Shown piece by piece: positions 1-64,000 of a stretch of DNA of 64,000 nt. The stretch spans positions 3,131,501 through 3,195,500 of the forward strand of contig NZ_CP041025.1 in NCBI RefSeq assembly GCF_006385135.1, written 5' to 3'. The notes beneath the pieces are model-generated. The model was not told where the DNA came from. It ran no database searches and saw nothing but the letters and a program-made list of their open reading frames with translations. Positions within the stretch are counted from its first letter, which is position 1. Each line of letters begins with the position of its first letter. This DNA comes from Paremcibacter congregatus (GTDB lineage: Bacteria; Pseudomonadota; Alphaproteobacteria; Sphingomonadales; Emcibacteraceae). Made by a program: the position numbers and the translations under genes.

Positions 1-1427
1 CATGGCGTATCCTTTTGAGTAAAGTTAAGTTTCGTTGCGTAGAGCAATATAAAACAAATAAGAAATGGAACCAATCTTTCAAGGATATCCCCGATAGAAT
101 TTGGCTGAAGATAAAAAAGGATTGTCAAACTCAGACCAATCAGCATGCTTGGCAATATCATCTTTGGATTAAGCCGCACCCCGGCCAGCCTGAGCAAAAC
201 CACTGGCCCGAAGGCTGATCCCAGGGCGCCCCAGGCAAACATGACCCGAGAGAAAATATCCGACGGCAAATAAATCGCCACCGCCACCGACAGGCCGCAC
301 AGCACTGCAATTACCAGCCGTGAAACCCACAGACGGTTTTCTCCCTCATCCGGTTCCCCCATGACATCATGGGCCACAGCCGAGGCGCTGACCAAAAGCT
401 GGCTGTCCGCTGTCGACATGATCGCACTCAGCACCGCCGCCAGCAGTATAGCCCCCAGCACCGTGGGCAGAAGACTGTCTGTCATGACAAAAAACAGCTG
501 TTCCGGGTCGGCCAGGGGCTGGGTAATCAGGATCCTGCCACACAGTCCAAGTACCACCATATTTCCCAACACAACCACGAACCAGAAGATGGCAAACTTC
601 TGCGCTGTCCGCACCGCTTTCTGACTTTTCAAGGCCATGAAACGCGTGAGCAAATGCGGCTGCCCAAAAGCGCCAAGCCCCATCGCCATTGTGCCGACAA
701 CAAACCCCAGCGCCATCAACCCCACATTGGGTCCCGTCAACGACAACTGTTCTGGGCTAGAAATTGCCTGCAGCCCCTGCCACAAACCGATCGGGCCCCC
801 AACTTCAATCAGGGCCAGCGCCGGCAGCAGCAGCGCCGCCACAAGCATCAGCATCCCCTGCAGGGTGTCCGTCACACTCACCGCCCAAAATCCACCGAGC
901 AATGTATAAATCAGCACAATGCCGCCACCCAGAAGAATGCTCGTCGACATAGACATATCAAAAGTACTGGCAAATGCCTTGCCTGCCCCCATAAACTGTG
1001 TCGCCACGTAAAAGACAAAACAAAAGGTCACCACAGCCGCAGCGAAAAGACGAATAGCCCGCTTTGTCCGCTCTGTTCCGTCCAAGGCCAGTACATCGGT
1101 TAACGTCACGAGCTTCTCCGCCGCCGCCAGACGCTGAAGACGCGGCGCGAGCCACAACCAGGAACCACCATGACCGAGAATCAGACCAACAAACATCCAG
1201 ATGGTCGACAGGCCAAAAGTGAAAGCGGCAGCGCTAAGACTTAAGATTGACCAGGCCGAAGCAGAACTCGCCGCATAACTTATAGAGGCGACAAAAGGCC
1301 CCAGCGCCCGACCGCCGACAAAGAAATCCGTATTGCTGTGCGTGCGGCGCTGCGCCCAGAGGCCGATCAGAATTAATGTGATTTTATAAACCACAAGGAC
1401 AATAACTACCGTGGTCTCTTTTGACAT
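1..1427 (-). CDS. putP: Sodium:solute symporter, PutP-like (3' end cut by window edge)
   Basis: About 475 residues are visible; the frame runs off the window at base 1 without a stop. The start is the ATG at 1427 (MSKETTVVIV). This is a polytopic inner-membrane carrier of the SSF family that uses a sodium gradient to import a solute. Proline is the best guess because several blocks resemble E. coli PutP, for example VGGRALGPFV near the N-terminus, GAFGQPHLLTRFMA in the middle and LSAIMSTADSQLLVSASA further on. PutP is about 500 residues, so only a short C-terminal piece is missing. It is divergent from the TonB receptor at 1649, with a 221-base shared upstream region. Substrate is inferred; the SSF family is clear. 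Confidence 0.88.
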   Translation of the reverse strand, partial: MSKETTVVIVLVVYKITLILIGLWAQRRTHSNTDFFVGGRALGPFVASISYAASSASAWSILSLSAAAFTFGLSTIWMFVGLILGHGGSWLWLAPRLQRLAAAEKLVTLTDVLALDGTERTKRAIRLFAAAVVTFCFVFYVATQFMGAGKAFASTFDMSMSTSILLGGGIVLIYTLLGGFWAVSVTDTLQGMLMLVAALLLPALALIEVGGPIGLWQGLQAISSPEQLSLTGPNVGLMALGFVVGTMAMGLGAFGQPHLLTRFMALKSQKAVRTAQKFAIFWFVVVLGNMVVLGLCGRILITQPLADPEQLFFVMTDSLLPTVLGAILLAAVLSAIMSTADSQLLVSASAVAHDVMGEPDEGENRLWVSRLVIAVLCGLSVAVAIYLPSDIFSRVMFAWGALGSAFGPVVLLRLAGVRLNPKMILPSMLIGLSLTILFYLQPNSIGDILERLVPFLICFILLYATKLNFTQKDTP

Positions 1428-1513
1428 ATATTTCCCGATTCCCTATTTAGTTTCATATTCTTCCTGTTATTATCCCAGTGTACCCGAGCAAAGCCCCATT
1501 CGCGAGTTTTATG

Positions 1514-1534
1514 ATTTCATTACTCATATGAAAT
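1514..1534. promoter_or_regulatory. Inverted repeat in the divergent putP/receptor promoter region
   Basis: ATTTCAT and ATGAAAT form perfect 7-base arms around a 7-base spacer. The site lies between two divergent genes, about 115 bases upstream of the receptor start. It could be an operator; no regulator is identified and AT-rich DNA gives such repeats by chance. Confidence 0.25.
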
Positions 1535-1648
1535 AATTTCTTGATGAAATACTTGATATCATTCTATTTTTCTGAATAATATAAACGTTAGTTTTAAAAG
1601 CTACAGTATTCTGAATCATAAAAAACAACATACCTTGGGAATAAATCA

Positions 1649-3982
1649 ATGATTAAATGCGCCACACTCACCTCTATTCTCGGCTTATCAGCAGCCCTTA
1701 CCAGCCTGACCCCGGCCGCGGTATACGCCGCGGAAGAAATCGCAATTGAAGATATTGTGGTGACCGCGACTAAACGGTCCGAACGTTTGAAGGATGTGCC
1801 GATTTCTATGTCCGCAATTTCTGCCGAACAACTGGATCAAACGGGGGTGCGGGATTTGAAATCCATTGCCGAATATATCCCTAACCTGCAGATCAGCCAG
1901 AGTAATGATTTCCGCTCCACCGTGACCATTCGCGGTGTTGGCGCCCAGAGCCGTAATATCGGATTTGACGCCCGGGTCGGGGTTTATGTGGATGGTGTAT
2001 ATATGGGGCAGTCTCCTTCTCTCAATCAGGAACTGCTTGATCTGGAACGGGTCGAGGTTTTGCGCGGCCCCCAAGGCACCTTGTTTGGCAAGAATACGGT
2101 TGCCGGCGCCATCAGTCTTGTTACCAAAAAGCCCGGTGATGAAATTTCAGGCCAGGTCAGCGCCGACTTTGGCAATCTCGGGTATCGTGAATTCAAAGGC
2201 ATGGTTAACCTGCCTGTCTCTGAGAAAGTCTCAACCAAATTCTCCGTCGCCAAAACCGACCGGGATGGATACATCAACAATATCGTCACCGGCAACGACC
2301 TGATGGAAATTGACACGCTCGCCTACCGGGCCCAGATCCGGGTCCAGGTCAGCGACCAACTTGAAGTCAATGCCTCCTTTGACGGACTGAACAGCGAAAG
2401 CCTGATTCTGATCGGAGAACCTTTGACCGATATGCTGGGGATCACAACAGTGCCGCTCGCCCCCGAAGAACGGGTGGTCGCCTTTAGCGCCGATCCTACG
2501 GACAAGCGAGATATCTACGGCGGGCATCTGGACATCAGTTATGAAACATCCGGCGGTTTTACGATTAAATCCATCACCGGCTACCGGGAAACCGATGCGT
2601 CCTATACCAACGTCACGGACTACGCCCACCTGGATATTGTTTCTATCGAGTATGCTGACAAATACAAACAATTCTCAGAGGAAGTCCAGTTTATTTCTCC
2701 TGATGGCCAGGACTTTACTTACATGGTCGGACTCTATTACTACGACCAGAAAGCCGACACCCAGCGCGATGTAATTTTAGGGCAAGATTTCCTGACATCC
2801 TACATTGGTCTTCTGACCGGCGCCGATGCAGTAGGGCAGGAAGTCATTCGCCAAACACTCGGTTTTGGTTCGCCAGGTGACCTGGTGTATAACAGCGGGA
2901 CTGTAAACACCAAAAGCTACGCCGCATATTTTAACGGTGGCTATCAAATCAGTGACAAACTGAAACTCGGCCTTGGCCTGCGCTACTCCATAGAAGATAA
3001 AGATGTTAACTGGCTTCTGGACGGGCGCAATTCTGGACACCCCCTACCCTTTGCCCATCCATTAAATGCATTGGCCTTTAACATCGGGTCCACTGGCAGC
3101 GACCCCAGTAATCCGTCGCCATTGATTAATGACCGTCAGGATAAATTCTTTGCGCCCGCAGTAAGTTTAACTTATGCCTTAACAGATGAAGCCAACATCT
3201 ACGGTAAATATTCTTCCGGCTATAAAAGCGGTGGTTTCAATCTCGATTATATCAACGCAGATGAACTGGCGGAAAATACCGGATTGGAATTTGACAAGGA
3301 AACTGTCGATAGTTTTGAAATCGGCTATAAGGCCAGTTATTTCGACAATAAGGTCACTCTGAACATGGCTGCCTTTATCGCCAATTATGACGATTATCAG
3401 GTCAACCAGTTTGTGGACCTCGGCGGCGGCAAAACATCCATTCGCATCACCAATGCCGCCAAGGTGAAGACCAAAGGTATTGAAGCCGAAGCCACATGGC
3501 GCGCCACAGAAAACCTGACTTTCACAGGGTCGATGGGCGTGTTGGATGCCACTTTTGATGAATTCCTCGAAGGCGGCTCAGGCGGGTCTGACGTATCCGG
3601 CAACCGCCTGCCCAACGCCACCACCTTCAATGCCGCTTTCAGCGCCCAATATTACCAACAGATTGACAGTTTGAATTCAACCTTGTTGATCCGGGCGGAC
3701 CTGACGCACCGCAGTGATTATTACACCACAGTCAACAACGACACCACCGCCCCGCTGCGCGCCGGGGGCACCGTGCCGTTTGACCGTATCGAGCCATTGA
3801 CTTTAATCAACGGCCGCATCGGTCTGATTTCCAACAATGAAACCTGGGAAGTCTATCTCTGGGGTCGCAACCTGACCAATCAGAAAAAATATGTGGATGA
3901 CTTACGGGATTTCTTCGGCACCATTTCCCGTTTCCCGAATCAGCCACGGACATATGGCATCGAAGCCGTGTTTAACTTCTAG
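1649..3982 (+). CDS. TonB-dependent outer-membrane receptor
   Basis: 777 residues. A signal peptide (cleavage near AVYAA, residue 28) is followed by a TonB-box-like IEDIVVTATKR, a plug domain containing VEVLRGPQGTLFGKNTVAGA (roughly residues 130-150), and a long beta-barrel ending in the aromatic VFNF typical of BamA-dependent barrels. It imports a substrate across the outer membrane using TonB-ExbBD energy. The plug type (RGPQGTLFGKN) is the common one in sphingomonad-like TonB receptors with many possible substrates. GGGA before the ATG at 1649 is a plausible ribosome site. An efficient terminator follows at 4011. It is divergent from a PutP-like symporter, but a shared substrate cannot be shown. 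Confidence 0.94.
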   Translation: MIKCATLTSILGLSAALTSLTPAAVYAAEEIAIEDIVVTATKRSERLKDVPISMSAISAEQLDQTGVRDLKSIAEYIPNLQISQSNDFRSTVTIRGVGAQSRNIGFDARVGVYVDGVYMGQSPSLNQELLDLERVEVLRGPQGTLFGKNTVAGAISLVTKKPGDEISGQVSADFGNLGYREFKGMVNLPVSEKVSTKFSVAKTDRDGYINNIVTGNDLMEIDTLAYRAQIRVQVSDQLEVNASFDGLNSESLILIGEPLTDMLGITTVPLAPEERVVAFSADPTDKRDIYGGHLDISYETSGGFTIKSITGYRETDASYTNVTDYAHLDIVSIEYADKYKQFSEEVQFISPDGQDFTYMVGLYYYDQKADTQRDVILGQDFLTSYIGLLTGADAVGQEVIRQTLGFGSPGDLVYNSGTVNTKSYAAYFNGGYQISDKLKLGLGLRYSIEDKDVNWLLDGRNSGHPLPFAHPLNALAFNIGSTGSDPSNPSPLINDRQDKFFAPAVSLTYALTDEANIYGKYSSGYKSGGFNLDYINADELAENTGLEFDKETVDSFEIGYKASYFDNKVTLNMAAFIANYDDYQVNQFVDLGGGKTSIRITNAAKVKTKGIEAEATWRATENLTFTGSMGVLDATFDEFLEGGSGGSDVSGNRLPNATTFNAAFSAQYYQQIDSLNSTLLIRADLTHRSDYYTTVNNDTTAPLRAGGTVPFDRIEPLTLINGRIGLISNNETWEVYLWGRNLTNQKKYVDDLRDFFGTISRFPNQPRTYGIEAVFNF

Positions 3983-4010
3983 GACAGCATGATCTGACGA
4001 AATAAGAAAA

Positions 4011-4035
4011 GGGAGGCTGTTCAGCCTCCCTTTAT
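4011..4035 (+). terminator. Intrinsic terminator after the TonB receptor
   Basis: GGGAGGCTG and CAGCCTCCC make a perfect 9-bp stem with a 2-base loop, followed by TTTATCTTT, 28 bases after the receptor stop codon. Confidence 0.85.
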
Positions 4036-4061
4036 CTTTATAAGCCCGCCATTCCGGAGGC

Positions 4062-4889
4062 TTACGGCTGCGCCGTGACCGCCACTTCATGGGACGGACC
4101 GTCCTGCGACAGGATGGTCAGGATCAAATCAGCCCCGGCCAAACTCTGCCGCGCCATGTAAGGCACCGAGAATAACCGGACCCCGTCAGAGTCCATGCGC
4201 CCAAACATCGCCCCGTCCGGTCCCTCGACAATGATATCCTTCACCGCTGTAAAATCATCAGGTAATCTGATGTCCAGATGTTTTTTGGCCCCTTCCCGGA
4301 CCGTCACCACCACCCCCGACGCCGACCTTTTTATCGGCACCATATCCTGATAGCGTTGCAGCTGCGCCTGTTGAAAGAAAGAAATCTTGAGATCTTGCGG
4401 CGCGCCAATATCCAGCCGGTATGTGCCTTCCTGCGGCACGCAGATTTCCGCGCAGATCATATATTCCAGATCCAGATCCAACGAAACCGGCTCGCTGGCG
4501 TCCCCCACCGTCACATCAATCGGTAAAATCACCTCCTGATTATAAATCAACGTTTCCATGTCAAAAATATGCAACCGGTGTGGTGTCGGCCATTTCACAG
4601 AAATGCGGTCCACGTTTTCCGCATCTCCCCAGCCCCAGCGGGGCGGCAGACCGGCTTCCCCGGGAGAGCGCCAATACGTCTTCCACCCCTCTTTCAAGGA
4701 AACCTGCCAGCCGATCTTTAATGTTTTCGTGGCTTCATCATAGCCGCCGACAAAAAGCCGCGACTTGGTATATTGATCAATCACCCAACGTGACGTGCCC
4801 CCTTCTGCCAGCACGGGCCCAGAGACAACCAGCATCAATATCAGGCTTAACGCCACCGTATAAATTCGTTTCTTTTGCATCAAAATCAT
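4062..4889 (-). CDS. Exported DsbD N-terminal-domain-like thiol-disulfide protein
   Basis: 275 residues with a hydrophobic signal segment (residues 8-28, ending VLAEG). The body matches the periplasmic alpha domain of DsbD/ScsB-type proteins: W-rich stretch KTYWRSPGEAGLPPRWGW, then YMICAEICVPQEG carrying the paired cysteines (CAEIC) expected to exchange disulfides. The membrane electron-transfer domain and C-terminal thioredoxin domain of full DsbD are absent, so it must work with another membrane partner encoded elsewhere or have a different periplasmic role. An alternative start is the ATG three codons later. It is divergent from yqgE. Family assignment is good; the redox partner is unknown. 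Confidence 0.8.
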   Translation of the reverse strand: MILMQKKRIYTVALSLILMLVVSGPVLAEGGTSRWVIDQYTKSRLFVGGYDEATKTLKIGWQVSLKEGWKTYWRSPGEAGLPPRWGWGDAENVDRISVKWPTPHRLHIFDMETLIYNQEVILPIDVTVGDASEPVSLDLDLEYMICAEICVPQEGTYRLDIGAPQDLKISFFQQAQLQRYQDMVPIKRSASGVVVTVREGAKKHLDIRLPDDFTAVKDIIVEGPDGAMFGRMDSDGVRLFSVPYMARQSLAGADLILTILSQDGPSHEVAVTAQP

Positions 4890-5008
4890 TTGTTTCTGTT
4901 TATTCTCATGCCATAAGTATATAGACTATCCTGATTTAATATAATCAATATTGTGTGAACTTTATGTCAATGATCGGCGGGGCTCCGCCCGGAAAGAAGT
5001 CAGAACAT

Positions 5009-5596
5009 ATGATAAAATCCACTTACCTCGAAGGACAACTCCTGCTCGCCATGCCCGGCATGACCGACCAACGCTTTGACCGCAGTGTGATTTATATCTG
5101 TAGCCACAATGAAGAAGGCGCCATGGGCCTGGTGATTAATGAAAAGGCATCCAATATCGACTTTCCTGACCTGATGGATCAGTTGAATATTCCTTATGAT
5201 GCCCAGAAAAGCCAAGGCAACCCCAACCCCACAGATGACATCATCCTTCATACCGGCGGACCTGTGGAAATAGGCCGGGGCTTTATCCTGCATTCGGCAG
5301 ACTATGTTCAGGACACGACTCTGATCATTTCTGAAACCGTCGCCCTCACCGCCACCATCGATATTCTGTCGGCCATCGCCGAAGGCCGTGGCCCGCGCCA
5401 TTATATTATCGCTCTGGGCTACACCGGCTGGGGCAAGGGGCAGCTCGAAAGCGAACTCAGCCGCAACAGCTGGCTCAACACAGAGGCCGACTCAGAATTG
5501 CTTTTCCGCACGGATCTTGATTTGAAATGGCCGCGCGCCATGGCCAAGCTTGGCATTGACATTACCCTGCTGTCCACCCATGCGGGCAACGCCTGA
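5009..5596 (+). CDS. yqgE: YqgE/AlgH family protein
   Basis: 195 residues from the ATG at 5009 (MIKSTYLEGQLLLAMPGM). Conserved family blocks are LLLAMPGMTDQRFDRSVIYIC, read in two parts, and GAMGLVINEKAS, then a central LHTGGPVE and GYTGWGKGQLESEL near residue 150. The frame is open upstream to a GTG at 4955, but a TATAAT at 4940-4945 would put the transcript start almost on that GTG, and homologues begin close to the MIKS methionine, so the later start is preferred. The family is conserved in proteobacteria but its molecular function is not settled. It is divergent from the DsbD-domain gene and is followed by a candidate small RNA. Confidence 0.9.
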   Translation: MIKSTYLEGQLLLAMPGMTDQRFDRSVIYICSHNEEGAMGLVINEKASNIDFPDLMDQLNIPYDAQKSQGNPNPTDDIILHTGGPVEIGRGFILHSADYVQDTTLIISETVALTATIDILSAIAEGRGPRHYIIALGYTGWGKGQLESELSRNSWLNTEADSELLFRTDLDLKWPRAMAKLGIDITLLSTHAGNA

Positions 5597-5615
5597 AATA
5601 GACCGCTTCCAAGTT

Positions 5616-5630
5616 ATGCAATAATTGCAT
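5616..5630. promoter_or_regulatory. Perfect inverted repeat ATGCAATAATTGCAT
   Basis: Two 7-base arms around one central base, 20 bases after the yqgE stop and about 60 bases before the candidate small RNA. It has no T-tract, so it is not a terminator; it may be an operator for the RNA promoter. Confidence 0.25.
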
Positions 5631-5688
5631 GGCTGCATTGTAATTTATGCCTCTAGTGTCCTTCAGCCCATTCCCCTATATTCCCCTC

Positions 5689-5845
5689 AGATGTTTTGAA
5701 CATCTACGGATAAAACGCTCCCAAGTTTTATCCTGCTATAACTCCCGCCCTCCCTGGGTGTTATAGCTTGTTTCATTGTCTCCCAAGACATGAAGCCTCC
5801 CTATATTTTGAGACTTGCCGGGTTTTTTAACCCGGCATTTTTTTT
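5689..5845 (+). ncRNA. Candidate small RNA with CUCCC loops and intrinsic terminator
   Basis: Four consecutive hairpins are visible. A: AGATGTT/AACATCT (5689-5705). B: GGATAAAAC/GTTTTATCC, perfect 9 bp, loop GCTCCCAA (5708-5733). C: CTATAAC/GTTATAG extended by CCC/GGG across a T-T mismatch, loop GCCCTCCCT (5736-5766). D: TGTCT/AGACA, loop CCCA (5777-5790). A single-stranded GCCTCCCTAT follows, then a 9-bp terminator stem TGCCGGGTT/AACCCGGCA (5816-5837) with eight Ts (5838-5845). CTCCC occurs five times between 5719 and 5801, mostly in loops, which would expose anti-Shine-Dalgarno sequence. TATATT at 5677-5682 could be the -10 element, giving a start near 5689, but no good -35 box is seen. The RNA could also be a processed yqgE 3' end. 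The layout resembles the alphaproteobacterial alpha-r14/cuckoo class; membership is not established. Confidence 0.6.
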
Positions 5846-6052
5846 GCCTTAACATCTTATATAAATCCATATTAACTATATGATAAATATATCTTTTATA
5901 AACATTAGCAAAAATAAAAGTTAAAGATTTATCTATTAACACTCCCTTAATACTTGCGCTGTAAATTACTTTTCAAGTGCATAACAAGATGCCGAGATCT
6001 GATCCGTATATAATGATCGGACCACATATGATATCGGCACTGATTTTTTAAA

Positions 6053-6082
6053 TTAAAGTAAGTTAAAGTAAGTTAAAGTTAG
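6053..6082 (+). repeat. Three tandem copies of a 10-base unit before the TonB-domain gene
   Basis: TTAAAGTAAG, TTAAAGTAAG and TTAAAGTTAG lie head to tail and end 9 bases before the ATG at 6092. The repeat occupies the 5' leader and may include the ribosome site (TTAGG). A change in copy number would alter the leader but not the reading frame. Confidence 0.7.
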
Positions 6083-6091
6083 GTTTTAAAA

Positions 6092-6469
6092 ATGATGAAC
6101 ATTAAACACATGATCAAGATTGCTGTCGCAACAGCTCTCATTTCACTTCCCTTCGTATCCGTAAACTCCGCCAGCGCCAATGAAGTCGCTGACTGGCAGG
6201 GTAAGGTTGGCCAGAAAATCGCCAAAAAACAGATTTATCCGCGTTCCGCAATGCGTAAAGAAATTGAAGGCAGCGCCAAGATCAAGGTGAGTATCGCCCG
6301 GACAGGCGAAATTAAAAATTTCGAAATGATTGAGAAAACCGGCCACGATGTTCTTGATCAGGAAGTTCCAAAACTGATGGATCGCCTGAACCCTCTGCCA
6401 ACTCCGCCGGCAAGCCTTACAGACGATCAATTGAGCTTTGTAATGCCAATCAGCTGGCGTCTGCAATAA
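6092..6469 (+). CDS. Exported stand-alone TonB C-terminal-domain protein
   Basis: 125 residues. A signal peptide (residues 1-29, ending NSASA) precedes a single TonB_C-like domain: YPRSAMRKEIEGSAKIKVSI, then FEMIEKTGHDVLDQEV and a C-terminal FVMPISWRLQ. The usual N-terminal membrane anchor and proline-rich spacer of TonB are missing, so the mature protein should be soluble in the periplasm. Such a protein cannot couple to ExbBD in the normal way and may bind TonB boxes or cell-wall components. It has its own leader with a tandem repeat and its own terminator, so it is a single-gene unit. The domain is clear; the role is unknown. Confidence 0.8.
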   Translation: MMNIKHMIKIAVATALISLPFVSVNSASANEVADWQGKVGQKIAKKQIYPRSAMRKEIEGSAKIKVSIARTGEIKNFEMIEKTGHDVLDQEVPKLMDRLNPLPTPPASLTDDQLSFVMPISWRLQ

Positions 6470-6495
6470 GTCACAACTGAGCGACCCGAATACGA

Positions 6496-6528
6496 AAAAG
6501 GCTGCCTCCATTCTGGGGCAGCCTTTTT
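6496..6528 (+). terminator. Intrinsic terminator after the TonB-domain gene
   Basis: AAAAGGCTGCC pairs with GGCAGCCTTTT around a 10-base loop; the T-run completes a canonical terminator 26 bases after the stop. Confidence 0.85.
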
Positions 6529-6561
6529 TATTTGATTTGTAACCGGCCTTCTTCTGGTCGT

Positions 6562-8331
6562 TTAGTATCCTGCAGCCTGGCCGTCTTTGCGCATTTCCGA
6601 CGCCGCCTTATAAACCCCCTGATCGCGGTCCCAGTAGATCATCTGATACCCCCCGTAACCGCCTTTATCGATTTTTACCCTGTGCCCGCGGGATCTCAGA
6701 TCCATCACGACATGGTCTGCCACACCAAATTCCACGTTAAGCACTCCGCCATCAGTCATGATCTGTCCTGTTGGCTGGCTTGAACCGTCATGGCGATAAC
6801 GCGCCACATCACCGGCTTCCTGCACATTCATGCCGAAATCAATGATATTGCTGATGATCTGCGCGTGCCCCTGAGGCTGCATCCCGCCGCCCATAAGACC
6901 AAAACTCATCACTGGATGTCCGTCTTTCATCACAAAGGCCGGAATGATGGTATGGAATGGCCGCTTGCCGGGCGCGTAGACATTGGGGTGATCTTTCTTC
7001 AGGGCGAAGAGCTCTCCCCGGTCCTGTAACATAAAGCCCAGGCCATCCGGCACCAGCCCTGACCCCATCCCCCGGTAATTGCTTTGAATCAGACTGACCA
7101 TCATGCCATCCTTATCCGCCACCGTCAGATAAATGGTGTCTCCGTCTTGTAGAACGTCCGGGTCCGGATATTTCACTTTCTTCAGGACCTTGTCCATACG
7201 AATCAGCTTACGCCGTTCTGCGGCATATTCCTTGGACAGGAGCTTCTCTATCGGCGCCTTGAAATATTCCGGGTCGGCATAGAATCGGGCCCGGTCCTCA
7301 AAAGCAAGCTTCTTCGCCTCTGTATGTACATGCAGATAATCCGCACTGTTATGGCCCATGGCTTTCAGATCAAAGCCTTCCAGAATATTCAGCTGCTGCA
7401 ATGCGGCTATGCCTTGGCCGTTCGGCGGCAGCTCGAACACATCATAGCCGCGGTAATTCACCGATTGCGGTTCAACCCAGGTGCTGGTGTGACGCGCCAG
7501 ATCTTCTTTACGGATATATCCGCCAATGCGCACCATATAAGCATCAATGGTGGTGGCGATTTCTCCCTTGTAAAACGCGTCACGTCCCCCCTTCGCAATC
7601 CTTTCCAACGTCCGGGCCAGATCAGGATTCCTGAACATCTGCCCTTCCACTGGCGCCTTGCCATCAGGATAATAGGTTTTCAGGAAATTCTCCGTTTCCT
7701 CTACCCCCGAATTTTCCGCCAGGAACCGCTTGCCCGCGATTTTCATATAATGGGCAATCAATTGCGTCACGGGGAAACCTTCCCTGGCATAGCGGATTGC
7801 CGGCGCGAGGTTTTTCTTCATCGACAATTTGCCAAACTTGCGATGCAATTCAAACCAGCCGTCCACCGTACCGGGAACCGAAACCGGCAAGCTGCCATAT
7901 TTCGGGATTGAGGAGACGCCGCGTCTGGCCAGCTCTTCTTTCATTTTTTCATAACTCAACCCAATCGGCGCTCGTCCCGAACCATTCAACCCATAGAGTT
8001 TTTTGGTTTTCGGGTCCCAGACTATGGCGAAAATATCCCCTCCAATGCCGTTCCCTGTGGGTTCCATCAGTCCGATGGCCGCGTTGGCTGCAATCGCCGC
8101 ATCTACCGCCGAACCGCCGTCTTTCAGGATATCCAGCGCCACCTGGGTGCCCAACGGTATGCTGGTTGCCGCCATACCGTTTTTGGCGATCACCTGGGAC
8201 CTGGTGGCGAATTGCGCCCCGACATTACGGTCGCCCCGGTCTGATAAAGCAGTAGCTTCCCCTGCAGAGGCCCCCACAGACCCGCCGGCAATCATGCTCA
8301 ACACACCTATTGTATACATCCATATCTTCAT
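6562..8331 (-). CDS. Gamma-glutamyltransferase family protein, exported
   Basis: 589 residues from the ATG at 8331, preceded by GGGAGGAATTTCTG, a strong ribosome site that excludes the longer frame upstream. A signal peptide ends near SVGASA. Family landmarks are AATSIPLGTQVALDIL, GGSAVDAAIAANA, the EPTGNGIGGD segment and, at the autocleavage site, GDTIYLTVAD with the Thr that would become the N-terminal nucleophile. GLMGGGMQPQGH lies near the C-terminus. Members hydrolyse or transfer gamma-glutamyl groups, for example from glutathione, in the periplasm. It lies 71 bases downstream of the S10 peptidase and behind a terminator (8355-8388), which leaves no room for a separate promoter. Exact substrate not known. 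Confidence 0.9.
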   Translation of the reverse strand: MKIWMYTIGVLSMIAGGSVGASAGEATALSDRGDRNVGAQFATRSQVIAKNGMAATSIPLGTQVALDILKDGGSAVDAAIAANAAIGLMEPTGNGIGGDIFAIVWDPKTKKLYGLNGSGRAPIGLSYEKMKEELARRGVSSIPKYGSLPVSVPGTVDGWFELHRKFGKLSMKKNLAPAIRYAREGFPVTQLIAHYMKIAGKRFLAENSGVEETENFLKTYYPDGKAPVEGQMFRNPDLARTLERIAKGGRDAFYKGEIATTIDAYMVRIGGYIRKEDLARHTSTWVEPQSVNYRGYDVFELPPNGQGIAALQQLNILEGFDLKAMGHNSADYLHVHTEAKKLAFEDRARFYADPEYFKAPIEKLLSKEYAAERRKLIRMDKVLKKVKYPDPDVLQDGDTIYLTVADKDGMMVSLIQSNYRGMGSGLVPDGLGFMLQDRGELFALKKDHPNVYAPGKRPFHTIIPAFVMKDGHPVMSFGLMGGGMQPQGHAQIISNIIDFGMNVQEAGDVARYRHDGSSQPTGQIMTDGGVLNVEFGVADHVVMDLRSRGHRVKIDKGGYGGYQMIYWDRDQGVYKAASEMRKDGQAAGY

Positions 8332-8354
8332 CAGAAATTCCTCCCGTATATCTT

Positions 8355-8388
8355 TAAAAAAAGAGCAGGTCATTTTCATAACCTGCTC
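8355..8388 (-). terminator. Intrinsic terminator between the S10 peptidase and the GGT gene
   Basis: On the minus strand GAGCAGGT and ACCTGCTC form an 8-bp stem with a 10-base loop followed by seven Ts. It starts 15 bases after the S10 stop codon and ends 24 bases before the next start codon. Confidence 0.85.
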
Positions 8389-8402
8389 TTCTCATCAAGG
8401 TG

Positions 8403-9935
8403 TTATTTGGCCCCGTCCAGAATGAACTGACGCACATTCTTCGCCAGTTTTTCCAGAGACGGATGATGCAAATACATCATGTGTCCGGCCTCGAAATAAT
8501 CCATCGTAATGCGGTTCTGATCCAGTCCATACTGCGCCATGGTGTATTCCGTACCAAAGAAAGGCGTCGCCATATCATAGTAACCATTGGCCACATACAT
8601 ACGCAGATCTTTGTTCTGACGCATGCCCCGGGCGACATAATGCCCCAGAGCCGGATAACCGCCGGTCCAGCTTTGTCCCTGCTTCCAGTTCCATTTTTTA
8701 CCTGGTTTACCGCTCAGCACTTCATAGCGTTCCTCCCGCTCAATATTGAGCGTACGCCCGAAATAATCATTCACCGCCGCCGTGTAGGCCGCACTGATGC
8801 CATAACCGGACGGATCAGCTTCGAATGTTTCGCCCGCGTCATCTTCCTCGGTGCCGGTGAACCGGCTGTCGAGCCGTCCGACAACCTTGCCTTCATCCCG
8901 CAGGAGTTCTTTCATAAAGCGGAATTCGTTCACCCGCAGACGGGCTTGTTTGAGATAGCCTTTGCTGAGGCCTGTATAACGGCTGAGTTTGGTGAGAATA
9001 TTCTCCCGTTCAGCATCCGTCATCCGGTTGCCCTTCAGCAACGCCACGGAATATTCATTGATGGCGAAATTACGCGCCTCGTCAACGAAAGCTTCCAGCG
9101 TGGTTCCCGTTTTATCGACCTTGCCGTGATACCAGGCGGTCGCGGCAAAAGTAGGCAGAAAACTGACATAAGGATCATCATTGGCGGACCCGCCATCTGT
9201 GGTCTGAAAGTCCAGAATAGAGGAAATCATGATCAGGCCATTCAGCGCCATGCTGTTATAACCCTGTTGCAATTCCTTGACCAACGCCGCCGTACGGGTG
9301 GTGCCATAGCTCTCGCCACCAACATATTTCGGTGAATTCCAGCGTTTGTTTTTCGTGACATACATCTGAATGAATTTGGCAATTGATTTGGCGTCTTCAT
9401 TCAGACCCCAGAAATCCTTGCCCTTACCCGCGCCGACCACCTTGGAATAGCCGGTGCCCACCGGATCAATGAAGACCACATCGGTCACATCCAGCAGGCT
9501 CAACGGATTGTCAATCAGACTATATGGCGCCGCTCCGGCATTGACCGCATCACTCGGCACATCAATACGTTTCGGGCCAAAGACCCCCATGTGAAGCCAC
9601 AGGGAAGCAGAGCCTGGTCCGCCGTTGAACATAAATGTAATCGGCCGCGCCGCCGGATTTTTCACCCCATCCTTGGTATAGGCTGTGGAGAAGATGCTCG
9701 CCACTGCCTCACCCTTGTCATTTTTAAGGTGAGTATCCCCGGCCGAGACCGTGTATTTAAGTGTCACACCGTTGAATTTACCGGTATGCTTGGTCACTGA
9801 TGTCTGAATTTCCGGCACCTTGGCCGCTTCTTCTTTTTTCGTCTCTTCGGCCGAATGCGCGATTCCGGCGGACCAGGCAAAGACACTGGCCATCAGACAA
9901 ATTTTTATAATTTTATGCATGCTAAACAATCCCAT
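8403..9935 (-). CDS. S10 family serine carboxypeptidase, exported
   Basis: 510 residues with a signal peptide (residues 6-29, ending GIAHSA). Diagnostic blocks of the S10 alpha/beta-hydrolase family are FMFNGGPGSASLWLHMG (oxyanion region), DVVFIDPVGTGYS, the nucleophile motif GESYGTTR and, near the C-terminus, FEAGHMMYLH with the catalytic His. It should remove C-terminal residues from peptides in the periplasm. GGGGAT lies 5 bases before the chosen ATG at 9935. It is the first gene of a pair with the GGT-family gene and is divergent from a membrane-anchored AraC regulator at 10117, which may control it. Peptide preference cannot be read from sequence. Confidence 0.92.
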   Translation of the reverse strand: MGLFSMHKIIKICLMASVFAWSAGIAHSAEETKKEEAAKVPEIQTSVTKHTGKFNGVTLKYTVSAGDTHLKNDKGEAVASIFSTAYTKDGVKNPAARPITFMFNGGPGSASLWLHMGVFGPKRIDVPSDAVNAGAAPYSLIDNPLSLLDVTDVVFIDPVGTGYSKVVGAGKGKDFWGLNEDAKSIAKFIQMYVTKNKRWNSPKYVGGESYGTTRTAALVKELQQGYNSMALNGLIMISSILDFQTTDGGSANDDPYVSFLPTFAATAWYHGKVDKTGTTLEAFVDEARNFAINEYSVALLKGNRMTDAERENILTKLSRYTGLSKGYLKQARLRVNEFRFMKELLRDEGKVVGRLDSRFTGTEEDDAGETFEADPSGYGISAAYTAAVNDYFGRTLNIEREERYEVLSGKPGKKWNWKQGQSWTGGYPALGHYVARGMRQNKDLRMYVANGYYDMATPFFGTEYTMAQYGLDQNRITMDYFEAGHMMYLHHPSLEKLAKNVRQFILDGAK

Positions 9936-9978
9936 AGATTATCCCCGTTTTGAGTTATTGGTGAAATAGAAAACCCTC

Positions 9979-10009
9979 TTGCCGCATATAGTGGCAAATC
10001 ATATATGAT
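9979..10009. promoter_or_regulatory. Two palindromes between S10 peptidase and AraC regulator
   Basis: TTGCC/GGCAA arms around 9 bases (9979-9997) are followed at once by the 12-base perfect palindrome ATCATATATGAT (9998-10009). They lie in the 181-base divergent promoter region and are candidate operators. Confidence 0.3.
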
Positions 10010-10116
10010 AAAGCAAGTAATCCTGCTTCATCGTTGGCGTTCTGCACCATCCAATTTCTGACATGTTTCACTTTTATATAAGGGGCACGGGCTAATGAGG
10101 ATAGGACCACATATCA

Positions 10117-11352
10117 ATGCAGACCCCAATTCCCTATGAAATTGCGGCGCTTCTGATGGGCGGCACCATGTGTGCATTTATGGCGCTTTATTTCAGCATG
10201 GACAGCAAGGGTACAAAATCTCCCAAAAGATTTCTCGCCGGTTTCCTGTTTATTTATGGCCTGACCTTTATTGATAACTTCTGGGAAACTTCCGACCTGA
10301 TCTTTCAGTATCCCCGGCTGGCCGGGTTAATGGTGCCAAGCTTTTTCCTGCTGGGGCCGTTCTTATATTTTTACATCCGCGACATGTGCGATCCTGAAAG
10401 CTACAAACTTGACCGCAAACGGTATCGACATTTTATCATGCCCGTTATCGCCGTCGTTCTGATGATGACGTTTTACAGTTTTCCCGACACCCTTAAATTC
10501 TCTCTTCTGATGGAAGAGGAAGACTTGCCGGAGACCGGATATTTTCTGATCGGTGTTCTCGGCGTCGTCCTGACCCAGATCATGCTACCGGTCCAGATAC
10601 TCTATTATCTGGTCAAGTCATACCGAATCATCCGACGTCATTTCACCACCCTGAAACAGTTTTTCGCCAATGTAGAAGATCATAAACTCGACTGGTTACG
10701 GGTATTGATTATCATGTTGTCAATACAATGGCTTCTTTACGCCTTTGATCAATTGTTCGGCTGGTCGGACGCCCTGTCGGAACCGATAGGTACGATCACC
10801 ACCCTGGTGGATGTCGGTATTATTTACTTTCTCAGCTTCAAAGGCCTGCGTCATGACGCGGTCCTGCGGGAAGAAGAAAGCCTGCAACGACAACTCGACA
10901 CAATCGCGGACCAACAACACCCAAAAACAGAACCAGAAACAGAAACAACCCGTGAAACGCCGCAGCCCGCCAAATATGCAAAGTCCGCCCTTAGCGATGC
11001 AGATTCAGAACGTATCTTGCACAAACTGCAACAAGCCCTGGAACTGGATCAACTCTATAAAGACAACATGCTGTCCCTGCGCAGCCTCAGTGATCACACC
11101 CGTATTTCCCCCAATTACATCTCTCAAGTGATCAACCAGAACCTCAACTGCAATTTTTTTGATTTTATCAATAAATTTCGCGTGCGCGCCGCCCAGGAAA
11201 AACTGGTGCCGAAGGGGGACGAGAAAATTTCGGTGCTCGACGTGGCCCATGAGGTCGGCTTTAATTCCAAGTCGACCTTTAACACGGCCTTCAAACGGTA
11301 TACCGGACTGACCCCGACTCAATATCGCAAACAGCAGCAATCCAGCGCCTGA
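10117..11352 (+). CDS. Membrane-anchored AraC-family regulator
   Basis: 411 residues. The first 245 residues hold about seven hydrophobic segments (near 7-28, 40-56, 70-89, 108-126, 142-170, 195-215, 232-248) and no recognisable sensor domain. A polar, charged linker (roughly 250-300) leads to a C-terminal AraC helix-turn-helix pair: SLRSLSDHTRISPNYISQVI and VLDVAHEVGFNSKSTFNTAF, then the family signature FKRYTGLTPTQYRK. It therefore probably senses a membrane or extracellular cue and binds DNA from the membrane. It is divergent from the S10/GGT peptidase pair, so control of peptide breakdown is a reasonable inference. A short hairpin (11365-11386) follows without a T-tract. Confidence 0.88.
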   Translation: MQTPIPYEIAALLMGGTMCAFMALYFSMDSKGTKSPKRFLAGFLFIYGLTFIDNFWETSDLIFQYPRLAGLMVPSFFLLGPFLYFYIRDMCDPESYKLDRKRYRHFIMPVIAVVLMMTFYSFPDTLKFSLLMEEEDLPETGYFLIGVLGVVLTQIMLPVQILYYLVKSYRIIRRHFTTLKQFFANVEDHKLDWLRVLIIMLSIQWLLYAFDQLFGWSDALSEPIGTITTLVDVGIIYFLSFKGLRHDAVLREEESLQRQLDTIADQQHPKTEPETETTRETPQPAKYAKSALSDADSERILHKLQQALELDQLYKDNMLSLRSLSDHTRISPNYISQVINQNLNCNFFDFINKFRVRAAQEKLVPKGDEKISVLDVAHEVGFNSKSTFNTAFKRYTGLTPTQYRKQQQSSA

Positions 11353-11535
11353 TCGCCCGGCGGCTGCCTGACACCCCCATCAGGCAATGCCATTTCCCAA
11401 CTCCTGCAGAAGATGATTCGCCGCCCGCAACGGTCTGTGACCTGTTGTGACCAACTGGCCGCATCTTTGCCACATTCTTTCCTGTCCTGCCTCCGTTTTG
11501 CCACAGTTTTTAAATGCGTCACATTTCGAACATTA

Positions 11536-11549
11536 TTGATTTAAATCAA
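11536..11549. promoter_or_regulatory. FNR/FixK-type box TTGAT-N4-ATCAA
   Basis: TTGATTTAAATCAA is a perfect match to the CRP/FNR-superfamily anaerobic box. A wider inverted repeat TTCGAAC (11525-11531) and GTTCGAA (11562-11568) surrounds it. It lies in the 392-base gap before the outer-membrane barrel gene, too far from its ATG (about 195 bases) to act on a promoter next to it unless the leader is long. Confidence 0.65.
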
Positions 11550-11668
11550 TATCTTATAAACGTTCGAATACATAGGCGAAGACGAAAAACCGCCCCTTCC
11601 CTATCGGACCGGACGAAACCCACCGAACCACTCCCTATATTCATTTTGGGCGAGGGGAAAACTTGAAC

Positions 11669-11698
11669 TGCCGCAATGAAATACGCGGTATTTTTTTT
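11669..11698 (+). terminator. Terminator-like hairpin in the barrel gene leader
   Basis: TGCCGC and GCGGTA form a 6-bp stem (one G-T pair) around 10 bases, followed directly by eight Ts (11691-11698). It lies between the FNR-type box and the ATG at 11745, so it would end a transcript of roughly 50-120 bases or act as an attenuator. Confidence 0.5.
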
Positions 11699-11744
11699 AA
11701 TCCAAGTGATCCCAATTTAATAGATAACCTAAGGACTATATAGA

Positions 11745-12374
11745 ATGAGAAATTACACCCCTAAAATCGCGATGATCGCCGCAGCAACCTCCGTGATCTC
11801 CTTTCCGGTGTTTGCCGCCAGTGAACAGGCCCCGTTTAACGGCCCTTACGTCGGGGGAGCCTTAACCTTGCATGACTTTGGCTCCGGTGCGACCGTCAGC
11901 CCATCCGCCACCATCACACTTGATGACAAGAATAAAGTCGGCGGCGGCATTTATGGCGGCTATGGCGTCCAGATGGATCAAATCTATTTCGGGCTGGAAG
12001 GTGGTTTTTACCTCAACAACACCCCGGAACCGACATTCTCTTTTGACACCACAAACGGCGGATTGAAAGCCAAAAATACTTTTGACATATCCGGTCGTGT
12101 CGGTTTCGTGGCCGAACAGGTCTTGTTCTACGGGCTGGGCGGATATACCAACACCAAGTTTGACACCACTGGCCTCGCAGCCAATGTGGACAAACGTCTG
12201 GGCGGGTTCCGGTATGGTGGCGGGATTGAATTCGCCATGACACCCCAGTTCAGCATCCGGGCGGAATATACCCGCGCCGAATATAAAAAATGGGATGTGG
12301 CAAGCGGAGCCAACACCATTACCCTTGACCCTGATGAAAATCGCTTCCTGATCGGAGCAAGCTTCCACTTCTAA
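11745..12374 (+). CDS. Small outer-membrane beta-barrel protein
   Basis: 209 residues: signal peptide (ending FPVFAA), then a single 8-strand-type barrel with alternating hydrophobic strands, for example GPYVGGALTLHDFG, KVGGGIYGGYGVQ, ISGRVGFVAEQVLFYGLGGY, RYGGGIEFAMTPQFSIRAEY, ending in FLIGASFHF with the terminal Phe required for barrel insertion. It resembles the Omp25/OMP_b-brl porin-like family of alphaproteobacteria. These proteins support envelope stability; transport is not demonstrated. AAGGACTATATAGA gives the ribosome site. The upstream FNR-type box and terminator-like hairpin suggest oxygen-linked control, which is inference. Confidence 0.85.
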   Translation: MRNYTPKIAMIAAATSVISFPVFAASEQAPFNGPYVGGALTLHDFGSGATVSPSATITLDDKNKVGGGIYGGYGVQMDQIYFGLEGGFYLNNTPEPTFSFDTTNGGLKAKNTFDISGRVGFVAEQVLFYGLGGYTNTKFDTTGLAANVDKRLGGFRYGGGIEFAMTPQFSIRAEYTRAEYKKWDVASGANTITLDPDENRFLIGASFHF

Positions 12375-12388
12375 AAAAACTACCCTCT

Positions 12389-12461
12389 GGAAATGATCCC
12401 CCCTCATTTCCGGACGCAGGGGCGGAAACCACCCCCCTTATCCTCAAAGGACCGCCCCTGC
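12389..12461. other. Two stem-loops between convergent genes
   Basis: GGAAATGA/TCATTTCC (12389-12411, 7-base loop) and GCAGGGGCGG/CCGCCCCTGC (12416-12461). They sit between the convergent barrel and ankyrin genes. On the minus strand the first stem is followed after 8 bases by a run of seven Ts, so it may end ankyrin-gene transcription; neither is a canonical terminator. Confidence 0.4.
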
Positions 12462-12473
12462 ACCCCCGCTTCT

Positions 12474-13121
12474 TTACGTCAGCTTCTCAACCAACGCTTC
12501 AAGTCCGGTGGCTGCGGCAAAATCCACGGCAGTGCGTTTGTCATCCGCCTGAATGGTTTTATCAGCACCTTTTTCCAGCAGCATATCGACCACCGGCGCA
12601 TTTCCGAGACTGGCCGCCGCCATCAGAGGGGTGTAGCCCCCCGCCTGAGCCACATTGACCTTGGCGCCCGCATTCAGCAACAAGCTGACAATGGCCCCGT
12701 GCCCGGCTGCACAAGCACTGTGCAAAGGCCGTAAATCGGTCCCGTTATCCGCATGAATATTGACATTGGCGCCACGTTCCACCAAAAGCGCCGCCGCCTC
12801 CATCGCGCCAAAGAAACACGCCAGATGAAGAGCGGAAAAGCCATCCCCGGTCATCGCGTCAATATTGCCTTCGCCGGTGTCAAGGCAGGCCGCCAGATCA
12901 TCAGGCATATTCAGGGCGGCGAGTTCAAACTGGTCGAGCGCCGGCTGTTGTTCCAGCAACGCCTTGGTCAGGTCATATTTTGCCAGATACAGGGTGAAAA
13001 GAATGGCTGACATGCCGTCCTCGCTACGGCTTCCGGCCAAAGCCGGATCCTGCGCCAGAATTTCCCTCAGTCTGGCCTCATCGGCCACGTCAATGGCCTT
13101 GAATAAATCATCCCGCGACAT
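12474..13121 (-). CDS. Ankyrin-repeat protein
   Basis: 215 residues, no signal peptide. At least four ankyrin repeats are visible, the clearest being DGFSALHLACFFGAMEAAAL, LRPLHSACAAGHGAIVSLLL and GYTPLMAAASLGNAPVVDML, each followed by the turn GA or GAN. The repeat solenoid mediates protein binding in the cytoplasm; no catalytic domain is attached. GAGAGGAGAACAA precedes the ATG. It lies 68 bases downstream of rnhA on the same strand and may be co-transcribed with the ispH-thrB-rnhA group. The binding partner is unknown. Confidence 0.85.
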   Translation of the reverse strand: MSRDDLFKAIDVADEARLREILAQDPALAGSRSEDGMSAILFTLYLAKYDLTKALLEQQPALDQFELAALNMPDDLAACLDTGEGNIDAMTGDGFSALHLACFFGAMEAAALLVERGANVNIHADNGTDLRPLHSACAAGHGAIVSLLLNAGAKVNVAQAGGYTPLMAAASLGNAPVVDMLLEKGADKTIQADDKRTAVDFAAATGLEALVEKLT

Positions 13122-13189
13122 TTGTTCTCCTCTCTCTTTCGATACCGGACCTTTTATACGGTCCTCGATCCCCGCTCCCCCCTCAACGC

Positions 13190-13627
13190 CTAATATTGAT
13201 AGGCCACCATGCCCTGACGCGCCAGTTCATCGGCCTTCTCATTACCCGGATCGCCGTTATGACCCTTGACCCATTTCCAGGTCACATCATGCCGTTCCAC
13301 GGCCGCGTCAAGCGCCTGCCAAAGTTCGGCATTCTTCACCGGTTTGCGATTGGCCGTGCGCCAGCCATTCTTCTTCCAGTTATGAATCCATTTGGTAATG
13401 CCGTCCTTGACATACACACTGTCCGTATAAAGCGTCACATCTGACGGCGCCTTCAGGGCATTCAGCCCTTCAATCGCAGCAGTGAGCTCCATCTGGTTAT
13501 TGGTGGTTTCTTTCTTGCCACCGGTCAGCTCCTTGCTGTGCGCCCCCGACACCAGCCAGGCGCCCCAGCCGCCCGGCCCCGGATTGCCGGAACAGGCACC
13601 ATCGGTATAAAGCGTTACTTTTTTCAT
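13190..13627 (-). CDS. rnhA: Ribonuclease HI
   Basis: 145 residues, close to the usual length of 150-155. It cuts the RNA strand of RNA-DNA hybrids. The four acidic metal ligands are recognisable in order: [38 protein letters not shown] and [11 protein letters not shown]. The lysine-rich handle [11 protein letters not shown] is present. Its start overlaps the thrB stop by four bases (ATGA, 13624-13627), showing translational coupling in the ispH-thrB-rnhA cluster that is common in alphaproteobacteria. Confidence 0.97.
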
Positions 13628-14589
13628 ATATCCAATCCGTATTCTGACGGGCTTGTAACCGCCTGATGAAATTTCAGTTTAGTGACATATTCCATCGGAT
13701 CCTTGACCTGCACCAGAGCGCCTTCGACCTGATTCAGCCAGTCATAGAGCCGGGACAACAAAAAGCGGAAAGCCGCCCCGCGACAGAGAACTGACAGGGC
13801 CTGTATTTCCATTTCTGTCATCGGGCGAACTGCGCCATATCCCCGCAACAGACGGCTGGCCTTGGTGATGTTAAAGGCGCCGTCAGTCTCGAAACACCAG
13901 GCATTGAGACTGATCGCCACGTCATAGGCCAGGATATCATTGCAGGCGAAATAATAATCGATCAGACCCGACAATTCCCCGCCCCGAAAAAATACATTAT
14001 CCGGAAACAGGTCCGCATGGATCACCCCTTCCGGCAATCCCTTCGGCCAGTGCGCTTCCAGATAAGTCATTTCCGCCTGCAGTATATCGGACAGGCCGGG
14101 CATCACCTCGTCAGCGCGACCGGCGCATGCATTGACAAGTTCCCGCCAGCCGGCCACCGACAGGGCATTTTCACGGCGGATGTCAAAATCCGCAGCCGCC
14201 TGATGCATGCCAGCCATGGCCTGTCCCAACTGCTGGCAGTGCTCCGGCCCCGGACGATTGATCGACAAGCCTTCCAGAAAACTGATCAGGGCCGCCGGAC
14301 GCCCGCACAGGGTTTTCAGAATATTGCCCGCGCGGTCCCGCACAGGAAAGGCGCAATTGGTGCCCTTATGAACCAGATGGTCCATCAACCCGAGAAAGAA
14401 AGGCAGATCGTCGGGGTTCACCCGCTTTTCATAAAGGGTCAGAATATAACTCGCTTCGGTGGTTTTCAGGATATAGTTTGAATTTTCCACACCTTCGGCA
14501 ATGCCCTTGAAGGACAGGACTTCCCCCGCGTCATAGTCTGCCATAAATGCGGAAATTTCCTCCGCGCTCACATGGGTATAAACCGCCAT
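13624..14589 (-). CDS. thrB: Homoserine kinase (ThrB, APH-fold type)
   Basis: 321 residues. This is the aminoglycoside-phosphotransferase-fold homoserine kinase found in alphaproteobacteria and pseudomonads, not the GHMP type of E. coli. It phosphorylates homoserine to O-phosphohomoserine in threonine synthesis. Visible landmarks are [16 protein letters not shown] (nucleotide loop), the catalytic-loop motif [13 protein letters not shown] and [11 protein letters not shown] with the metal-binding Asp. The N-terminus [15 protein letters not shown] is typical for the family. It lies 45 bases after ispH and overlaps rnhA by four bases. Confidence 0.95.
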
Positions 14590-14634
14590 AATCTAACTCT
14601 TTTCCTCATCCGCCCCAATTGTATTCCGAGCACG

Positions 14635-15579
14635 TCAGTCGCGCATCAAAACAGCCGGCAGCTTGAACTGCACATTCTCTTCCACCGTCATTACGGTTTC
14701 CAGGGTGATGTTGTATTTTTCTCTAAAGGCCGCGATCACTTCCTCGACCAGGATTTCTGGCGCCGACGCCCCGGCCGACAAACCGACATGCCTGACCCCG
14801 TCAAGCCAGGCCCAATCGATATCCGCCGCCCGCTGGATCAACATCGACCGGCACCCCTCCCGGGTGGCCACCTCGACCAGACGTTTGGAGTTTGAGCTGT
14901 TTGGCGCGCCGATAACCAACACGGCCTCGGCTTTTTCAGCCAATGCCTTGACCGCCCCCTGGCGATTGGTGGTGGCGTAGCAAATATCTTCCTTTTTCGG
15001 ATCATGGATCTGCGGATAGCGGGCCTTCAGCGCCGCGATGATCTCCGCCGTGTCATCCAGCGACAGGGTCGTCTGGGTAATATAGGCAATATCGTCATCG
15101 GAATTAAAGTCGAGCGTCGCCACGTCTTCCGGTGTTTCCACCAAGGTGATGCGCCCTTCCGCCACCTGCCCCATCGTGCCCACCACTTCTGCATGCCCCG
15201 CATGACCGATCATGACGATCTCGCTGCCCTTGCGGTCATGGCGTTCGGCTTCCCGGTGCACCTTGCTGACCAGTGGACAGGTCGCGTCCACATACAACAT
15301 CTTGCGTCGGGCGGCTTCCAAAGGCACCGATTTCGGCACCCCGTGGGCGGAAAAGACCACCGGGACATCTTCGGGCACTTCGTCCAGTTCGTCGACAAAG
15401 ATCGCCCCGCGTTTTTTCAGGCCTTCAACGACAAACTTATTATGGACGATTTCATGACGCACATAAACAGGCGCGCCGTATTTTTCCAGCGCCAGTTCGA
15501 CAATTTGAATAGCCCGGTCCACCCCGGCGCAGAAGCCACGGGGGTTGGCGATATAAACATTGATATCAGTTTTTCTCAT
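14635..15579 (-). CDS. ispH: 4-hydroxy-3-methylbut-2-enyl diphosphate reductase
   Basis: 314 residues from the ATG at 15579 ([19 protein letters not shown]); the frame is open 23 codons further up but family members begin here. It catalyses the last step of the MEP pathway, making IPP and DMAPP with a 4Fe-4S cluster. The three cluster cysteines lie in [24 protein letters not shown] and [24 protein letters not shown] and [12 protein letters not shown] are further signatures. It is the first gene of ispH-thrB-rnhA and sits behind the sppA terminator. Confidence 0.97.
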
Positions 15580-15626
15580 GAGCGGGTTATACACAGAATT
15601 TATCGGCTTGAACAGACTTTTGCCGA

Positions 15627-15661
15627 CAAAAAAAGCACCGCAAAACAAGGATGCGGTGCTT
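15627..15661 (-). terminator. Intrinsic terminator after sppA
   Basis: Read on the minus strand, AGCACCGC and GCGGTGCT make an 8-bp stem with an 11-base loop and a seven-T tail, 30 bases past the sppA stop and upstream of ispH. Confidence 0.88.
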
Positions 15662-15689
15662 TCTTATTTATGAAGGAATGGGGCCGGCG

Positions 15690-17549
15690 TTACGGTCTGT
15701 TCCCGAAATCCGCCAGACAACTCACACAAAGCACATAGGCGTGATTGGGGTCATTCAATTGACCAAACAGGGACAGCTTATCCATAATCCGCGCCGCCAG
15801 AATATCCTGAGGGGTTACGGTTTTCGCCATCAACATCTTGCCCAGCCCCGTATGGCGCTCCATAAATTCAGAAATCATCTTGATGTCCCACGGTACGGGG
15901 TCTTCCCAGAAGCCAACGCGATAATCCTCCAGATCCGCCATTTTAGCCGCCGACGCCACCGCATGTTCAAAGGTTCCCAGCTGATCCACCAGTCCCAGCT
16001 CCTTGGCTTTGGCCCCGGTCCAGACCCGCCCCTGGGCGATTTCATGAACCTGTTCCACGGTCATATTGCGACCTTCCGCCACCAGCTTCAGAAAACGATC
16101 ATAACCATTCTCGATGTTGCTCTGAATCACGGCTTTGACCGGTTCCGGCAGAGGTTTGGTAACGCCGGCCACCGACAGCGGCGTGGTGCCGACCCCGTCG
16201 GTGTTAATGCCGACAGCCGCCAGAGTGCCTTCGAAATTGGGGATCGCCCCGAAAATACCGATTGACCCTGTAATGGTCGTCGGAGAAGCCCATATTTCAT
16301 CCGCATTGGCGGAAATCCAGTAGCCGCCCGATGCCGCCAGAGAACCCATCGATACCACGACCGGCTTGCCGGCCTCTTTCAACAGCAGAACTTCCTGACG
16401 AATGAGTTCGGAGGCAAACGCGCTGCCCCCCGGGCTGTTGACCCGCAGAACCACAGCCTTGACCTTGGTGTTCAACCGGGCTTCCCGCAAGTGACGCGAC
16501 ACTGTTTCGCCCCCGGCGACTCCGCGTGGCTGCTGCCCGTCCATGATTGTACCATTGGCATAAATCACCGCGATTGTATTTTCCTTAACCTTGAGCGTTG
16601 GTAATTGCGCCCCCAGATAAGCATGATGATTGATGATCTTGCTCTTCAGGTTTTTAATGTCCGTGCCCAGCTGGTCCGCCAGATAAGCCCGCCATTCTTC
16701 CCGGGTTTTCAGACCGTCAACCAGACGATAGGAAAGCGCCAGCGCCGCCAGATCACCGTCCACCGCCTTGAGATCCTCTTCCACGGTATCAAAGTGGTGC
16801 AGGAAAGCCTCCCGGTCCAGATCACGGCCGGCAACCACACTGTTGGTATATTCAGACCATAATCCCCCGAGAAGAACCTTCATCGCATCCCGGGCCGCCG
16901 GCGACATATCACTGCGAATAAAAGGTTCCATGGCTGACTTATATTTGCCCACCCGGAACAATTGCACCTCGGCTTTGATCTTGTCGAGGAAGTCCTTGTA
17001 ATAATTTTGATAAGACCCGTAGCCATACATCAGCACCGCGCCATAAGGATGCAAATATACCTCATCTGCGTAAGACGCGACCAGATAGCCCCCCTGACTG
17101 AAACTGTTGCCATATGTGACAATTTTCTTGCCCGTTTTGCGGAACCGCTGCATCGCCTCCCCGATATAATGCAGTTTGGAGGGCATCGCCCCCCCGAGAC
17201 TGTTGGTATTGACAATCATCATGGTGATATTGTCATCTTCAGCTGCAATATCGATCGCCTTGATCACTTCCCGCAGGACGGTCTGGCGTTTTTTGGCATT
17301 GCCGCTCAGGGCCTGTGTCGGCGAACTGTTGTAAACCTTTTGTTCCTGAATGGCCCCTTCAAGGGAAACCAGCAAAGCACCTTTGTCCGGTACAGTCACC
17401 TGATCGACCTTAAAGACCGACACCAGAATGAATACGACCAAAATCAAAAACAGCAGCGTGCCCACCGCAGATTGAAATTTACGAAAAACCCGCCAAGAAA
17501 CTTTCAACGCCTGCCAGAGTGATGAAAAGATCACTTTTATGATGCTCAT
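15690..17549 (-). CDS. sppA: Signal peptide peptidase SppA, 67-kDa type
   Basis: 619 residues from the ATG at 17549 (MSIIKVIF); a TTG six codons upstream is an alternative. One N-terminal membrane segment (about residues 30-50) anchors two tandem S49 peptidase-like halves facing the periplasm, which degrade leftover signal peptides. The N-terminal half holds GKYKSAMEPFIRSDMSPAAR with the catalytic Lys candidate, and the C-terminal half holds VLRVNSPGGSAFASELI with the Ser, plus SMGSLAASGGYWIS. Length agrees with the E. coli-type 67-kDa enzyme (about 618 residues). It is divergent from the gcv operon. Cysteines near the C-terminus (YVLCVSCLADF) are an unusual tail. Confidence 0.93.
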   Translation of the reverse strand: MSIIKVIFSSLWQALKVSWRVFRKFQSAVGTLLFLILVVFILVSVFKVDQVTVPDKGALLVSLEGAIQEQKVYNSSPTQALSGNAKKRQTVLREVIKAIDIAAEDDNITMMIVNTNSLGGAMPSKLHYIGEAMQRFRKTGKKIVTYGNSFSQGGYLVASYADEVYLHPYGAVLMYGYGSYQNYYKDFLDKIKAEVQLFRVGKYKSAMEPFIRSDMSPAARDAMKVLLGGLWSEYTNSVVAGRDLDREAFLHHFDTVEEDLKAVDGDLAALALSYRLVDGLKTREEWRAYLADQLGTDIKNLKSKIINHHAYLGAQLPTLKVKENTIAVIYANGTIMDGQQPRGVAGGETVSRHLREARLNTKVKAVVLRVNSPGGSAFASELIRQEVLLLKEAGKPVVVSMGSLAASGGYWISANADEIWASPTTITGSIGIFGAIPNFEGTLAAVGINTDGVGTTPLSVAGVTKPLPEPVKAVIQSNIENGYDRFLKLVAEGRNMTVEQVHEIAQGRVWTGAKAKELGLVDQLGTFEHAVASAAKMADLEDYRVGFWEDPVPWDIKMISEFMERHTGLGKMLMAKTVTPQDILAARIMDKLSLFGQLNDPNHAYVLCVSCLADFGNRP

Positions 17550-17706
17550 TATCCTGTAATTTCCCAATTATTGTAATGACCGGACCGGCAACAAACTCCA
17601 GTCCATATCTTCTATATATCGCAGATATCGCCTCCCTGTACAATGACTTAAAGTTTACCTGACCGCCGCATAATATTTTTTCCTTATTCAGGCCTCGCTT
17701 CCGCGA

Positions 17707-17734
17707 TTGACTCTGCCCAATATAAGACTATTAT
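17707..17734 (+). promoter_or_regulatory. Sigma-70-type promoter of the gcv operon
   Basis: TTGACT (17707-17712), 16-base spacer, TATTAT (17729-17734). A start near 17741 puts the first aptamer about 10 bases into the transcript. Confidence 0.7.
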
Positions 17735-17751
17735 GTCGCCATGCTTATGAT

Positions 17752-18010
17752 CCCTGCGGGAGAGACTGGTGGAACGCCAGCGCCGAAGGAGCAACCGCCC
17801 CGGAAACTCTCAGGCAAAAGGACCGCAGGATACGCAAGCACTCTGGAAAGAGGGTTTTTTAAACCCCACCGACGGGGTAAGCTTTATGAAAGGGGCGCTG
17901 AACAAGCCGCAAGGCGATAGCGTCCGCAAATAAGGTCAAATCTCTCAGGTACCCATGACAGAGGGGGCACCGATAGCACGGGTTTGCGTGCTAAAGTGCG
18001 ACCTCTGGAG
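17752..18010 (+). promoter_or_regulatory. Tandem glycine riboswitch with RBS-sequestering platform
   Basis: Aptamer 1 (17752-17830) is closed by CCTGCGG/CCGCAGG and has the family core GGAGAGACTGG, GCCGAAGGAGCAA and AACTCTCAGGCAAAAGGACCG. Aptamer 2 (17841-17964) is closed by CTCTGG (17841-17846) and CAGAGG (17959-17964) and has CACCGACGGGGTAA and AATCTCTCAGGTA. The platform has a hairpin AGCACG/CGTGCT (17975-17992) flanked by GCAC/GTGC. Beyond it CCTCTGGAG (18002-18010) contains the gcvT ribosome site and repeats the P1 strand, so CAGAGG can pair either with aptamer 2 or with the ribosome site. Glycine should therefore free the ribosome site and switch translation on. Confidence 0.93.
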
Positions 18011-18016
18011 AAATAC

Positions 18017-19150
18017 ATGAGTACCGATTCAAGCGATCTGTTAAAAACACCCCTCTGCAGCCTGCATGAAGAACTGGGCGGCAAGATGGTGCCTTTCGCA
18101 GGCTACCTGATGCCGGTGCAATATCCGCTCGGCGTGATGGGCGAACATAATCACACCCGCAGCGCCGCCGGACTGTTCGACGTCTCCCATATGGGGCAGG
18201 TCGTCATCACCGGGGAACACGCCGATCGCTGGATCGAAACCCTGGTGCCCGGCAATATCGTCGATCTCGACGTCAACGCCATCCGGTACAGCATGTTCAC
18301 CAATGACAAGGGCGGCATTCTGGATGACCTGATGATCACCAAGCGGGCCAATGATCTGTTCCTGGTGGTTAACGCCGCCTGCAAGGAACAGGACATCGCC
18401 CATATGCGCGCTCACCTGCCCGACGGCTTTACCCTGACAGAACTCACCGACCGCGCGCTCGTCGCCCTGCAGGGCCCGAAAGCCGCCGAGGTTCTCGCCC
18501 GTTTCGCCAAAGGCGGCGCGGAAGCCGCCGACGAGATGGACTTTATGACTTATCAGGAAGTCAGCATCTGCGGCGCGGATTGTTACATCAGTCGCTCGGG
18601 CTATACCGGCGAAGACGGTCATGAAATTTCCATTCCCGCCGATCAGGCCGAGGAAGTCTGCCGCGCCCTGCTCGGGGAACCGGAAGTCGAAGCCATCGGC
18701 CTTGGCGCCCGCGACAGCCTGCGCCTTGAAGCCGGTCTGTGCCTTTACGGCCATGACCTGACACCCGAAACAACCCCGGTAGAAGCCTCCCTGCTGTGGG
18801 CGATCAGCAAGCGTCGCCGCGAAGAAGGCGGTTTCCCCGGCGCGGACATTATTCTTGGACAAATCGCCAGCAAGGATTACGCGCAAAAACGGGTTGGTAT
18901 TCTGCCTACTGGTCGCGCCCCCGCCCGTGAAGGCACCGAAATACTTGACGCAGACGGCGCGAAGATCGGCACGGTCACCAGTGGCGGCTTTGGCCCCACC
19001 TTCGGCGGCCCGGTCGCCATGGGCTACGTTAATAAAGATTTTTCTGCACCAGACACGGAAATTTTCCTGTCGGTGCGCGGCAAGCAATTGCCCGCTCGGG
19101 TGGCCAAAACGCCATTCGTCCCCCAACGTTATTTCAGAAAAACAGTATAG
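18017..19150 (+). CDS. gcvT: Glycine cleavage system T protein (aminomethyltransferase)
   Basis: 377 residues from the ATG at 18017, placed 6 bases after GGAG; the longer frame upstream lies inside the riboswitch. GcvT moves the methylene group from aminomethyl-lipoyl GcvH to tetrahydrofolate, giving 5,10-methylene-THF and ammonia. Family blocks are KMVPFAGYLMPVQY, AGLFDVSHMGQV, CYISRSGYTGEDGHEI, GLGARDSLRLEAGLCLYGHD with the folate-site Arg and Asp, and the C-terminal VTSGGFGPTFGGPVAMGYV. It heads the operon gcvT-gcvH-gcvPA-gcvPB. Confidence 0.98.
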   Translation: MSTDSSDLLKTPLCSLHEELGGKMVPFAGYLMPVQYPLGVMGEHNHTRSAAGLFDVSHMGQVVITGEHADRWIETLVPGNIVDLDVNAIRYSMFTNDKGGILDDLMITKRANDLFLVVNAACKEQDIAHMRAHLPDGFTLTELTDRALVALQGPKAAEVLARFAKGGAEAADEMDFMTYQEVSICGADCYISRSGYTGEDGHEISIPADQAEEVCRALLGEPEVEAIGLGARDSLRLEAGLCLYGHDLTPETTPVEASLLWAISKRRREEGGFPGADIILGQIASKDYAQKRVGILPTGRAPAREGTEILDADGAKIGTVTSGGFGPTFGGPVAMGYVNKDFSAPDTEIFLSVRGKQLPARVAKTPFVPQRYFRKTV

Positions 19151-19164
19151 GATAGGTAAACATC

Positions 19165-19539
19165 ATGACAACATATTATTCAGAAGACCACGAATGGATC
19201 TCCGTTGACGGCGACACCGGCACCGTAGGTATTACAGATTATGCGCAAAACGCCCTCGGCGACATTGTCTTCGTCGAAGTCCCGGAAGTTGGCAGTGAAT
19301 TCGCCAAGGCGGAAGAAATCGCCGTCGTAGAATCCGTCAAGGCCGCCAGTGAAATCTACGCCCCCGTCTCCGGTGAAGTTGTTGAAGTCAACACCGCGCT
19401 GGAAGATGAACCGGCTCTGGTCAACGCCCAAGCCGAAGACGATGGCTGGTTCTATAAAGTCAAGATTGCCGACGCCGATGAGCTCGCCGGTCTGATGAAT
19501 GAAGAAGGCTATAAAGCCTTTATTGCGGGTCTCGAATAA
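19165..19539 (+). CDS. gcvH: Glycine cleavage system H protein
   Basis: 124 residues, normal for the family. This lipoyl carrier shuttles the aminomethyl group between GcvP and GcvT and electrons to the L protein. HEWISVDGDTGTVGITDYAQ is the N-terminal signature and VVESVKAASEIYAPVSGEVV contains the lipoylated Lys (ESVKAAS). It begins 14 bases after gcvT with GGATAGGTAAACATC as ribosome site. No dedicated lipoate-attachment gene is nearby. Confidence 0.98.
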   Translation: MTTYYSEDHEWISVDGDTGTVGITDYAQNALGDIVFVEVPEVGSEFAKAEEIAVVESVKAASEIYAPVSGEVVEVNTALEDEPALVNAQAEDDGWFYKVKIADADELAGLMNEEGYKAFIAGLE

Positions 19540-19584
19540 AATCAGATCTGTGTAATTTACGTTTAGTATAAGGGTTGTGAAACC

Positions 19585-20934
19585 ATGCGTTATTTACCAC
19601 TAAGTCAGACGGACCGCGAGGCGATGCTGGCAAAAATCGGGGTCAGTCATGTCAATGACCTGTTCAAGGATGTGCCGCGGGACGCGCTGCTGAAAGAACA
19701 TGTCGACCTGCCGACCCATATGTCCGAAATGGAAGTGGAACGGGAATTCAACGGCTTTGCCAATAAGAATGTCCCGGCGGGCTCCGTGCCCTTTTTCGTC
19801 GGCGCCGGCGCCTATCGCCATTATGTGCCAAGCTCGGTCGATCACCTGATCCAGCGCGGCGAATTCCTCACGGCCTACACCCCTTATCAGCCTGAAATTT
19901 CACAGGGCACCTTGCAGGCGCTCTATGAATTCCAGACCCAGGTGGCGCAAATCACCGGTATGGAAGTCTCCAACGCCTCCATGTATGACGGCTCCACCGC
20001 CTGTGGCGAAGCGGTCCTGATGGCCCGCCGGGCGACCCGGAAGAAGAAAGCCATCCTGTCCGGCACCCTCAACCCGCAATATGTCGAGGTGGTTAGAACG
20101 GTCACCAAATATACCGACGACGTGGCCGTGGTAAATCCAGTCGGCACCTATTTCCTCGATGACCTGATTGCCCAGATCGATGATGAGACCAGCTGTGTCG
20201 TCGTTCAAAACCCGGACTTTTTTGGTAATATTCAGGACTACACGAAACTGGCCGAAGCGGCCCACGCCAAGAAGGCCCTGCTGGTTGTCGTGGTCACCGA
20301 AGTAGTCTCCCTCGGCGCGGTGCGCTCTCCCGGTTCCATGGGCGCGGACATCGTCGTCGGCGAAGGCCAGAGCATCGGCAACGGCCTGACGTTCGGCGGT
20401 CCCTATGTCGGTCTGCTCGCCACCCGTCAGAAATTCGTCCGCACCATGCCGGGCCGGGTCTGCGGCGAAACCGTAGATGCAGACGGCAAGCGCGGCTTCG
20501 TGCTGACCCTGTCGACCCGCGAACAGCATATTCGCCGGGAAAAGGCCACCAGCAACATCTGCACCAACGCCGGTCTTTGCACCCTGGCCTTTACCATTCA
20601 CATGACCCTGCTCGGCGAGAAAGGCTTCCGTCATCTGGCGCAGCTTAATCACGCCAAAGCCGTGACGCTGGCCGACAAGCTTGACGCCATTGACGGCGTA
20701 TCCGTTCTCAACGACAGTTTCTTCAATGAATTCACCGTCTCCCTGCCGATGGGCGCGGCGGAGGCCGTTGAACGGCTGGCCGATCAGGATGTCATCGCCG
20801 GGGTGCCGCTGTCGCGCCTCTATCCTGACAATCCGGATATGACCAACAAGCTGCTGGTCGCCGTCACCGAAACCGTGACCGAGGATGACATGGACCGTCT
20901 GGTCGCCGAACTGAAGGAGCTGGCACATGCTTAA
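19585..20934 (+). CDS. gcvPA: Glycine dehydrogenase (decarboxylating) subunit 1
   Basis: 449 residues. It is the N-terminal half of the split P protein, which together with gcvPB decarboxylates glycine through PLP. Typical blocks are MRYLPLSQTDREAMLAKIG, FVGAGAYRHYVPSSVDHL, FLTAYTPYQPEISQGTLQ, EVSNASMYDGSTACGEA and GRVCGETVDADGKRGFVLTL. Alphaproteobacteria use either split or fused P proteins; here it is split. Its last 8 bases overlap gcvPB, so the two subunits are probably translationally coupled for a 1:1 ratio. Confidence 0.98.
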   Translation: MRYLPLSQTDREAMLAKIGVSHVNDLFKDVPRDALLKEHVDLPTHMSEMEVEREFNGFANKNVPAGSVPFFVGAGAYRHYVPSSVDHLIQRGEFLTAYTPYQPEISQGTLQALYEFQTQVAQITGMEVSNASMYDGSTACGEAVLMARRATRKKKAILSGTLNPQYVEVVRTVTKYTDDVAVVNPVGTYFLDDLIAQIDDETSCVVVQNPDFFGNIQDYTKLAEAAHAKKALLVVVVTEVVSLGAVRSPGSMGADIVVGEGQSIGNGLTFGGPYVGLLATRQKFVRTMPGRVCGETVDADGKRGFVLTLSTREQHIRREKATSNICTNAGLCTLAFTIHMTLLGEKGFRHLAQLNHAKAVTLADKLDAIDGVSVLNDSFFNEFTVSLPMGAAEAVERLADQDVIAGVPLSRLYPDNPDMTNKLLVAVTETVTEDDMDRLVAELKELAHA

Positions 20935-22480
20935 TAATCAAGGACGTCAAACCGATATCAACACGGCCGCTGCCCTGTCCAACAACAATGTCACCACCCA
21001 TTCCGGCAACCGCGGCCTGGATCAGGAAGAACTGCTGATCTATGAAATTGGCAACAGCCAGACCTGCGGCGTCGATCTGGAAGAGGTTGGCGAGTTCAAA
21101 AACCGCCTCGGCGGCGTCACCCGCGACAATGAGATTGGTCTCGCCGGCCTGTCCGAGCCGGAATGCATGCGCCATTACACCCGCCTCAGCCGCAAGAATT
21201 ACGCCATTGACATGGGGCTTTACCCGCTCGGCTCCTGCACCATGAAGCATAACCCGCGCATCAATGAAAAAGTCGTGCGCCTGCCGGGCCTCGGCGATAT
21301 TCATCCGCTGCAGCCGGTTTCCACCGTTCAGGGCGCACTTGATCTGATGGACACCCTGGCCCATTGGCTGAAAACCCTGACCGGCATGCCCGCCGTCGCC
21401 ATGTCCCCGAAAGCGGGCGCCCACGGCGAACTCTGCGGTGTGATGGCGATCAAGGCGGCGCTCGACAAGCGCGGCGAAAACCGCACCGTCATTCTCGCCC
21501 CGGAATCCGCCCATGGCACCAACCCGGCCACGGCGGCGCTTTGCGGCTATAAGATCAAGAATATCCCGTCAACCAAAGACGGACGCGTTGATCTTCAGGC
21601 CCTGAAGGACGCGCTTGGTCCCGATGTCGCCGGCATCATGTTGACCAACCCCAACACCTGCGGCCTGTTTGAGCGTGACATCATCGAGATCGCCGATGCC
21701 GTTCATGCGGCGGGTGGTTACTTCTACTGCGACGGCGCCAACTTTAACGCCATCGTCGGCAAGGTGCGCCCCGGTGACCTCGGCGTCGACGCCATGCATA
21801 TCAACCTGCATAAAACCTTCTCCACCCCGCACGGCGGCGGCGGTCCCGGCGCGGGACCCGTGGTCCTGTCCGAAGCCCTCGCGCCTTTCGCGCCGGTGCC
21901 CTATGTGGTGCACGGTGAAGACGGGTTTGATCTGGTGGAGCATGTCACGGATGACGGCTGCAGCAAGGACAGTTTTGGCCGCATGACCGCTTTCCATGGT
22001 CAGATGGGCATGAATATCCGCGCCCTCGCCTTCATGATGTCCCACGGCACCGACGGGCTCGCCCGCGTCGCAGAAGACAGTGTGCTGAACGCCAACTATG
22101 TCATGGCCTCCCTGTCGGACGTGATGACCGCCAGCTTCGACGGCCCCTGCATGCATGAATGTCTGTTCGATGATCGTTTCCTCGCCGATACCGGGGTCGC
22201 GACCCTCGATTTCGCCAAGGCGATGATCGACGAAGGCTATCATCCAATGACCATGTATTTCCCGCTGGTGGTGCATGGCGCGATGCTGATCGAGCCGACC
22301 GAAAGCGAAAGCAAACAGTCCGTCGACCAGTTCGTCGGCAGCCTGCGCCATCTGGTCGAACAGGCGAAATCCGGCAACAAGGATCTGTTCAGCGGCGCGC
22401 CTTATCTGGCTCCGCGAAAACGTCTGGACGAAACCCGGGCGGCCCGCAGTCCGGTGCTGCGCTGGACCAAACCGGAATAG
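20927..22480 (+). CDS. gcvPB: Glycine dehydrogenase (decarboxylating) subunit 2
   Basis: 517 residues. The C-terminal half of the P protein, carrying the PLP Lys in INLHKTFSTPHGGGGPGAGP. Other signatures are YPLGSCTMKHNPRINEKV, AHGELCGVMAIKAALDKRGE, APESAHGTNPATAALCGY and LTNPNTCGLFERDIIEIA. It is the last gene of the operon and is followed by a strong terminator at 22508. The lipoamide dehydrogenase (L protein) is not in this window. Confidence 0.98.
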   Translation: MLNNQGRQTDINTAAALSNNNVTTHSGNRGLDQEELLIYEIGNSQTCGVDLEEVGEFKNRLGGVTRDNEIGLAGLSEPECMRHYTRLSRKNYAIDMGLYPLGSCTMKHNPRINEKVVRLPGLGDIHPLQPVSTVQGALDLMDTLAHWLKTLTGMPAVAMSPKAGAHGELCGVMAIKAALDKRGENRTVILAPESAHGTNPATAALCGYKIKNIPSTKDGRVDLQALKDALGPDVAGIMLTNPNTCGLFERDIIEIADAVHAAGGYFYCDGANFNAIVGKVRPGDLGVDAMHINLHKTFSTPHGGGGPGAGPVVLSEALAPFAPVPYVVHGEDGFDLVEHVTDDGCSKDSFGRMTAFHGQMGMNIRALAFMMSHGTDGLARVAEDSVLNANYVMASLSDVMTASFDGPCMHECLFDDRFLADTGVATLDFAKAMIDEGYHPMTMYFPLVVHGAMLIEPTESESKQSVDQFVGSLRHLVEQAKSGNKDLFSGAPYLAPRKRLDETRAARSPVLRWTKPE

Positions 22481-22507
22481 GCTTCATACCTTCAAAGACT
22501 CTTACAG

Positions 22508-22549
22508 CAAAGGGGCGCCCGTATATCGGGCGCCCCTTTGCCTGTTTTT
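22508..22549 (+). terminator. Intrinsic terminator of the gcv operon
   Basis: CAAAGGGGCGCCCG pairs perfectly with CGGGCGCCCCTTTG (14 bp) around TATAT, then CCTGTTTTT. Confidence 0.92.
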
Positions 22550-22636
22550 GGTCTACAGATATCCTTCCTTGCCCCTTTCCCGCGTTTTGAGGTAGGCTTC
22601 TCCCTCCAACCATGCCTCTGCAACTAGGATATTATT

Positions 22637-23239
22637 ATGTCTGGCTTTATTGAATTCTACTTCGATTTTTCTTCCAACTATTCCTATATTGTCCATAAGG
22701 ATATTGTCGCGCTTGCTGACAAGCATGGTCTCACGGTGCAATGGAAGCCGATCGCCCTCGGTGCTATTTTCAAAAACCTGGGTCACCCGATGCCCGAAGC
22801 CGGATCCGCAAAACAGAAATATATCTGGCATGATACCATGCGTTCGGCGGCGCTGGCGGGACTGCCCTATCGCTGGCCGGACCCTTTTCCCGTCAACAGC
22901 ATCCCCGCCGCCCGCGGGGCTTACTGGATTCTCGATACCGCCCCGGAAAAAATCACTGATTACGCCGCCACGGTCTTTACCACGATATTCTCGACCTCTC
23001 AGGACATCAGTCAGCCCGACACTCTGCGTAAGATTGTCGATGGGCTTCATCTGGATAGTGACGCCTTTCTAACTGCCGTGCAGGACGAAACCTATAAAGC
23101 GCGTCTGAAACAGGGAACCGCCGCCGCCCAGGATAAGGGCGTCTTTGGCGGACCCATCTTCTTTTACGGCAACGAGATGTTCTGGGGAGCAGACCGGCTA
23201 GCCGCATTGGACGCCCATATCGCCGCACATAAAAACTGA
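22637..23239 (+). CDS. 2-hydroxychromene-2-carboxylate isomerase family protein (DsbA fold)
   Basis: 200 residues, no signal peptide. It matches the kappa-GST/HCCA isomerase family: IEFYFDFSSNYSYIVHK at the N-terminus contains the family Ser in the glutathione site, followed by WKPIALGAIFKN, GLPYRWPDPFPVNS and the C-terminal GVFGGPIFFYGNEMFWGADR. These enzymes are glutathione-dependent isomerases or oxidoreductases acting on aromatic and other electrophilic substrates. AGGATATTATT precedes the ATG. No aromatic-degradation genes lie beside it, so the substrate is open. It converges with the LysR gene. Confidence 0.88.
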   Translation: MSGFIEFYFDFSSNYSYIVHKDIVALADKHGLTVQWKPIALGAIFKNLGHPMPEAGSAKQKYIWHDTMRSAALAGLPYRWPDPFPVNSIPAARGAYWILDTAPEKITDYAATVFTTIFSTSQDISQPDTLRKIVDGLHLDSDAFLTAVQDETYKARLKQGTAAAQDKGVFGGPIFFYGNEMFWGADRLAALDAHIAAHKN

Positions 23240-23263
23240 CGGCGCCATAGAACGCTCACTTTT

Positions 23264-24160
23264 TCACATCTGATCCTGCGCCTGATCCGTAATCAGCTGA
23301 CGCATCCAGCGGTTGGCCGGATCCTTGTCGCGGCTTTTGTGCCAGTAAAGATGCAATTCCAGCTCCGGCAGTGCGAAAGGCAACTCGTAGATCTGCGCAT
23401 CATAGGCCTGCACCAGCCGCAAGGGCGCCGTCAGCGCCAGATCAGAGGCCAGTGCCACCCCCGGCGCAATCATATAATGCTGCAGCCGCAAGTGGACGTC
23501 GCGGCTCTTTCCCATATTATTCAACGCCTGTTCCACATAACCCGGCCCAGTACGACGGCTGGAAACGTGAATATGCTGCAGGGACAGATAATCGTCCAAC
23601 GTCAGGCGATCGCCCGCCAGCGGATGCCCCTTGCGCAACATGCAGACATAGCGTTCCTTCAGCAACGGCAGATGACAGAGCTGCGGGTCGCTCAACACCG
23701 GCGCATCAATCGCCAGATCCACCGCCCCCGACGCCAGATCACGCAGCAGATCCCCGCGCGGAATATGATAGCTTTCCAGATGCACCGCCGGGGCCTCCCG
23801 GGTGACGGCCTGCACCAGAGGCGACAGGATCATGGCGGAAATCAAATCGGACATATTGATGCGGAAACTTTTGTCGGACTGGGCCGCCTGAAACACAGTA
23901 CCTTCGGTCAAACTGCTGCTCATCAGTTGCAAGGCCTCGCGCACCCGGCCAATAATATTTTCCGCCACCGGGGTCGGCAACATACCCTGACGACTTCGGA
24001 TGAACAGCGGATCATCAAAGGTGCGCCTGAGCCGCGCCAGAGCGTTACTCACCGCCGGCTGACTGAGGCATAACTGCTCCGCCGCCCGGGTCAGGTTGCC
24101 CTCGCGGTAGATGGCCTCAAAGACGATAAACAGATTAAGATCGGTCTGGCTGAGCTGCAT
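23264..24160 (-). CDS. LysR-family transcriptional regulator
   Basis: 298 residues. The winged helix-turn-helix occupies residues 1-65 (MQLSQTDLNLFIVFEAIYRE, LTRAAEQLCLSQPAVSNALA, RLRRTFDDPLFIRS) and is followed by the usual periplasmic-binding-fold effector domain (about 90-295). The DDPLFIRSRQGMLPT segment places it near the NodD/LinR/PcpR-type subgroup. It is divergent from the five-gene operon starting at 24276, and AT-rich inverted repeats lie in the 115-base gap, so it probably controls that operon and itself. Confidence 0.93.
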   Translation of the reverse strand: MQLSQTDLNLFIVFEAIYREGNLTRAAEQLCLSQPAVSNALARLRRTFDDPLFIRSRQGMLPTPVAENIIGRVREALQLMSSSLTEGTVFQAAQSDKSFRINMSDLISAMILSPLVQAVTREAPAVHLESYHIPRGDLLRDLASGAVDLAIDAPVLSDPQLCHLPLLKERYVCMLRKGHPLAGDRLTLDDYLSLQHIHVSSRRTGPGYVEQALNNMGKSRDVHLRLQHYMIAPGVALASDLALTAPLRLVQAYDAQIYELPFALPELELHLYWHKSRDKDPANRWMRQLITDQAQDQM

Positions 24161-24170
24161 GTCGGTTCCA

Positions 24171-24239
24171 TTATTTGTTTTATGAATAATATATCATAGA
24201 TATAATAAATTTCAAAAATATAAGAAAGCGCCCTATACT
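24171..24239 (+). promoter_or_regulatory. LysR operator region and operon promoter
   Basis: TATATC-ATA-GATATA (24190-24204) is a perfect inverted repeat and a looser ATTATT/AATAAT pair lies just before it; both contain T-N11-A arrangements as LysR proteins prefer. TTCAAA (24211-24216), a 17-base spacer and TATACT (24234-24239) form a plausible promoter for the plus-strand operon. Confidence 0.45.
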
Positions 24240-24275
24240 CAGCCCCAAAGACACACCGGAAACAGTAGGGACATC

Positions 24276-24947
24276 ATGGGTGAAATTTATCTGGTCCGCC
24301 ACGGACAGGCCTCATTCAATGCGGAAAATTATGATCAGCTGTCGCCGCTTGGCTTGCAACAGGCGCGCCACCTCGGTGCTTATTTCAGCGAACGGGACAT
24401 CAATTTCGACCATCTCTTCACCGGCACCCAGACCCGTCATCAGCAGACCGCCGACGCCATTCTGCAGGATCGCGCCCTGCCACCGCAGACGTCTCTTGCC
24501 GGCCTGAATGAATATGATTTCACCGCGCTTTATAAGGCTTATATGGCCCAGCACCCCGAAGAAGCGGCCCTGCCTAAAGACGGTGACCGCGCGCTTTTTT
24601 ACAAACGCCTGAAACGGGCCCTCGCCCTATGGTCTGAGGACAGGCTCACCGGCGATATCCCCGAAAGCTGGGCCGATTTTCACGGTCGGGTGACGGGCGC
24701 GCTGATCCATATTCAGGATAGCGCCCCGCGCAGCTGTCTGGTGGTCAGTTCCGGCGGCGCCATTGCTCTGGCCCTCGGTCACATTCTCGGGCTGGACGCG
24801 GGGCGGGTCATTGGCCTCAACCTGCAGATTAAAAACGCCAGTTTCTCGCACATTTATATCGGCCGCGATGCGTTGCATCTGGCCACGTTCAACAATATCC
24901 CGCATCTGGACCGGCCCGACCGTCTGGGCGCCATCACCTATAGCTGA
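24276..24947 (+). CDS. Histidine phosphatase family protein
   Basis: 223 residues. The N-terminal IYLVRHGQASFNAENYDQLS carries the RHG motif whose His is phosphorylated during catalysis; LFTGTQTRHQQTADAIL supplies the second Arg and CLVVSSGGAIALAL is the C-terminal part of the site, where the usual second His (normally SHGG) is replaced by Ser-Gly. That substitution could lower or change activity. It is the first gene of a tight operon with an acyl-CoA dehydrogenase, two SDRs and a kinase-like protein. The same combination of a phosphatase with an APH-type kinase suggests handling of phosphorylated acyl intermediates, which is inference. Confidence 0.87.
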   Translation: MGEIYLVRHGQASFNAENYDQLSPLGLQQARHLGAYFSERDINFDHLFTGTQTRHQQTADAILQDRALPPQTSLAGLNEYDFTALYKAYMAQHPEEAALPKDGDRALFYKRLKRALALWSEDRLTGDIPESWADFHGRVTGALIHIQDSAPRSCLVVSSGGAIALALGHILGLDAGRVIGLNLQIKNASFSHIYIGRDALHLATFNNIPHLDRPDRLGAITYS

Positions 24948-24961
24948 TCAGGAGACATAAG

Positions 24962-26218
24962 ATGAATTTCGACCATAGCCCCAAAGTGGAAGAGTTGCGC
25001 CGTCGCGTGACCGATTTCATGGAACAGCATATCGTACCGCGCCTCCGCCAGCATCATGACGAGATTCACGCCGGAACCTTCCCCGTCTCTTTCATGGAAG
25101 ACCTGAAAGCGCTGGCGAAAGCCGAGGGTCTGTGGAATCTGTTCCTGCCGCATTTGCAGGACGGGGAAGCGGGCACACGCCTGACCAATCTTGAATATGC
25201 CCCGCTGGCGGAAATCATGGGCCGGGTGTTGTGGTCGTCGGAAGTTTTCAATTGCAGCGCCCCGGATACCGGTAATATGGAAATCCTGCATATGTTCGGC
25301 ACGGATGAACAAAAGGCCCAGTGGCTTGCCCCCCTGCTTGAGGGAAAAATCCGCTCCGCCTTTGCCATGACCGAACCGGATGTCGCCTCCTCCGACGCCA
25401 CCAATATCCAGACCCTGATCACCGCTGACGGCGATGATTATGTCATCAATGGCCGCAAATGGTTTATTTCCAACGCCGCCCATCCCAACTGCAAAATCAT
25501 GATCCTGATGGGCAAGACCGATCCCGACAATGCCGACCGTCACCGTCAGCAAAGCATGATCCTGGTGCCGATGGACCGCCCCGGCGTCACGGTCGAGCGC
25601 AATATCTCCGTCATGAACCATCATTCGCCGGAAGGCCATTGCGAGATCACCTTCAAAGATGTCCGGGTGCCAAAGACCAGCCTTCTCGGCGGCGAAGGCG
25701 ATGGCTTCATGATGGCGCAAGCGCGCCTTGGCCCTGGTCGCATCCATCACTGCATGCGGTCCATCGGTCAGAGCGAACTGGCGCTGGACCTGATGGTCGA
25801 GCGGGCTCAGGAACGTAAATCCTTCGGAAAATACCTGCATCAGCATGGCGCGGTCGGCGAATGGATCGCCCGGTCGCGCATGGAAATTGATCAGGCCCGG
25901 CTTTTGGTCTTGAAATGCGCCGATATGATTGACAAAGTAGGGGCCAAGGGCGCGCGCAAGGAAATTTCCATGATCAAGGCCATTGTTCCCCATATGCAGA
26001 CCACCATTGCCGATCGGGCGATGCAGGTCTTCGGCGCCATGGGCATTTCCCCCGACACGCCGCTGGCCGATATCTGGACCTGGGGCCGGGCGCTGCGTTA
26101 TGCCGACGGCCCTGACGAGGTGCACTTACGCGCCATTGCCCGGCTGGAAATCAAACAGGCCCAGGACAGGCCCGGTTTCACCCTGCCCTATCTCACCGCG
26201 CCCCAGCGCACGTTATAA
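24962..26218 (+). CDS. Acyl-CoA dehydrogenase, ACAD10/11-like
   Basis: 418 residues, longer than the standard 380. Domains in order: helical N-terminus, middle beta domain with FAMTEPDVASSDATNIQT and the W-F-I-S motif GRKWFISNAAHP, C-terminal helical domain with RKSFGKYLHQHGAVGEWIA and ARLLVLKCADMIDKVGA, ending MGISPDTPLADIWTWGRALR and ADGPDEVHLRAIARLE. The stretch RSRMEIDQARLLVLK and the WGRALRYADGPDEVH end are typical of the ACAD10/ACAD11/LvaC group. That group eliminates phosphate from 4-phosphoacyl-CoA in 4-hydroxy acid breakdown. The kinase partner gene lies two positions downstream. AGGAGACATAAG precedes the ATG. Confidence 0.92.
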   Translation: MNFDHSPKVEELRRRVTDFMEQHIVPRLRQHHDEIHAGTFPVSFMEDLKALAKAEGLWNLFLPHLQDGEAGTRLTNLEYAPLAEIMGRVLWSSEVFNCSAPDTGNMEILHMFGTDEQKAQWLAPLLEGKIRSAFAMTEPDVASSDATNIQTLITADGDDYVINGRKWFISNAAHPNCKIMILMGKTDPDNADRHRQQSMILVPMDRPGVTVERNISVMNHHSPEGHCEITFKDVRVPKTSLLGGEGDGFMMAQARLGPGRIHHCMRSIGQSELALDLMVERAQERKSFGKYLHQHGAVGEWIARSRMEIDQARLLVLKCADMIDKVGAKGARKEISMIKAIVPHMQTTIADRAMQVFGAMGISPDTPLADIWTWGRALRYADGPDEVHLRAIARLEIKQAQDRPGFTLPYLTAPQRTL

Positions 26219-26228
26219 AGGATATCCG

Positions 26229-26996
26229 ATGCAAGATATATTCAGCTTACAGGGCAAGATCGCCCTCATCACCGGGGCCTCCAGCGGATTGGGCGGTCAT
26301 TTTGCCAAAACCCTGGCCCGCGCCGGCGCGTCTGTCGTCGTCGCCGCCCGCCGCCGCGACAAACTTGATCAACTGGTCGGTGAAATTGCCGGTGAAGGTG
26401 GAACCGTGATGGCCGTCACCATGGATGTCACCGACGGTGACAGCGTGCGCGCTGCCTATGATGCCGCCGAGGCGCAAATGGGCATCATTGATGTCATTGT
26501 CTGCAACGCCGGCGTCGCCGACACCAGATCCTTCCTTGATATGGACGAGGACAGCTGGGATTTCACCATGGACACCAATCTAAAGGGCGTCTGGCGGGTG
26601 GCGCAGGAAGGCTGCCGCCGTTTGGTCAGAGCAGACAAACCCGGTGTCGTGATTAATATTTCGTCCCTGCTTGGCCTCGCCTTCCAGACCCTGCAGACCG
26701 CCTACGCCACCTCGAAAGCCGGGGTCATTCACATGACCCGCTGCATGGCGTCGGAACTGATGCGCTATAACATCCGGGTCAACAGCATCGCACCCGGCTA
26801 TTTCAAGACGGAAATGAACGCCACATTTTTCGATACGGAAAAGGGCAAGGCCTATATCAAGACCATTCCGGCCCGGCGGCTCGGGGACCTCGCGGAACTG
26901 GACGGCCCGCTGCTGCTGCTCGCCAGCGATGCGTCGTCTTTTGTTAATGGCACCACCCTGATCGTCGACGGCGGTCATCTGGTCAAATCACATTAG
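26229..26996 (+). CDS. SDR family oxidoreductase
   Basis: 255 residues from the ATG at 26229, 10 bases after the acyl-CoA dehydrogenase stop and preceded by AAAGGATATCCG. Classical short-chain dehydrogenase: ITGASSGLGGHFAKTLARAG (TGxxxGxG cofactor loop), VCNAGVAD (NAG motif), NISSLLGLAFQ with the catalytic Ser, YATSKAGV (YxxxK) and RVNSIAPGYFKTEM. AARRRDKL after the second strand suggests NADP(H) preference. In this operon it may oxidise a 3-hydroxyacyl-CoA made after the acyl-CoA dehydrogenase step. Exact substrate not known. Confidence 0.92.
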   Translation: MQDIFSLQGKIALITGASSGLGGHFAKTLARAGASVVVAARRRDKLDQLVGEIAGEGGTVMAVTMDVTDGDSVRAAYDAAEAQMGIIDVIVCNAGVADTRSFLDMDEDSWDFTMDTNLKGVWRVAQEGCRRLVRADKPGVVINISSLLGLAFQTLQTAYATSKAGVIHMTRCMASELMRYNIRVNSIAPGYFKTEMNATFFDTEKGKAYIKTIPARRLGDLAELDGPLLLLASDASSFVNGTTLIVDGGHLVKSH

Positions 26997-27007
26997 GGGA
27001 ACAGACC

Positions 27008-28024
27008 ATGGATGAGGCAAAGCTCACCGCCTATCTCGAACAGTATATCGACGGGTTTCACGGCCCCCTGACCCTCAAGAAATTTCCCGGCGGGCAGTCG
27101 AACCCGACCTATCTGATCACCGCCGCCTCCGGCAAATACGTCCTGCGCAGTAAGCCACCGGGGAAATTGCTCAAATCCGCCCATGCGGTCGACCGGGAAT
27201 ATCAGGTCACCAAGGCCCTCGGCGGCACCGATGTGCCGGTGGCAACACCCTTGCATCTGTGTCAGGATGAAGATGTGATCGGCAACTGGTTTTACGTCAT
27301 GAAATATATGGACGGGCGGATTTTCTGGGACCCGGCCCTGCCCGACTTTACACCGGCTGAGCGCGGCGCACTTTATCTTGAGATGAACCGGGTGCTGGCG
27401 GCGATCCACAGCGTTGATCTCAAGTCCCACGGCCTGCAGGATTACGGCAAGCCGGGCAATTATTTCGCCCGCCAGATCGGCCGCTGGACCAGCCAATATA
27501 AGGCGTCCGAAACCGAAACCATCGACGAGATGGAACAGCTCATGGCATGGGTCGCGGATCATATCCCGCCGGACGATGGTCAGGTCAGCCTGATCCACGG
27601 CGACTATCGCATAGACAATCTGATTTTCCACCCTACCCGACCGGAAATCATAGCCGTGGTTGACTGGGAGCTGTCGACCCTAGGCCACCCCCTCGCCGAT
27701 CTCGCCTATCAATGTATGCAGTGGCGCATGCCGAGCGCCTCCCTGATGCGCGGGCTTGACGGGATCGACCGCGCGGCGCTGGGCATTCCGACGGAGGAGG
27801 AATATGTCCGCGCCTACGCCGAGCGCCGGGGCCTGACCGGGATCACCCATTGGCCGTTTTATCTCGCCTTCAGTTTCTTCCGCCTCGCCGCCATTGTCCA
27901 GGGGGTGATGAAGCGTAGCCTCGACGGCAATGCGTCCAATGCCCGCGCTCAGGAGGTCGGTCGCCTCGCCCGCCCACTGGCCGTCAAGGCCCTCGCCATT
28001 CTCAAAGAATATAACGTCCTCTAG
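27008..28024 (+). CDS. APH-fold kinase, ACAD10/11 kinase-domain-like (LvaA-like)
   Basis: 338 residues. Phosphotransferase-family (APH) fold: nucleotide region FPGGQSNPTYLITAASGKYV with KYVLRSKPPGKLLKSAHAVD, catalytic loop SLIHGDYRIDNLIF (HGDxxxxN) and VVDWELSTLGHPLADLAYQC for metal binding. The PPGKLLKSAHAVDREY and WELSTLGHPLADL blocks are characteristic of the kinase domain of ACAD10/11 and of bacterial LvaA, which phosphorylate the 4-hydroxyl of 4-hydroxyacyl-CoA. It begins 11 bases after the first SDR and ends 15 bases before the second. An antibiotic-resistance role is unlikely given this context. Confidence 0.9.
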   Translation: MDEAKLTAYLEQYIDGFHGPLTLKKFPGGQSNPTYLITAASGKYVLRSKPPGKLLKSAHAVDREYQVTKALGGTDVPVATPLHLCQDEDVIGNWFYVMKYMDGRIFWDPALPDFTPAERGALYLEMNRVLAAIHSVDLKSHGLQDYGKPGNYFARQIGRWTSQYKASETETIDEMEQLMAWVADHIPPDDGQVSLIHGDYRIDNLIFHPTRPEIIAVVDWELSTLGHPLADLAYQCMQWRMPSASLMRGLDGIDRAALGIPTEEEYVRAYAERRGLTGITHWPFYLAFSFFRLAAIVQGVMKRSLDGNASNARAQEVGRLARPLAVKALAILKEYNVL

Positions 28025-28039
28025 ACAGAAGGATCTCCC

Positions 28040-28807
28040 ATGCCCCTCGACTTCACCGATAAAATCGTTCAGATCACCGGCGCAGGCTCCGGCTTTGGCC
28101 GCACCGCAGCGGAAAAATTCAGTAAAGCCGGGGCGAAGCTGGTGCTCTCCGACATCAATGAAGCCGGACTTGCCGAAACCGTCTCTCTGCTCGACCTGTC
28201 GACCGATCGCCTTCTGGCGCTCCACTGCGACATCAGTGATCCGGACCAGGTGGCCCATATGGTGACACGCGCGGTTGAAACCTTCGGCGCTCTCGACATC
28301 GCCATCAACAACGCCGGCATGGCTAATGAGATGGCCCGTATTGGCGAGGCGAGCCTCAGTGAATTCGATCAGGTGATGGCGGTCAATGTGCGCGGTGTCT
28401 TCCTTTGTATGCAACAGGAGCTGCAGCAGATGAGCCAACAAGGCCACGGCGTGATCCTCAATGTCGCCTCGGTCGCGGGCCTGATCGGTGCGCCCTATAT
28501 GGGCATATATGCCGCGAGCAAACATGCGGTGATTGGCCTGACCAAGACAGCAGCGCTGGAATATGCCCGTAAGAACATCCGCATCAACGCCATTTGCCCG
28601 GCCTTTTGCTATACCCCGATGGTCGGTCAGATCATTGACGGCAAGGGCGGCGACAAGCGTGAGGCCGACATGGCCAACAATATCCCCATGGGTCGCCTCG
28701 GCACGGCGGAAGAGATCGTTCATGGCATGATGTGGCTGTGCAGTACGGAGAACAGCTTCACCACCGGCCAGGCCCTTGCCTTCGACGGCGGCCTGACTAC
28801 GGCGTAA
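28040..28807 (+). CDS. SDR family oxidoreductase
   Basis: 255 residues, last gene of the operon. Cofactor loop ITGAGSGFGRTAAEKFSKAG, an acidic residue after the second strand (LVLSDINEAG) indicating NAD(H), INNAGMANEMARIGEA, NVASVAGLIGAPYMGIYAAS with the catalytic Ser and the YxxxK site, and C-terminal TGQALAFDGGLTTA. It differs clearly from the other SDR in the operon, so the two probably act at different steps rather than as duplicates. AGAAGGATCTCCC is the ribosome site. No terminator was found; a TATAAT at 28844-28849 likely serves the next gene. Confidence 0.92.
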   Translation: MPLDFTDKIVQITGAGSGFGRTAAEKFSKAGAKLVLSDINEAGLAETVSLLDLSTDRLLALHCDISDPDQVAHMVTRAVETFGALDIAINNAGMANEMARIGEASLSEFDQVMAVNVRGVFLCMQQELQQMSQQGHGVILNVASVAGLIGAPYMGIYAASKHAVIGLTKTAALEYARKNIRINAICPAFCYTPMVGQIIDGKGGDKREADMANNIPMGRLGTAEEIVHGMMWLCSTENSFTTGQALAFDGGLTTA

Positions 28808-28941
28808 TTATACCCGCCTGACCTTAATTGACTTAAGTACCCGTATAATGTAATTTATAGTTGCCGCTAGATATACCGAAGCCGTAAAAAGTGCATTTCA
28901 TGCATCAAGATATAAACCGGGAGGACTTCGGAGGGACTTAA

Positions 28942-29997
28942 TTGGTGGGACAAAGAAATATTTCACTAGAACATATAAATAGACATGCTCAGCAGGTCTA
29001 TACCTATTTTCTATCGCACGGGTCATATTTACCTTTAGGCACCGAGAAACAACATCTGCATGATAAAAACATCACCGCCAACCTTTCTGAGTTTCGTGTG
29101 GAACTTGACCGAAAAATCGGCCATGGTTATTGGCAACTTAACCGCCTTGACCCTGATATAACCTCCTATTCAGGGCGCTGCAGTTATAATCAGAACATTG
29201 ATTTATCCAGTTACATTAATCAGGAACATTTTATTCTGCGGTATATCGTCTCGGGGGCCATCAAAATCAATGTCAAAGGCGTCCAGTCCTATTCTGCCCC
29301 ACAGGGCAAAATCTCATTACATCATGTCCAGGCAGGCGAAACCATCAATCTTTTTTACCCCAAAGACATGACTTGCTTGTTCGTTGCCCTGTATCTTTCC
29401 AAAAGTTATATGGAAAAACTGTGTCTGCTGTTACCTTACGAGAACCAGAAGAAACTGCGCATGCTGCTAGATCAGCGGTTTGGTCTGGAAGGTCATGAAA
29501 TTGAACTGTCTGCATTTGATCGCAGCCAGATATTCCAGATCCAGAATTTATCCGCGTCAGGCGAACTGAAAAGGTTCGCCATAAAGTCTAAGGTCAGAGA
29601 ATTATTAAGTCACTGGCTTATGAATTTCACCCAGTGTCCTGAACCGGATCCAACGCTTCTTGCCACTGTTCACAATACTGAAAAATTCCAGAAAGTCTTT
29701 GACCTCTTAAAAACCCATTATATTTCTCCCCCACCCACAAAAGAAATCTCTCGTCTGATCGGGCTTAATCAGACAACATTGCGGCGAGGTTTCCGCGCGA
29801 CCTATGGCAAGTCAATTTCATCACACTGTTTGGAAAAAAGAATGAACCGCGCCTGTGAACTTCTGTTGTCAAAAAGGATGAATATTTCGCAGATCTCAGA
29901 TGATCTGGGCTATGCCCATTCAACCAACTTTACGAGTGCCTTCAAGAAATATTTTGGTGTTCTGCCCAAAGATTTTCGAGCAAAAGACACCGTCTGA
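28942..29997 (+). CDS. AraC-family transcriptional regulator
   Basis: 351 residues from a TTG at 28942, with GAGGG six bases upstream; GTG one codon later is also possible. The N-terminal 230 residues form an unassigned sensory region, and the C-terminal 100 hold the two helix-turn-helix motifs: TKEISRLIGLNQTTLRRGFR and ISQISDDLGYAHSTNFTSAF, then FKKYFGVLPKDFRAK. The C-terminal part resembles PchR-type regulators that often control TonB receptors. It converges on the large TonB receptor at 30051 across a shared terminator, so control of that receptor is plausible but not shown. Its DNA is richer in A+T than the preceding operon. Confidence 0.88.
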   Translation: MVGQRNISLEHINRHAQQVYTYFLSHGSYLPLGTEKQHLHDKNITANLSEFRVELDRKIGHGYWQLNRLDPDITSYSGRCSYNQNIDLSSYINQEHFILRYIVSGAIKINVKGVQSYSAPQGKISLHHVQAGETINLFYPKDMTCLFVALYLSKSYMEKLCLLLPYENQKKLRMLLDQRFGLEGHEIELSAFDRSQIFQIQNLSASGELKRFAIKSKVRELLSHWLMNFTQCPEPDPTLLATVHNTEKFQKVFDLLKTHYISPPPTKEISRLIGLNQTTLRRGFRATYGKSISSHCLEKRMNRACELLLSKRMNISQISDDLGYAHSTNFTSAFKKYFGVLPKDFRAKDTV

Positions 29998-30004
29998 AAT
30001 TACC

Positions 30005-30030
30005 AAAAAAGGCGGCCCTCAGGCCGCCTT
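30005..30030. terminator. Terminator between AraC gene and TonB receptor
   Basis: AAGGCGGCC and GGCCGCCTT form a perfect 9-bp stem with loop CTCA. On the minus strand six Ts follow, so it ends the receptor transcript; it may also slow plus-strand transcription. Confidence 0.85.
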
Positions 30031-30050
30031 CCAGATATAGTTTTTATGGA

Positions 30051-32942
30051 TTATTTTTTGAACGTCAGACGTAGATAGCCAAACTGCCCCGGCAGATCAT
30101 GGAGAGACCCGTCAAAGCCATTCAACGCACAGGACGTACATAAGGACGGATCCTTATCAAAGATATTATTGACCCCCAGACTGACACTATAGTTTCTTTC
30201 TTCTGGTGCCCATGTCACCTGAAGATCATTATAGAGAACAGCAGCCATCTGGTTGTCATCGGCATTCACTTCCGTTACACCGGCCGTATAACGACCAGTC
30301 CAGGACGCTGTCCAGTCTCCCTTGTACCATGTCAGCGTTCCTGTGGATTTCCATTTCGGGAAAGCCTGCTCCGGATCACCCCGTTCGGTGCCTTCCAGAC
30401 GAGAAGAAATCAATCCACTGGCCCCTTCTGTCAAACGCTCATACTTAAACAGTAAGGTGTTGGTCCAGACAAAGCCAAACATACCGATGTCCGTTTCCGG
30501 GCTCATATAGTTTGCCGAGAAATCAAAACCAGAAGTTCTGATGCCCCCGATGTTCTGCAAGGTGGTATCAAAACCGTTGATCACCCCTCCTGACGTTCGT
30601 GTGATCCCTTGACAAGCAACACTATCTCCGGCGGTGAAGCAATTATTCAGCTTCAACTGCGCATCTACCGCAGAAATCGCATCATCCAGTTTAATATCAT
30701 AGTAATTAACTTCCAGCGTCAGACTGCTTTCGCCCAGATCAGGGCTCCAGACCCCGCCGACACTCCAGCTTTCCGATTCTTCCGGTTGCAAGTTAATATT
30801 GCCGCCCGTAATCACAGAGATCTGCGGATTAAACTGGGCATAACTGCCATCTGCCGGTACACCGGCCGCGACACAATTCGCTATGGTTGTCGCAGAGGCC
30901 CCATTATTGTTAAAGTCCGAACAAGGGTCGGCCAAAGTCTGGTCAAACCGGGAAAACGTTCCGAACAATTCACCAATATTTGGCGCCCGGAACCCCTGTG
31001 ACCAAGATGCCCGCAACAGGATATCAGGTGTCGGCCTCCATTTACCGCCGACCTTGAAGGTGCTGTTACTACCAAATGTACTGTAATCCGAATAGCGCAC
31101 CGCCGCGTTCAAATCCAACAGGTCAGCAAAGGCCGCGTCACGGATAAGCGGCAGGTTTATTTCGGCATAAAATTCCTTCGTGTCATAGCTGCCGTCCGCC
31201 GGACCAGAAGGCACCCCGGCACTTTCACCAGCCGTGACAATCGAATCCGGTACAAAGAAACCTGATTGTTCACGATATTCAGCCCCGATGGCAAAGCCGA
31301 CCGGCCCTGCGGGTAATTCAACAATTTCACCGGCCAGGTTCGCGGTCACATCAAACAGGGTTTGTTCGCTGAGATCTTTTTGAACAAAGCTCACCCATTC
31401 CAGCATTTCAGGTGTAATAGACCCACTGCCCGATCCTTGTCCGCCAAAGAAATTAAACGGAACACACCCCGGTGTCGCGGCACAAACATCCGGATCACCA
31501 AGTGCGATTTTCAAATGACGGGAATTAAACGCGCCATTCTTGACCTGATCCGCCCGGTTCTTGGAATATGCGGACGTAATATCCCAGTAGAAATTACGGT
31601 CCCCTGCTTCAAAAGCGCCTTCGAATCCCCCTGAGACATACCAGGTATTCACAGTTTGATTAAAGATACGTGGCCCGGCTTCCAGAGGACGACGCCCCAT
31701 GAAATATCCATTCGTTTCCGCATCAATGGTAAAGCCAAAGGGATTGAATGGATTATTTTCATGAATTGAAATTGTATCCAGAAGATTCCCGTTACCGGCT
31801 TCAGGGCCAATAAAAAGAGGCTCAGGAGCCGCTTGGTTGGTAGATTGACGATTATTGAACAATGCCTTGAAATTCATTGTTATATTGTCGGCAATCTCAT
31901 AGCTCACCTGAGAATAAACCCCGACCCGTTCAGATGGCGTCAGCACCAGATTGAACGGCGCAAAATTAAATCGGTCCGCCGTTGCAAATTCATGAAAGTC
32001 CCCCGTACCAGGGGCGGCAGGATTATAGAAAGGGATATTGGCGCCACCATCATTGATCACCCCGTCATTAAGGGTCAGGTCAAGTTGGTTCAAGGTATTC
32101 GGGTCAGTCAGGAAAAAACGGCCCTGAGGCGTCCCAGAGCTACAGCCCCCTGCCTCACAACTGGTCGCGCCAGCTGAGGGAAACCGCGAGAGCGGAATAT
32201 CCGCTGCACTCACCCGGTTTTGCTTATTATAACTCAGGCTGACAAAAATATTCATCTTGTCACTCTGCTGTCCCCAGGAAACTTCATATTCCTGTGTTTC
32301 ACCATCACCGCGATCATAAGCACCAACATACGCAGAAGCTTCAAAACCGTCCTGATTTTTTTTGGTAATGATATTGACCACTCCGGCAATGGCATCTGAG
32401 CCATAAACCGCCGACGCCCCATCCTGCAGAACCTCGACCCGTTCAATAATACTGGTCGGAATGGTGTTCAGATCGGTCGCCCCGGACACCCCGGACGCGG
32501 ATGAGCCATGCACCCAACGAACGCCATCCACCAAAACAAGAACACGCTTTGATCCAAGATTACGCAGATCAACCTGGGCGGCCCCGGCACCGATACCCCC
32601 GCCATCTGGTGGGAAACCGAAATTACCGGAACTGTTGAATTTCGTATTTAGCGCACTACCTGATCCAGGCAGCCGTTGTAAAAAATCACCCAAGGATGTC
32701 AAACCCGATTTATCAATATCCTCTGCCGTGACATTCAATATCGGCGCCCCCTTGTCCAGGGGGTTCGTCCTGATTCTTGACCCAGTAACCAGAATTTCTT
32801 CAAAAACAGGTTCTTCTGCATTCTCTGCTTCCTGAGCAACCGCAGAACAGAGGGGGGTTAGCAGGGTCATTCCAAGAATAACTGTTGATACACTCCCCAA
32901 ATATCGCTTTTTTACATCAGTCCTAAAGTTAACATTTTTCAT
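30051..32942 (-). CDS. Large TonB-dependent outer-membrane receptor
   Basis: 963 residues. Signal peptide (to about AVAQ, residue 37), TonB-box region [16 protein letters not shown], plug with [39 protein letters not shown] and [19 protein letters not shown], then a long barrel ending [10 protein letters not shown]. The GSRI start, DLNTIP segment and length above 900 are typical of the receptor class used in sphingomonads, xanthomonads and related groups for oligosaccharides and peptides rather than iron. Extracellular loops contain paired cysteines ([16 protein letters not shown]). It lies next to a GntR regulator and a hydroxyproline locus, suggesting peptide-derived substrates as a hypothesis. 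Confidence 0.94.
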
Positions 32943-33160
32943 GTTCGTTTCCTCTTGTTAGATCAAAAGCTTGCCTATTGTTTCAAGCGTAACAATAGGC
33001 CTTAAGGATACCTAATTTAGGGAACACAAATAATGGAGAACGGTAAAAAAATGATGGTTAACGCGATATTCACGCTGTTTCCAGGAACGCGAAAAAATTT
33101 CATCCTGAAAATGACAAGCTGCACGGAATAATCTGGTGATATTTCTTAGTTACATATCTC

Positions 33161-33817
33161 TTATACCAGAGCGCTTTTAACCTGTTTGTATGCGGCGCTG
33201 ATGTGCTTTTTCAGGAGTTTGGCCGCACCGGTAATATCGCCCCGCCGACCAAGCTCGATCAGTTCGGCATGCTCCTCATGGGCCCGCTCCGGCGCCCCTT
33301 CCCGCAACAATTGCTGACGGATATAACGGTCCGTGTTGCTGTGCAGGGTCTGAAGAATTTTCAGGGTATGAGGCTGATTGGCGGCGCGGTAAAAATGATT
33401 ATGGAACTCCCAATTGAGCTTCGCCCATTGTTCAATATTCTGGCCGCTGATCACCATATGATCAAATTTATGCAAAGACTCTTCCGCCTGGTCAAAATCT
33501 TCCGACGTCATGTTCGGCAACGCATCTTTCAACAAATTGCATTCAATCAGAATGCGCAGATTAAAGAATTCTGTTGCTTCGGCAAGAGAAAGTCCGCGTA
33601 CAACCCCGCCTTTATGGGCCGCGATATCCACCAGACCTTCCGCCTCCAGCCGCAACAAAGCCTCGCGGATCGGAATCCGGCTGGCGCCAAGTTCCGTCGC
33701 CAATTGGTCCTGGCGCAATTGAAACCCCGCCGCATATTCACCGGAAATGATGCGTTTTTTAAGTTCTAGAAAAACACTGTCCGCGACAGTATGACGAAGA
33801 AATGGCACAGATGACAC
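33161..33817 (-). CDS. GntR-family regulator, FadR/FCD subfamily
   Basis: 218 residues from a GTG at 33817 with AGG upstream. The winged helix-turn-helix (residues 10-75) shows LRQDQLATELGASRIPIREA and LLRLEAEGLVDIAAHKGGVV; the all-helical FCD effector domain follows, with ESLHKFDHMV, LNWEFHNHFYRAAN and the metal-type His residues in HEEHAELIELGRRGD and KKHI. FCD regulators usually bind organic acids. It is divergent from the trans-3-hydroxyproline dehydratase gene, which is the likely target; the TonB receptor lies 218 bases downstream on the same strand. Confidence 0.92.
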   Translation of the reverse strand: MSSVPFLRHTVADSVFLELKKRIISGEYAAGFQLRQDQLATELGASRIPIREALLRLEAEGLVDIAAHKGGVVRGLSLAEATEFFNLRILIECNLLKDALPNMTSEDFDQAEESLHKFDHMVISGQNIEQWAKLNWEFHNHFYRAANQPHTLKILQTLHSNTDRYIRQQLLREGAPERAHEEHAELIELGRRGDITGAAKLLKKHISAAYKQVKSALV

Positions 33818-33976
33818 TGGGTAACCTATCTTGATGTCTATAATATTTTCACCACTTTAGCCCATTCATTCCACCAAATATAGCGTGTTCTTTCCCCGCC
33901 ACCGACAATTAGTGCTTTTTGCGCACCAAATTGCCAATATGATGTCTATGGGGATTGCCCCGCGCGGATTTTATCC

Positions 33977-33989
33977 GTATATTTTATAC
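33977..33989. promoter_or_regulatory. Candidate GntR operator GTATA-TTT-TATAC
   Basis: Inverted repeat 50 bases upstream of the dehydratase ATG in the divergent region. FadR-subfamily regulators prefer GTATAC-like palindromes, so this is a fair candidate, overlapping a possible -10 element. Confidence 0.35.
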
Positions 33990-34039
33990 AAATTAACCTC
34001 TGGTCGCCCTAGTTTATCCACAGCCGGAAAGCCCGCCCC

Positions 34040-35080
34040 ATGTCCCAGCCGTCCTCGTTACACATCATTGATATGCATACCGCCGGCGAACCCGTGCGGC
34101 TGCTGCTGCCAGGCCAGATCACGTTGCATGGCGCGACCCTGCTCGAAAAACGTCAGGATATGAAGACACGCCATGATGCAATCCGACGGGCACTGATGAT
34201 GGAACCCCGGGGACATCGCGATATGTATGGCGCCGTTTTGACAGAACCCGCAGACCCGCAATCCGATGTCGCCGTCCTGTTCATGCATCATTCGGGCTAT
34301 AGCACCATGTGCGGTCATGCCACCATCGCGCTGGGCCGGTATCTCTATGATGAGCATCAGAAAAGACACCCGGGCCAGCCCCGCCACACATTCCGCATTG
34401 AATGTCCCTGTGGACCGGTTGATGTGCGGGTAACAGAAGATGCGAACGGTAACGTGGTCAGCGCATTTGACAGTGTTGATTGTTTTGTCGATGGTCTGGA
34501 TGAGAGCATCGAACTCGACGGTTTAGGCCATATCACCTATGACATCGCCTATGGCGGGGCCTATTACGCCATTCTTCCCGCGGCCCGTCTCGGGCTCGAT
34601 TTCCTCACCACCCCCGTCCGGCAGCTGGCCGATGCCGCCAACCGCATTACAGACCATCTGCGCGCCACCCGCCCGATTATTCACCCCCATGAAGAAGACC
34701 TGTCTTTCCTCTATGGCACCATTCTCACTGACGACACTCCCCCGGTGAGAGACGCCATCAGTTATAACCTGTGTCTGTTCGGCGACGGACAGATAGACCG
34801 TAGTCCCACCGGCAGTGGCGTCAGCGCCCGCATGGCGCTCTATCACCGGAAAGGTCTGGTGACAGAAGCCTCCCGACCGCGCTTCGCCGGCGTAAGCGGC
34901 ATTCCTTTCGATGCCCGCCTGTGCCGCTCCACAAAGGACAGCGTCGCCGTCCGCATTTCCGGGTGCGGTTATTACACCGGCCGCGGCGAGATGATCATCG
35001 CCCCGGAAGATTCCTTGACTTATGGCTTTACTCTGCGAAATACTTTTCATGACGTCATGACGTCGCAAAAGGAAATATAA
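34040..35080 (+). CDS. Trans-3-hydroxy-L-proline dehydratase (proline racemase family)
   Basis: 346 residues. Proline racemase fold: IIDMHTAGEPVRLLLPG at the N-terminus, MHHSGYSTMCGHATIALGRY with the first catalytic Cys, and IDRSPTGSGVSARMALYHRK at the second catalytic position. The second position is Thr (PTGSG) where racemases and 4-epimerases have Cys. The Cys/Thr pair is characteristic of trans-3-hydroxy-L-proline dehydratases such as human L3HYPDH, which form delta-1-pyrroline-2-carboxylate. The next gene encodes the enzyme family that reduces this product to L-proline, which supports the assignment. GGAAAGCCCGCCCC precedes the ATG. Confidence 0.88.
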   Translation: MSQPSSLHIIDMHTAGEPVRLLLPGQITLHGATLLEKRQDMKTRHDAIRRALMMEPRGHRDMYGAVLTEPADPQSDVAVLFMHHSGYSTMCGHATIALGRYLYDEHQKRHPGQPRHTFRIECPCGPVDVRVTEDANGNVVSAFDSVDCFVDGLDESIELDGLGHITYDIAYGGAYYAILPAARLGLDFLTTPVRQLADAANRITDHLRATRPIIHPHEEDLSFLYGTILTDDTPPVRDAISYNLCLFGDGQIDRSPTGSGVSARMALYHRKGLVTEASRPRFAGVSGIPFDARLCRSTKDSVAVRISGCGYYTGRGEMIIAPEDSLTYGFTLRNTFHDVMTSQKEI

Positions 35081-35083
35081 CTC

Positions 35084-36034
35084 ATGCTCCTGCCCTTTAT
35101 CACTGCCGATCAAATCCGGGACATTTTACGCTTTGACACCTTGATTCCGGCACTGGAAAAAGCCTTTACCCTCGCCTGCACGGTTCCGGAACGGGCCCAT
35201 TACCAAATGGGGGACGCCTGGGACCGGGACGCCCAAATGCTGATCATGCCCGCCTGGCGCCAGGATCATTATGCCGGGGTGAAACTGATCACGCTCTATC
35301 CTGACAACCCCAAGCAGGGACGGCCCAATATTACCGGGATATATTGCCTGTTTGATGGCGCCACCGGACAACCCCTGGCCCAGATGGATGCCGGTGAGAT
35401 CACCCGTTGGCGTACCGCTGCGACCTCTGTGCTGGCGGCAAAATATCTTGCCCCGGCAGACCCGACATCTCATCTCATCATCGGCACCGGCGCCCTCGCC
35501 CGCCCCTTTATTGAAGCCTATAGCCAAGCATATCCCCGTAATGAACTATGGCTATGGGGCCGCTCGGCGGATAAAACACAGGCCCTTGTCACAGACTTGC
35601 AGAAACATATTCCTCAATTACACGCCACAAAAGACCTGGCCACCGCCGCCCGGTCGGCCCGGCTGATCACCACCCTGACCAACAGCAAAACCCCGGTTTT
35701 ACAGGGCGACTGGATCAGCCCCGGCACCTATCTGGATCTGGTCGGCAGTTACCGCCCCGACATGCGGGAAGTTGGCGACGACATCATCCGGCGCGCGGAA
35801 ATCTTCGTCGACATCAGAGACGGCGCGCCCGTGGAATCCGGCGACCTGACACAGCCACTGGACAGTGGCCTGATCAAAATGAGCGATATCAAAGCCGACC
35901 TGTCTGACCTGGTCACTGGCCGTCATAAAGGCCGGTCCGACTTACAGGACATCACCCTGTTCAAGTCCGCCGGCGCAGCCAGTGAAGACCTGGCCGCCGC
36001 CATTCTGATATATGAAAGCTTTACAGACTTATGA
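35084..36034 (+). CDS. Delta-1-pyrroline-2-carboxylate reductase (ornithine cyclodeaminase/mu-crystallin family)
   Basis: 316 residues, starting three bases after the dehydratase stop with AAGGAAATATAACTC as ribosome site. Family blocks are MPAWRQDHYAGVKLITLYPD, LFDGATGQPLAQMDAGEITR with TRWRTAATSVLAAKYLA, the NAD(P) site LIIGTGALARPFIEAYSQ and the C-terminal TLFKSAGAASEDLAAAILIY. True ornithine cyclodeaminases and pyrroline-2-carboxylate reductases share this fold; the pairing with a hydroxyproline dehydratase makes NAD(P)H-dependent reduction to L-proline the likely reaction. It ends four bases from the convergent gene at 36039. Confidence 0.88.
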   Translation: MLLPFITADQIRDILRFDTLIPALEKAFTLACTVPERAHYQMGDAWDRDAQMLIMPAWRQDHYAGVKLITLYPDNPKQGRPNITGIYCLFDGATGQPLAQMDAGEITRWRTAATSVLAAKYLAPADPTSHLIIGTGALARPFIEAYSQAYPRNELWLWGRSADKTQALVTDLQKHIPQLHATKDLATAARSARLITTLTNSKTPVLQGDWISPGTYLDLVGSYRPDMREVGDDIIRRAEIFVDIRDGAPVESGDLTQPLDSGLIKMSDIKADLSDLVTGRHKGRSDLQDITLFKSAGAASEDLAAAILIYESFTDL

Positions 36035-36038
36035 AGCC

Positions 36039-36755
36039 TTATTCACACTGACAGGTGCCGCTGCTTTCGGCTTTGGCGCGATATTCCGTGCGACCACCCT
36101 TCTTGCGATCTTCCAGGTCGTGGATTTTGGCCTTATGTTCGGTATATTTGCAGCGGCTGCTGCCCTTGCATTTGCCGTTACACAGGGCTTCGGCGAGCGT
36201 GCGCGCCTGTTTCGCCGCCTCGGCAGAGGCCTTTTTGGCTGTCGCCTCCCACGGCCCCCACAAGGGGCCCGCACTGGCATCTGCCGGACCGCAATCGGTG
36301 GACTTCGCCGCTAGATCCGGTGCAACCGCTGCAGTCGAACCACCCGGCATCGGAGTTCCCGAGGCGAGATAATAATGCTGAACGATCGTGCCTGAAGACG
36401 CCTTTGGGCGGTCCTGACATTCTTCCATCTCATCAATCACCTCGACATCCGCCTCCCCGATGACCGGGCTGCCGTGGACAGAGAGATGCACGGTGGCGCG
36501 ACTGACCCCACTTGGCCAGTTGACATCAGACCCGGTACCGACACAGCGCCGCGCCGGGATGGTGGCGGGGCCGGCAAATTCCTCAAAAGGACTGTTCGGT
36601 CCTTGGGGAAAGGTCACCGTGAACTGCGACCCTTCACTGGCGTTACTTCTGACATGAAAGATAAGGGTTGATCCGGAGCGAACCCGAACCGGGTTAGGGA
36701 TAATTCGCAGGGACCCATTGGCGAGAATATCCACTTCGACCATAATGAGTGGCAT
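36039..36755 (-). CDS. Cys-rich protein of unknown function
   Basis: 238 residues, not recognised. The start MPLIMVEVDI is supported by AAAGGAAATGCT. No signal peptide or membrane segment. Residues 1-115 look like a beta-sandwich (LRIIPNPVRVRSGSTLIFHV, SQFTVTFPQGPNSPFEEF, RATVHLSVHGSPVIGEADVE), possibly cupredoxin- or Ig-like. A low-complexity Gly/Ala/Pro/Ser middle (about 125-175) is followed by an Ala/Lys helix (KKASAEAAKQARTLAEAL) and a Cys cluster CNGKCKGSSRCKYTEH with a terminal CQC, which could bind metal or form disulfides. It appears monocistronic, between a proline-metabolism operon and a PEP-carboxylase-like gene. No function is proposed. Confidence 0.7.
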   Translation of the reverse strand: MPLIMVEVDILANGSLRIIPNPVRVRSGSTLIFHVRSNASEGSQFTVTFPQGPNSPFEEFAGPATIPARRCVGTGSDVNWPSGVSRATVHLSVHGSPVIGEADVEVIDEMEECQDRPKASSGTIVQHYYLASGTPMPGGSTAAVAPDLAAKSTDCGPADASAGPLWGPWEATAKKASAEAAKQARTLAEALCNGKCKGSSRCKYTEHKAKIHDLEDRKKGGRTEYRAKAESSGTCQCE

Positions 36756-36867
36756 AGCATTTCCTTTCCGCTAAATATTATTTTTTAACGCAGGTTCACG
36801 CAACTGGACAGCAACTGGAAAATATTAGAAGGATCTGAACAATAAATCGGGATCACCCCCCTGTCAA

Positions 36868-36899
36868 TAAAACCTTCCGTACGGCGTACATACGGAAGG
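36868..36899 (-). terminator. Terminator after the PEP-carboxylase-like gene
   Basis: CCTTCCGTA and TACGGAAGG form a 9-bp stem with a 9-base loop; on the minus strand TTTTATT follows. Confidence 0.7.
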
Positions 36900-36928
36900 C
36901 TTCTGTGTAAAGTTATCGGAAAGCTGTT

Positions 36929-39772
36929 TTAGCCAAGCGCCCCGATAAAGGCGGACAGGGACTGTGAAATCTTGCGGATTTGTTCGTAGGTGGTTTCAAT
37001 CTCGTCAAATATCTCTTTATTCTCGTAACGATATCCGTGGGTATCATCCGATTTAAAGCTGATTTTCTCCGGATTTTCCGGGTCGATTTCATAGGCGCCT
37101 TCCAGCGGAAAAATCTCCCGCAGCAACAGCAAGGTCGGGGAAACCTGAAAACGCAAAATCCGCATCACCAGATCATCAACACTGAGCCCCTTGTGATCGC
37201 GGAAACGCGGAATGCGGGTGATCAGCAGGAAAATCTTCTGGATCAACGCCATGCGCATGACATGCAACAGCGTATAATGGCCCCGCTCTTTCCCGCTCAA
37301 TGCATAAGGGGCCTCAACCACGTCCCGCGCCTTCACGGCATCCCGCAGATACATCAGGTCTTCGCGTAAGGTCAGCTCTATCCGGTTCAACCCTTCGAAC
37401 ACGCCATGCTTTTCCATCATTTTCGCCAGGCGCAACATGCGATTATGATCGTGGCTTTCTTCTTCATAGCTTGCCGAATGCATCCAGTACCGCGGCCGGA
37501 ACAGCGACGTATAGGCGCCGAGAAAATCTTCATCGGTCACATCCAGTGCCGCCACGACCAGGGTCATGATATGCTGCAACCGTGGTGATTTACGATACAT
37601 TTTCCAGAAACCGTGACTGTCCAGCGACAGGGCGATACCGATCCCGCCCAGGCTGTTGGCGAGAAACCCCAATTGATGCAGCAGCATGTTATTGGGAATC
37701 GCCCGGATCTGGGACAGTTTTTCGAGCCGGCGACTGACGACCCCTTCATCCTGACGGATGGTCATGCGCGAACCGGAGGGATAAGAAATATCGGTCCCCA
37801 AAATGGAAATCAGGCGCATAAAGTCCGGATTTTGGGAAATGCCATGGTTAAATCCCTTCACTGTCAGGAAAAAATCCAGCGACCAGTCCGTATTGTCATA
37901 GAAAGGGTCCTCGGCCTCACTGACCGGCGTCAGCATATTTTCCATCACCCGCGACAACGTGGCAAAGGCCAGGTCCGGCGTATGCAGCCATAAATAACCG
38001 TCGCCGCCCTGCAGGCTGAATTCCTGTTTATACCGAATGCCGCGACGCTTCATCAAACGACGGGCTTCCGGCGTATGCATATAATTCAGTCGCCCGCCAA
38101 AACCGCCGGGATGCGCCCCGCGCCCGCAGCTTTCACCGCCGGTATCGAAAATCACCAGTTCCACATCATCCAGATCGAATTTCTTCCACAGCATCGCCAC
38201 CTTGATCCGCAGGCGTTCAATGGCAAGGCCCGCCGCCACCTGGCCGAGGTAACGCCCGGCATCGGAATAACCCGCCTGAATACACAGCCGTTTGCGTTTT
38301 TTGACATAGGCAAAATAATGCGGGTTTTCCAGTAATTCCTCAATCACCTCTGCGCCACGCACCAGCGCCTGGTCGGTTTCAAACAACGGCGAGATATCGA
38401 CATGTTCTTCCACCCCGAACAATTTGGCGTAACACAAGGCCGCCAACACGGTAAACGGCGTATCGGATTCGGCAATCAGAAAACGGATCGGCGTATCCGG
38501 ATCAATATATTTCAGGAACTGGGCAACAATCATAAACAGCCTCTTGGCCGTGGTCTGTTCGTGCTGGATCGTTTCATATCCAACGGTTTCAGCCGTGATA
38601 TTTCCCAGCAACTTGCTGGCCGCCGTCATATAACGTCGCCGGCTAGAGGCATCATCCGGATCTTTTTCCAGCGCCACCATTGGCCGGATCGCATTATGCA
38701 GCTGCACCGCATTCAGGCGGAAATGGACATGAGAAATCCCAGCCCGGAAATTGGCAAAAACCGCCCGAAAAACAATCAACTCCTGGGTCTGGGCATCATC
38801 CAGGCTCGCCGCAATCAGATCATCCAGATCTGCAAGAATGGCGGCCGGCAGGTTTTCTCCCCCGGCCCTGGTGCGCGCCATATGCTGGCCAAGCGCCCGC
38901 ACGCTGTCGCTGTCATCTACGGCCTCGTCTCCGGGGATAACCGCAAGGTCATCGGCGAATTGTTGGCCGAGACGAACCAGTTTCTCCGCCACAACCGACG
39001 CTCCCAACAGCTTTTCCCAGCGGTTTTGATAAACCTCGCACTGGCGCAAGGCCATCTGGGTCCGCAGTTTCACGCTGGTCATCCAGGTAATATCATCCCG
39101 GCCATCCACATCGAACCCGACCCAGCTCGCCGCCGACACCAGTTTCAGCTCAATCGCTTTCCAATCGGCCGGATAGGTCGCCCGCGCCACCTCGACCGCG
39201 ACCTCATACAATCGTCCGATCGCATCCTGCAGATTGAGCAGCGCCGTCACCGACTGGTTAAATTCATAGGCAAGCGTCAAACCGGAATCCGGGCGACCTT
39301 CACAGGATTTAATCCGGGTCAATGCCTCTTCTTCACTGAGGCTGCCATCAATCAGCCCCGCCACCAGATCATATTGATCGTGGCTGAACCCAAAGGTCGG
39401 GTGACCGGTGATCACAATTCCCGCCAGTTCCCGATCCACCTGGGCTTGAAATTCGGCGAAATCACGATCCACAGTCAAGGCGGTGAGACAGGTCTTCAGG
39501 CTGGTGCGGTTTTTGTCCGCATCGGTTTCCTGTAAATAGGCTTTGGCCCGACGGCCCCGGCTGACAAAACTGTTGGCGCTCAATTCGTCCAGCATCGTTT
39601 CGATTTCCCCCGCCGGCATATCGCCCGCCTTGATCTGTTTCAACAGGCGATAAGACAACTGCTGATAAGGATTAATCAAGGGCGTTTCCCGACTTAACTG
39701 ACGGCAGGCGTCAAGTTGTTCAACCAAACTCTCAATGGTGTTGGACGGAGAAGCGGCGGATTGATCAGGCAT
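36929..39772 (-). CDS. Divergent phosphoenolpyruvate carboxylase homologue
   Basis: 947 residues, similar in length to PEPC (about 880-970). Several PEPC landmarks remain: GIVITGHPTFGFSHD (usual TAHPTE with the catalytic His), SWVGFDVDGRDDITW (usual GGDRDGNPNVT), CIQAGYSDAGRYLG (usual GYSDSxKDAG), FDTGGESCGRGAHPGG (usual FHGRGGxxGRGGxP), YPSGSRMT and QIRAIPNNMLLHQLG. However, the Lys of the SDSxKDAG motif is Arg, the HGR of the glycine loop is changed, and the conserved C-terminal NTG is absent (ends SAFIGALG). PEPC carboxylates PEP to oxaloacetate; whether this homologue does so is uncertain. pckA, which catalyses the reverse net conversion, is 3.5 kb away. Confidence 0.8.
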   Translation of the reverse strand: MPDQSAASPSNTIESLVEQLDACRQLSRETPLINPYQQLSYRLLKQIKAGDMPAGEIETMLDELSANSFVSRGRRAKAYLQETDADKNRTSLKTCLTALTVDRDFAEFQAQVDRELAGIVITGHPTFGFSHDQYDLVAGLIDGSLSEEEALTRIKSCEGRPDSGLTLAYEFNQSVTALLNLQDAIGRLYEVAVEVARATYPADWKAIELKLVSAASWVGFDVDGRDDITWMTSVKLRTQMALRQCEVYQNRWEKLLGASVVAEKLVRLGQQFADDLAVIPGDEAVDDSDSVRALGQHMARTRAGGENLPAAILADLDDLIAASLDDAQTQELIVFRAVFANFRAGISHVHFRLNAVQLHNAIRPMVALEKDPDDASSRRRYMTAASKLLGNITAETVGYETIQHEQTTAKRLFMIVAQFLKYIDPDTPIRFLIAESDTPFTVLAALCYAKLFGVEEHVDISPLFETDQALVRGAEVIEELLENPHYFAYVKKRKRLCIQAGYSDAGRYLGQVAAGLAIERLRIKVAMLWKKFDLDDVELVIFDTGGESCGRGAHPGGFGGRLNYMHTPEARRLMKRRGIRYKQEFSLQGGDGYLWLHTPDLAFATLSRVMENMLTPVSEAEDPFYDNTDWSLDFFLTVKGFNHGISQNPDFMRLISILGTDISYPSGSRMTIRQDEGVVSRRLEKLSQIRAIPNNMLLHQLGFLANSLGGIGIALSLDSHGFWKMYRKSPRLQHIMTLVVAALDVTDEDFLGAYTSLFRPRYWMHSASYEEESHDHNRMLRLAKMMEKHGVFEGLNRIELTLREDLMYLRDAVKARDVVEAPYALSGKERGHYTLLHVMRMALIQKIFLLITRIPRFRDHKGLSVDDLVMRILRFQVSPTLLLLREIFPLEGAYEIDPENPEKISFKSDDTHGYRYENKEIFDEIETTYEQIRKISQSLSAFIGALG

Positions 39773-39969
39773 AATGGGGTCTCAATTTTTTGTGGCGTTT
39801 ATCCCGGCGAACAGAATAATATTCTACAGGATATAATTTACACCTGCCCTATTACCCTAAAAAGTCAAAAAAACGAAGTAATATTTCGCAATATTGGCCT
39901 ATTGCCTGAAACTTCAGCAGATTTATCTCATAACCATATCCCAGGCACGACACGCCATAATAAAGTACG

Positions 39970-40019
39970 AAAAAAAAGGCTGCAGTCTCTCTTGTGGTGA
40001 GGACTGCAGCCAAGTTTTT
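39970..40019. terminator. Bidirectional terminator
   Basis: GGCTGCAGTC (39977-39986) pairs with GACTGCAGCC (40001-40010). Seven Ts follow on the minus strand and AAGTTTTTT on the plus strand. No annotated gene ends here on either strand, which implies a non-coding transcript on at least one. Confidence 0.75.
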
Positions 40020-40296
40020 TCCACTTCTACGGAGGTATGTTATTTCTGTGTGAAGGAAAATAACATGCTTTGTGGAAACCTCTGATACCGAACATAAAGT
40101 CTATCTTGTGCCGGCTTTTACGACGGGCCTGTGGCATAATCTGGCCGCGCGCCGCTGTATAATACAAAATTTCTATTTTAGCTTTAGCAAAAGAAATCCG
40201 CCTTCGCGAGTGATTGGCGGCAAAGCAACACATATTTACGATAAAGAAAGTAATTGATATTCAGTCGCATTTGCCTTAATTAGATTTCTATGTAAG

Positions 40297-40311
40297 TAAT
40301 AATTATTATTA
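40297..40311. promoter_or_regulatory. AT-rich palindrome upstream of the PepSY gene
   Basis: TAATAAT-T-ATTATTA is a perfect 7-1-7 inverted repeat 32 bases before the ATG at 40343. It resembles Fur-type sites in composition and symmetry, and PepSY membrane proteins are often iron-controlled; not a full Fur-consensus match. Confidence 0.35.
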
Positions 40312-40342
40312 AAATAGAAATATACCGACAATCCAATACGCC

Positions 40343-41437
40343 ATGACCCTACTTCGAAAACTACACCGCTGGCTTGGCCTGTTGATCGGCAGCGTGATTT
40401 TCTTCACCAGCCTGAGCGGCACGATACTCGCCTTTAAACAGGACCTGATACGCCTGTCGATCCCGGGCGAGACACCCGTCTATCGTCCGACTTCGGATAT
40501 TATGGCCGCACAGGCTCTGGCGCAGATCAGTGGGCCCGACACCCGCTATGTCACATTCCCCCAGCCGGGTTCCAATTATTTCATTCATATCACGGCAGAG
40601 CGTCAGGTCTATCATCACCCACAAAGCTTTGCCCCGCTGGAAACGCGTTTCGCGATCCCCGAAATTCTCGCCTTCCTCTCCGACCTGCATATTCATCTTC
40701 TGGCAGGCCATGACGGCGAAACCGTTCTAGGCTTCATCGGGCTCGTTTTAGTATTTCTGATCCTTGGCGGTTTAATTCTGTGGTTTCCGGGCCGACGGGG
40801 CTTTCAGGTGAAAAAGTCCCTGCCCGCCAACCTTAAACGCGGCGCCCTGCTCCATTCCCACCGCAGTTTGGGGGCACTGTCCAGTCTGATGATTCTGCTG
40901 CTGACACTCACCGGGACCGGTCTGATTTTCTATGACACCAGCCGAACGATCCTGCACGGACTCTATCTCACCCCCGGTCCGGCGCCGCGCCGTCCTCCAC
41001 AGGTGACCCCGGTACGAAACAGCGCCCTGCAGCCGTGGTCGGACATTCTCGCCACAGTCCGGCAGGCCCTGCCCGATGGCCACATTACCCGTTATTATGC
41101 CCCCGACACCGCCCAGACGGCGACCGTCAGGTTCCGGCTGCGCTATCCAGAGGACTGGACCCCCAATGGCGGCAGCTATGTTGAGATCAATCCCTATACC
41201 GCCGCTGCGCTCGGCGTGACCGATTATCGTCAGGCGCCGCCCCCGGATCGTCTGGCGCGCAAGTTCTTTCCGCTGCATGCCGGCCATGTAGGCGGGGGGC
41301 TTTATCAAATTCTGATCGCTCTGTCCGGCGTGGCCCTGGCGATGATGATCTTTACCGGCATACTGGCATGGCTTAAATCGAAAAAACGCGCCAAGTTCAA
41401 ACCGTTACGCCCTCAAATCCTGTCAGAAAAGCCATAG
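40343..41437 (+). CDS. PepSY-associated transmembrane protein
   Basis: 364 residues. PepSY_TM architecture: KLHRWLGLLIGSVIFFTSLS as first membrane helix, a periplasmic domain (about 40-125), paired helices around LGFIGLVLVFLILGGLILWF and HRSLGALSSLMILLLTLTGT with the conserved H-R of the family, a second periplasmic segment, and a last helix near GVALAMMIFTGILAWL. Several His residues (LHRWLG, HIHLLAGHDGE, LLHSHRS, LHAGHVGG) are positioned as in predicted haem- or metal-linked reductases. Such proteins are commonly tied to siderophore or ferric-iron reduction near TonB receptors. It is followed 47 bases later by a lipoprotein amidohydrolase. Confidence 0.87.
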   Translation: MTLLRKLHRWLGLLIGSVIFFTSLSGTILAFKQDLIRLSIPGETPVYRPTSDIMAAQALAQISGPDTRYVTFPQPGSNYFIHITAERQVYHHPQSFAPLETRFAIPEILAFLSDLHIHLLAGHDGETVLGFIGLVLVFLILGGLILWFPGRRGFQVKKSLPANLKRGALLHSHRSLGALSSLMILLLTLTGTGLIFYDTSRTILHGLYLTPGPAPRRPPQVTPVRNSALQPWSDILATVRQALPDGHITRYYAPDTAQTATVRFRLRYPEDWTPNGGSYVEINPYTAAALGVTDYRQAPPPDRLARKFFPLHAGHVGGGLYQILIALSGVALAMMIFTGILAWLKSKKRAKFKPLRPQILSEKP

Positions 41438-41484
41438 CCAAGCCCGGCATGGCAAGATATACTCCCTCCCAAGGGAGATACGCA

Positions 41485-43182
41485 ATGCCACCAATTTTCA
41501 AGATTACCGCCGTTTGCCTGAGCTTGGCCCTCTTTGGCTGCGGTACCGACAACAGCCCCCCCGCCGACCAGATCTATCTGGGCGAAATCATTACCATGAA
41601 TGACGCCCAGCCCCGGGCGGAGGCCCTCGCCGTGAAGGATGGACTGATCCTCGCGGTCGGCGACGCCGCAGACGTTCTGAAACACCAGGGGGGCAGCACC
41701 GTCGTTCGCCATTTGGACACGCACGCCATGACGCCGGGATTTATCGACGCCCACGGCCATATGGCCATTTACGCCCTGCTCGACAGTGACCTGAACACCG
41801 CCTCGCCCCCCATTGGACCGGTGACCAGCATACCGGACCTTCTGTCCCGCCTGAAGGCGCATATTAAAGATAACAACCTCGCCGAAGACGCCCTGGTGTT
41901 TTCCTTTGGCTATGACGATTCCCTGCTGGCCGAAAAACGTCACCCGCTCCGCACGGAACTCGACAGTGTGTCCGAGACCCATAAAATCCTGCTGATCCAT
42001 ACCTCCGGTCATCTCGCCGCCGCCAACAGCGCCGCTCTTGCCGCCGCCGGGTTCACGGACGACAGCCCCGACCCCAAAGGCGGCAGCTTGTGGCGCAACA
42101 AGACCACTGGCAAACTGAACGGCATCGTCGATGAACAGGCTGTATTCCGCTTTTTCAGCCTGCTGCAGAAAAGCCCGGAAGACTCGATAAAATCGCTGAT
42201 TAAAGCCGCGCATTATTACGCCAGTTTCGGCATCACCACTGCTCAGGATGGCCAGACCCAGACCGCCGGCTTGAAACTGCTGCGCGGGGCGGCCGCACAA
42301 AACCTGCTTCCGCTTGATGTTGTTTCCTACCCAAAATGGACAGAATATGAGGCCATGATGGCCACCGATACAGTTGCACCGGGACAGTATCAGAACCACG
42401 TCAAATGGGGTGGGGTCAAGATCACCCAGGATGGCTCGCCCCAAGGCAAGACCGCCTATCTGACGCAGCCCTATCATGTGCCGCCCCTTGGCCAGGACGC
42501 CAGCTATCGCGGCCATCCCATCATGCCCCAGGCCGAACTTGATTCCTGGGTCGAAAAAATCTTCGCCGCAGATCAGCAATTGCTGCTGCATTGTAATGGG
42601 GACGCCTGCGCCGACATGATGATCGCGGCCGTGGACATGGCGACTGAAAAGCTCGGCCCCAAGGATCGACGCCCGGTGATGATTCATGCCCAGACCATTC
42701 GCCCGGACCAGATCACACGCCTGAAGGATCTCGGGATCATCCCGTCTTTCTTCGCCGCCCACAGCTTTTATTGGGGGGATTGGCATCGGGACGAGGTTTT
42801 GGGACCTGAACGCGCCGCCCGCATCAGCCCGATGGCAACGGCACAAAAGGCCGGCCTGCACTTCACTCTGCATAATGACGCGCCCGTGGTGCCGCCCAAC
42901 ATTATTTTCCTGATGCATACGGCGATCAACCGCACCACCCGCAGCGGCAAAATCCTTGGCCCCGCAGAACGCATCTCCGCCGAAAGCGCCCTGAAGGCTG
43001 TCACCCTTGATGCCGCCTATCAATATTTCGAGGAAGGCCAGAAAGGGTCGCTTGAGGTCGGGAAACAGGCGGATATGGTGATCCTGTCACAAAACCCGCT
43101 GACCATCGCCCCGGAACGTCTGAAGGATGTCACGGTGCTCGAAACTGTGAATGATGGTAAAAGCATTTACCGCAAAGACTAA
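41485..43182 (+). CDS. Lipoprotein amidohydrolase (amidohydrolase 3 / YtcJ-like)
   Basis: 565 residues from the ATG at 41485 with AAGGGAGATACGCA upstream; the frame is open 12 codons earlier without a ribosome site. A lipoprotein signal ends in LFGC (lipobox), so it is anchored to a membrane on the periplasmic side. Amidohydrolase blocks are MTPGFIDAHGHMAIY (metal HxH), VKITQDGSPQGKTAYL, LLLHCNGDACADMM, VMIHAQTIRPDQI and LHNDAPVVPPNIIFL with the final metal Asp; EVGKQADMVILSQNPL closes the composite domain. Family members cleave amide or ring C-N bonds in varied small molecules; the substrate is unknown. Probably co-transcribed with the PepSY gene. Confidence 0.9.
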   Translation: MPPIFKITAVCLSLALFGCGTDNSPPADQIYLGEIITMNDAQPRAEALAVKDGLILAVGDAADVLKHQGGSTVVRHLDTHAMTPGFIDAHGHMAIYALLDSDLNTASPPIGPVTSIPDLLSRLKAHIKDNNLAEDALVFSFGYDDSLLAEKRHPLRTELDSVSETHKILLIHTSGHLAAANSAALAAAGFTDDSPDPKGGSLWRNKTTGKLNGIVDEQAVFRFFSLLQKSPEDSIKSLIKAAHYYASFGITTAQDGQTQTAGLKLLRGAAAQNLLPLDVVSYPKWTEYEAMMATDTVAPGQYQNHVKWGGVKITQDGSPQGKTAYLTQPYHVPPLGQDASYRGHPIMPQAELDSWVEKIFAADQQLLLHCNGDACADMMIAAVDMATEKLGPKDRRPVMIHAQTIRPDQITRLKDLGIIPSFFAAHSFYWGDWHRDEVLGPERAARISPMATAQKAGLHFTLHNDAPVVPPNIIFLMHTAINRTTRSGKILGPAERISAESALKAVTLDAAYQYFEEGQKGSLEVGKQADMVILSQNPLTIAPERLKDVTVLETVNDGKSIYRKD

Positions 43183-43218
43183 AAAAATCCCCCGCCGGGA
43201 AATTTCCTGGCGGGGGAT
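43181..43218 (-). terminator. Terminator of pckA
   Basis: ATCCCCCGCC and GGCGGGGGAT form a 10-bp stem with a 12-base loop; seven Ts follow on the minus strand. Its T-tract reaches the stop of the convergent amidohydrolase gene. Confidence 0.85.
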
Positions 43219-43238
43219 GGAAACAATTGTGATCAGGG

Positions 43239-45044
43239 TCAGGCTTTTTGCACCCGGTCGAGCGCCTTGTCCTGCTCCTGCTTGATGGCCGGGGGCAGGC
43301 TGTCGCCCAATTTGTCAAACATTACAGACTGATCTTTCACTTCGGCGATGCTGGCGTCCTTTTCAAAGGCCATCAGCTTCCCGAACTGGGCTTCGTTAAA
43401 ATCAAGCCCGGTCCAATTGATATCACCGTAACCGGGACTGCGACCAAATGGCGTTTCTGAACCGCCGGCCGTGCCGTGGACGCTCTTCACGATCCATTCC
43501 AGCACCCGCATGTTCTGACCAAAACCCGGCCAGAGGAATTTGCCGTTTTCGTCTTTGCGGAACCAGTTAACCCGGAAAATTTTCGGCAGATGCGTGACCT
43601 TGCTTTCCATATTCAGCCAATGCTGCCAATAGTCCCCCATATTGTAACCGCAGAAGGGCAACATCGCCATCGGATCGCGTCGAATGCCGACCTGATTGTC
43701 GGCGGCCGCCGTGGCTTCTGATCCCATGGTCGCCGCCATATAGACCCCATGCTGCCAGTCAAAGCTTTGATAGACCAGCGGGAAGACGCTGCTTAAGCGA
43801 CCGCCAAAGATAAAGGCGTCGATCGGAACGCCCTTGGGATTTTCCCATTCCGGATCGATGCTCGGGCATTGGGCGGCGGGTGCGGTGAACCGGGCGTTAG
43901 GGTGAGCGGCGTTGCGGCCACAGCCCGGAGTCCAGTCCTGCCCCTGCCAGTCAATCAGATGGGCTGGCGTCTCATCCGTCATACCTTCCCACCAGACGTC
44001 GCCGTCATCGGTCAGCGCCACATTGGTGAAGATGGTGTTGGATTCCATTGACCGCATGGCCGAAGGGTTCGAGTCCATGGACGTGCCGGGCGCGACGCCA
44101 AAGAATCCTGCTTCCGGGTTAATGGCGTAAAGCCGGCCATCGTCCCCCGGTTTGATCCAGGCGATATCATCGCCAACCGTGCGGATTTTCCAGCCTTCAT
44201 AGCCTTCCGGCGCAATCAGCATGGCGAGGTTCGTTTTACCACAGGCGCTCGGGAAGGCCGCCGCCATGTAGGTTTTCTCGCCTTCCGGGGACTCAAGCCC
44301 GAGAATCAGCATATGCTCGGCCAGCCAGCCTTCGTCTCGCGCCATCGCGGACGCGATACGCAACGCGACACATTTCTTGCCAAGCAGTGCATTACCGCCG
44401 TAGCCGCTGCCATAAGACCAAACAACTTTTTCATCGGGGAAATGTACGATGTAACGGTTTTCCACGTCACAGGGCCAGTCCACATCCGCCTGGCCTTCCG
44501 CGAGGGGATAGCCGACAGAATGCAGACATTTGATAAAGGGTTTATTGCCGAGCACGTCGAGCACAGCGGACCCGATGCGGGCCATGATGCGCATGTTGAC
44601 CACCACATAGGGGGAATCGGACAGCTGCACGCCAATCTGGGCGATATCGGAGCCCAAAGGCCCCATGCTGAAGGGAATGACATAAAGCGTGCGACCACGC
44701 ATGCTGCCTTCGTACAAGCCGGTCATTTCCTGCTTCATGTCGGCGGGGGCGCGCCAGTTGTTGGTCGGTCCGGCGTCTTTTTCTTCTGCGCTACAGATAA
44801 AAGTGCGGTCTTCGGCGCGGGCCACGTCTTTCGGGTCGGAACGGCAGAGAAAGCTGTTAGGGCGTTTGGCGGCATTGAGCGGGATAAACACCCCGGCATC
44901 CACCAGTTCGGCGCAGAGCCGGTCATATTCCTCCTGAGAGCCATCACACCAATAAACATCCTTGGGCTGGCAGAGTTTGGTGACTTCCTCAACCCAGGAC
45001 GCAAGGCCCTGATTCACGACACCTGTCGACATATTATTCATCAT
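43239..45044 (-). CDS. pckA: Phosphoenolpyruvate carboxykinase (GTP type)
   Basis: 601 residues, the length of GTP-dependent PEPCK (about 600) rather than the ATP form (about 540). It converts oxaloacetate and GTP to PEP, CO2 and GDP for gluconeogenesis. The P-loop is [16 protein letters not shown] with the reactive Cys of the GTP class; other blocks are [59 protein letters not shown] and [20 protein letters not shown]. Either of the first two ATGs may start it (AAGGACTA precedes). Gene is monocistronic with a strong terminator. It is the gluconeogenic partner in a region that also holds a PEPC homologue. Confidence 0.97.
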
Positions 45045-45223
45045 TAGTCCTTCAATTATGATATTTTTTTTATTGCTTATACCGCAGGGGCCCGCCGTAC
45101 TGTCAAGCCTAACATCATGATGAAGTCCAATTAAAACGATTGTATCACAGCCCGTTTCGTAAAATATTTTACCACCACAGCCAAAGACGGCGCCTTAACT
45201 TCCCGGAAACAGTACCTTTTCAC

Positions 45224-47317
45224 TCAGGCGCAGGATCTGATTTCCCCAAGAAACAGGGTAAGTGATCTTTTCAGTGTTTCCGTCTGCTTTTCCAGCATCA
45301 GGGTCGCGTCCCACACATTTGATGCTGCATCCTCCGAGGATTTCGCCATGGCATTGACATCCCGGATATCGCCCTGCAAAGCCGCCACACCGTGGCTCGC
45401 CTCTCCCAGGCAGTTGTCGATGGTGCGGCCTGTCGCGCTTTGTTCCCGCACAGAATTGTTGATGGATTGTGAAATCTCGTTGATGTCTTCAATTGATGTT
45501 TTGAGAATATTCATCGTGTCCACCGTCGCCTGTGTCGCTGCGGTCATGCTGCGCACCTGGCTTTCGATTTCTCCCGTCGCCTGGGCGGTTTGCGCCGCCA
45601 GATTTTTAACTTCACTGGCCACAACCGCGAATCCTTTCCCCGCCTCGCCAGCCCGGGCGGCTTCAATGGTGGCGTTAAGCGCCAGAAGATTCGTCTGCTC
45701 GGCAATATCCTGGATCAGCTTAATGACATTGGTGATCTGGCCGGCCGAAAAAGACAGAGTAGCGATTTTTTCCTGCGAATGGTGTGCCACTCCCATGGCC
45801 TGTTTGGCCACCTCCAGGGATTTTTCCACCTTGCAACTTACCTCTTCCAGCCCCGCCCCCATGTCACCCACCGCCTGCGATACCTGCTGAACAGTGGATT
45901 TGGTCTGGTCTGAATTACTGGCGGCCGCCGTGGACAATTCATTGGTTTTATTAACATTATGCCGCATTTCCTGCGATGCCTTGCCCAGCCGGGCCGCCAT
46001 GGCGGCAACATTCTCCACCACTTCCGCGACCTGTCTTTCCAATTGATTGGCAAGCTCCAGCTGTTGATCCCGACGCTCTTCCTGTCGCCGTTGAGCGCGT
46101 TGTTCCTGTGCGATTGCGTCGGCGTGGCGTTTCTGCTCTGCCGCCTCTATGCGCTGCCGCTCGGTTTCCGCCGCCGTGCGCTCCGCCACGAGCATTTCCG
46201 CCGCCACCTGTTCCAGCTCCAGGGTTTTTTCTTTAAAGACGGCCGCCGCCCGCGCCAAAAGACCGATTTCATCTCTGCGGGCCTGATAAGGGATCGACAG
46301 TTTTTTCTGACCCTGCGCCAGAGCCGAGACTGTATGGGTAATGTTAGTCAGAGGACGGGAAATAGAAGTGCCGATAATCCACGCCAGCACCACCGCCGCT
46401 GCGCTGCCGATCAGGAACCCCCACAGATTATTCCGGGTAATTTCCCCGACCCGCATCTCCATATGATCAAGCGCCGTGCTCTGTTCCGCCGTCGCCGTTT
46501 CCCTGAAATCCCCGGTAATAACCGTCATATCCGCCGCCACCGTGGCGAATTCGTCCATGGCCTTATCCAGAAAGACATAGGCGATATTTTTCTGCCGCAA
46601 GCTCTGCCGGATCACATCGCCGTCGCGCCGGACATACCGCACTACCGCCCGCTCCCGCCGGGGCAAGGATTTCAATAGCGCTCCGGCCTTTTCCACCAAC
46701 AGATCAAGATCCTGTCCCGCTTCGATCGCGACAGGATAAGCCGAAGGGTTGGATGTCGCCACATAACCGACGCCATATTTGGCAAACCGGGACAGTTTAT
46801 GGCCGATCTCGGTAGAAATTTTTACCGCTTCCGCCGTCCCGAGATTCTGCAATTGTTGCTGCAGTTGAACGGCGGAGACCTTCAGATTTCCCATCGCCAC
46901 AACTACAAGGGACAATGTATCGTCCGCCGCCCCCAACCGGGTTTCTATGTCTTGAAAAAGCTGATCAAACCGTTCCATCGCAGCCAGAAGGGCGTCGGCC
47001 TTGTCCATTTCCCCCGCATTTCTCAACAACCGCATCATCACTTCTTTACTGGCGGCCGTGGCGTCCTGACTGTGGCGCACCGCTTCCCGATCCTTTTCCA
47101 GATCGGAATAGGCATAGGTGCGCAGGGCGCTGGTCTGGGCCGTAATATCCCGGACAAAATCATTCACAAGCCGAACAATTTCAGTGCGGTCCACAATGGC
47201 CTGCGTTTCCTGCTCTATCGACCCCAGCTTCAAGGTTGACTGAATGTTAACCACACCTAACAGAACGATAATTGCCCCAAAACCCGCCATAATACGCATC
47301 CGTACCGATATCGTCAT
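45224..47317 (-). CDS. Methyl-accepting chemotaxis protein
   Basis: 697 residues from the ATG at 47317 (AAGGG eight bases upstream; a GTG two codons earlier is weaker). Membrane helix 1 is at about residues 8-26, then a periplasmic helical sensor of about 270 residues, helix 2 near 298-317 ([20 protein letters not shown]), a HAMP domain ([20 protein letters not shown]), and a long coiled-coil signalling domain with the tip [20 protein letters not shown]. The sensor length fits a helical-bimodular (HBM) type better than the short four-helix type; this is inference. No CheR pentapeptide is seen at the C-terminus. Pho-box repeats 61 bases upstream suggest phosphate-starvation control. Confidence 0.95.
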
Positions 47318-47377
47318 AACCACTACCCTTATACCAATTTATCAGAGGGCATTTAGGCGATATACAGAATGATATAT

Positions 47378-47406
47378 GTGACCATTTCATGACAGAAAAA
47401 TGACAA
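47378..47406 (-). promoter_or_regulatory. Triple Pho-box-like repeat upstream of the chemoreceptor
   Basis: On the minus strand TTGTCAT-TTTT-CTGTCAT-GAAA-TGGTCAC: three 7-base units each separated by 4 bases, the 11-base period of PhoB sites. The middle unit is identical to the CTGTCAT consensus. TATATC/TGTATAT about 10 bases downstream could be the -10 element. Confidence 0.65.
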
Positions 47407-47650
47407 CCTTTCCCGCAGGGCAGAACGGATAAAATCTCATTTTCCCGTCACGAGGCAAAACGTTGGAATATACAATAAATCATGAGAGGATTAAGTATAG
47501 GTGTACATTCTAATATTTATATATAAAAAACTAGCAACTTATCAACAGCTGTATTATTATGCTAACCATAGTCGCTATAAGGGTAATTATTAAATACATC
47601 AAATAAAAAAAAGCCCGTTATCATTAACGACAACGATAGAGGATTTAGTT

Positions 47651-48205
47651 ATGATTTCATTTTCTTCCATTAAGGAAACGGATCGTGGATTTCTCTATGA
47701 CCTTTACATCGCCACCCAAAGACGGGACCCGATAGAATTGGATCACAGAGATACTCAAAAAAACGCCTTCTTCCTGCGACAGCAGTTCAGTATACAATTG
47801 CAACATTATCACCAAAACTACAAGTGCGCCGATTTCCTGTTAATCAAGGCCAGAGGCAAACCGGTGGGGCGGTTATTCCTCGAAGAACGTTTCTTTGAAT
47901 TACGCATTCTTGATCTGTCGCTCACGCCCAGTGAACGCAACAAAGGCTATCGCCAGAAAATCATCAACGGCATTCTGCGCCGCGCCGAAGAAACCGGCCG
48001 GTCAATACGCGTGCATGTGGACAAGGACAGCTCTCTGCGGCAACGATACCTTGATCTCGCTTTCAAAATAACAGAGCATCGCGGCCGGTATGACTTTATG
48101 CAGTGGGAGCCCGAGGTTAACGTATCCAAAAACTATAGTATAACCGACTGGGAAAATACCTTGTACCCCATACAGGACAAACTTACGGCCGATTTATCCT
48201 GTTGA
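47651..48205 (+). CDS. GNAT-like acetyltransferase
   Basis: 184 residues, no signal peptide. The order of elements fits a GNAT fold: DFLLIKARGKPVGRLFLEER (beta 2-4), LRILDLSLTPSERNKGYRQK with the acetyl-CoA loop (RNKGYRQKI in place of the usual Q/RxxGxG/A), then IRVHVDKDSSLRQRYLDLAF and ITEHRGRYDFMQWEP. Members transfer acyl groups to amines of small molecules or proteins; the substrate cannot be told. GAGGATTTAGTT precedes the ATG. The last 12 bases overlap the 3' end of the convergent recQ gene. The 330 bases upstream hold the chemoreceptor Pho-box region and otherwise AT-rich DNA without recognisable features. Confidence 0.75.
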   Translation: MISFSSIKETDRGFLYDLYIATQRRDPIELDHRDTQKNAFFLRQQFSIQLQHYHQNYKCADFLLIKARGKPVGRLFLEERFFELRILDLSLTPSERNKGYRQKIINGILRRAEETGRSIRVHVDKDSSLRQRYLDLAFKITEHRGRYDFMQWEPEVNVSKNYSITDWENTLYPIQDKLTADLSC

Positions 48206-50026
48206 ACCGTGATCTGTGATGAATTCGATAAACAGCGCGCCAAATTCCGTTGTTTTACTGGCGCCGACCCCGTAAATTTCGCCAAACTCGGCAAGGGTTT
48301 GCGGTTGATGCTGGGCCATGTCAATCAGACTTTTATCGGAGAAAATGACGTAAGCCGGCACCCCCCGGGTCTTGGCGATCTGGGCCCGGAAATGCTTGAG
48401 CTGCAGGAACAACTCCTGCGCGGCTTCCGGCAGGTCCGAGATCATATCCTGTGTCTTGCGCGCCTTGCGGCCTGATTTTGACCCGGCGGCGCTCTTCAGA
48501 ATGACATCCGGACGATAGCGAAAGCTCTCCTGCCCTTTGAGAAGCTGCACCCCGCTGCCGGTGATTTTCAACGCGCCATATTCCATATCCGACAACAAAA
48601 ACCCCCGCGCCATCAATTGCCGCGCCACCGCTTTCCATTCATTAATGCCCAGATCCTGCCCCACCCCGAAGGTTGGCAGTTCATCGTGGGACAGTTGCGC
48701 CACCTTGTCCGTCACCTTGCCGCGCAGAATATCGATGATGTGCGTCACGCCAAAATTCTGCCCCGTGCGATAAATCGCCGAGACCAGTTTCTGGCCAATC
48801 TCTGTCGCCTCTATCGTTTCCTGAGGGTTATCACACAGATCACAATTGCCACATTTGGCATAATCAGGATCATCGCCAAAATAATGCAGCAATGACACCC
48901 GGCGACATTCCGGCGCCTCGCAAAAGGACAGCAACGCATTCAGCCGCTGATGCCCCCGCCGCTTATGGCCTTCGTCAGATTTTTCATTGTCAATAAACAT
49001 CCGGCGCATGCGGATATCATCCATGCCGTACAACATATGCGCCACCGCCGGATTGCCGTCACGCCCGGCGCGGCCGATTTCCTGATAATAGGCTTCCGGT
49101 GATGACGGCAGGTCAGTATGGAATACGAAACGGATGTCCGGCTTGTCGATCCCCATGCCAAAGGCGATCGTCGCCACCATGATCAAATCCGGTTCCGCCA
49201 TAAAACGGTTGAGGTTTTCCTCCCGCTGCTGGTTGGACATGCCGGCATGATAGGCCAACGCATGATAGCCTTTATCGACCAGCGCCTTCGCCGCCTCTTC
49301 GGTTTTCTTGCGCGACAGGCAGTAGACGATGCCATTTTCCTTTGGGCGGCCTTTCATGAACGCCAAAATCTGTTTCTTCCAGCCGTTTTTGATTTCCACA
49401 TTCAGGGTGATATTCGGGCGGTCAAAACCGGTCAGATAACGCGTCACCTGATTGGAAAATATTTTCTCGCAGATCTGGTCCCGGGTCGCCTGATCGGCGG
49501 TCGCGGTCAGCGCGATGATCGGAACATCCGGGTAGCGTCGATGCAATTGACCCAGATCCTCATATTCCGGGCGGAACGCCGCCCCCCACTGGGAAATACA
49601 ATGGGCCTCGTCAATGGCGAACAGATTGATGTTCAGATTATCCATCGCCGACAGCATGGACTCCGTCATCAGCTTTTCCGGCGAGACATAGAGAAACTTC
49701 AACGCCCCGGTCTGCATATCGCGCCAGATGTCACGATTGTCTTCAAAGCTGTTATTGGAATTAAGCGATGCCGCCGCGACACCAGCTATCCTCAAAGCCG
49801 CCACCTGGTTCTGCATCAGGGAAATCAACGGTGAAATCACAATGGTCAAACCGTCCCGGATCAGACCCGGCACCTGAAAGCACAGGGATTTCCCCGCTCC
49901 TGTCGGCATCACCGCCAGAATATTCTCGCCCGCGACCACCTGATCAATGATTTCTTCCTGCTTGCCCCGAAATTGATCGTATCCGAAAACGTCTTTGAGC
50001 AGGCTGTGCGCCGATGGTGAGTGCAT
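48194..50026 (-). CDS. recQ: ATP-dependent DNA helicase RecQ
   Basis: 610 residues from the ATG at 50026 (AGGGATCATA upstream). A 3'-5' superfamily 2 helicase in recombination repair. Motifs in order: FGYDQFRGKQEEIID (motif 0), AVMPTGAGKSLCFQVPGL (I), VISPLISLMQNQV (Ia), FAIDEAHCISQWGAAFRPEY (II), ALTATADQATRDQI (III), GIVYCLSRKKTEE (IV), MVATIAFGMGIDKPDIRFV (V) and YYQEIGRAGRDGNPA (VI). The zinc-binding cysteines follow (CEAPECRR, CGNCDLCDNP), then the winged helix and an HRDC domain near 530-605. Full length, with no sign of damage. Confidence 0.97.
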   Translation of the reverse strand: MHSPSAHSLLKDVFGYDQFRGKQEEIIDQVVAGENILAVMPTGAGKSLCFQVPGLIRDGLTIVISPLISLMQNQVAALRIAGVAAASLNSNNSFEDNRDIWRDMQTGALKFLYVSPEKLMTESMLSAMDNLNINLFAIDEAHCISQWGAAFRPEYEDLGQLHRRYPDVPIIALTATADQATRDQICEKIFSNQVTRYLTGFDRPNITLNVEIKNGWKKQILAFMKGRPKENGIVYCLSRKKTEEAAKALVDKGYHALAYHAGMSNQQREENLNRFMAEPDLIMVATIAFGMGIDKPDIRFVFHTDLPSSPEAYYQEIGRAGRDGNPAVAHMLYGMDDIRMRRMFIDNEKSDEGHKRRGHQRLNALLSFCEAPECRRVSLLHYFGDDPDYAKCGNCDLCDNPQETIEATEIGQKLVSAIYRTGQNFGVTHIIDILRGKVTDKVAQLSHDELPTFGVGQDLGINEWKAVARQLMARGFLLSDMEYGALKITGSGVQLLKGQESFRYRPDVILKSAAGSKSGRKARKTQDMISDLPEAAQELFLQLKHFRAQIAKTRGVPAYVIFSDKSLIDMAQHQPQTLAEFGEIYGVGASKTTEFGALFIEFITDHGSTG

Positions 50027-50166
50027 TATGATCCCTGAAATTATTGCCTTGGCCAAAACATACAGAAATATATCGTGAAATCACGCGGTTTTTTGTTCCT
50101 GCGGCAAATAACCTGCATAATTTCCTTTCCTGTCAGAAATGTCTTGGCCCAATGAATACAGCCAGA

Positions 50167-50184
50167 ATGTCATGAACCCGTCAT
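50167..50184 (+). promoter_or_regulatory. Pho-box-like repeat upstream of the phosphatase gene
   Basis: ATGTCAT-GAAC-CCGTCAT: two 7-base units, each one mismatch from CTGTCAT, with the exact 4-base spacer of a PhoB site, 54 bases before the ATG at 50239. Confidence 0.6.
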
Positions 50185-50238
50185 ATCGTTTTGCTACGGA
50201 GAAGCAACATTAAGCTCTCATACATTAAGGTATTTTTT

Positions 50239-51402
50239 ATGATAAAATTTCTGGTGCGGCCCATTATCCTGATGGCCTTTATATCTTCTCTCTCCGTCCC
50301 GACACAGGCCAAAGACGTTTGTTGCAAAACAGAGAATGTCATCCTCATCACCCTTGATGGTGTGCGCTGGCGGGAAGTTTTCCAGGGCGTTGACAAACGC
50401 TTCTTTGATCAACCGGATTTCCTCGCCTATAAAAAAACCCACGCCGAATTCAAACAGGAATTCTGGCGCGAAAGCCCCGACGCCCGTCGTGAAATCCTGT
50501 TCCCCTTTCTGTGGAATGTGGTGGCCAAACGCGGCCAGATATACGGCAACCGTACCCTGGGCAGCAAAGCCGATGTCACCAACAAACTGCATTTCTCCTA
50601 TCCCGGCTATAACGAAATCCTGACCGGCTTTGCCGATCCCCGCATCAACAGCAACGACAAAATCCAGAACCCCAACCAGACCTTCCTTGAATGGCTGGAT
50701 AAAAGACCGGCCTTCAAGGGAAAATCCGCCGCCTTTGGGTCCTGGGATGTTTTTCCCTATATCATCAACGAGAAACGCAGCGGCGTTTTCACCAATGCCG
50801 GATTTGAAGCCATGGACATCCTGCTTGACACCCCGCGCATTCAGGAATTGAACCAGTTACAAAAAGACATTCCGAGCCCCTGGGATACGGTGCGACTGGA
50901 TGCTTTTACCTATAATTTCGCCTTTGAATATCTCAAGGCCAAAAAACCCCGGGCGCTTTATATCAGCCTTGGCGAGACCGATGACTTTGCCCATGAAGGG
51001 CAGTATGACCAGTATATCCTCGCCGCCCGGCGCAATGACGCCTTTATCGCCCGCATCTGGAACTGGGTGCAGACTGATCCGCAGTATCGCAACAAAACCA
51101 CCCTGCTGATCGCCACCGATCATGGTCGCGGCCATCTGGATCTGGAACAATGGAAGCATCATGGGCGCTTTCCCTATACGGCGCCGGACGGAACAGAGAA
51201 AATCGCCGATATCGAAGAGGATGACGCCATCTGGATGGCGGTGATCGGACCAGACACCCCGGCGACCGGCGAAATGAAAAACATCCCTGATGTTAAGCAA
51301 AATCAAATCGCCGCCACCCTGATGAGATTTCTCGGCCTTAACTATAAAGGCAGCCACAAAACGGTTAAGGCCGGCGCACCGATTAAAATGATGTTCAGAT
51401 AA
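50239..51402 (+). CDS. Alkaline-phosphatase-superfamily hydrolase, exported
   Basis: 387 residues from the ATG at 50239 (AAGG upstream); the frame is open 16 codons earlier into the promoter. A signal peptide ends PTQAKD. Alkaline phosphatase/phosphodiesterase superfamily marks: NVILITLDGVRWREVFQGVD (first metal Asp), LHFSYPGYNEILTGFADPR with a likely Ser nucleophile, YISLGETDDFAHEGQYDQY (metal Asp and His), LLIATDHGRGHLD (Asp-His pair) and a late His. The enzyme should act on phosphate esters or diesters in the periplasm. A Pho-box-like site lies upstream and PhoD is convergent, consistent with phosphate scavenging. Substrate class is inferred. Confidence 0.86.
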   Translation: MIKFLVRPIILMAFISSLSVPTQAKDVCCKTENVILITLDGVRWREVFQGVDKRFFDQPDFLAYKKTHAEFKQEFWRESPDARREILFPFLWNVVAKRGQIYGNRTLGSKADVTNKLHFSYPGYNEILTGFADPRINSNDKIQNPNQTFLEWLDKRPAFKGKSAAFGSWDVFPYIINEKRSGVFTNAGFEAMDILLDTPRIQELNQLQKDIPSPWDTVRLDAFTYNFAFEYLKAKKPRALYISLGETDDFAHEGQYDQYILAARRNDAFIARIWNWVQTDPQYRNKTTLLIATDHGRGHLDLEQWKHHGRFPYTAPDGTEKIADIEEDDAIWMAVIGPDTPATGEMKNIPDVKQNQIAATLMRFLGLNYKGSHKTVKAGAPIKMMFR

Positions 51403-51419
51403 CCTTTTCTTCAGGACGG

Positions 51420-51456
51420 AAAAGGCCCGGCGGTGATATCACCGCCGGGCCTTTTT
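51420..51456. terminator. Bidirectional terminator between two phosphatase genes
   Basis: AAAAGGCCCGGCGGTGAT and ATCACCGCCGGGCCTTTT are a perfect 18-base inverted repeat without spacer, with T-runs on both strands, serving the convergent phosphatase and phoD genes. Confidence 0.92.
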
Positions 51457-51472
51457 AGCGTTTGACGACGCC

Positions 51473-52582
51473 TTACCAGTTGCCTTTCAGGCTGCTGAGC
51501 AGAACCGAATGCTGAAAAATCCGCTGACCGTCCTGCCCGCGCACTTCAAAAATCACCAAAGGGTCCGGCACTTCCCAATCAACATACAGCGCCCCGAAAT
51601 TCTCCCCGGCGTAGCTCAGGTCATTCCAGCGGTAGGCGTTGGGGCTGACATTGGCCCAGGTTTCCGTCAGGCCGCTTGATGTCATGTCCCACAAGGGATA
51701 CGGCACGCCCTCGGTCTGGCAGGACAGTTCCGCCCAATGGGTGTCGCCGCTGATGAAGATCACCCCTTCCACCTGATATTTACGGATCAGATCGATCAGA
51801 CGCTGGCGCTCGTGAGGAAAATTGCTCCAGGCCTCCCACCCCGGCTGGGTGGCGATATATTGCAGGCTGGAACCGATGATCTTGATCCGGGAGGGGATTT
51901 GCATCTGCTGCTCAAGCCACTGCCATTGGGCTTCGCCGAGCATGGTCTGATTTTTGTCGGCGATCGGCAGGTAAGGTCCAAGTCCGGCAATATCCCGTTC
52001 CCGGGCCCGGGCCCGGCTTTCCACCGTACGCAGAGGGTCGCGGTTATAACGCAGATCGGGCAGAATCACATGCACCCGCTGATCCGCGGGGCCATACAGG
52101 GCCGATGTGTAGATCCCGTCGTCCGCCCTGCGCCGGCTGCTGTCTGCGGGTTCCTGCCAGAAATCAAGAAACAGGTCTTTTGATCTCGCTTTCTCGGGAT
52201 AATCTTTGCCCGCATCATTCTCGCCAAAGTCATGATCATCCCAGATGGCGATCACCTCTGACGACCCGCGAAGGGCGGCGAAATTATGCGCCTGTTGGTC
52301 ATATTTGGCTTTCAGGGTCGCCATATCCCGGGTGTCGCCGTAAATATTGTCACCGAGGAAAATAAACAGTTCCGGCTCCCGTTCCAGAATGGGTTGCCAA
52401 ATCGGCTGCGGTTTATCCTGATGACAGCAGGAGCCAAAGAGAATCCGCGATAATGGTTTCTCCGTAGAAGTCATGGCCGGGGAAGGTACTGCCGCGACCG
52501 CTTTTGCCGCGCCCAGCGCCGCCAACCCTGTCAGGGCCAGACCGGTGCCCAGATGAAATTCCCGGCGGGTGATTTTGCTCAT
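51473..52582 (-). CDS. phoD: PhoD-family alkaline phosphatase D, Tat-exported
   Basis: 369 residues. The N-terminus SKITRREFHLGTGLALTGLA is a twin-arginine signal, meaning the enzyme is exported folded with its metals. PhoD blocks are ILFGSCCHQDKPQPIW, LFIFLGDNIYGDTRD (metal GDxxY), VIAIWDDHDFGENDAG, VILPDLRYNRDP and GVIFISGDTHWAELSCQ, with the Fe/Ca ligands spread over these. PhoD acts on phosphate mono- and diesters. It lies downstream of a TonB receptor with a terminator in the 78-base gap and convergent with another phosphatase, forming a phosphate-acquisition group. Confidence 0.93.
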   Translation of the reverse strand: MSKITRREFHLGTGLALTGLAALGAAKAVAAVPSPAMTSTEKPLSRILFGSCCHQDKPQPIWQPILEREPELFIFLGDNIYGDTRDMATLKAKYDQQAHNFAALRGSSEVIAIWDDHDFGENDAGKDYPEKARSKDLFLDFWQEPADSSRRRADDGIYTSALYGPADQRVHVILPDLRYNRDPLRTVESRARARERDIAGLGPYLPIADKNQTMLGEAQWQWLEQQMQIPSRIKIIGSSLQYIATQPGWEAWSNFPHERQRLIDLIRKYQVEGVIFISGDTHWAELSCQTEGVPYPLWDMTSSGLTETWANVSPNAYRWNDLSYAGENFGALYVDWEVPDPLVIFEVRGQDGQRIFQHSVLLSSLKGNW

Positions 52583-52603
52583 AATTTAATCCTTGTGATA
52601 AAC

Positions 52604-52636
52604 AAAAAAAGGGGAAGCCTGCGATCAGACTTCCCC
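52604..52636 (-). terminator. Terminator between the TonB receptor and phoD
   Basis: On the minus strand GGGGAAG and CTTCCCC pair around a 12-base loop and are followed by seven Ts. It ends 21 bases before the phoD start codon. Confidence 0.8.
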
Positions 52637-52660
52637 CGTATTTTCAGGTGACAGACGGGA

Positions 52661-55087
52661 TTAGAAACCCACCTTGATGGTGGCCATAACCTGACGCCCT
52701 GTACCGATGAAGTAACCGCCCGGGGTTCCGCCACCGAGATAGCGTTTATCGGCGAGGTTATTGACGTTCAGACCAAGATCAATATTCGTCATTCCGTTCA
52801 TTTCCAAAGTATACCCGGCCCACAGATCGACCAATGTGTAAGACGGCAGACGATCCGTATTGCTTAAATCACCCCAGCGCTTGCCCACATGTTTGGCCGA
52901 CACACCGGCGCGAACGCCCTTGTCATTATGATAACTCAACGTACCCACCATCATAAATTCAGACGCCAGGGCCACCTTGTTGCCTTTGACAATGCTGCCG
53001 GTGCTGTCGGTATATTCAGAGTCATTAACCGTAACGGACGAGAAGATATTCCAGTTGTCACTGACATCTGCGGAAAGACTGGCCTCTGCACCGACGGATT
53101 TGACCCCGCCAACATTGAGATAGATGCTTTCCACTTCCCCACCGTAATCAATACCGCCGACAGAATCTCCCGTGGCGATGCTGGTGATGCGGTTGTTGAA
53201 CTTGATGTAATAACCGGTCAGGTTGGCGCGCAGCCAGTCATTGCTATAACGGAAACCCACGTCAAAATTGTCCGCTGTTTCCGGCTTGATCGCTTCAATC
53301 GCCGCCAGGGCCGCCGCATTACTTGTGCTATTGGCTGTTCCGGCAGAGCCTTCCACCACCCCGTCTTTAATGGCGGCGAAATTCTGGGCGAAACCGGCGA
53401 AGACCTCCAGGTCTTCCGTGACGTTATACAGGGCGCCCGCAGAGAACAGAATGTCGGAATTGCTGTTCTTGCTGAAGTCATTCTGAATGCCGAAATTGTC
53501 TTTACGATCAATATCGACAAAATACTTCCGCACCCCGCCGCGCACGGTCAGATCGTCCAGCCGAATGGTGTCTTCCGCATAAAGCATGAAGGTGCTGGTA
53601 ACAAAATTGCGGTCATACTGACGCCAGTAGGCGGCTTCCTCGAATTTGTGAGACGTGCGCGGGTCAATGATTTTATGCCAGTCCCGGCTTTCGTCACGAT
53701 CAGCCCGTTCCCACCAGAGACCCGCTTTCAGGGTGTTGCTCTCGGCAAATTCATATTCCGCGTTGGCGGTCAGACCAAGGCGTTGTTTGTTATAATGGGT
53801 GTGGCGATAACTGCTGGCCGGGTTGGCGCCCGCTTCGTAACAGGCCGGGTTGTCCCCGGCGCCACCGCCGCCATAAGGAAATGTCAGACGGGCTGTACAG
53901 CCATCTGTTGGCGCGAGAGGCGTCCCGGCCGCATCGACAAAAGAATAGCCGCCGGCCAAAGAACCGCCATAAACCGTGCCAGCGCCGGTGTGCAGGTCCC
54001 GAACACCGGAAGGCTTGGTGCTGCTGCCATCGGCAATCAGGGCCACATACTGCGGCGCCCAGTCCCCACGACCTTTCTGAATATGAAAATAAGGTGTGAT
54101 ATCCGCCGTCAGTTTATCACCGCCGTAAGAGGCGCGTAGATAGATGAAGTAATTGGTCCGCAGGGTTGACCAGGATTCCCGGAAAGCCTGATCGACATAG
54201 GGAATGCCCGTCAGGGTGTCGGTCAGACGATCCCAATGCGGATTTTCCTCAAACTGTCCCAGGCTGATACGCTGGAAGTTATCTTCATGAGCATTGTCCC
54301 AGGAAAAACGCCCCGTCAGTGTCCATTCCTCCAGTTCCGTGACAAATTTCGCCGCAATATGGTCGCGGTTGGCAAAACCGGCATTGCCAATCCAGGCGTC
54401 ATTGTCGGTGCGGGAATAACTGATATAGGCATGTGTATTTTCAAGAATTTCCCCGGTGTCATAGCGGAAAAAATACCGCTGTGCATTATTGTTGCCAAGG
54501 CTTACCGCCGCCGTGGCCCCGGCTTCGTCGTTCGGATTGTTGGTGACAAAATTTATGGTGCCACCGAGCGCCTCATGAGACGGCGAGGAAATATCACTTG
54601 TGCCCTGTGACACGTCAACCCGGGCGATATTTTCTGAATCGGTATACCGGTTGGCTTTCGACCCGCCGCCATAGTTTGAATTACCATTCGGCAATCCGTC
54701 AATGGTCATGCCGATCTGCTGTTCCTGCAGGCCGACATTAAACCCGCGGATGCTGATGGTGGTGGACCAGTCGTCGGACCCGAAGGTGCCGCCCTCGGCT
54801 ATAAAAATACCCGGCAGATTATCAATCAGTGACAAGACACTGGCAGACGGCGCCTTTTGTTCCAGCATCACATTGTCCGTGGCGTTATTGGCATAAGCCA
54901 CGGGCTTTCCCGTCACAACCACTTCTTCCAGGGCCACATCATCGTAGGCTCCCATATCGGCGTCTTCTGACCGGGCGTCCGTCGCAATAAACAGGGCAGC
55001 GCCCACAAAGGCTGCAGAACATAACAGGCTTTTCAGGAAAGCAACGCCGGCGCCATTGGCTGAATTATAATCTGGTGTATTTGTCAT
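52661..55087 (-). CDS. TonB-dependent receptor linked to phosphatases
   Basis: 808 residues from the ATG at 55087 (MTNTPDYNSANGAG), which places a signal sequence (LLCSAAFVGAALFIATDA) normally; the frame is open 29 codons further up through the Pho-box region. A TonB-box region LEEVVVTGKPVAYAN, plug with SVLSLIDNLPGIFIAEGG, ISIRGFNVGLQEQQIG, DGLPNGNSNYGG and ALGGTINFVTNN, then the barrel ending RQVMATIKVGF. The plug lacks the usual RGPQG motif and has VDVSQGTSDISSPSHEALGG instead. It is followed by phoD and preceded by Pho-box-like repeats, so uptake of an organic phosphate is the favoured hypothesis. Confidence 0.92.
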   Translation of the reverse strand: MTNTPDYNSANGAGVAFLKSLLCSAAFVGAALFIATDARSEDADMGAYDDVALEEVVVTGKPVAYANNATDNVMLEQKAPSASVLSLIDNLPGIFIAEGGTFGSDDWSTTISIRGFNVGLQEQQIGMTIDGLPNGNSNYGGGSKANRYTDSENIARVDVSQGTSDISSPSHEALGGTINFVTNNPNDEAGATAAVSLGNNNAQRYFFRYDTGEILENTHAYISYSRTDNDAWIGNAGFANRDHIAAKFVTELEEWTLTGRFSWDNAHEDNFQRISLGQFEENPHWDRLTDTLTGIPYVDQAFRESWSTLRTNYFIYLRASYGGDKLTADITPYFHIQKGRGDWAPQYVALIADGSSTKPSGVRDLHTGAGTVYGGSLAGGYSFVDAAGTPLAPTDGCTARLTFPYGGGGAGDNPACYEAGANPASSYRHTHYNKQRLGLTANAEYEFAESNTLKAGLWWERADRDESRDWHKIIDPRTSHKFEEAAYWRQYDRNFVTSTFMLYAEDTIRLDDLTVRGGVRKYFVDIDRKDNFGIQNDFSKNSNSDILFSAGALYNVTEDLEVFAGFAQNFAAIKDGVVEGSAGTANSTSNAAALAAIEAIKPETADNFDVGFRYSNDWLRANLTGYYIKFNNRITSIATGDSVGGIDYGGEVESIYLNVGGVKSVGAEASLSADVSDNWNIFSSVTVNDSEYTDSTGSIVKGNKVALASEFMMVGTLSYHNDKGVRAGVSAKHVGKRWGDLSNTDRLPSYTLVDLWAGYTLEMNGMTNIDLGLNVNNLADKRYLGGGTPGGYFIGTGRQVMATIKVGF

Positions 55088-55174
55088 TTTGAATATCCAT
55101 AAAAAATTGTGAACACACGGAATGGTCCTCATTCCGTCCCCCCATTCGGGTTGGCGGGAATATGGATAAGTCAT

Positions 55175-55203
55175 GTGACCATTTCACAACTGTTCTATGT
55201 GAT
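55175..55203 (-). promoter_or_regulatory. Pho-box-like repeat upstream of the phosphatase-linked receptor
   Basis: Three 7-base units at 11-base spacing (plus-strand view GTGACCA-TTTC-ACAACTG-TTCT-ATGTGAT). The units are poorer than those at 47378, but ATGTGACCATTTCA (55173-55186) is identical to the 14 bases at 47376-47389. Confidence 0.45.
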
Positions 55204-55460
55204 TTTTGTTTCGAAGTTTGACAAAAGCGTTACAAAACAACCCATTACAACCGCTCACGTTGCAACAGCATTCTGCTAGCCCCCTGAGGTTAAATGATTT
55301 TTCAAATAGGTCGCTGGTTATTTTTCTCTTAATTACACACGTTTTCCCTGTAAAAAATATCGCGCCCGGAAGATTGTATTTTCTAAAAAAACCGTTCCGC
55401 CCACGGCCTTGTTGTGAGACGGTCTTCTTGATATGATGCGATCATCACAACAAGAGAATT
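55204..55460. other. Intergenic region without recognised features
   Basis: Divergent region before the UDG-like gene. It contains repeated TTACAA/TTGACA-like words (55218-55250) that might extend the PhoB region, and otherwise nothing I can assign. Confidence 0.5.
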
Positions 55461-56057
55461 ATGTCCATGACCCCTCCCGGCTTACCCTCTCTGCTGAAAG
55501 ACGTGCGCGCCTGTAATATCTGCGCCGCCGATCTGCCGTTCGGGCCGCGACCGGTGGTTCAGGCAGCGACAAGCGCCCGAATCCTGATCGTGGGACAGGC
55601 CCCGGGGCGGCGGGTGCATGACACGGGCATTCCCTTCAATGACCCGAGCGGCGACCGGCTGCGTGACTGGATGGGAATTGACCGGGATATCTTCTATGAT
55701 CCGGCGCGGCTCGCCATTCTGCCGATGGGATTTTGTTTTCCCGGCACGGGAAAGTCCGGTGACCTGCCGCCGCGCCCCGAATGCGCCGCCCACTGGCGAC
55801 AGCGGCTCCTGGATCACTTGCCCCGGATCGCGCTGACCCTGATCATCGGCCAATATGCCATGGACTGGCATCTGGGCAAGACGGCGCATAAAACGGTCAC
55901 GGAAAAAGTGCGCCACGGCCGGACGTTCGGGGCGGACAAGATCGTTCTGCCTCACCCGAGCCCGCGCAATAACATCTGGCTGAAAAAGAACCCCTGGTTT
56001 GAAAGCGATGTTCTGCCGGACCTGAAAAGCCGGGTCCGGCAGATTTTAGACACCTGA
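55461..56057 (+). CDS. Uracil-DNA-glycosylase-fold family protein
   Basis: 198 residues. The fold is suggested by RILIVGQAPGRRVHDTGIPF (motif 1 position, GQAPG), then FNDPSGDRLRDWMGI, AILPMGFCFPGTGKSGDLPP and the C-terminal IVLPHPSPRNNIWLKKNPWF (motif 2 position HPSxRN). Two cysteines near the N-terminus (CNICAADLPFG) resemble the remnant of an Fe-S or zinc site in family 4/5 enzymes. This subgroup is widespread and annotated as uracil-DNA glycosylase family, but excision activity has not been generally shown. It ends three bases from the convergent fdsA stop. Confidence 0.85.
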   Translation: MSMTPPGLPSLLKDVRACNICAADLPFGPRPVVQAATSARILIVGQAPGRRVHDTGIPFNDPSGDRLRDWMGIDRDIFYDPARLAILPMGFCFPGTGKSGDLPPRPECAAHWRQRLLDHLPRIALTLIIGQYAMDWHLGKTAHKTVTEKVRHGRTFGADKIVLPHPSPRNNIWLKKNPWFESDVLPDLKSRVRQILDT

Positions 56058-56060
56058 GAT

Positions 56061-58904
56061 CTATTCAGCGATATGGCGGGTCTCTTCCGAGAAATGATCG
56101 AATTCCTCCTGCCAGTCGGACTGGTGATTGGTCAGCCGGACTTCCACCGCCGTCACCTTATATTCCGGGCAGTCGGTCGCCCAGTCGGCATTGTCGGTGG
56201 TCACCACATTGGCGCCCGATTTCGGCATATGGAAGGTGGTGAAAATCACCCCCGGCTGCATGCGGTCTGAAATCCTGGCTTTCAGGGTCGTCTCGCCCAT
56301 GCGGCTGGTGATATTGACCCAGTCGCCGTCGCGAATCCCCCGGTCATCGGCGTCCTGCTGGTGAATTTCCAGCACATCTTCTTCATGCCAGATATTATTC
56401 TCCGTCCGGCGGGTCTGGGCCCCGACGTTATACTGGCTGAGAATGCGTCCCGTGGTCAGGATCAGCGGGAAGCGCCGTGTCACCTTTTCTTCCGTCGGGA
56501 CAAATTCGGTGATCACAAAATGGCCCTTGCCGCGCACAAAATGATCCACATGCATGATCGGCGTGCCGTCCGGCGCATCGGCGTTGCACGGCCACTGCAC
56601 ACTGCCCTGGCGTTTGATTTTGTCGAAACTGACCCCGGCAAAGGTTGGCGTCAGACGCGCAATCTCATCCATAATCTCTGCCGATGTATCATAATGCATA
56701 TCATAGCCCATGGCTCTCGACAGGCGGCAGGTGATTTCCCATTCGTCCAGACCCGCGACAGGCTCCAGAACCTTGTTGACCATGCTGATGCGGCGTTCCG
56801 CGTTGGTAAAGGTACCGTCCTTCTCCAGAAAGCTGGTGCCCGGCAGGAAGACATGGGCGAAACGCGCCGTCTCATTCAGGAACAGATCCTGGACAATCAG
56901 ACAATCGAGATTGCGCAGCGCCGCCTCCACATGGGCGGTGTTCGGATCGCTCTGGGCCACATCCTCGCCCTGAATATACATGCCGCGATACTGTCCCGCG
57001 ACCGCCTCGTCAAACATGCCCGGAATGCGCAGACCCGGTTCCGGGTCCAGTTTCAAGCCCCAATCCTTCTCAAAGGACCCGCGGACGGCTTCATCGCCGA
57101 CCGGACGATAGCCCGGCAGTTCATGGGGGAATGATCCCATATCGCAGGAACCCTGAACATTATTCTGGCCGCGCAACGGATTGACCCCGACGCCGGAGAA
57201 ACCGACATTACCGGTCAGCATCGCCAGGTTGGCCAGCCCCATGACCGCCGTCGAGCCTTGCGAATGCTCCGTCACCCCGAGGCCGTAATAGATCGCCGAG
57301 TTGCCTTTATGGTCCAGACCGCCGCCGGTGGCATACAGCCGGGCCGCAGCTCTGACATCCGCGGCGACAACTCTTGTATATTGTTCCGCCATTTCCGGGG
57401 AGTTTTTCTCATCGCGGATAAAGGCGCACCAGTCGGCAAAGGCCTGATCCTCACAGCGCTCCTTGATATAAGCTTTATCTTCCAACCCTTCGGTCAGGAT
57501 CACATGGGCCAGCGCATTGATCATCGCCACATTGGTGCCCGGCTTCAACGGCAAATGCAGTTCCGCCGCCACATGCGGGGTTTTCACCAGATCAATCACC
57601 CGGGGGTCAATGACAATCAGGCGCGCCCCCTGACGCAACCGGCGTTTCATCTGGCTGCCGAAGACCGGATGAGCCTCCGTCGGGTTGGCGCCGATCACCA
57701 AAATCACATCCGCATCCATGACGCTGTCAAAGGTCTGGGTGCCGGCGGAGGTGCCGAAAGTCTGATTGAGGCCGTAGCCGGTCGGACTGTGGCAGACCCG
57801 GGCGCAGGTATCGATATTGTTATTGCCAAACCCGGTGCGCACCAGTTTCTGCACCACATAAACTTCTTCGTTGGTGCAGCGGGAGGAGGAAATGCCGCCG
57901 ATGGATTTACGGCCATATTTTTCCTGAACATCCTTCAGACGTTTGGCGCCATAGGCGATGGCCTCGTCCCAGCTCACCGCTTTCCAGGGATCGGTGATCT
58001 TCTCGCGGATCATCGGTTTGGTGATCCGGTCGGCATGGAAGGCATATTCCCAGGCGAAGCGGCCTTTGACGCAACTGTGGCCGTGATTGGCCTGACCGTC
58101 TTTCCACGGCGTCATGCGCACGACCTCGCCCCCCTTCACTTCCGCCTTGAAGCCGCAGCCCACGCCACAGTAAGCGCAGGTGGTGATCACGCTGTGATCG
58201 GGCTTGCCTTTTTCGATGACATTTTTTTCGAGCAGGCTGTCCGTCGGGCAGGCCTGAACGCAGGCGCCGCAGGATACGCAGTCGCTGGCGAGGAAATCCT
58301 CACCCGCGATACCGGCGGAAATCTGGCTGTCAAAGCCCCGCCCCTCGACGGTCAGGGCAAAGGTGCCCTGCACTTCCTCGCAGGCCCGCACGCAACGGGA
58401 ACAGAGAATGCATTTGTTGGGGTCAAAGCTGAAATAGGGGTTGCTGTCGTCAATGATTGACTTCAGATGATTATGGCCGTCAGTGCCATAACGGCTTTCG
58501 GTCATGCCGAGCAGTTTCGCCAGATCCTGCAGGGGCAAATCATCGTCCTTGCCATCATGAGGGCTTGGATGATCGGACAGATAGAGATCCATGACGCCGC
58601 GACGCAATGTCGTCAGGCGCGGCGACTGGGTGATCACCTTCATGCCCTCTTCCGCCGGGGTGGTGCAGGACGCCGGCGTTCCGCGCCGACCTTCGACCTC
58701 CACCAGACACAGGCGGCAGGAGCCAAAGCTCTCGAGACAATCTGTGGCACAGAGGCTCGGGATATCCGTATCCACCTCCGCCGCGGCCCGCATTACGCTG
58801 GTTCCGGCCGGAACAGAAATCGCCTTGCCGTCTATTTCGAGATGAACCGTGACATCCGATGTGACGGCGGGGGTGCCATAATCTTTTTCATCAATCACTG
58901 TCAT
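56061..58904 (-). CDS. fdsA: NAD-dependent formate dehydrogenase alpha subunit (Mo-bisMGD)
   Basis: 947 residues. Domains in order: 2Fe-2S ferredoxin (about 20-95, CATDCLESFGSCRLCLVE), NuoG-like His/Cys segment, paired 4Fe-4S ferredoxin (CILCSRCVRACEEVQGTFAL, CVSCGACVQACPTDSL), a further 4Fe-4S site TTCAYCGVGCGF at the start of the catalytic domain, and molybdopterin-binding regions. The Mo ligand is Cys in ARVCHSPTGYGLNQTFG, so no selenocysteine is needed. It oxidises formate to CO2 in the cytoplasm and passes electrons to FdsBG and NAD+. Its ATG overlaps the fdsB stop by four bases. Confidence 0.96.
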   Translation of the reverse strand: MTVIDEKDYGTPAVTSDVTVHLEIDGKAISVPAGTSVMRAAAEVDTDIPSLCATDCLESFGSCRLCLVEVEGRRGTPASCTTPAEEGMKVITQSPRLTTLRRGVMDLYLSDHPSPHDGKDDDLPLQDLAKLLGMTESRYGTDGHNHLKSIIDDSNPYFSFDPNKCILCSRCVRACEEVQGTFALTVEGRGFDSQISAGIAGEDFLASDCVSCGACVQACPTDSLLEKNVIEKGKPDHSVITTCAYCGVGCGFKAEVKGGEVVRMTPWKDGQANHGHSCVKGRFAWEYAFHADRITKPMIREKITDPWKAVSWDEAIAYGAKRLKDVQEKYGRKSIGGISSSRCTNEEVYVVQKLVRTGFGNNNIDTCARVCHSPTGYGLNQTFGTSAGTQTFDSVMDADVILVIGANPTEAHPVFGSQMKRRLRQGARLIVIDPRVIDLVKTPHVAAELHLPLKPGTNVAMINALAHVILTEGLEDKAYIKERCEDQAFADWCAFIRDEKNSPEMAEQYTRVVAADVRAAARLYATGGGLDHKGNSAIYYGLGVTEHSQGSTAVMGLANLAMLTGNVGFSGVGVNPLRGQNNVQGSCDMGSFPHELPGYRPVGDEAVRGSFEKDWGLKLDPEPGLRIPGMFDEAVAGQYRGMYIQGEDVAQSDPNTAHVEAALRNLDCLIVQDLFLNETARFAHVFLPGTSFLEKDGTFTNAERRISMVNKVLEPVAGLDEWEITCRLSRAMGYDMHYDTSAEIMDEIARLTPTFAGVSFDKIKRQGSVQWPCNADAPDGTPIMHVDHFVRGKGHFVITEFVPTEEKVTRRFPLILTTGRILSQYNVGAQTRRTENNIWHEEDVLEIHQQDADDRGIRDGDWVNITSRMGETTLKARISDRMQPGVIFTTFHMPKSGANVVTTDNADWATDCPEYKVTAVEVRLTNHQSDWQEEFDHFSEETRHIAE

Positions 58905-60454
58905 TTTTCAACTCCGTCTTTCCTGAAGTCAGCCGGCCATTTATCCATGGCGCTCAAGACCGGGATCGGCGTCATGCCGCCCATGGCGCAAAGTGATCCG
59001 CTGTCCATTACATCGCACAGGTCTTTCACCAGTGCGAGATTGTCGTCGACAGCCTGACCCGCCTGAATTTTTTCGATTAGTTCCGCGCCGCGCACCGATC
59101 CGATGCGGCAGGGCGTACATTTGCCACAACTTTCCTCGACGCAAAAATCAAAGGCAAATTTCGCCTGGGCCGCCATATCGACCGTGTCATCAAATACGAC
59201 AATACCGCCGTGACCCAATACCGCGCCTGCGGCGGAAAAGGCTTCATAGTCCAGCGGCAGGTCGAGATCGCCTTCCGCCAGATACGCGCCGAGCGGTCCG
59301 CCCACCTGCACGGCCTTGATCGGCCGGCCGCTATCGGTACCACCGCCGTAGCCGTCGATCATCTCGCGCAAAGGAAGGCCGAAGGCTTTTTCCACCAGAC
59401 CGCCCCGGGCGATATTGCCGGCCAGCTGAAAGGCTATTGTACCACGAGAGCGGCCCATGCCATAGTTTTTATAGAAATCGGCGCCCTGATCCATGATGAT
59501 CGGCACACTGGCGAGCGAGAGCACATTATTAACCACGGTCGGCTGACCAAACAGGCCTTCCAGCGCCGGAAGCGGCGGCTTCGCCCGCACCATGCCGCGT
59601 TTGCCTTCCAGGCTGTTGAGCATGGCGGTTTCCTCACCACAGACGTAGGAGCCCGCCCCCATGCGCACCTCGATATCAAACGCCTTGCCGGAGCCGCGAA
59701 TATCGGCGCCGAGCCAGCCCGCGTCCCGCGCCTCGATCAGCGCCTCATGCAGGATATCGCGACACAGGGGGTATTCCGAGCGCAGATAGATATAACCCTC
59801 CGTCGCCCCCACGGCGAGCCCGGCGATGATCATGCCCTCGATCAGGCAATAGGGATCGCCCTCCATCAGGATACGATCGGCAAAGGTGCCGCTGTCGCCC
59901 TCGTCGGCGTTGCAGCAGATGTATTTCTGGTCGGCCTCGGCCCCGAGCACGGTATTCCATTTAATGCCGGTCGGAAACGCCGCGCCGCCGCGCCCGCGCA
60001 GACCACTTGCCGTCACCTGATCAACAATCGCCTGGGGCAACATTTTCAGGGCTTTCTCAAGCCCCTTAAAGCCACCGTGGGCGCGATAATCCTCCAGGGA
60101 CAGGGCTTCGATCAGACCACAACGGGCGAAAGTCAGCCGGTCCTGGCTTTTCAGATACTCTATTTCCGCCGTCAGGCCAAGACCAAGCGCATGCTCTCCG
60201 CCGGTCAGAAATCCCGCATCGAACAGGCCCGGAACCTCTTCCGGCGTGACATTGCCGTACGCCATCCGGCCTTTGTCGGTCACCACCTCCACCAGCGGCT
60301 CCAGCCAGCTCATGCCCCAGGAGCCGTTGCGGATCACTTCAACATCCAGATGGCGCGCCGCCGCCTCTGTCATGATGGCCAGCACCACCTCGTCGGCGCC
60401 CATGGCGAGCGCGGTACTGTCGAGCGGCACATAGAGGGTCATCAGATCGCTCAT
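58901..60454 (-). CDS. fdsB: Formate dehydrogenase beta subunit (NuoF-like)
   Basis: 517 residues. An N-terminal thioredoxin-like 2Fe-2S-type region lacking clear cluster cysteines (about 1-110) precedes the NuoF core: SGLRGRGGAAFPTGIKWNTV and YICCNADEGDSGTFADRILM bind FMN, GAGSYVCGEETAMLNSLEGK and the NADH loop follow, and ESCGKCTPCRIGSVRGAELI supplies the 4Fe-4S cysteines. It hands electrons from FdsA to NAD+. It is coupled by ATGA overlaps to fdsG upstream and fdsA downstream. Confidence 0.95.
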   Translation of the reverse strand: MSDLMTLYVPLDSTALAMGADEVVLAIMTEAAARHLDVEVIRNGSWGMSWLEPLVEVVTDKGRMAYGNVTPEEVPGLFDAGFLTGGEHALGLGLTAEIEYLKSQDRLTFARCGLIEALSLEDYRAHGGFKGLEKALKMLPQAIVDQVTASGLRGRGGAAFPTGIKWNTVLGAEADQKYICCNADEGDSGTFADRILMEGDPYCLIEGMIIAGLAVGATEGYIYLRSEYPLCRDILHEALIEARDAGWLGADIRGSGKAFDIEVRMGAGSYVCGEETAMLNSLEGKRGMVRAKPPLPALEGLFGQPTVVNNVLSLASVPIIMDQGADFYKNYGMGRSRGTIAFQLAGNIARGGLVEKAFGLPLREMIDGYGGGTDSGRPIKAVQVGGPLGAYLAEGDLDLPLDYEAFSAAGAVLGHGGIVVFDDTVDMAAQAKFAFDFCVEESCGKCTPCRIGSVRGAELIEKIQAGQAVDDNLALVKDLCDVMDSGSLCAMGGMTPIPVLSAMDKWPADFRKDGVEK

Positions 60455-60996
60455 GCATTTTCCCCTTTTTTCGCCAGACCCGCCGTGCGCTGCATCAGTT
60501 TATCAAATTTGTCCTCTGTCACCCGTCCATGCATTTTTCCGTCAAAGGTAATATTGGGCGAAACGGCGCAATTGCCGAGACAATAAACCGCTTTCAGGGT
60601 GAAATGACCGTCATGGCTGGTCTCGCCTAGTTCAATACCAAGCATTTTCTGCACATGGGTGGTGAGCCCGCGGCTGCCCATGGCCTGACAGGATTCCGCC
60701 TGACAGACTTCGATCACATGATGCCCCGCCGGCGTGTCGCGAAAATCATGATAGAAGCTTTTGACGCCGTAAACCTCGGCCCGGGACAGGTTAAAAGCAT
60801 CCGCCAGCAAATCATAGCTTTGCCGCGGCACGTAGCCAAAAGCCTGCTGCAGCCCGTGCAGCGCCTCCATCAGGCCACCTTTCAGACGGGCAAAGGGCGC
60901 GATGATTTCTTGCGCCTCTACCGGGTCCCAGTCGGCCTGCTCCAGATGCGGCCTGTCGTGCTCATGTGTCTTTGTCATGCCGTTATGCCATCCCAT
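60451..60996 (-). CDS. fdsG: Formate dehydrogenase gamma subunit (NuoE-like)
   Basis: 181 residues, or 175 from a second ATG at 60978. A NuoE-type 2Fe-2S subunit: ALHGLQQAFGYVPRQSYDLL, AEVYGVKSFYHDFRDTPAGH, then cluster cysteines in VCQAESCQAMGSRGL and AVYCLGNCAVSPNITFDG. It works with FdsB in electron transfer to NAD+. It is the first gene of fdsG-fdsB-fdsA; TATAAT at 61016-61021 on the minus strand may be the -10 of a separate promoter in the 81-base gap after fghA. Confidence 0.94.
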   Translation of the reverse strand: MGWHNGMTKTHEHDRPHLEQADWDPVEAQEIIAPFARLKGGLMEALHGLQQAFGYVPRQSYDLLADAFNLSRAEVYGVKSFYHDFRDTPAGHHVIEVCQAESCQAMGSRGLTTHVQKMLGIELGETSHDGHFTLKAVYCLGNCAVSPNITFDGKMHGRVTEDKFDKLMQRTAGLAKKGENA

Positions 60997-61077
60997 CCTA
61001 TATCATCTGTTACGCATTATATTTTACAAAAGCCCTACCCCGACTTCCTTTATATCTAAAATAATTTCAAAATGAAA

Positions 61078-61923
61078 CTAATCATCCCTCAAAATTGCTT
61101 TATGGTGGCGCAGATGATCCTCCATAAAGCTCTGAATAAAGAAATACCCATGATCATACGCCTTATGACGTCGCATGTTAAGCTTTTGTCCGACGGCAAA
61201 ACAGGCTTCGCCAAACAGGTCCGGCTTCAGCTGTGCTTCCAGAAAAGGATCGTCCAGTCCCTGATCGATCAGAATGGTGGGCCGCGCCGCCGCCCGCGAC
61301 GATCGCCGCATCAGGATACAGGCGTCATGTTCCGCCCAGGCATCCCGGTTTTCGCCCAGATACCCGGCAAAAGCCTTGTGACCCCACGGACATTCTGTCG
61401 GCGCGACGATCGGCGCAAAGGCCGACACGGATTTATACAGATCCGGATGGCGCAGATACAGGGTCAGGGCCCCGTGGCCGCCCATACTGTGGCCGAAAAT
61501 GCCCTGCCGCGCCCGGTCGACCGGGAAATGCGCCGTGATCAGATCGTTCAGCTCGCCGGTGATATAGCTTTCCATGCGGAAATTCCTGTCCCACGGGCTT
61601 TCGGTGGCGTCGAGATAAAACCCGGCCCCCTTGCCGAAATCCCAGGCTTCATCGTCGGGCACATCATCCCCGCGGGGCGAGGTGTCCGGCGCGATCAGCA
61701 TCAGCCCCAGTTCCGCCGCCAGCCGGTAGGCCCCGGCCTTGGTGGTGAAATTATCTTCCGTGCAGGTCAACCCCGCAAGATAGGTGACGGCGGGCAGGAT
61801 CTCGCCCTCGGGGTGGGGCGGCACATAAACCGTGAACCGCATGTCGCAGCCCAGGGTTTCTGAAACGTGCCTGCAATAGGTCAATGTACCGCCGTGGCAT
61901 GCGTGCTGTGAAATCTGTTCCAT
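61078..61923 (-). CDS. fghA: S-formylglutathione hydrolase
   Basis: 281 residues, normal length. Esterase-D-family alpha/beta hydrolase: FTVYVPPHPEGEILPAVTYL, YLAGLTCTEDNFTTKAGAYR (typical LSGLTCTExNF block), SPRGDDVPDDEAWDFGKGAG, the nucleophile motif GIFGHSMGGHGALTLYLRHP, and the C-terminal Asp and His in LIDQGLDDPFLE and AYDHGYFFIQSFMEDH. It hydrolyses S-formylglutathione to formate and glutathione. It begins two bases after the frmA stop and precedes the formate dehydrogenase genes, giving a pathway-ordered cluster. Confidence 0.97.
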   Translation of the reverse strand: MEQISQHACHGGTLTYCRHVSETLGCDMRFTVYVPPHPEGEILPAVTYLAGLTCTEDNFTTKAGAYRLAAELGLMLIAPDTSPRGDDVPDDEAWDFGKGAGFYLDATESPWDRNFRMESYITGELNDLITAHFPVDRARQGIFGHSMGGHGALTLYLRHPDLYKSVSAFAPIVAPTECPWGHKAFAGYLGENRDAWAEHDACILMRRSSRAAARPTILIDQGLDDPFLEAQLKPDLFGEACFAVGQKLNMRRHKAYDHGYFFIQSFMEDHLRHHKAILRDD

Positions 61924-61925
61924 CT

Positions 61926-63032
61926 TTAAAATTCAATCACGCTGCGGATGCTTTCACCGCTGTGCATCAGATCAAACGCCTTGTTGATGTCATCCAGCGG
62001 CATTTTATGGGTAATCAGGTCATCAATATTGATCTTGCCGTCCATATACCAGTCAACGATCTTCGGCACATCGGTGCGGCCGCGTGCGCCGCCGAAGGCC
62101 GACCCGCGCCAGACCCGGCCGGTGACCAGCTGGAACGGCCGGGTGGAAATTTCCTGCCCCGCGCCGGCGACGCCGATGATAATGCTCTCGCCCCAGCCCT
62201 TATGGCAGCATTCCAGAGCCTGGCGCATGGTATTGACGTTGCCGATACATTCAAAACTGTAATCCGCCCCGCCGTTGGTCAGATCCATAATCGCCTCGAT
62301 CAGATCAGGGGTTTCCTTCGGGTTGATGAAATCGGTCATGCCGAATTGCTTCGCCAGCTTGACTTTCGACGGATTGATATCGACGCCGATGATCTTGTTG
62401 GCGCCGACCATGCGCGCGCCCTGAATGACATTCAGACCGATGCCCCCGAGCCCGAAGACCACCACATTGCTGCCCGGTTCCACCTTCGCGTCAAAGGCCA
62501 CCGCACCGACGCCGGTGGTGACACCGCAACCGATATAACAGACCTTGTCAAAGGGGGCGTCTTTGCGAATTTTAGCCAGGGCGATTTCCGGCAACACCGT
62601 ATAATTAGAAAAGGTCGAACAGCCCATATAATGCAGAATCGGTTCACCGTTAAGCTTGAACCGGCTGGTGCCGTCCGGCATCAATCCCTGCCCCTGGGTG
62701 CTGCGGATTGACTGGCAGAGATTGGTCTTGGGGTGCAGACAATAATCGCATTCCCGGCATTCGGGCGTATAGAGCGGGATCACATGATCGCCGACTTTTA
62801 AGGATTTGACCCCTTCGCCGACCTCCACCACAACCCCGGCGCCTTCATGGCCGAGGATCGCCGGAAAAGCCCCTTCAGGGTCGTCGCCGCTCAGGGTGAA
62901 GGCGTCCGTATGGCAGACCCCGGTGGCCTTGATTTCCACCAGAACCTCGCCGGGGCGGGGCCCGTCCAGTGTTACGGTTTCAATGCTGAGAGGTTGTCCG
63001 GCCTTGAAGGCGACGGCGGCGCGAGTTTCCAT
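61926..63032 (-). CDS. frmA: S-(hydroxymethyl)glutathione dehydrogenase (class III alcohol dehydrogenase)
   Basis: 368 residues from the ATG at 63032, with AGGAAAGCATTCCC upstream; the frame is open 22 codons earlier but homologues start here. Zinc alcohol dehydrogenase: [20 protein letters not shown] (catalytic Zn Cys), [17 protein letters not shown] (His-Glu), structural-zinc cysteines in [37 protein letters not shown] and the NAD site [19 protein letters not shown]. It oxidises the adduct of formaldehyde and glutathione to S-formylglutathione. First gene of the formaldehyde cluster. Confidence 0.97.
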
Positions 63033-63238
63033 GGGAATGCTTTCCTGTTGCGTATTAATATTACAGCAAAATTTACCGTGAAGCGACGCCGATGACAATC
63101 CCTTTCCACGGTTTTCCCCAAAGCCCCTGTCTTCAGGAGATCTTCACCGGCAAAGCTTGACAACCGCCCCCAGTCGTACAATACCAGAAAGAACCAAAAA
63201 AACACTTGATCCCAATCCGACATACAGGAACGACGCCC

Positions 63239-64000
63239 ATGACCCAGGATGCTCTTATTATCGGTGGCGGCCATAATGGCCTTGTTTGCGCCTATTATCT
63301 TGCCCGGGCCGGTCATAAGGTCAGGGTTCTGGAACGGCGCGATGTGGTTGGCGGCGCGGCGGTGACGGAAGAATTTCATCCCGGCTTCCGCAATTCCGTC
63401 GCCTCCTACACCGTTAGCCTGCTTAACCCCAAAATCATTCAGGATATGGATCTTGCGGCCTTTGGGCTCAGGATTGTCGAGCGGAAAGTCAATAACCTGT
63501 GGCCCCACCCGAACGGCGACTTTATCGCCTATCCGGTGGGTGATACCGCCACCAAAGCCGAAATCGCCCGTTTTTCCGAAAAAGACGCGGCGGCGCTTGA
63601 CCGTTACAGCCGCGATATTGAGATGGTCGCCGATCTGGTGCGCGATTTCCTGCTGGAAACACCGCCCAATGTCGGGGGCGGGCTTCGTGATATTTTCAAG
63701 GCCGCCAAATTCGGCAACCGCCTGCGCAAACTGTCACTGGAAGACGAACGGATCGTACTTGATATCTTCACCAAGAGCGTCGGTGATTTTCTTGATCTCT
63801 ATTTCGAAAATGACCATGTCAAGGCCAGCTTCGCCTTCGACGGGGTGGTGGGCAATTATGCCGACAGCCAGACCCCGGGTTCGGCCTACGTTCTGATGCA
63901 TCACGCCTTTGGCGAGGTCAATGGCAAGAAAGGCGTCTGGGGTCACGCCATCGGCGGCATGGGCGCCATCACCCAGGCCATGGCCCGCGCCGTCCAGGCG
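63239..64000 (+). CDS. FAD-dependent oxidoreductase, PYROXD2/phytoene-desaturase-like (3' end cut)
   Basis: About 254 residues before the window ends; full-length family members are about 530. The N-terminal dinucleotide-binding motif ALIIGGGHNGLVCAYYLARA and VLERRDVVGGAAVTEEFHPG bind FAD. SYTVSLLNPKIIQDMDLAAF and FDGVVGNYADSQTPGSAYVL match the group containing PYROXD2 and bacterial carotenoid-desaturase-like proteins. AGGAACGACGCCC precedes the ATG. It is divergent from frmA. No carotenoid genes are visible here, so the substrate is not assigned. Confidence 0.88.
   Translation, partial: MTQDALIIGGGHNGLVCAYYLARAGHKVRVLERRDVVGGAAVTEEFHPGFRNSVASYTVSLLNPKIIQDMDLAAFGLRIVERKVNNLWPHPNGDFIAYPVGDTATKAEIARFSEKDAAALDRYSRDIEMVADLVRDFLLETPPNVGGGLRDIFKAAKFGNRLRKLSLEDERIVLDIFTKSVGDFLDLYFENDHVKASFAFDGVVGNYADSQTPGSAYVLMHHAFGEVNGKKGVWGHAIGGMGAITQAMARAVQA

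Follow-up and report, generated by a model that had tools for sequence, protein, structure and literature searches.

A yqgE-linked small RNA of Paremcibacter congregatus as a probable member of a class-wide, LsrB/VtlR-linked family of anti-Shine-Dalgarno RNAs

We consider it likely, with a probability of roughly three in four, that a locus near the start of the 64,000-nucleotide stretch of the Paremcibacter congregatus genome analysed here (hereafter the window) carries the gene for a small RNA that acts in trans, measures about 158 nt, is a yqgE-linked paralogue of a class-wide family of LsrB/VtlR-linked anti-Shine-Dalgarno RNAs, is the positional and functional counterpart of AbcR1, and acts by the mechanism proposed below. 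The anatomy, conservation, covariation, promoter box, neighborhood and family relationship of this locus were all obtained here.

The RNA is predicted to extend from 5688 to 5845 on the plus strand, its ends being placed by a -10 element and a terminator, with C5688 assumed as the first nucleotide from the alignment. For the stretch from 5689 to 5845 the predicted fold comprises four hairpins plus an intrinsic terminator, as an earlier sequence-only reading had described, with a minimum free energy of -60 kcal/mol versus a mean of -27.7 for shuffled sequences (z = -9.59; 0 of 200 shuffles as good). The same reading held that the region lacks a coding frame, and the list of open reading frames for the window indeed contains no plus-strand frame of at least 60 amino acids that overlaps the RNA, by which a protein-coding reading of the locus was ruled out. 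On the minus strand, a 68-amino-acid frame with a GTG start (5736-5942) overlaps the locus.

In the predicted fold, hairpin 1 (5689-5705) forms the 5' end and is followed by hairpin 2 (5708-5733), which has a 9-bp stem and the loop GCUCCCAA, and by hairpin 3 (5735-5767), whose loop carries CCCUCCC. Hairpin 4 (5770-5796) consists of the core hairpin GUCUCCCAAGAC within a longer stem. The single strand CCUCCCUAUAUUUU (5796-5809), with its conserved CUCCC, is probably the main seed, and the predicted terminator (5816-5845) combines a hairpin at 5816-5837 with a tail of U residues. Copies of CUCCC are located at 5718, 5742, 5750, 5780 and 5797, a number that was reached in 0 of 5000 dinucleotide shuffles of the RNA (mean 0.32). 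This agrees with the count of five in the sequence-only reading, with the correction that the copy at 5742-5746 lies mostly within the stem of hairpin 3, so that four copies are accessible in the predicted fold: those in the loops of hairpins 2, 3 and 4 (the last in part) and that in the single strand preceding the terminator.

With positions 5660-5850 as query, BLAST gave matches at E≤1 in 44 of 60 genomes, the weakest of them due to chance, as well as a second copy in P. congregatus itself at 1760304-1760438. From the 43 copies that remained once identical ones were removed, 15 were used to build a covariance model, R1; six copies had been dropped as duplicates, together with one in which no T-run was found (L042), and another (L046) was dropped before the first alignment, A1. 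The window copy (L001) is one of these 15 sequences, and its own match to R1 (5688-5845) scores 133.1 bits. Within the order, R1 has matches at E≤0.01 in 64 of 196 genomes, the weakest of which we do not trust, and at E≤1e-10 it finds 44 copies in the 41 loci searched, which belong to the same family and to one other family of the order (f4). Left out before that search were three duplicates (L037, L040 and L041) as well as L045 and L046.

The alignment of these 44 copies (A4) includes both copies from P. congregatus and was fitted to the R1 structure, which leans the pair counts. In this alignment, 94.9% of cells pair and 30 of 46 pairs exhibit changes on both sides. The covariation score is 0.413, whereas slid controls score 0.041-0.064 and shuffled alignments 0.153, none of 500 shuffles reaching the observed value. 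Changes on both sides occur at all 7 modelled pairs of hairpin 2, at all 11 of hairpin 3, and at 7 of the 9 pairs of the terminator, in which 100% of cells are paired. The pairs of hairpin 4 hardly vary and so provide little evidence from covariation. CUCCC is retained most often in the single strand (43 of 44 copies), followed by hairpin 3 (40 of 44, counted anywhere in the hairpin), hairpin 4 (33 of 44) and hairpin 2 (25 of 44), and each RNA carries two to five motifs, with five present in 2 of the 44. The relatives in genus g5 (L015-L018 and L021-L028) retain the stem of hairpin 2 with a UUCUUUAA-like loop that has lost CUCCC. Stems and loops are thus kept among relatives, so that the earlier proposal survives the comparative half of its own refutation test. 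The conserved motif loops, the covarying stems and a conserved promoter box lend good sequence support to the earlier proposal of an anti-Shine-Dalgarno small RNA.

The promoter box, GCATGGCTGCATT, lies at 5627-5639 on the plus strand and matches the published VtlR/LsrB consensus GCAT-N3-TG-N3-T (PMC8844928, PMC7486931). It occupies -61 to -49 relative to the predicted start, the same interval that is reported for the box of Sinorhizobium meliloti abcR1 (PMC8844928). A strict box is present in 29 of the 44 copies, always at -60 to -62, and the reversed pattern in 0 of 44. All nine yqgE-linked copies have the strict form, as do 20 of the 35 lsrB-linked copies; of the 15 copies that lack it, 14 carry a box with one or two mismatches, and the remaining one is without a box. 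This last copy is the downstream member of a tandem pair in genome G016 (L013:1729-1885), and it recalls the RpoH1-dependent AbcR2 of S. meliloti (PMC8844928). Each RNA copy is preceded by the exact 14-mer GCATRGCTGCATTG, which is found at no other place in the 4.19-Mb genome; allowing up to two mismatches yields 64 matches in the genome versus 26 for a reversed control. A one-mismatch copy of the 14-mer, GCATAGCCGCATTG, is found on the minus strand at 7399-7412 inside the open reading frame 6562-8379, probably by chance, given that 1.47 matches are expected per window at two mismatches.

Downstream of the box, a -10-like element, CTATAT, is located at 5676-5681 on the plus strand, and CTATA-like sequences occupy this place in most copies. 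The published core promoter of abcR1 is CTTGAC-N17-CTATAT (PMC8844928), which has the same -10 element. The -35 region of the window promoter is poor, and a generic sigma-70 scan reports no plus-strand promoter at the locus; a poor -35 would fit an activator-dependent promoter. Published accounts of this activation do not agree, and for S. meliloti it is disputed. AbcR1 is lost in Agrobacterium without vtlR, AbcR1 and AbcR2 are reported as unchanged in S. meliloti 1021 without lsrB, and in Brucella abortus VtlR activates abcR2 and not abcR1 (PMC7486931). Contrary to that report, S. meliloti AbcR1 is elsewhere described as dependent on LsrB (PMC8844928). In other orders, looking for the strict box within as much as 900 nt past the lsrB-type gene turned up matches at 23 of 74 loci, but this search had neither a position filter nor a control, and we therefore take the box as demonstrated for the 44 copies only. 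As a reading of the motif upstream of the RNA, the S. meliloti PhaR/AniA site was rejected, since TGCA-N4-TGCA does not have its published YGCR-N-YGCR spacing.

The neighborhood of the RNA takes two forms. The gene upstream on the same strand is of the lsrB type in 35 of the 44 copies and yqgE in the other 9, which include the window copy. In the window this gene (5009-5596, plus strand, start codon uncertain) is of the yqgE/algH type (DUF179), a call made through a relative (L070), whose corresponding gene carries PF02622. The second copy of the RNA in P. congregatus follows a LysR-type regulator gene that is itself preceded by a thioredoxin reductase gene (trxB), and Pfam matches place trxB before the lsrB-type gene in those relatives whose locus reaches that far. 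The designation LsrB-type is based on LysR family and trxB synteny. The order trxB-vtlR-abcR1-abcR2 is reported for Agrobacterium (PMC7486931), and abcR1 and abcR2 adjoin lsrB in S. meliloti (PMC8844928). Promoter box and gene neighborhood together therefore point to the LsrB/AbcR1 position.

The yqgE-linked set comprises the window copy and copies from six other genomes of the genus and from genomes G016 and G017. Seven of these nine group in a FastTree phylogeny (support 0.88; L042 was left out of the tree), and the copies from G016 and G017 fall elsewhere. Gaps between gene and RNA range from 58 to 153 nt among the 44 copies, apart from tandem second copies (381-422 nt) and those of L039 (1169 nt) and L038 (894 nt); eight of the nine yqgE-linked copies are within the common range, the ninth having the gap of 894 nt.

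The RNA of the lsrB-type loci extends well beyond the relatives of P. congregatus. A scan with an LsrB-type alignment yielded 80 named loci, of which 74 were retained once six with less than 250 nt downstream were left out. Two CTCCC motifs separated by 8 to 16 nt and followed by a T-run occur at 39 of these 74 loci; neither the opposite strand of that same region nor a 900-nt region lying farther upstream has the pattern at any of the 74. The shared core consists of ACGUCUCCCAGACGU-GAAGCCUCCCUGUUCAACU and a terminator, and in the window the hairpin 4 core GUCUCCCAAGAC is the counterpart of ACGUCUCCCAGACGU at other loci, just as the single strand CCUCCCUAUAUUUU is the counterpart of GAAGCCUCCCUGUU. 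A second covariance model, R2, was built from 28 of the 39 core sequences, all from lsrB-type loci of other alphaproteobacteria and none from Emcibacter; the remaining 11 were left out of the underlying alignment (A5), five that were cut short by the T-run rule and the others for thinning.

In the P. congregatus genome, R2 detects only the two RNA genes at E≤0.01 (E = 1.9e-8 and 2.2e-8), and it is the 3' half of the window RNA that matches this lsrB core. R2 also matches 35 of 60 relatives, 89 of 190 genomes of the class at E≤0.001, and 57 of the 80 lsrB-type loci, in every case on the lsrB strand, although 28 of the 57 had built the model. From the 25 class hits with the best RNA scores, 20 were examined (two had no flank, one was a second hit of the same genome, and two were omitted for no reason). 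These hits were chosen without reference to lsrB, yet 15 of the 20 have an lsrB-type gene upstream on their own strand at a distance of at most 2.5 kb. For the other five no full lsrB-type gene lies that near; one of them has a partial match 2.8 kb away, and four have none in the stretch. A sequence resembling hairpin 1, GATGTTGCGACGCAGCATC (at most 4 mismatches in 19), precedes the core in 15 of the 57 RNAs at lsrB-type loci and in 0 with the reversed control.

These RNAs are apparently an uncatalogued and widespread LsrB-linked family of alphaproteobacteria. Rfam models yield no match at gathering score in 20 lsrB-type loci, and below the threshold the nearest match among ten such loci is to SorX, with 45.5 bits against a cut-off of 46.6 in a Sneathiella metagenome-assembled genome (MAG). 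We recognised no reports of such LsrB-linked RNAs outside rhizobia in the open-access literature, and a search of a paper on Azospirillum small RNAs gave no lsrB-linked RNA. In Emcibacter and its relatives the family takes a form with further motif hairpins and a second locus, and is of the AbcR/NfeR1 kind. The conservation of the core is sufficient for a new RNA family model.

The closest parallel is provided by AbcR1 and AbcR2 (alpha-r15, RF02345), RNAs that were studied for their roles in symbiosis and in plant or animal infection (PMC8844928, PMC7486931, PMC3712013) and that silence mRNAs with two anti-Shine-Dalgarno motifs (PMC8844928). Both systems sit beside lsrB/vtlR after trxB, with tandem copies in some genomes, a likeness that holds for the second copy and for the 35 of 44 copies that follow an lsrB-type gene, the window copy following yqgE. 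They also have in common the box at -61 to -49, the CTATAT element, and a motif in a hairpin loop and in the single strand that follows (here hairpin 4 and 5796-5809). In contrast, the window RNA is longer (158 nt predicted versus 114-121 nt), has the additional motif-bearing hairpins 2 and 3, and carries CUCCC/CCUCCC in place of CUCCUCCC and UUCCCCUC. The ar15 family is described from Rhizobiaceae and Brucellaceae (PMC3712013), and its model gives no match at the window RNA at E≤10 and none in the whole genome at E≤1. The model has weak matches in 10 of 60 relatives (best 33.1 bits versus 40), and at E≤0.001 it matched none of the 190 class genomes, although no control genome gave a match in that search either. 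Kinship with rhizobial AbcR thus rests on position, promoter and design, and by the Rfam models the window RNA is not a member of ar15 or of ar14.

Three other readings were weighed. The sequence-only reading likened the RNA to the alpha-r14/NfeR1 (cuckoo) family (RF02344), whose members have three hairpins with divergent stems, each bearing the motif CCUCCUCCC (PMC10746234). The likeness in design is real, several hairpins each presenting an anti-Shine-Dalgarno motif in both cases, and NfeR1 is reported to be activated by LsrB (PMC10746234), so that the box alone does not decide membership in the AbcR group. Moreover, sub-threshold ar14-like RNAs do occur downstream of lsrB-type genes in some other lineages, with 54.5 bits in Pelagibacterium, 33.4 in Phaeomarinobacter, 32.2 in Rhizomicrobium and 30.8 in a Rhodospirillaceae MAG, all below the gathering score of 58.8 and drawn from 11 of the 23 loci without R2. 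Nonetheless, neither the window RNA nor its paralogue has an ar14 match at E≤10, the hallmark CCUCCUCCC is absent, with the shorter CUCCC/CCUCCC in its place, the neighborhood differs, and over its 3' half the RNA matches R2, the model of the lsrB core. On these grounds membership was rejected, and we regard it as improbable; the earlier interpretation as a whole is partly supported. NfeR1 is also said not to interact with Hfq, unlike AbcR1 and AbcR2 (PMC8844928). In Pelagibacterium (L203), two ar14-like RNAs with CCUCCUCCC in their loops (5386-5518 and 5691-5822; 54.5 and 37.2 bits, cut-off 58.8) lie about 2 kb downstream of the lsrB-type gene.

A divergent alphaR8 RNA (MmgR/SisA-D; suhB, RF00519) is about equally improbable. 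At gathering score, Rfam reports no match at the RNA, the sole hit in the window being a glycine riboswitch (RF00504; 17747-17835, plus strand, 75.1 bits). Below threshold the best match is to suhB/alphaR8, with 30.5 bits against a cut-off of 41, followed by SorX (24.6) and anti-hemB (23.3), all of which cover the 3' half or two thirds of the RNA, and homologues reach up to 38.4 bits on the suhB model (G011) among the matches listed. What is shared is a 3' module of hairpin, CCUCCCU and terminator, and the published alphaR8 seed, UUUCCUCCCU, is likewise anti-Shine-Dalgarno, SisA silencing mRNAs with a single 10-mer (PMC12559287). However, a full-scoring alphaR8 of 67.4 bits is present elsewhere in the genome (2968948-2969021), adjoining an FGase gene (2968005-2968706), which is the published neighbor of alphaR8 (PMC12559287). 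That alphaR8 copy is not among the R2 matches at E≤0.01, and the family of the window RNA has lsrB or yqgE as its neighbor; membership in alphaR8 was rejected. SorX (RF02784) has a CCUCCCUGUU-type 3' module in common with the window RNA, which scores 24.6 bits, and its paralogue 31.8, against a gathering score of 46.6. Slightly less probable still is that the RNA derives from the 3' untranslated region of yqgE and shares the regulation of yqgE, in which case the box would be a relic. It starts about 90 nt past the yqgE stop codon on the same strand, short gaps are found in 8 of 9 yqgE-linked copies, and Rhodobacter SorX is itself derived from a 3' untranslated region (PMC6238624), but a relic would not need the strict box that all nine copies retain, nor the -10-like element.

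In six relatives (G016, G017, G018, G034, G040 and G046; loci L063, L069, L064, L067, L066 and L065, respectively), a canonical alphaR8 lies about 9-14 kb from the lsrB-linked RNA on the same contig, a proximity that may hint at an old duplication or a shared locus.

A broader proposal, to which we give somewhat less than even odds, is that an LsrB-controlled anti-Shine-Dalgarno RNA is an ancestral alphaproteobacterial module that is older and wider than rhizobial AbcR. Its core of ACGUCUCCCAGACGU, GAAGCCUCCCUGUU and terminator would have been decorated by lineage with motif hairpins (hairpins 2 and 3 in the relatives of Emcibacter) and duplicated to give the yqgE-linked copy, and AbcR, perhaps along with NfeR1, SorX and alphaR8, would represent local descendants or replacements. 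Genera with lsrB-type loci or R2 matches include Emcibacter, Azospirillum, Thalassospira and Kiloniella, and if they have the same LsrB-driven RNA, the link from regulator to translation would be older and more general than the rhizobia. Naturally occurring differences in the number of motif hairpins could be used to study how motif dosage sets the reach of a regulatory RNA.

From the sequence we infer transcription of the RNA, activation by LsrB, binding by Hfq, the targets and the direction of regulation. A LysR-type regulator of the LsrB/VtlR kind, encoded beside the second copy, would bind the box at -61 to -49 and switch on transcription from CTATAT, and the RNA would end at the intrinsic terminator. 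It would probably be held by Hfq, whose gene is present in the genome. The CUCCC/CCUCCC motifs in three loops and one single strand could then pair with the G-rich ribosome-binding sites of a set of mRNAs, probably those for transport and envelope proteins, and so prevent their translation.

The earlier statement that GGGAG/GGAGG ribosome sites are common in the window is overstated for GGGAG, which is found at -20 to -4 before 2 of 44 open reading frames (0.7% of random stretches); GGAG precedes 8 of 44 (2.6%). Among 350 genes sampled from the window and a further 400 kb, GGGAG occurs before the start of 19 and GGAG before that of 70. The scarcity of GGGAG before starts argues for a selected set of mRNAs rather than all mRNAs. 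The leader of one full-scoring LivK-like gene, taken from the start as read, contains no GGGAG. Ten candidate targets, hand-picked from the 30 best among the 350 genes, include two TonB receptors and two antiporter-type proteins, together with an aminotransferase, a NuoF-like protein, a sigma-54 activator, a glycyl-tRNA synthetase subunit, an integrase and a topoisomerase IV subunit. For comparison, ten of 30 random genes include no transporter, two of them having no Pfam match. This exploratory look at hand-picked candidates provides a hint that TonB receptors are among the targets.
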